From: Candidatus Fermentibacterales bacterium
GTDB taxonomy: Bacteria; Fermentibacterota; Fermentibacteria; Fermentibacterales; JAFGKQ01
NCBI GenBank assembly: GCA_016928495.1
Contig: JAFGKQ010000166.1
Coordinates: 1 to 5,402, forward strand
Direction: 5' to 3'
DNA length: 5,402 nt
The notes below the pieces were generated by a model. That model saw nothing but the letters and a program-made list of their open reading frames with translations, had not been told where the DNA came from and made no database searches. Shown piece by piece: positions 1-5,402 of the stretch. The translations under genes were made by a program, and so were the position numbers. Positions within the stretch are counted from its first letter, which is position 1. Each line of letters begins with the position of its first letter.

Positions 1-113
1 CCGTTGACGCTGACCCTGGCGCCTCTGACGAGATCGTCGGCCGCCCTTCTGGAGCAGACCCCCGATCTGGCGACGAAGCGGTTGAGCCTCAGCTCTCCCG
101 GGCCTCGGGACAT
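1..113 (-). CDS. rluB: RsuA/RluB-family rRNA pseudouridine synthase, N-terminal S4 domain (partial)
   Basis: Only the first 37 codons are in the window; the gene runs off the left edge. The translation contains LRLNRFVARSGVCSRRAADD and continues LVRGARVSVN, which is the start of the S4 RNA-binding domain that opens RsuA/RluB/RluE/RluF enzymes. These convert a specific uridine in 16S or 23S rRNA to pseudouridine; the catalytic domain lies outside the window. The start is ATG at 111-113, preceded by a purine-rich GGAAGAGGG, which sits very close to the ATG. It lies inside the end of scpB with a 25-base overlap, which suggests translational coupling. The order scpA-scpB-pseudouridine synthase is widespread in bacteria and is the main reason for the RluB label. 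Without the catalytic domain I cannot distinguish RluB from RsuA. The S4 identification is strong and the exact symbol is moderate. Confidence 0.85.
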   Translation of the reverse strand, partial: MSRGPGELRLNRFVARSGVCSRRAADDLVRGARVSVN

Positions 114-703
114 CCCTCTTCCGCCTCGCCGACGGGATCCTCCGCTTCATGCTCGGAGAGAGCGTCGAAGAGCTCGCCGGGTCTGAGCATCGAGGATATC
201 TCCCTGCTTCTGGGAAGATGGTCCAGATCCCGCAATCCGAAGTAGCTCAGGAAGGTGGCTGTCGTGCTGTAGAGCAGTGGCCGCCCGACGGCATCCATGC
301 GGCCCGATATCTCTATGAGATCCCTCTCGAGGAGCGTGCGGATGGCGCTGTCCGAGTTGACGCCTCTTATGGACTCGATCGTCGCCCGGGTACAGGGCTG
401 GGCGTAGGCTATCACCGCCAGGGTCTCCAGAGCGGCTCTGGTCAGCCTGCCGGGTCTCCTGCCCTCGAAGAGCTGAGCCACGACATCCCCGAGGTCCGGA
501 TCGGTCGCAAGCCTGTAGCCGCCGGCGTGCTCGACCACCGCTATCGCGTGGTTCCTGTCGGCATACTCCTGGCGCAGCTCCTCCAGCGCCTCCTCGACGG
601 ACTCCGCTCCGCTGCCCGTGAGATCGCAGAGGGCCTCGAGCCCGATCGGCCTGTCGGTCGCAAGCAGCAGCGCCTCGATCTCCCTGGTGAGCCTACTGAG
701 CAT
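89..703 (-). CDS. scpB: Segregation and condensation protein B (ScpB)
   Basis: A 204-residue protein of normal ScpB length. ScpB dimers bind the kleisin ScpA and, with SMC, form the cytoplasmic complex that compacts and segregates chromosomes. The first winged helix spans roughly residues 1-80, beginning MLSRLTREIEALLLATDRPI. The second contains the family signature LTRAALETLAVIAYAQP (87-103), then a TRATIESIRGVNSD stretch and GRPLLYSTTATFLSYFGL (about 143-160). The tail after about residue 180 is acidic and probably disordered. I chose ATG at 701-703 because the ScpB homology begins there and a strong GGAGGAG lies 5 bases upstream. The frame stays open to 805, but those 34 extra residues match nothing in the family. 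The start overlaps the end of scpA by 11 bases and the end overlaps the next gene by 25. Confidence 0.96.
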   Translation of the reverse strand: MLSRLTREIEALLLATDRPIGLEALCDLTGSGAESVEEALEELRQEYADRNHAIAVVEHAGGYRLATDPDLGDVVAQLFEGRRPGRLTRAALETLAVIAYAQPCTRATIESIRGVNSDSAIRTLLERDLIEISGRMDAVGRPLLYSTTATFLSYFGLRDLDHLPRSREISSMLRPGELFDALSEHEAEDPVGEAEEGCPEARES

Positions 704-1511
704 CCCCACTCCTCCACCCGGCTGTCCTGCGGACAGTGAGATCGCCAAAGGGCACTCTCTGGCGCATTCGAAGCCAGCCTCTCCTGACCAGCTCGAGAAC
801 CGCAAGGAACAGCGAGACGAGCAGCATCCTGTCCGCTCCCGAGCCGGCCATCTGCTTCAGAGTGCAGGACGATCTCTTCTCCAGAAGGGAAGATATCGTC
901 TCGATGCACCTCGAGAGCGGATAGGGGTCGCGCCTGTACCTCTGTATGGGCGGTGGCTGGTGCCTCAGCGCGATCCTGCTGTAGGCCTCGAGCAGGTCCA
1001 GGAGGCCGCTCTGGCCCGGGAGCTCCATGACCTCGGCGGGGCTCTTGCTCCAGCGTTCGCGCTCTCCGGAGGGCGTGAAGACATCCCTCCAGGCATCCTC
1101 GCTCTCCCTCAGCTCCTGGGCGGCCTCCTTGACGATCTTGTAGAGCAGGAGCTGCCGCATCAGCACCTCCCTCGGATCCTCTTCCTGGTCCTCCGAGTCC
1201 GGGCTGCTGGGCAGCAACGATCTGCTCTTCATGTTGGTCAGGATGGCCGCCATGACCAGGTACTCCCCTGCGATGTCCAGGTCGAGCTCCTCCGCCCGTC
1301 TCAGGTAGGCCAGGTACTGGTCTGCCACATGGGCCACCGGGATGTCGGTTACCGGTATCTCATCCCGCCTGATGAGGTAGAGCAGCAGATCCAGCGGCCC
1401 CTCGAAGGACTCGAGGTCCACCCTGCAGGTGTGGGCCTCGGAACGCACGGGTAGCTGCTCCTGATCGAAGAGCCCCGGGAGACCTCCCGCAACACCGCGC
1501 TCAGCAGACAT
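693..1511 (-). CDS. scpA: Segregation and condensation protein A (ScpA, kleisin)
   Basis: A 272-residue kleisin, the subunit that bridges the two SMC heads and recruits ScpB in the bacterial condensin. The N-terminal SMC-neck-binding domain shows the hallmark FEGPLDLLLYLIRRDEIPV (about 36-54), followed by ADQYLAYLRRAEELDLDIAG and the conserved LVMAAILTNMKSRSLLP. A charged middle part (about 105-185) carries acidic stretches. The C-terminal winged helix includes SLFLAVLELVRRGWL and VPFGDLTVRR (about 233-262). The start at ATG 1511 has GGAG 7 bases upstream and overlaps the Era-like gene by 11 bases. It leaves about 30 residues before the kleisin core, longer than usual. A GTG at 1448 with AGGAG 9 bases upstream is a possible alternative start. 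The stop overlaps scpB by 11 bases, so the two partners are coupled. Confidence 0.95.
   Translation of the reverse strand: MSAERGVAGGLPGLFDQEQLPVRSEAHTCRVDLESFEGPLDLLLYLIRRDEIPVTDIPVAHVADQYLAYLRRAEELDLDIAGEYLVMAAILTNMKSRSLLPSSPDSEDQEEDPREVLMRQLLLYKIVKEAAQELRESEDAWRDVFTPSGERERWSKSPAEVMELPGQSGLLDLLEAYSRIALRHQPPPIQRYRRDPYPLSRCIETISSLLEKRSSCTLKQMAGSGADRMLLVSLFLAVLELVRRGWLRMRQRVPFGDLTVRRTAGWRSGDAQ
709..715 (-). promoter_or_regulatory. Ribosome binding site deciding the scpB start
   Basis: On the minus strand GGAGGAG lies 5 bases before the ATG at 703. It is the best Shine-Dalgarno match among the start sites examined here. It selects this start over the in-frame ATG at 805 and lies within the last codons of scpA. 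Confidence 0.8.
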
Positions 1512-2415
1512 AGCCGAACTCCAGGAGGTCGCCTTCGCTGTCCGGCCATCCCTCCCTCACCTTCACCCAGAGGTCGAGGTAGAGGCTCTTCCCGAGCAGG
1601 GCTCTCGAGGCCTCCGAGGCCAGGTCCGAGATCCTCTGCAGGGTGGCGCCCTTCCTGCCGATGACCATCCCCTTGCTGGAGTGACGGGCAACATGGATGT
1701 TGGCCCTTACGTAGGTCTTGCCGTCCCTGAAGGAGAACTCCTCTATCTGTACCGCGGTCGAGGAGGCTACGTCCGGCGGAAGAACGCGATAGAGCTGGGT
1801 ACGGATCTGCTCGCCCACGAGGAACCGCTCGGAGTGGGGAGTCCTGCAGTCGTCCGGGAAGAGCGCCTCTCTGCGGGGCAGTTGGCCCACCACCAGCTCG
1901 AGGAGCTTCTCACCCCCTCCTCCCTGTGCGGGGCAGCACGACAGGAGCCCGGCGAAATCCCTCCTGAGGGCGGCCTGATGGAGCAACGCCGGCTTGAGGG
2001 AGTCAGGGAAGTAGTCCACGAACGTGAGGACCAGGATGACCGGCAGGGCACCGGCACGAGACAGCTCGAAGAGCCTCGATACCTCCATGCTGTCCATCTG
2101 CTCATCTATCCGTCTCGAGTCCATCACCAGGCAGTAGACGTCCAGCCAGGTCATGACCGGGTGATCGAGCACCCGGGAAATGTCGGGCGTGTCGATGAAG
2201 CATACCTGCCAGCCCGCAGAGGTAGTCAGCCCGGCGACATTGGTCCTGGTGGTGAAGGGCTGGCCCGTCACGGCCGAGATGCTCCTGCCCGTGACGTTGT
2301 TCAGTATGCTGGACTTGCCCGAGTTGGAAAAGCCCAGCAGGCCGGCGTATCCGGAGCTCTTGACCGGCCTCGGGTCGGTCGCCGGCGTGGCGCTCCTACT
2401 GCTGTCGGGTTCCAT
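1501..2415 (-). CDS. era: Era-like GTPase with KH domain, degenerate G motifs
   Basis: From ATG 2415 the protein has 304 residues, close to typical Era. Era is a GTPase that binds the 3' end of 16S rRNA through a KH domain during 30S maturation. Visible here are a P-loop GFSNSGKS (28-35), a switch I TTR (55-57), an FPDD segment before the KH domain, the KH loop VIGRKG (251-256), and the Era-like ending LDLWVKVREGW...GYV. Three nucleotide motifs deviate. G3 is DTPD instead of DTPG (75-78). G4 is TFVD instead of NKxD (131-134). G5 has SC where Era has SA (159-160). By eye the segment after G3 is about nine residues shorter than in E. coli Era. The ATG has GAGGG 5 bases upstream; an in-frame GTG at 2463 would add 16 residues but has no visible Shine-Dalgarno. 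The gene overlaps its neighbours by 20 and 11 bases. Family membership is firm, but normal GTPase activity is doubtful. Confidence 0.88.
   Translation of the reverse strand: MEPDSSRSATPATDPRPVKSSGYAGLLGFSNSGKSSILNNVTGRSISAVTGQPFTTRTNVAGLTTSAGWQVCFIDTPDISRVLDHPVMTWLDVYCLVMDSRRIDEQMDSMEVSRLFELSRAGALPVILVLTFVDYFPDSLKPALLHQAALRRDFAGLLSCCPAQGGGGEKLLELVVGQLPRREALFPDDCRTPHSERFLVGEQIRTQLYRVLPPDVASSTAVQIEEFSFRDGKTYVRANIHVARHSSKGMVIGRKGATLQRISDLASEASRALLGKSLYLDLWVKVREGWPDSEGDLLEFGYVC
1519..1522 (-). promoter_or_regulatory. Ribosome binding site for scpA
   Basis: GGAG on the minus strand ends 7 bases before the ATG at 1511 and lies inside the last codons of the Era-like gene. It supports the longer scpA start, although a second candidate (AGGAG before the GTG at 1448) remains possible. 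Confidence 0.5.
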
Positions 2416-3847
2416 CAGCGCCCTCGCCGCCCGCGAGGGAGTCCCCCGGTTGCGCAAGCTCACCGGAGCCGGCAGTGGAGGGGACGGTGTCCGGGGGAAG
2501 GGGAATCGAGCCCCCCAGGGCCATCAGGTCGCCCATCGCAGTCCCGAGGTAGATGCGGTTGCCCACCAGAAGCGGTGGAGATCCCGCATACCCGCCTATC
2601 TCCAGCGAGTCGAGCTTCGTGCCTTCGCGCCAGTCGATGACGTGGAGCCTCTGGTCGTCTCCCGGTATGTAGAGAAGCGTTTCCGCAACCGCGGGGGGAA
2701 CCTGCATCCAGTTCTCGAAGTGAAGCTCCCAGAGCAGCTCTCCGTCGTTCGTGCCCAGGCAGACGAGCCGGCTGTCGCAGGTGCCGAGGAACAGGTGGTC
2801 GTCCATGATGGCAGGCCTCGAGAGCACGGCCCTGAGCGGAGCGCTGGTCAGGTCCCTTGCCCAGACCTGCTCGCCCGAGACCATGTCGAAGCAGCGTACG
2901 GAGCCATCCGAGAAACCCACGAAGACCCTTCCCCCGGCGATGCTCGGCGCCGAGGCGACGCCCTGGCAGGACACGCTCCACAACCTCTGACCCGCCCGAT
3001 CGTAGGCAACGACCCTTCCGCTCTCGCTGGTGAAGACTATCACGCTGTCGCATACCGCGGGACCGAGGATCACGCCGCCCGGTGAGTCGCTCCAGACCAC
3101 CTCGCCGGTGGATCTCTCGAGCGCCGCGACGCTCCCGGCCGAGTTCCCGGTTGCTACGAGCGAATCCGCGAACAGGGCAACACCTGCGAAAACGTGGTAG
3201 CCCAGTCCTGCCGACCAGACCCTCGAGCCTGTCCGGCGATCGAGAGCGTAGAGGTAGCCGTCCTGGCCGCCGACATAGACGGTGGCGGAGTCGACGCAGG
3301 CCTCGCCGCAGAAGCCGCAGGAAGCCTGCATCCTCCAGACCTCGGCGCCGTTGTCGCAGTCGATGGCCCTGAAGAAGCCGTCGTTGCAGCCGATGTAGAG
3401 CACGCCATCGGCAAGAGCGGGGCCGGCGAAGAACTCCCTTCCGGTGTGCACCCTCCATTCCTCCTCGAAGGGAGCGACCACGTCCTCACCCCAGGCGGCG
3501 TTGCCGGACGGGCAGCCCCTGGGCTGAGGCCAGCAGTAGCCGTCCGCTTCCCAGACGCCCGAGGCCCCGGAGGCAGCCAGCAGGGCAGCATGGCCGGCCG
3601 AGGCGGCGCCACTGGAGAGAGAGGTTGCCACGAGCCCGGTGCGGTGGACTCTCCTGGCGGCTTCCAGATCGCGTCTCGCCGTGCAGCTCCTCGCCGACTG
3701 CAACAGCAGGATGGCAGCGAGACACAGCAGCATGGTGGAGAGTATGAGGCCTATCCTGCGAGTCTCGATGGAAGCCGGATGGCCCGACCCTTCCCGCGAA
3801 CCCGTTGTCCCCGCTCCCTCGGCCCGCTCTGCCGGAATGGTGGACAC
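2396..3847 (-). CDS. Membrane-anchored PQQ-type beta-propeller protein (BamB-like fold)
   Basis: A 483-residue protein. It has a 31-residue N-terminal segment, one hydrophobic helix (about 32-50, RIGLILSTMLLCLAAILLLQ), a linker to about residue 125, and then a propeller. Eight repeats of the PQQ/quinoprotein type can be counted, each with a V-Y-x-G strand, a D-G turn, a L/V-x-A-x-D strand and a G-x-x-x-W closing element, for example TVYVGGQDGYLYALDRRTGS. Eight repeats suit an eight-bladed propeller as in BamB or PQQ-domain proteins. The low-complexity tail (about 455-483) is Gly/Ser/Pro/Glu-rich. I see no catalytic residues, and no canonical lipobox at Cys55 (SARSC), so an uncleaved signal anchor with an exported propeller is likely. 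Fourteen cysteines, including CGFCGEAC (177-184), are unusual. The GTG start is 1 base after the previous stop, with no clear Shine-Dalgarno, implying coupling. The fold is well supported; the function is unknown (scaffold, sensor or outer-membrane assembly are options). Confidence 0.85.
   Translation of the reverse strand: MSTIPAERAEGAGTTGSREGSGHPASIETRRIGLILSTMLLCLAAILLLQSARSCTARRDLEAARRVHRTGLVATSLSSGAASAGHAALLAASGASGVWEADGYCWPQPRGCPSGNAAWGEDVVAPFEEEWRVHTGREFFAGPALADGVLYIGCNDGFFRAIDCDNGAEVWRMQASCGFCGEACVDSATVYVGGQDGYLYALDRRTGSRVWSAGLGYHVFAGVALFADSLVATGNSAGSVAALERSTGEVVWSDSPGGVILGPAVCDSVIVFTSESGRVVAYDRAGQRLWSVSCQGVASAPSIAGGRVFVGFSDGSVRCFDMVSGEQVWARDLTSAPLRAVLSRPAIMDDHLFLGTCDSRLVCLGTNDGELLWELHFENWMQVPPAVAETLLYIPGDDQRLHVIDWREGTKLDSLEIGGYAGSPPLLVGNRIYLGTAMGDLMALGGSIPLPPDTVPSTAGSGELAQPGDSLAGGEGADGTRQQ
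2421..2425 (-). promoter_or_regulatory. Ribosome binding site favouring ATG 2415 of the Era-like gene
   Basis: GAGGG on the minus strand lies 5 bases before the ATG at 2415, the same motif and spacing seen before the L,D-transpeptidase gene. The upstream GTG at 2463 has no comparable site, so the shorter start is preferred. Confidence 0.55.
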
Positions 3848-3848
3848 G

Positions 3849-4658
3849 TCAGTAGATGAGAACTGGAGCGCCGACGGGCAGAGCCCTGTAGAGGGCTTCG
3901 AGATCGGAGCCGCTGAGCCTTACGCAACCGTGGCTCACGTTCCGGCCGAGTCCCGTGCCGTAGTGCAGGAGCACCCCTCCGCCCAGATCGATCTTGTAGG
4001 AGCCCAGAGCGCCGGGCACCTGGGCGACCCACACCCTCTCGGAAGCCGTCAGCGAGTCCCTGTAGTAGACGATCTGCTGATCGTAGGACAGCGTCTCGGG
4101 TATTACCACGACCTGGTCGGGACGCGGCGGCCTGAGGTTCTGTTCGAGCCAGTACCAGTCCGGCCTGTACCAGTAGGGGTTGGTGCCCTTCTTCTCCACG
4201 TAGCGGAGGCCCCTCGGAGTGCTGAAATCCCATACGAGCCCGCTGTCGTTCGCGGACCAGCCCTTGCCGGTGCCACAGTAGCCCGTCCTGACCAGCATGT
4301 CGCCGTACCTCAGCTGGAAGTTGTTCTCCGCGGTGTTGATGATGAGGTAGTAGCCGGGATAGGTCGCCTCCAGGGAGCATGCCGCGAGTCTCATCTCCAG
4401 GGAGGTCAGCCTGGAGCGCAGCGCGCTCGTGGAGTCGCGTCTTGCCGCCAGGCTCCGGTTGATGCTCTGAAGGGTGTCCCGCTGCATCGCAATCGCGGCA
4501 ACGCTGTCCGTCAGCTCGTCCAGGATCCTGTGATGGCGGCCGAACTCGAGCGAGATATAGACGTTGACCGCGAGGCTGAGGAGCAGGAGTGACCCTGTCG
4601 TCCAGAAGAGCAACCTCGAGCCGCTATCCAAGCCGGTCCCTTTCCCGGCGAAGAGCAT
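3849..4658 (-). CDS. Membrane-anchored L,D-transpeptidase (YkuD domain)
   Basis: A 269-residue protein of the YkuD/ErfK family. These enzymes use a cysteine to cut the L-Lys/DAP3-D-Ala4 bond of peptidoglycan tetrapeptides and form 3-3 cross-links, attach envelope proteins, or exchange D-amino acids. The order is a short cytoplasmic N-terminus, one transmembrane helix (about 16-37), a probable coiled-coil stalk (about 40-92, rich in Leu, Arg, Ser and Asp), and a YkuD domain (about 103-269). The domain shows WDFSTPRG, NPYWYRPDW and the catalytic HYGT...SHGCVRL with His232, His243 and Cys245, so it appears intact. The ATG at 4658 has GAGGG 5 bases upstream. It follows the M15 peptidase by 51 bases and precedes the propeller gene by one base. 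The M15 enzyme could supply or compete for its tetrapeptide substrate; that link is inference. Which of the YkuD reactions it performs is not decidable here. Confidence 0.93.
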   Translation of the reverse strand: MLFAGKGTGLDSGSRLLFWTTGSLLLLSLAVNVYISLEFGRHHRILDELTDSVAAIAMQRDTLQSINRSLAARRDSTSALRSRLTSLEMRLAACSLEATYPGYYLIINTAENNFQLRYGDMLVRTGYCGTGKGWSANDSGLVWDFSTPRGLRYVEKKGTNPYWYRPDWYWLEQNLRPPRPDQVVVIPETLSYDQQIVYYRDSLTASERVWVAQVPGALGSYKIDLGGGVLLHYGTGLGRNVSHGCVRLSGSDLEALYRALPVGAPVLIY

Positions 4659-4663
4659 CGATG

Positions 4664-4668
4664 CCCTC
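4664..4668 (-). promoter_or_regulatory. Ribosome binding site for the L,D-transpeptidase gene
   Basis: GAGGG on the minus strand ends 5 bases before the ATG at 4658. It lies in the 51-base gap (4659-4709) after the M15 peptidase stop, the only intergenic gap longer than one base in the window. I see no strong stem-loop with a T-run there, so readthrough from the upstream gene is plausible. Confidence 0.55.
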
Positions 4669-4709
4669 GATCGGACGGAGCAGCCGGAGGCGATCGGGCA
4701 GGTCCGGCC

Positions 4710-5402
4710 TCATATGACCGGGTTCTCGACCAGGTTCCGCTGAGTCTGCCAGGTTGCCGGCCTTCCCCTGACGTCCACGTGAACGAACGGCCCGTGACCG
4801 GGGGTCCACCTGTAGGCCGATATCCCCCCCACTCCGCAGAGCCCGGAGGCCTCTGCGGTCCTGAAGACCTCTACCATGTACTCACCGTCGAACACATCGA
4901 TCCTCTTGTTGCGGTCCAGGTCGTCCATCAGGCCGTTCGGCGGGAAGCTCTCGAGCCATACATCGGCGGCGCTGCCGTACAGGTGCATGCTCGCGTCCGT
5001 CTCGTTGCCTATGGCCCTGTTGTAGGCGGGAGTCCTGAAACCACTGAGAACGGCCACGTCGAGCGGGCACAGGTAGTCCATCGAGATCAGGCGGAGACCC
5101 GCTTCCAGCTTGTCGACGAGCCGCATGTCCAGGGCCATGTACTGAGGATAGGCACCCTCGACGTGGCCAAGGAACTCCCCCAGGGTGAGGTGTGTGGAGA
5201 CCCTTACACCCGAGTTGGCGGACGTGAGCTCGAAGAAGCGGGACGGAAGGGCGTCTCTCGTGTTCCCGTCACCATAGCTGCCTATCGGGAACGAGTTCAG
5301 GGTCTGGGTCCTCCACCTGCGCGCGTCTACCGGCAGGAGTATGCTGAACCTGCAACTGGATCCCTCTGCCGTCTGAATGGTGAGATCCACCACCCCATGA
5401 GC
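4710..5402 (-). CDS. M15-family zinc D,D-peptidase (Peptidase_M15-like), 5' end cut
   Basis: Peptidoglycan D-Ala-D-Ala carboxypeptidase or endopeptidase-like enzyme. Numbered from the GTG at 5393, the core has SGFRTPAYNRAIG (117-129), the zinc site SMHLYGSAADV with His137 and Asp144, and the second ligand region FVHVDVRG with His205, all in the order expected of M15 peptidases such as the Peptidase_M15_3 group. The pocket ligands look intact. Between them sits an EF-hand/dockerin-like loop DLDRNKRIDVFD (158-169). The preceding part (about 35-100, including RFFELTSANSGVRVSTHLTLGEFL and YPQYMALDMRLVDKLEAGL) looks like the N-terminal half typical of longer members. The frame remains open to the window edge upstream of the GTG, and no Shine-Dalgarno supports that GTG, so I treat the gene as 5' truncated. 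A signal sequence, if present, would lie outside. The context beside an L,D-transpeptidase supports a wall-remodelling role. Confidence 0.87.
   Translation of the reverse strand, partial: AHGVVDLTIQTAEGSSCRFSILLPVDARRWRTQTLNSFPIGSYGDGNTRDALPSRFFELTSANSGVRVSTHLTLGEFLGHVEGAYPQYMALDMRLVDKLEAGLRLISMDYLCPLDVAVLSGFRTPAYNRAIGNETDASMHLYGSAADVWLESFPPNGLMDDLDRNKRIDVFDGEYMVEVFRTAEASGLCGVGGISAYRWTPGHGPFVHVDVRGRPATWQTQRNLVENPVI
4887..4922 (-). other. EF-hand/dockerin-like calcium-loop coding segment in the M15 peptidase
   Basis: The twelve codons encode DLDRNKRIDVFD. Acidic or Asn residues fall at loop positions 1, 3, 5, 9 and 12, with Ile at position 8, as in a canonical EF-hand or dockerin calcium loop. 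The usual Gly at position 6 is Lys, and Asp replaces Glu at position 12, as dockerins allow. Calcium binding is inferred from the pattern only. Confidence 0.5.

Follow-up and report, generated by a model that had tools for sequence, protein, structure and literature searches.

The window, a stretch of 5,402 nucleotides, comes from a fragmented MAG (337 contigs, 81% complete) whose nearest named relatives are "Candidatus Fermentibacteria" records in the uncultured phylum Fermentibacterota, FCB group. Between positions 89 and 5402, an M15 peptidase gene precedes a YkuD L,D-transpeptidase gene, and the ends of genes overlap around a gene for an Era-like protein. The Era-like gene (positions 1501 to 2415, minus strand) lies downstream of a gene for a BamB/PQQ-like beta-propeller protein (2396 to 3847, minus strand), which overlaps its start, and is followed by ScpA (693 to 1511, minus strand), whose first 11 bases are shared with the end of the Era gene, and ScpB (89 to 805, minus strand). 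No RNA families were found in the window. The Era-like ORF is open on the minus strand from a GTG at 2463 to a TGA at 1501 (320 amino acids); the likely start is the ATG at 2415, giving a protein of 304 amino acids, and residue numbers here follow the 320-amino-acid frame.

The encoded protein consists of a TRAFAC G domain (MMR_HSR1, 1.1e-11) and a C-terminal type II KH domain (KH_2, 2.9e-10; positions 1546 to 1761, minus strand). All of the motifs described in the original prediction were found on the minus strand at the positions claimed. The P-loop (G1, GFSNSGKS; 2311 to 2334, residues 44 to 51, including the K+-linked Asn47) and the switch I TTR (G2; 2245 to 2253, residues 71 to 73) agree with the Era patterns GxxxxGK[ST] and TTR, and the KH GxxG loop reads GRKG (1648 to 1659). 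The Era patterns DTPG, NKxD, and SA are absent. G3 reads DTPD (2182 to 2193, residues 91 to 94), G4 reads TFVD (2014 to 2025, residues 147 to 150), and the G5 region reads SCCP in place of P[IVL]SA (1930 to 1941, residues 175 to 178). G5 is thus altered as had been proposed, but the pair that aligns with the canonical SA is Cys177-Pro178 rather than SC; other members of the clade carry C, T, or I followed by P, A, or S.

Against the curated Era model NF000908, the window protein scored 171.4 bits, below the cut-off of 237 bits, and it also fell under the 116.25-bit cut-off of TIGR00436 (112.5 bits); its score against EngA was 46 bits. Its top-scoring solved relatives were Eras, and further solved-structure matches were generic GTPase folds, which have no bearing on family membership. 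A relative search recovered orthologs in the same order with 36 to 54% identity over most of the length. Full or partial copies of the Era-like protein were present in 39 of the order's 42 genomes; the three in which it was not found (G021, G033, and G035) are 66 to 88% complete. Among the 42 genomes, 24 of which are ≥90% complete and ≤5% contaminated, no protein passed the NF000908 cut-off for a canonical Era. A search with KH_2 typically returned two proteins in each genome, the Fermentibacterota Era and a protein of about 230 residues, taken to be uS3 on account of this length, with one additional weak match in G005. A paralogue beside a true Era, as suggested originally, was therefore rejected, since a second Era was found in none of the 42 genomes, with the caveat that the genome of the window is itself incomplete. 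In one genome (G041, C6, 72575 to 73466; locus L134), Era lies in pieces with a stop, so that this copy is either broken or misassembled.

A quick, midpoint-rooted phylogeny of 60 Eras, of which 37 belong to the phylum, placed the Fermentibacterota proteins in a single clade (SH-aLRT, 100) with a long stem, about 2.0 changes per site separating the groups. The order YkuD, PQQ/BamB-like protein, Era, ScpA, and ScpB, with the M15 peptidase gene ahead of YkuD and overlapping gene ends around Era, is retained across the phylum, traced as far as the loci reach, and none of these neighbors lies beside Era in seven outgroup loci. The window protein is the Era ortholog of Fermentibacterota and has been vertically inherited. 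Ratios of dN/dS in close pairs (dS < 0.8) were 0.03 to 0.16 for the whole protein and 0.02 to 0.19 for the G domain, with the KH domain mostly under stricter constraint than the G domain. These low ratios show purifying selection rather than decay; the original view that the frame and KH domain are maintained by selection held, with both GxxG glycines present in 36/36 clade members (KH loop, G[RK][KR]G).

Motifs were counted in 36 nonredundant full-length Fermentibacterota Eras and in 107 Eras of other bacteria. The G3 glycine was found in 0/36 clade members versus 106/107 other Eras, the remaining one being unread; its place in the clade is taken by Pro (34/36), Ala (1), or, in the window protein, Asp (1). 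The G4 Asn was likewise absent from the clade (0/36 versus 102/107), so that losses of the DTPD and TFVD type are shared by relatives, and close relatives with canonical NKxD and DTPG, named at the outset as grounds for giving up the idea, do not occur among the 36 members. The G4 Lys was retained in 6/36 versus 106/107, and in the clade this site (position 148) holds only F, H, K, or R. Members of the phylum show G4 in two main styles, one T[FH]xD-like and the other, in genus g8, [GSC][KR]xD. The G4 Asp (Asp150 in the window protein) is invariant in both groups (36/36 and 107/107), every one of the 107 other Eras has [NTS][KQ]xD at G4, and the five of these without Asn carry Thr or Ser and are otherwise normal Eras; the original claim that GTP specificity was lost, or exchanged for another nucleotide, was accordingly overstated. 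Thr72, Asp91, Asn47, Ser51, and Asn55 were each present in 36/36 clade members and the P-loop Lys50 in 35/36, with Arg in the closest relative of the window protein, where the P-loop reads GPSNAGRS (L017 and L046, two loci that look like one species). The loss across the 36 members is selective: it falls on the side of the gamma-phosphate and switch II and on the nondiscriminating part of the base pocket and spares the phosphate, Mg, K+, and guanine-Asp positions. The heavier loss is that of the G3 glycine and the switch II helix, that is, of the switch and water-aligning machinery. A genome-wide loss of GTPase motifs was rejected, as Der (NKID and NKLD) and YsxC (TKID) of the same genome are canonical.

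The region following G3 (approximately 2143 to 2181, minus strand) is shortened. The spacing between G3 and G4 was 53 to 56 residues in 38 Fermentibacterota rows versus 61 to 68 in 84 canonical Eras, and the earlier by-eye estimate of about nine missing residues was correct (8 to 9). A structure predicted with AlphaFold2 from the clade alignment had a mean pLDDT of 84, with blocks of the G domain mostly above 90, and matched Aquifex aeolicus Era (7c1o) with a Z score of 31 and 2.1 Å over 280 residues. In this model, helix alpha-2 is predicted to be reduced to two short helical turns (residues 95 to 98 and 102 to 106), whereas a control canonical Era modeled likewise was predicted to form one 16-residue helix there (78 to 93). 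The reduction agrees with the sequence gap in switch II. By alignment and model, the protein has lost conserved nucleotide or catalytic motifs while its fold stays that of a GTPase, as in pseudoGTPases. The resemblance of the model to GTP-bound structures was rejected as uninformative about a locked switch, since the model of the control canonical Era was likewise closest to GTP-bound structures.

The 16S rRNA 3' end GGCTGGATCACCTCCTT was found with intact h45 context in six genomes of relatives; the pattern search also gave chance matches, and only these six were counted. The Era target GAUCA-CCUCC is therefore present in six relatives, and it was not recovered from the fragmented genome of the window. 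RbfA, RsgA, and YbeY were present in most genomes. The 16S methyltransferase family RsmE (TIGR00046) was found in ten of the control genomes and in none of the six Fermentibacterota genomes sampled (G000 to G005).

Era takes part in building ribosomes and normally acts as a switch driven by GTP. In HAS-type GTPases, the backbone amide of the G3 glycine contacts the gamma-phosphate, and the switch II helix of Era moves on hydrolysis; proline has no amide hydrogen. Era is a HAS-GTPase (PMC10582724), a group in which backbone amides of two residues, the sensor Thr and the G3 glycine, are believed to hold the attacking water (PMC3153494). Substitution of the corresponding residue in Ras (G60A) impairs intrinsic GTPase activity (PMC4867591), the P-loop substitution K21R, a K-to-R change like that in L017 and L046, is lethal in Escherichia coli Era, and the G4 substitution N236I in human ERAL1 leads to Perrault syndrome (PMC10582724). 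Work on SpoIVA and Era identified the G4 Asp as the main guanine determinant and found that the Asn/Thr position does not discriminate between purines (PMC7952092), and guanine recognition may therefore survive in the clade, where this Asp is kept.

The favored reading, which we consider reasonably probable, is that the Fermentibacterota Era works in 30S assembly guided by its KH domain, its GTP-hydrolysis switch being disabled. The KH domain would bind the 16S rRNA 3' end (h45-GAUCA-CCUCC; RNA ligand, h45-AUCACCUCC), most likely still serving 30S assembly. The G domain may hold guanine nucleotide weakly, because it keeps its fold and most of the ligands for phosphate, Mg, and K+, and the normal GTP-hydrolysis switch would no longer run, because the G3 glycine has been replaced (usually by Pro) and the switch II helix has largely been deleted. 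RNA binding and later factors such as RbfA and RsgA, rather than Era's own GTP hydrolysis, would then control loading and release on the 30S subunit. We infer all three elements of this scheme, namely, the loss of hydrolysis and switching, the role in 30S assembly, and release by other factors. A pseudo-GTPase, as first proposed from the altered G3, G4, and G5, is still the best reading of the protein, although that proposal left unmentioned the retained G4 Asp, K+-linked Asn pair, Mg-binding Ser/Thr, and Walker B Asp. Taken to its limit, the scheme would make the Era of the whole phylum a true pseudo-GTPase, independent of nucleotide, whose sole contribution to small-subunit assembly is to chaperone RNA at the 3' end of 16S rRNA; we hold this version tentatively and regard it as somewhat doubtful.

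Several observations weigh against the favored reading. The P-loop, sensor Thr, Walker B Asp, K+-linked Asn pair, and guanine Asp, kept in almost all members, suggest that nucleotide is still bound and perhaps slowly hydrolyzed. In the window protein itself, the argument for loss of hydrolysis is weaker than in its DTPP relatives, because the G3 Asp, unlike Pro, has an amide. Moreover, a strict requirement for the GTPase activity of Era has been reported in E. coli, where KH binding that escapes regulation is toxic (PMC10582724). A working guanine-nucleotide switch of altered geometry would accommodate the retained residues: TxxD or GKSD, together with a stacking residue at the Lys position, would select guanine, and hydrolysis would proceed without the G3 glycine, perhaps slowly or with a partner. 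The invariant G4 Asp, a residue at position 148 that could form a pocket wall, the conservation of Thr72, Asp91, Asn47, Asn55, and nearly always Lys50, and the normal Eras with Thr or Ser at the G4 Asn site are all consistent with such a switch, but a Pro at G3, as in 34/36 members, leaves no amide hydrogen, most of the switch II helix is missing from the model, and one lineage carries a P-loop Arg, and we consider it possible but rather unlikely.

That Era has left ribosome assembly and become an RNA-binding scaffold or regulator elsewhere, perhaps tied to ScpA and ScpB or to the envelope genes, is improbable; the conserved operon with ScpA, ScpB, the BamB-like propeller, and YkuD and the rapid divergence along the stem would fit such a move, but no other Era was found to cover a usually essential job, the KH GxxG loop and its 16S target are intact, and gene order alone is weak evidence. 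A switch to ATP or another nucleotide has a precedent in SpoIVA, which arose from Era (PMC7952092), and the changed G4 Lys and G5 Ser/Ala of the clade point in that direction; SpoIVA, however, lost the Asp and kept G1 to G3, whereas the clade Era keeps the Asp in 36/36 and loses G3, making this reading highly improbable. The fragmented and incomplete source MAG and the broken copy in G041 might suggest a decaying gene or a sequencing or assembly error, but the same losses recur in 36 species-level genomes with intact frames, low dN/dS, and a conserved operon, and the chance of such an origin is negligible; for the clade as a whole, decay or error is refuted by the shared, conserved motif losses.

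Why Era hydrolyzes GTP is still a matter of debate. A phylum in which the only Era lacks the G3 glycine, mostly lacks the NK of NKxD, has a cut-down switch II helix, and in one lineage carries a K-to-R change in the P-loop constitutes a natural experiment on that question, and a nucleotide-independent Era, if true, would show that Era can do without GTP hydrolysis. Pseudo-GTPases and an Era-derived ATPase are already known, and the open-access literature searched contained no account of a degenerate sole-copy Era or of a phylum with a sole Era so altered. The clade protein resembles the Eras of E. coli, A. aeolicus, and Staphylococcus aureus and human ERAL1 in its G domain and C-terminal type II KH domain, length, P-loop, sensor Thr, Walker B Asp, GxxG loop, and fold; unlike them, it lacks DTPG, NKxD, and SA, has a switch II about 8 residues short, and falls under the curated cut-off in 42/42 genomes. 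Like SpoIVA, an ATPase of spore-forming Firmicutes (PMC7952092), it is Era derived with degenerate G4 and G5. SpoIVA arose as a duplicate, has different C-terminal domains, and keeps G1 to G3 while its G4 Asp is replaced, a pattern that the window protein does not show; the clade protein is the sole Era, with G3 lost and Asp kept. The septin pseudoGTPases (PMC10731463) and pG1 and pG2 of p190RhoGAP (PMC5593906) likewise retain the GTPase fold with nucleotide motifs degraded under selection; these are eukaryotic proteins of other families, whereas the clade Era is a bacterial protein, present in single copy, with a presumed role in ribosome assembly.
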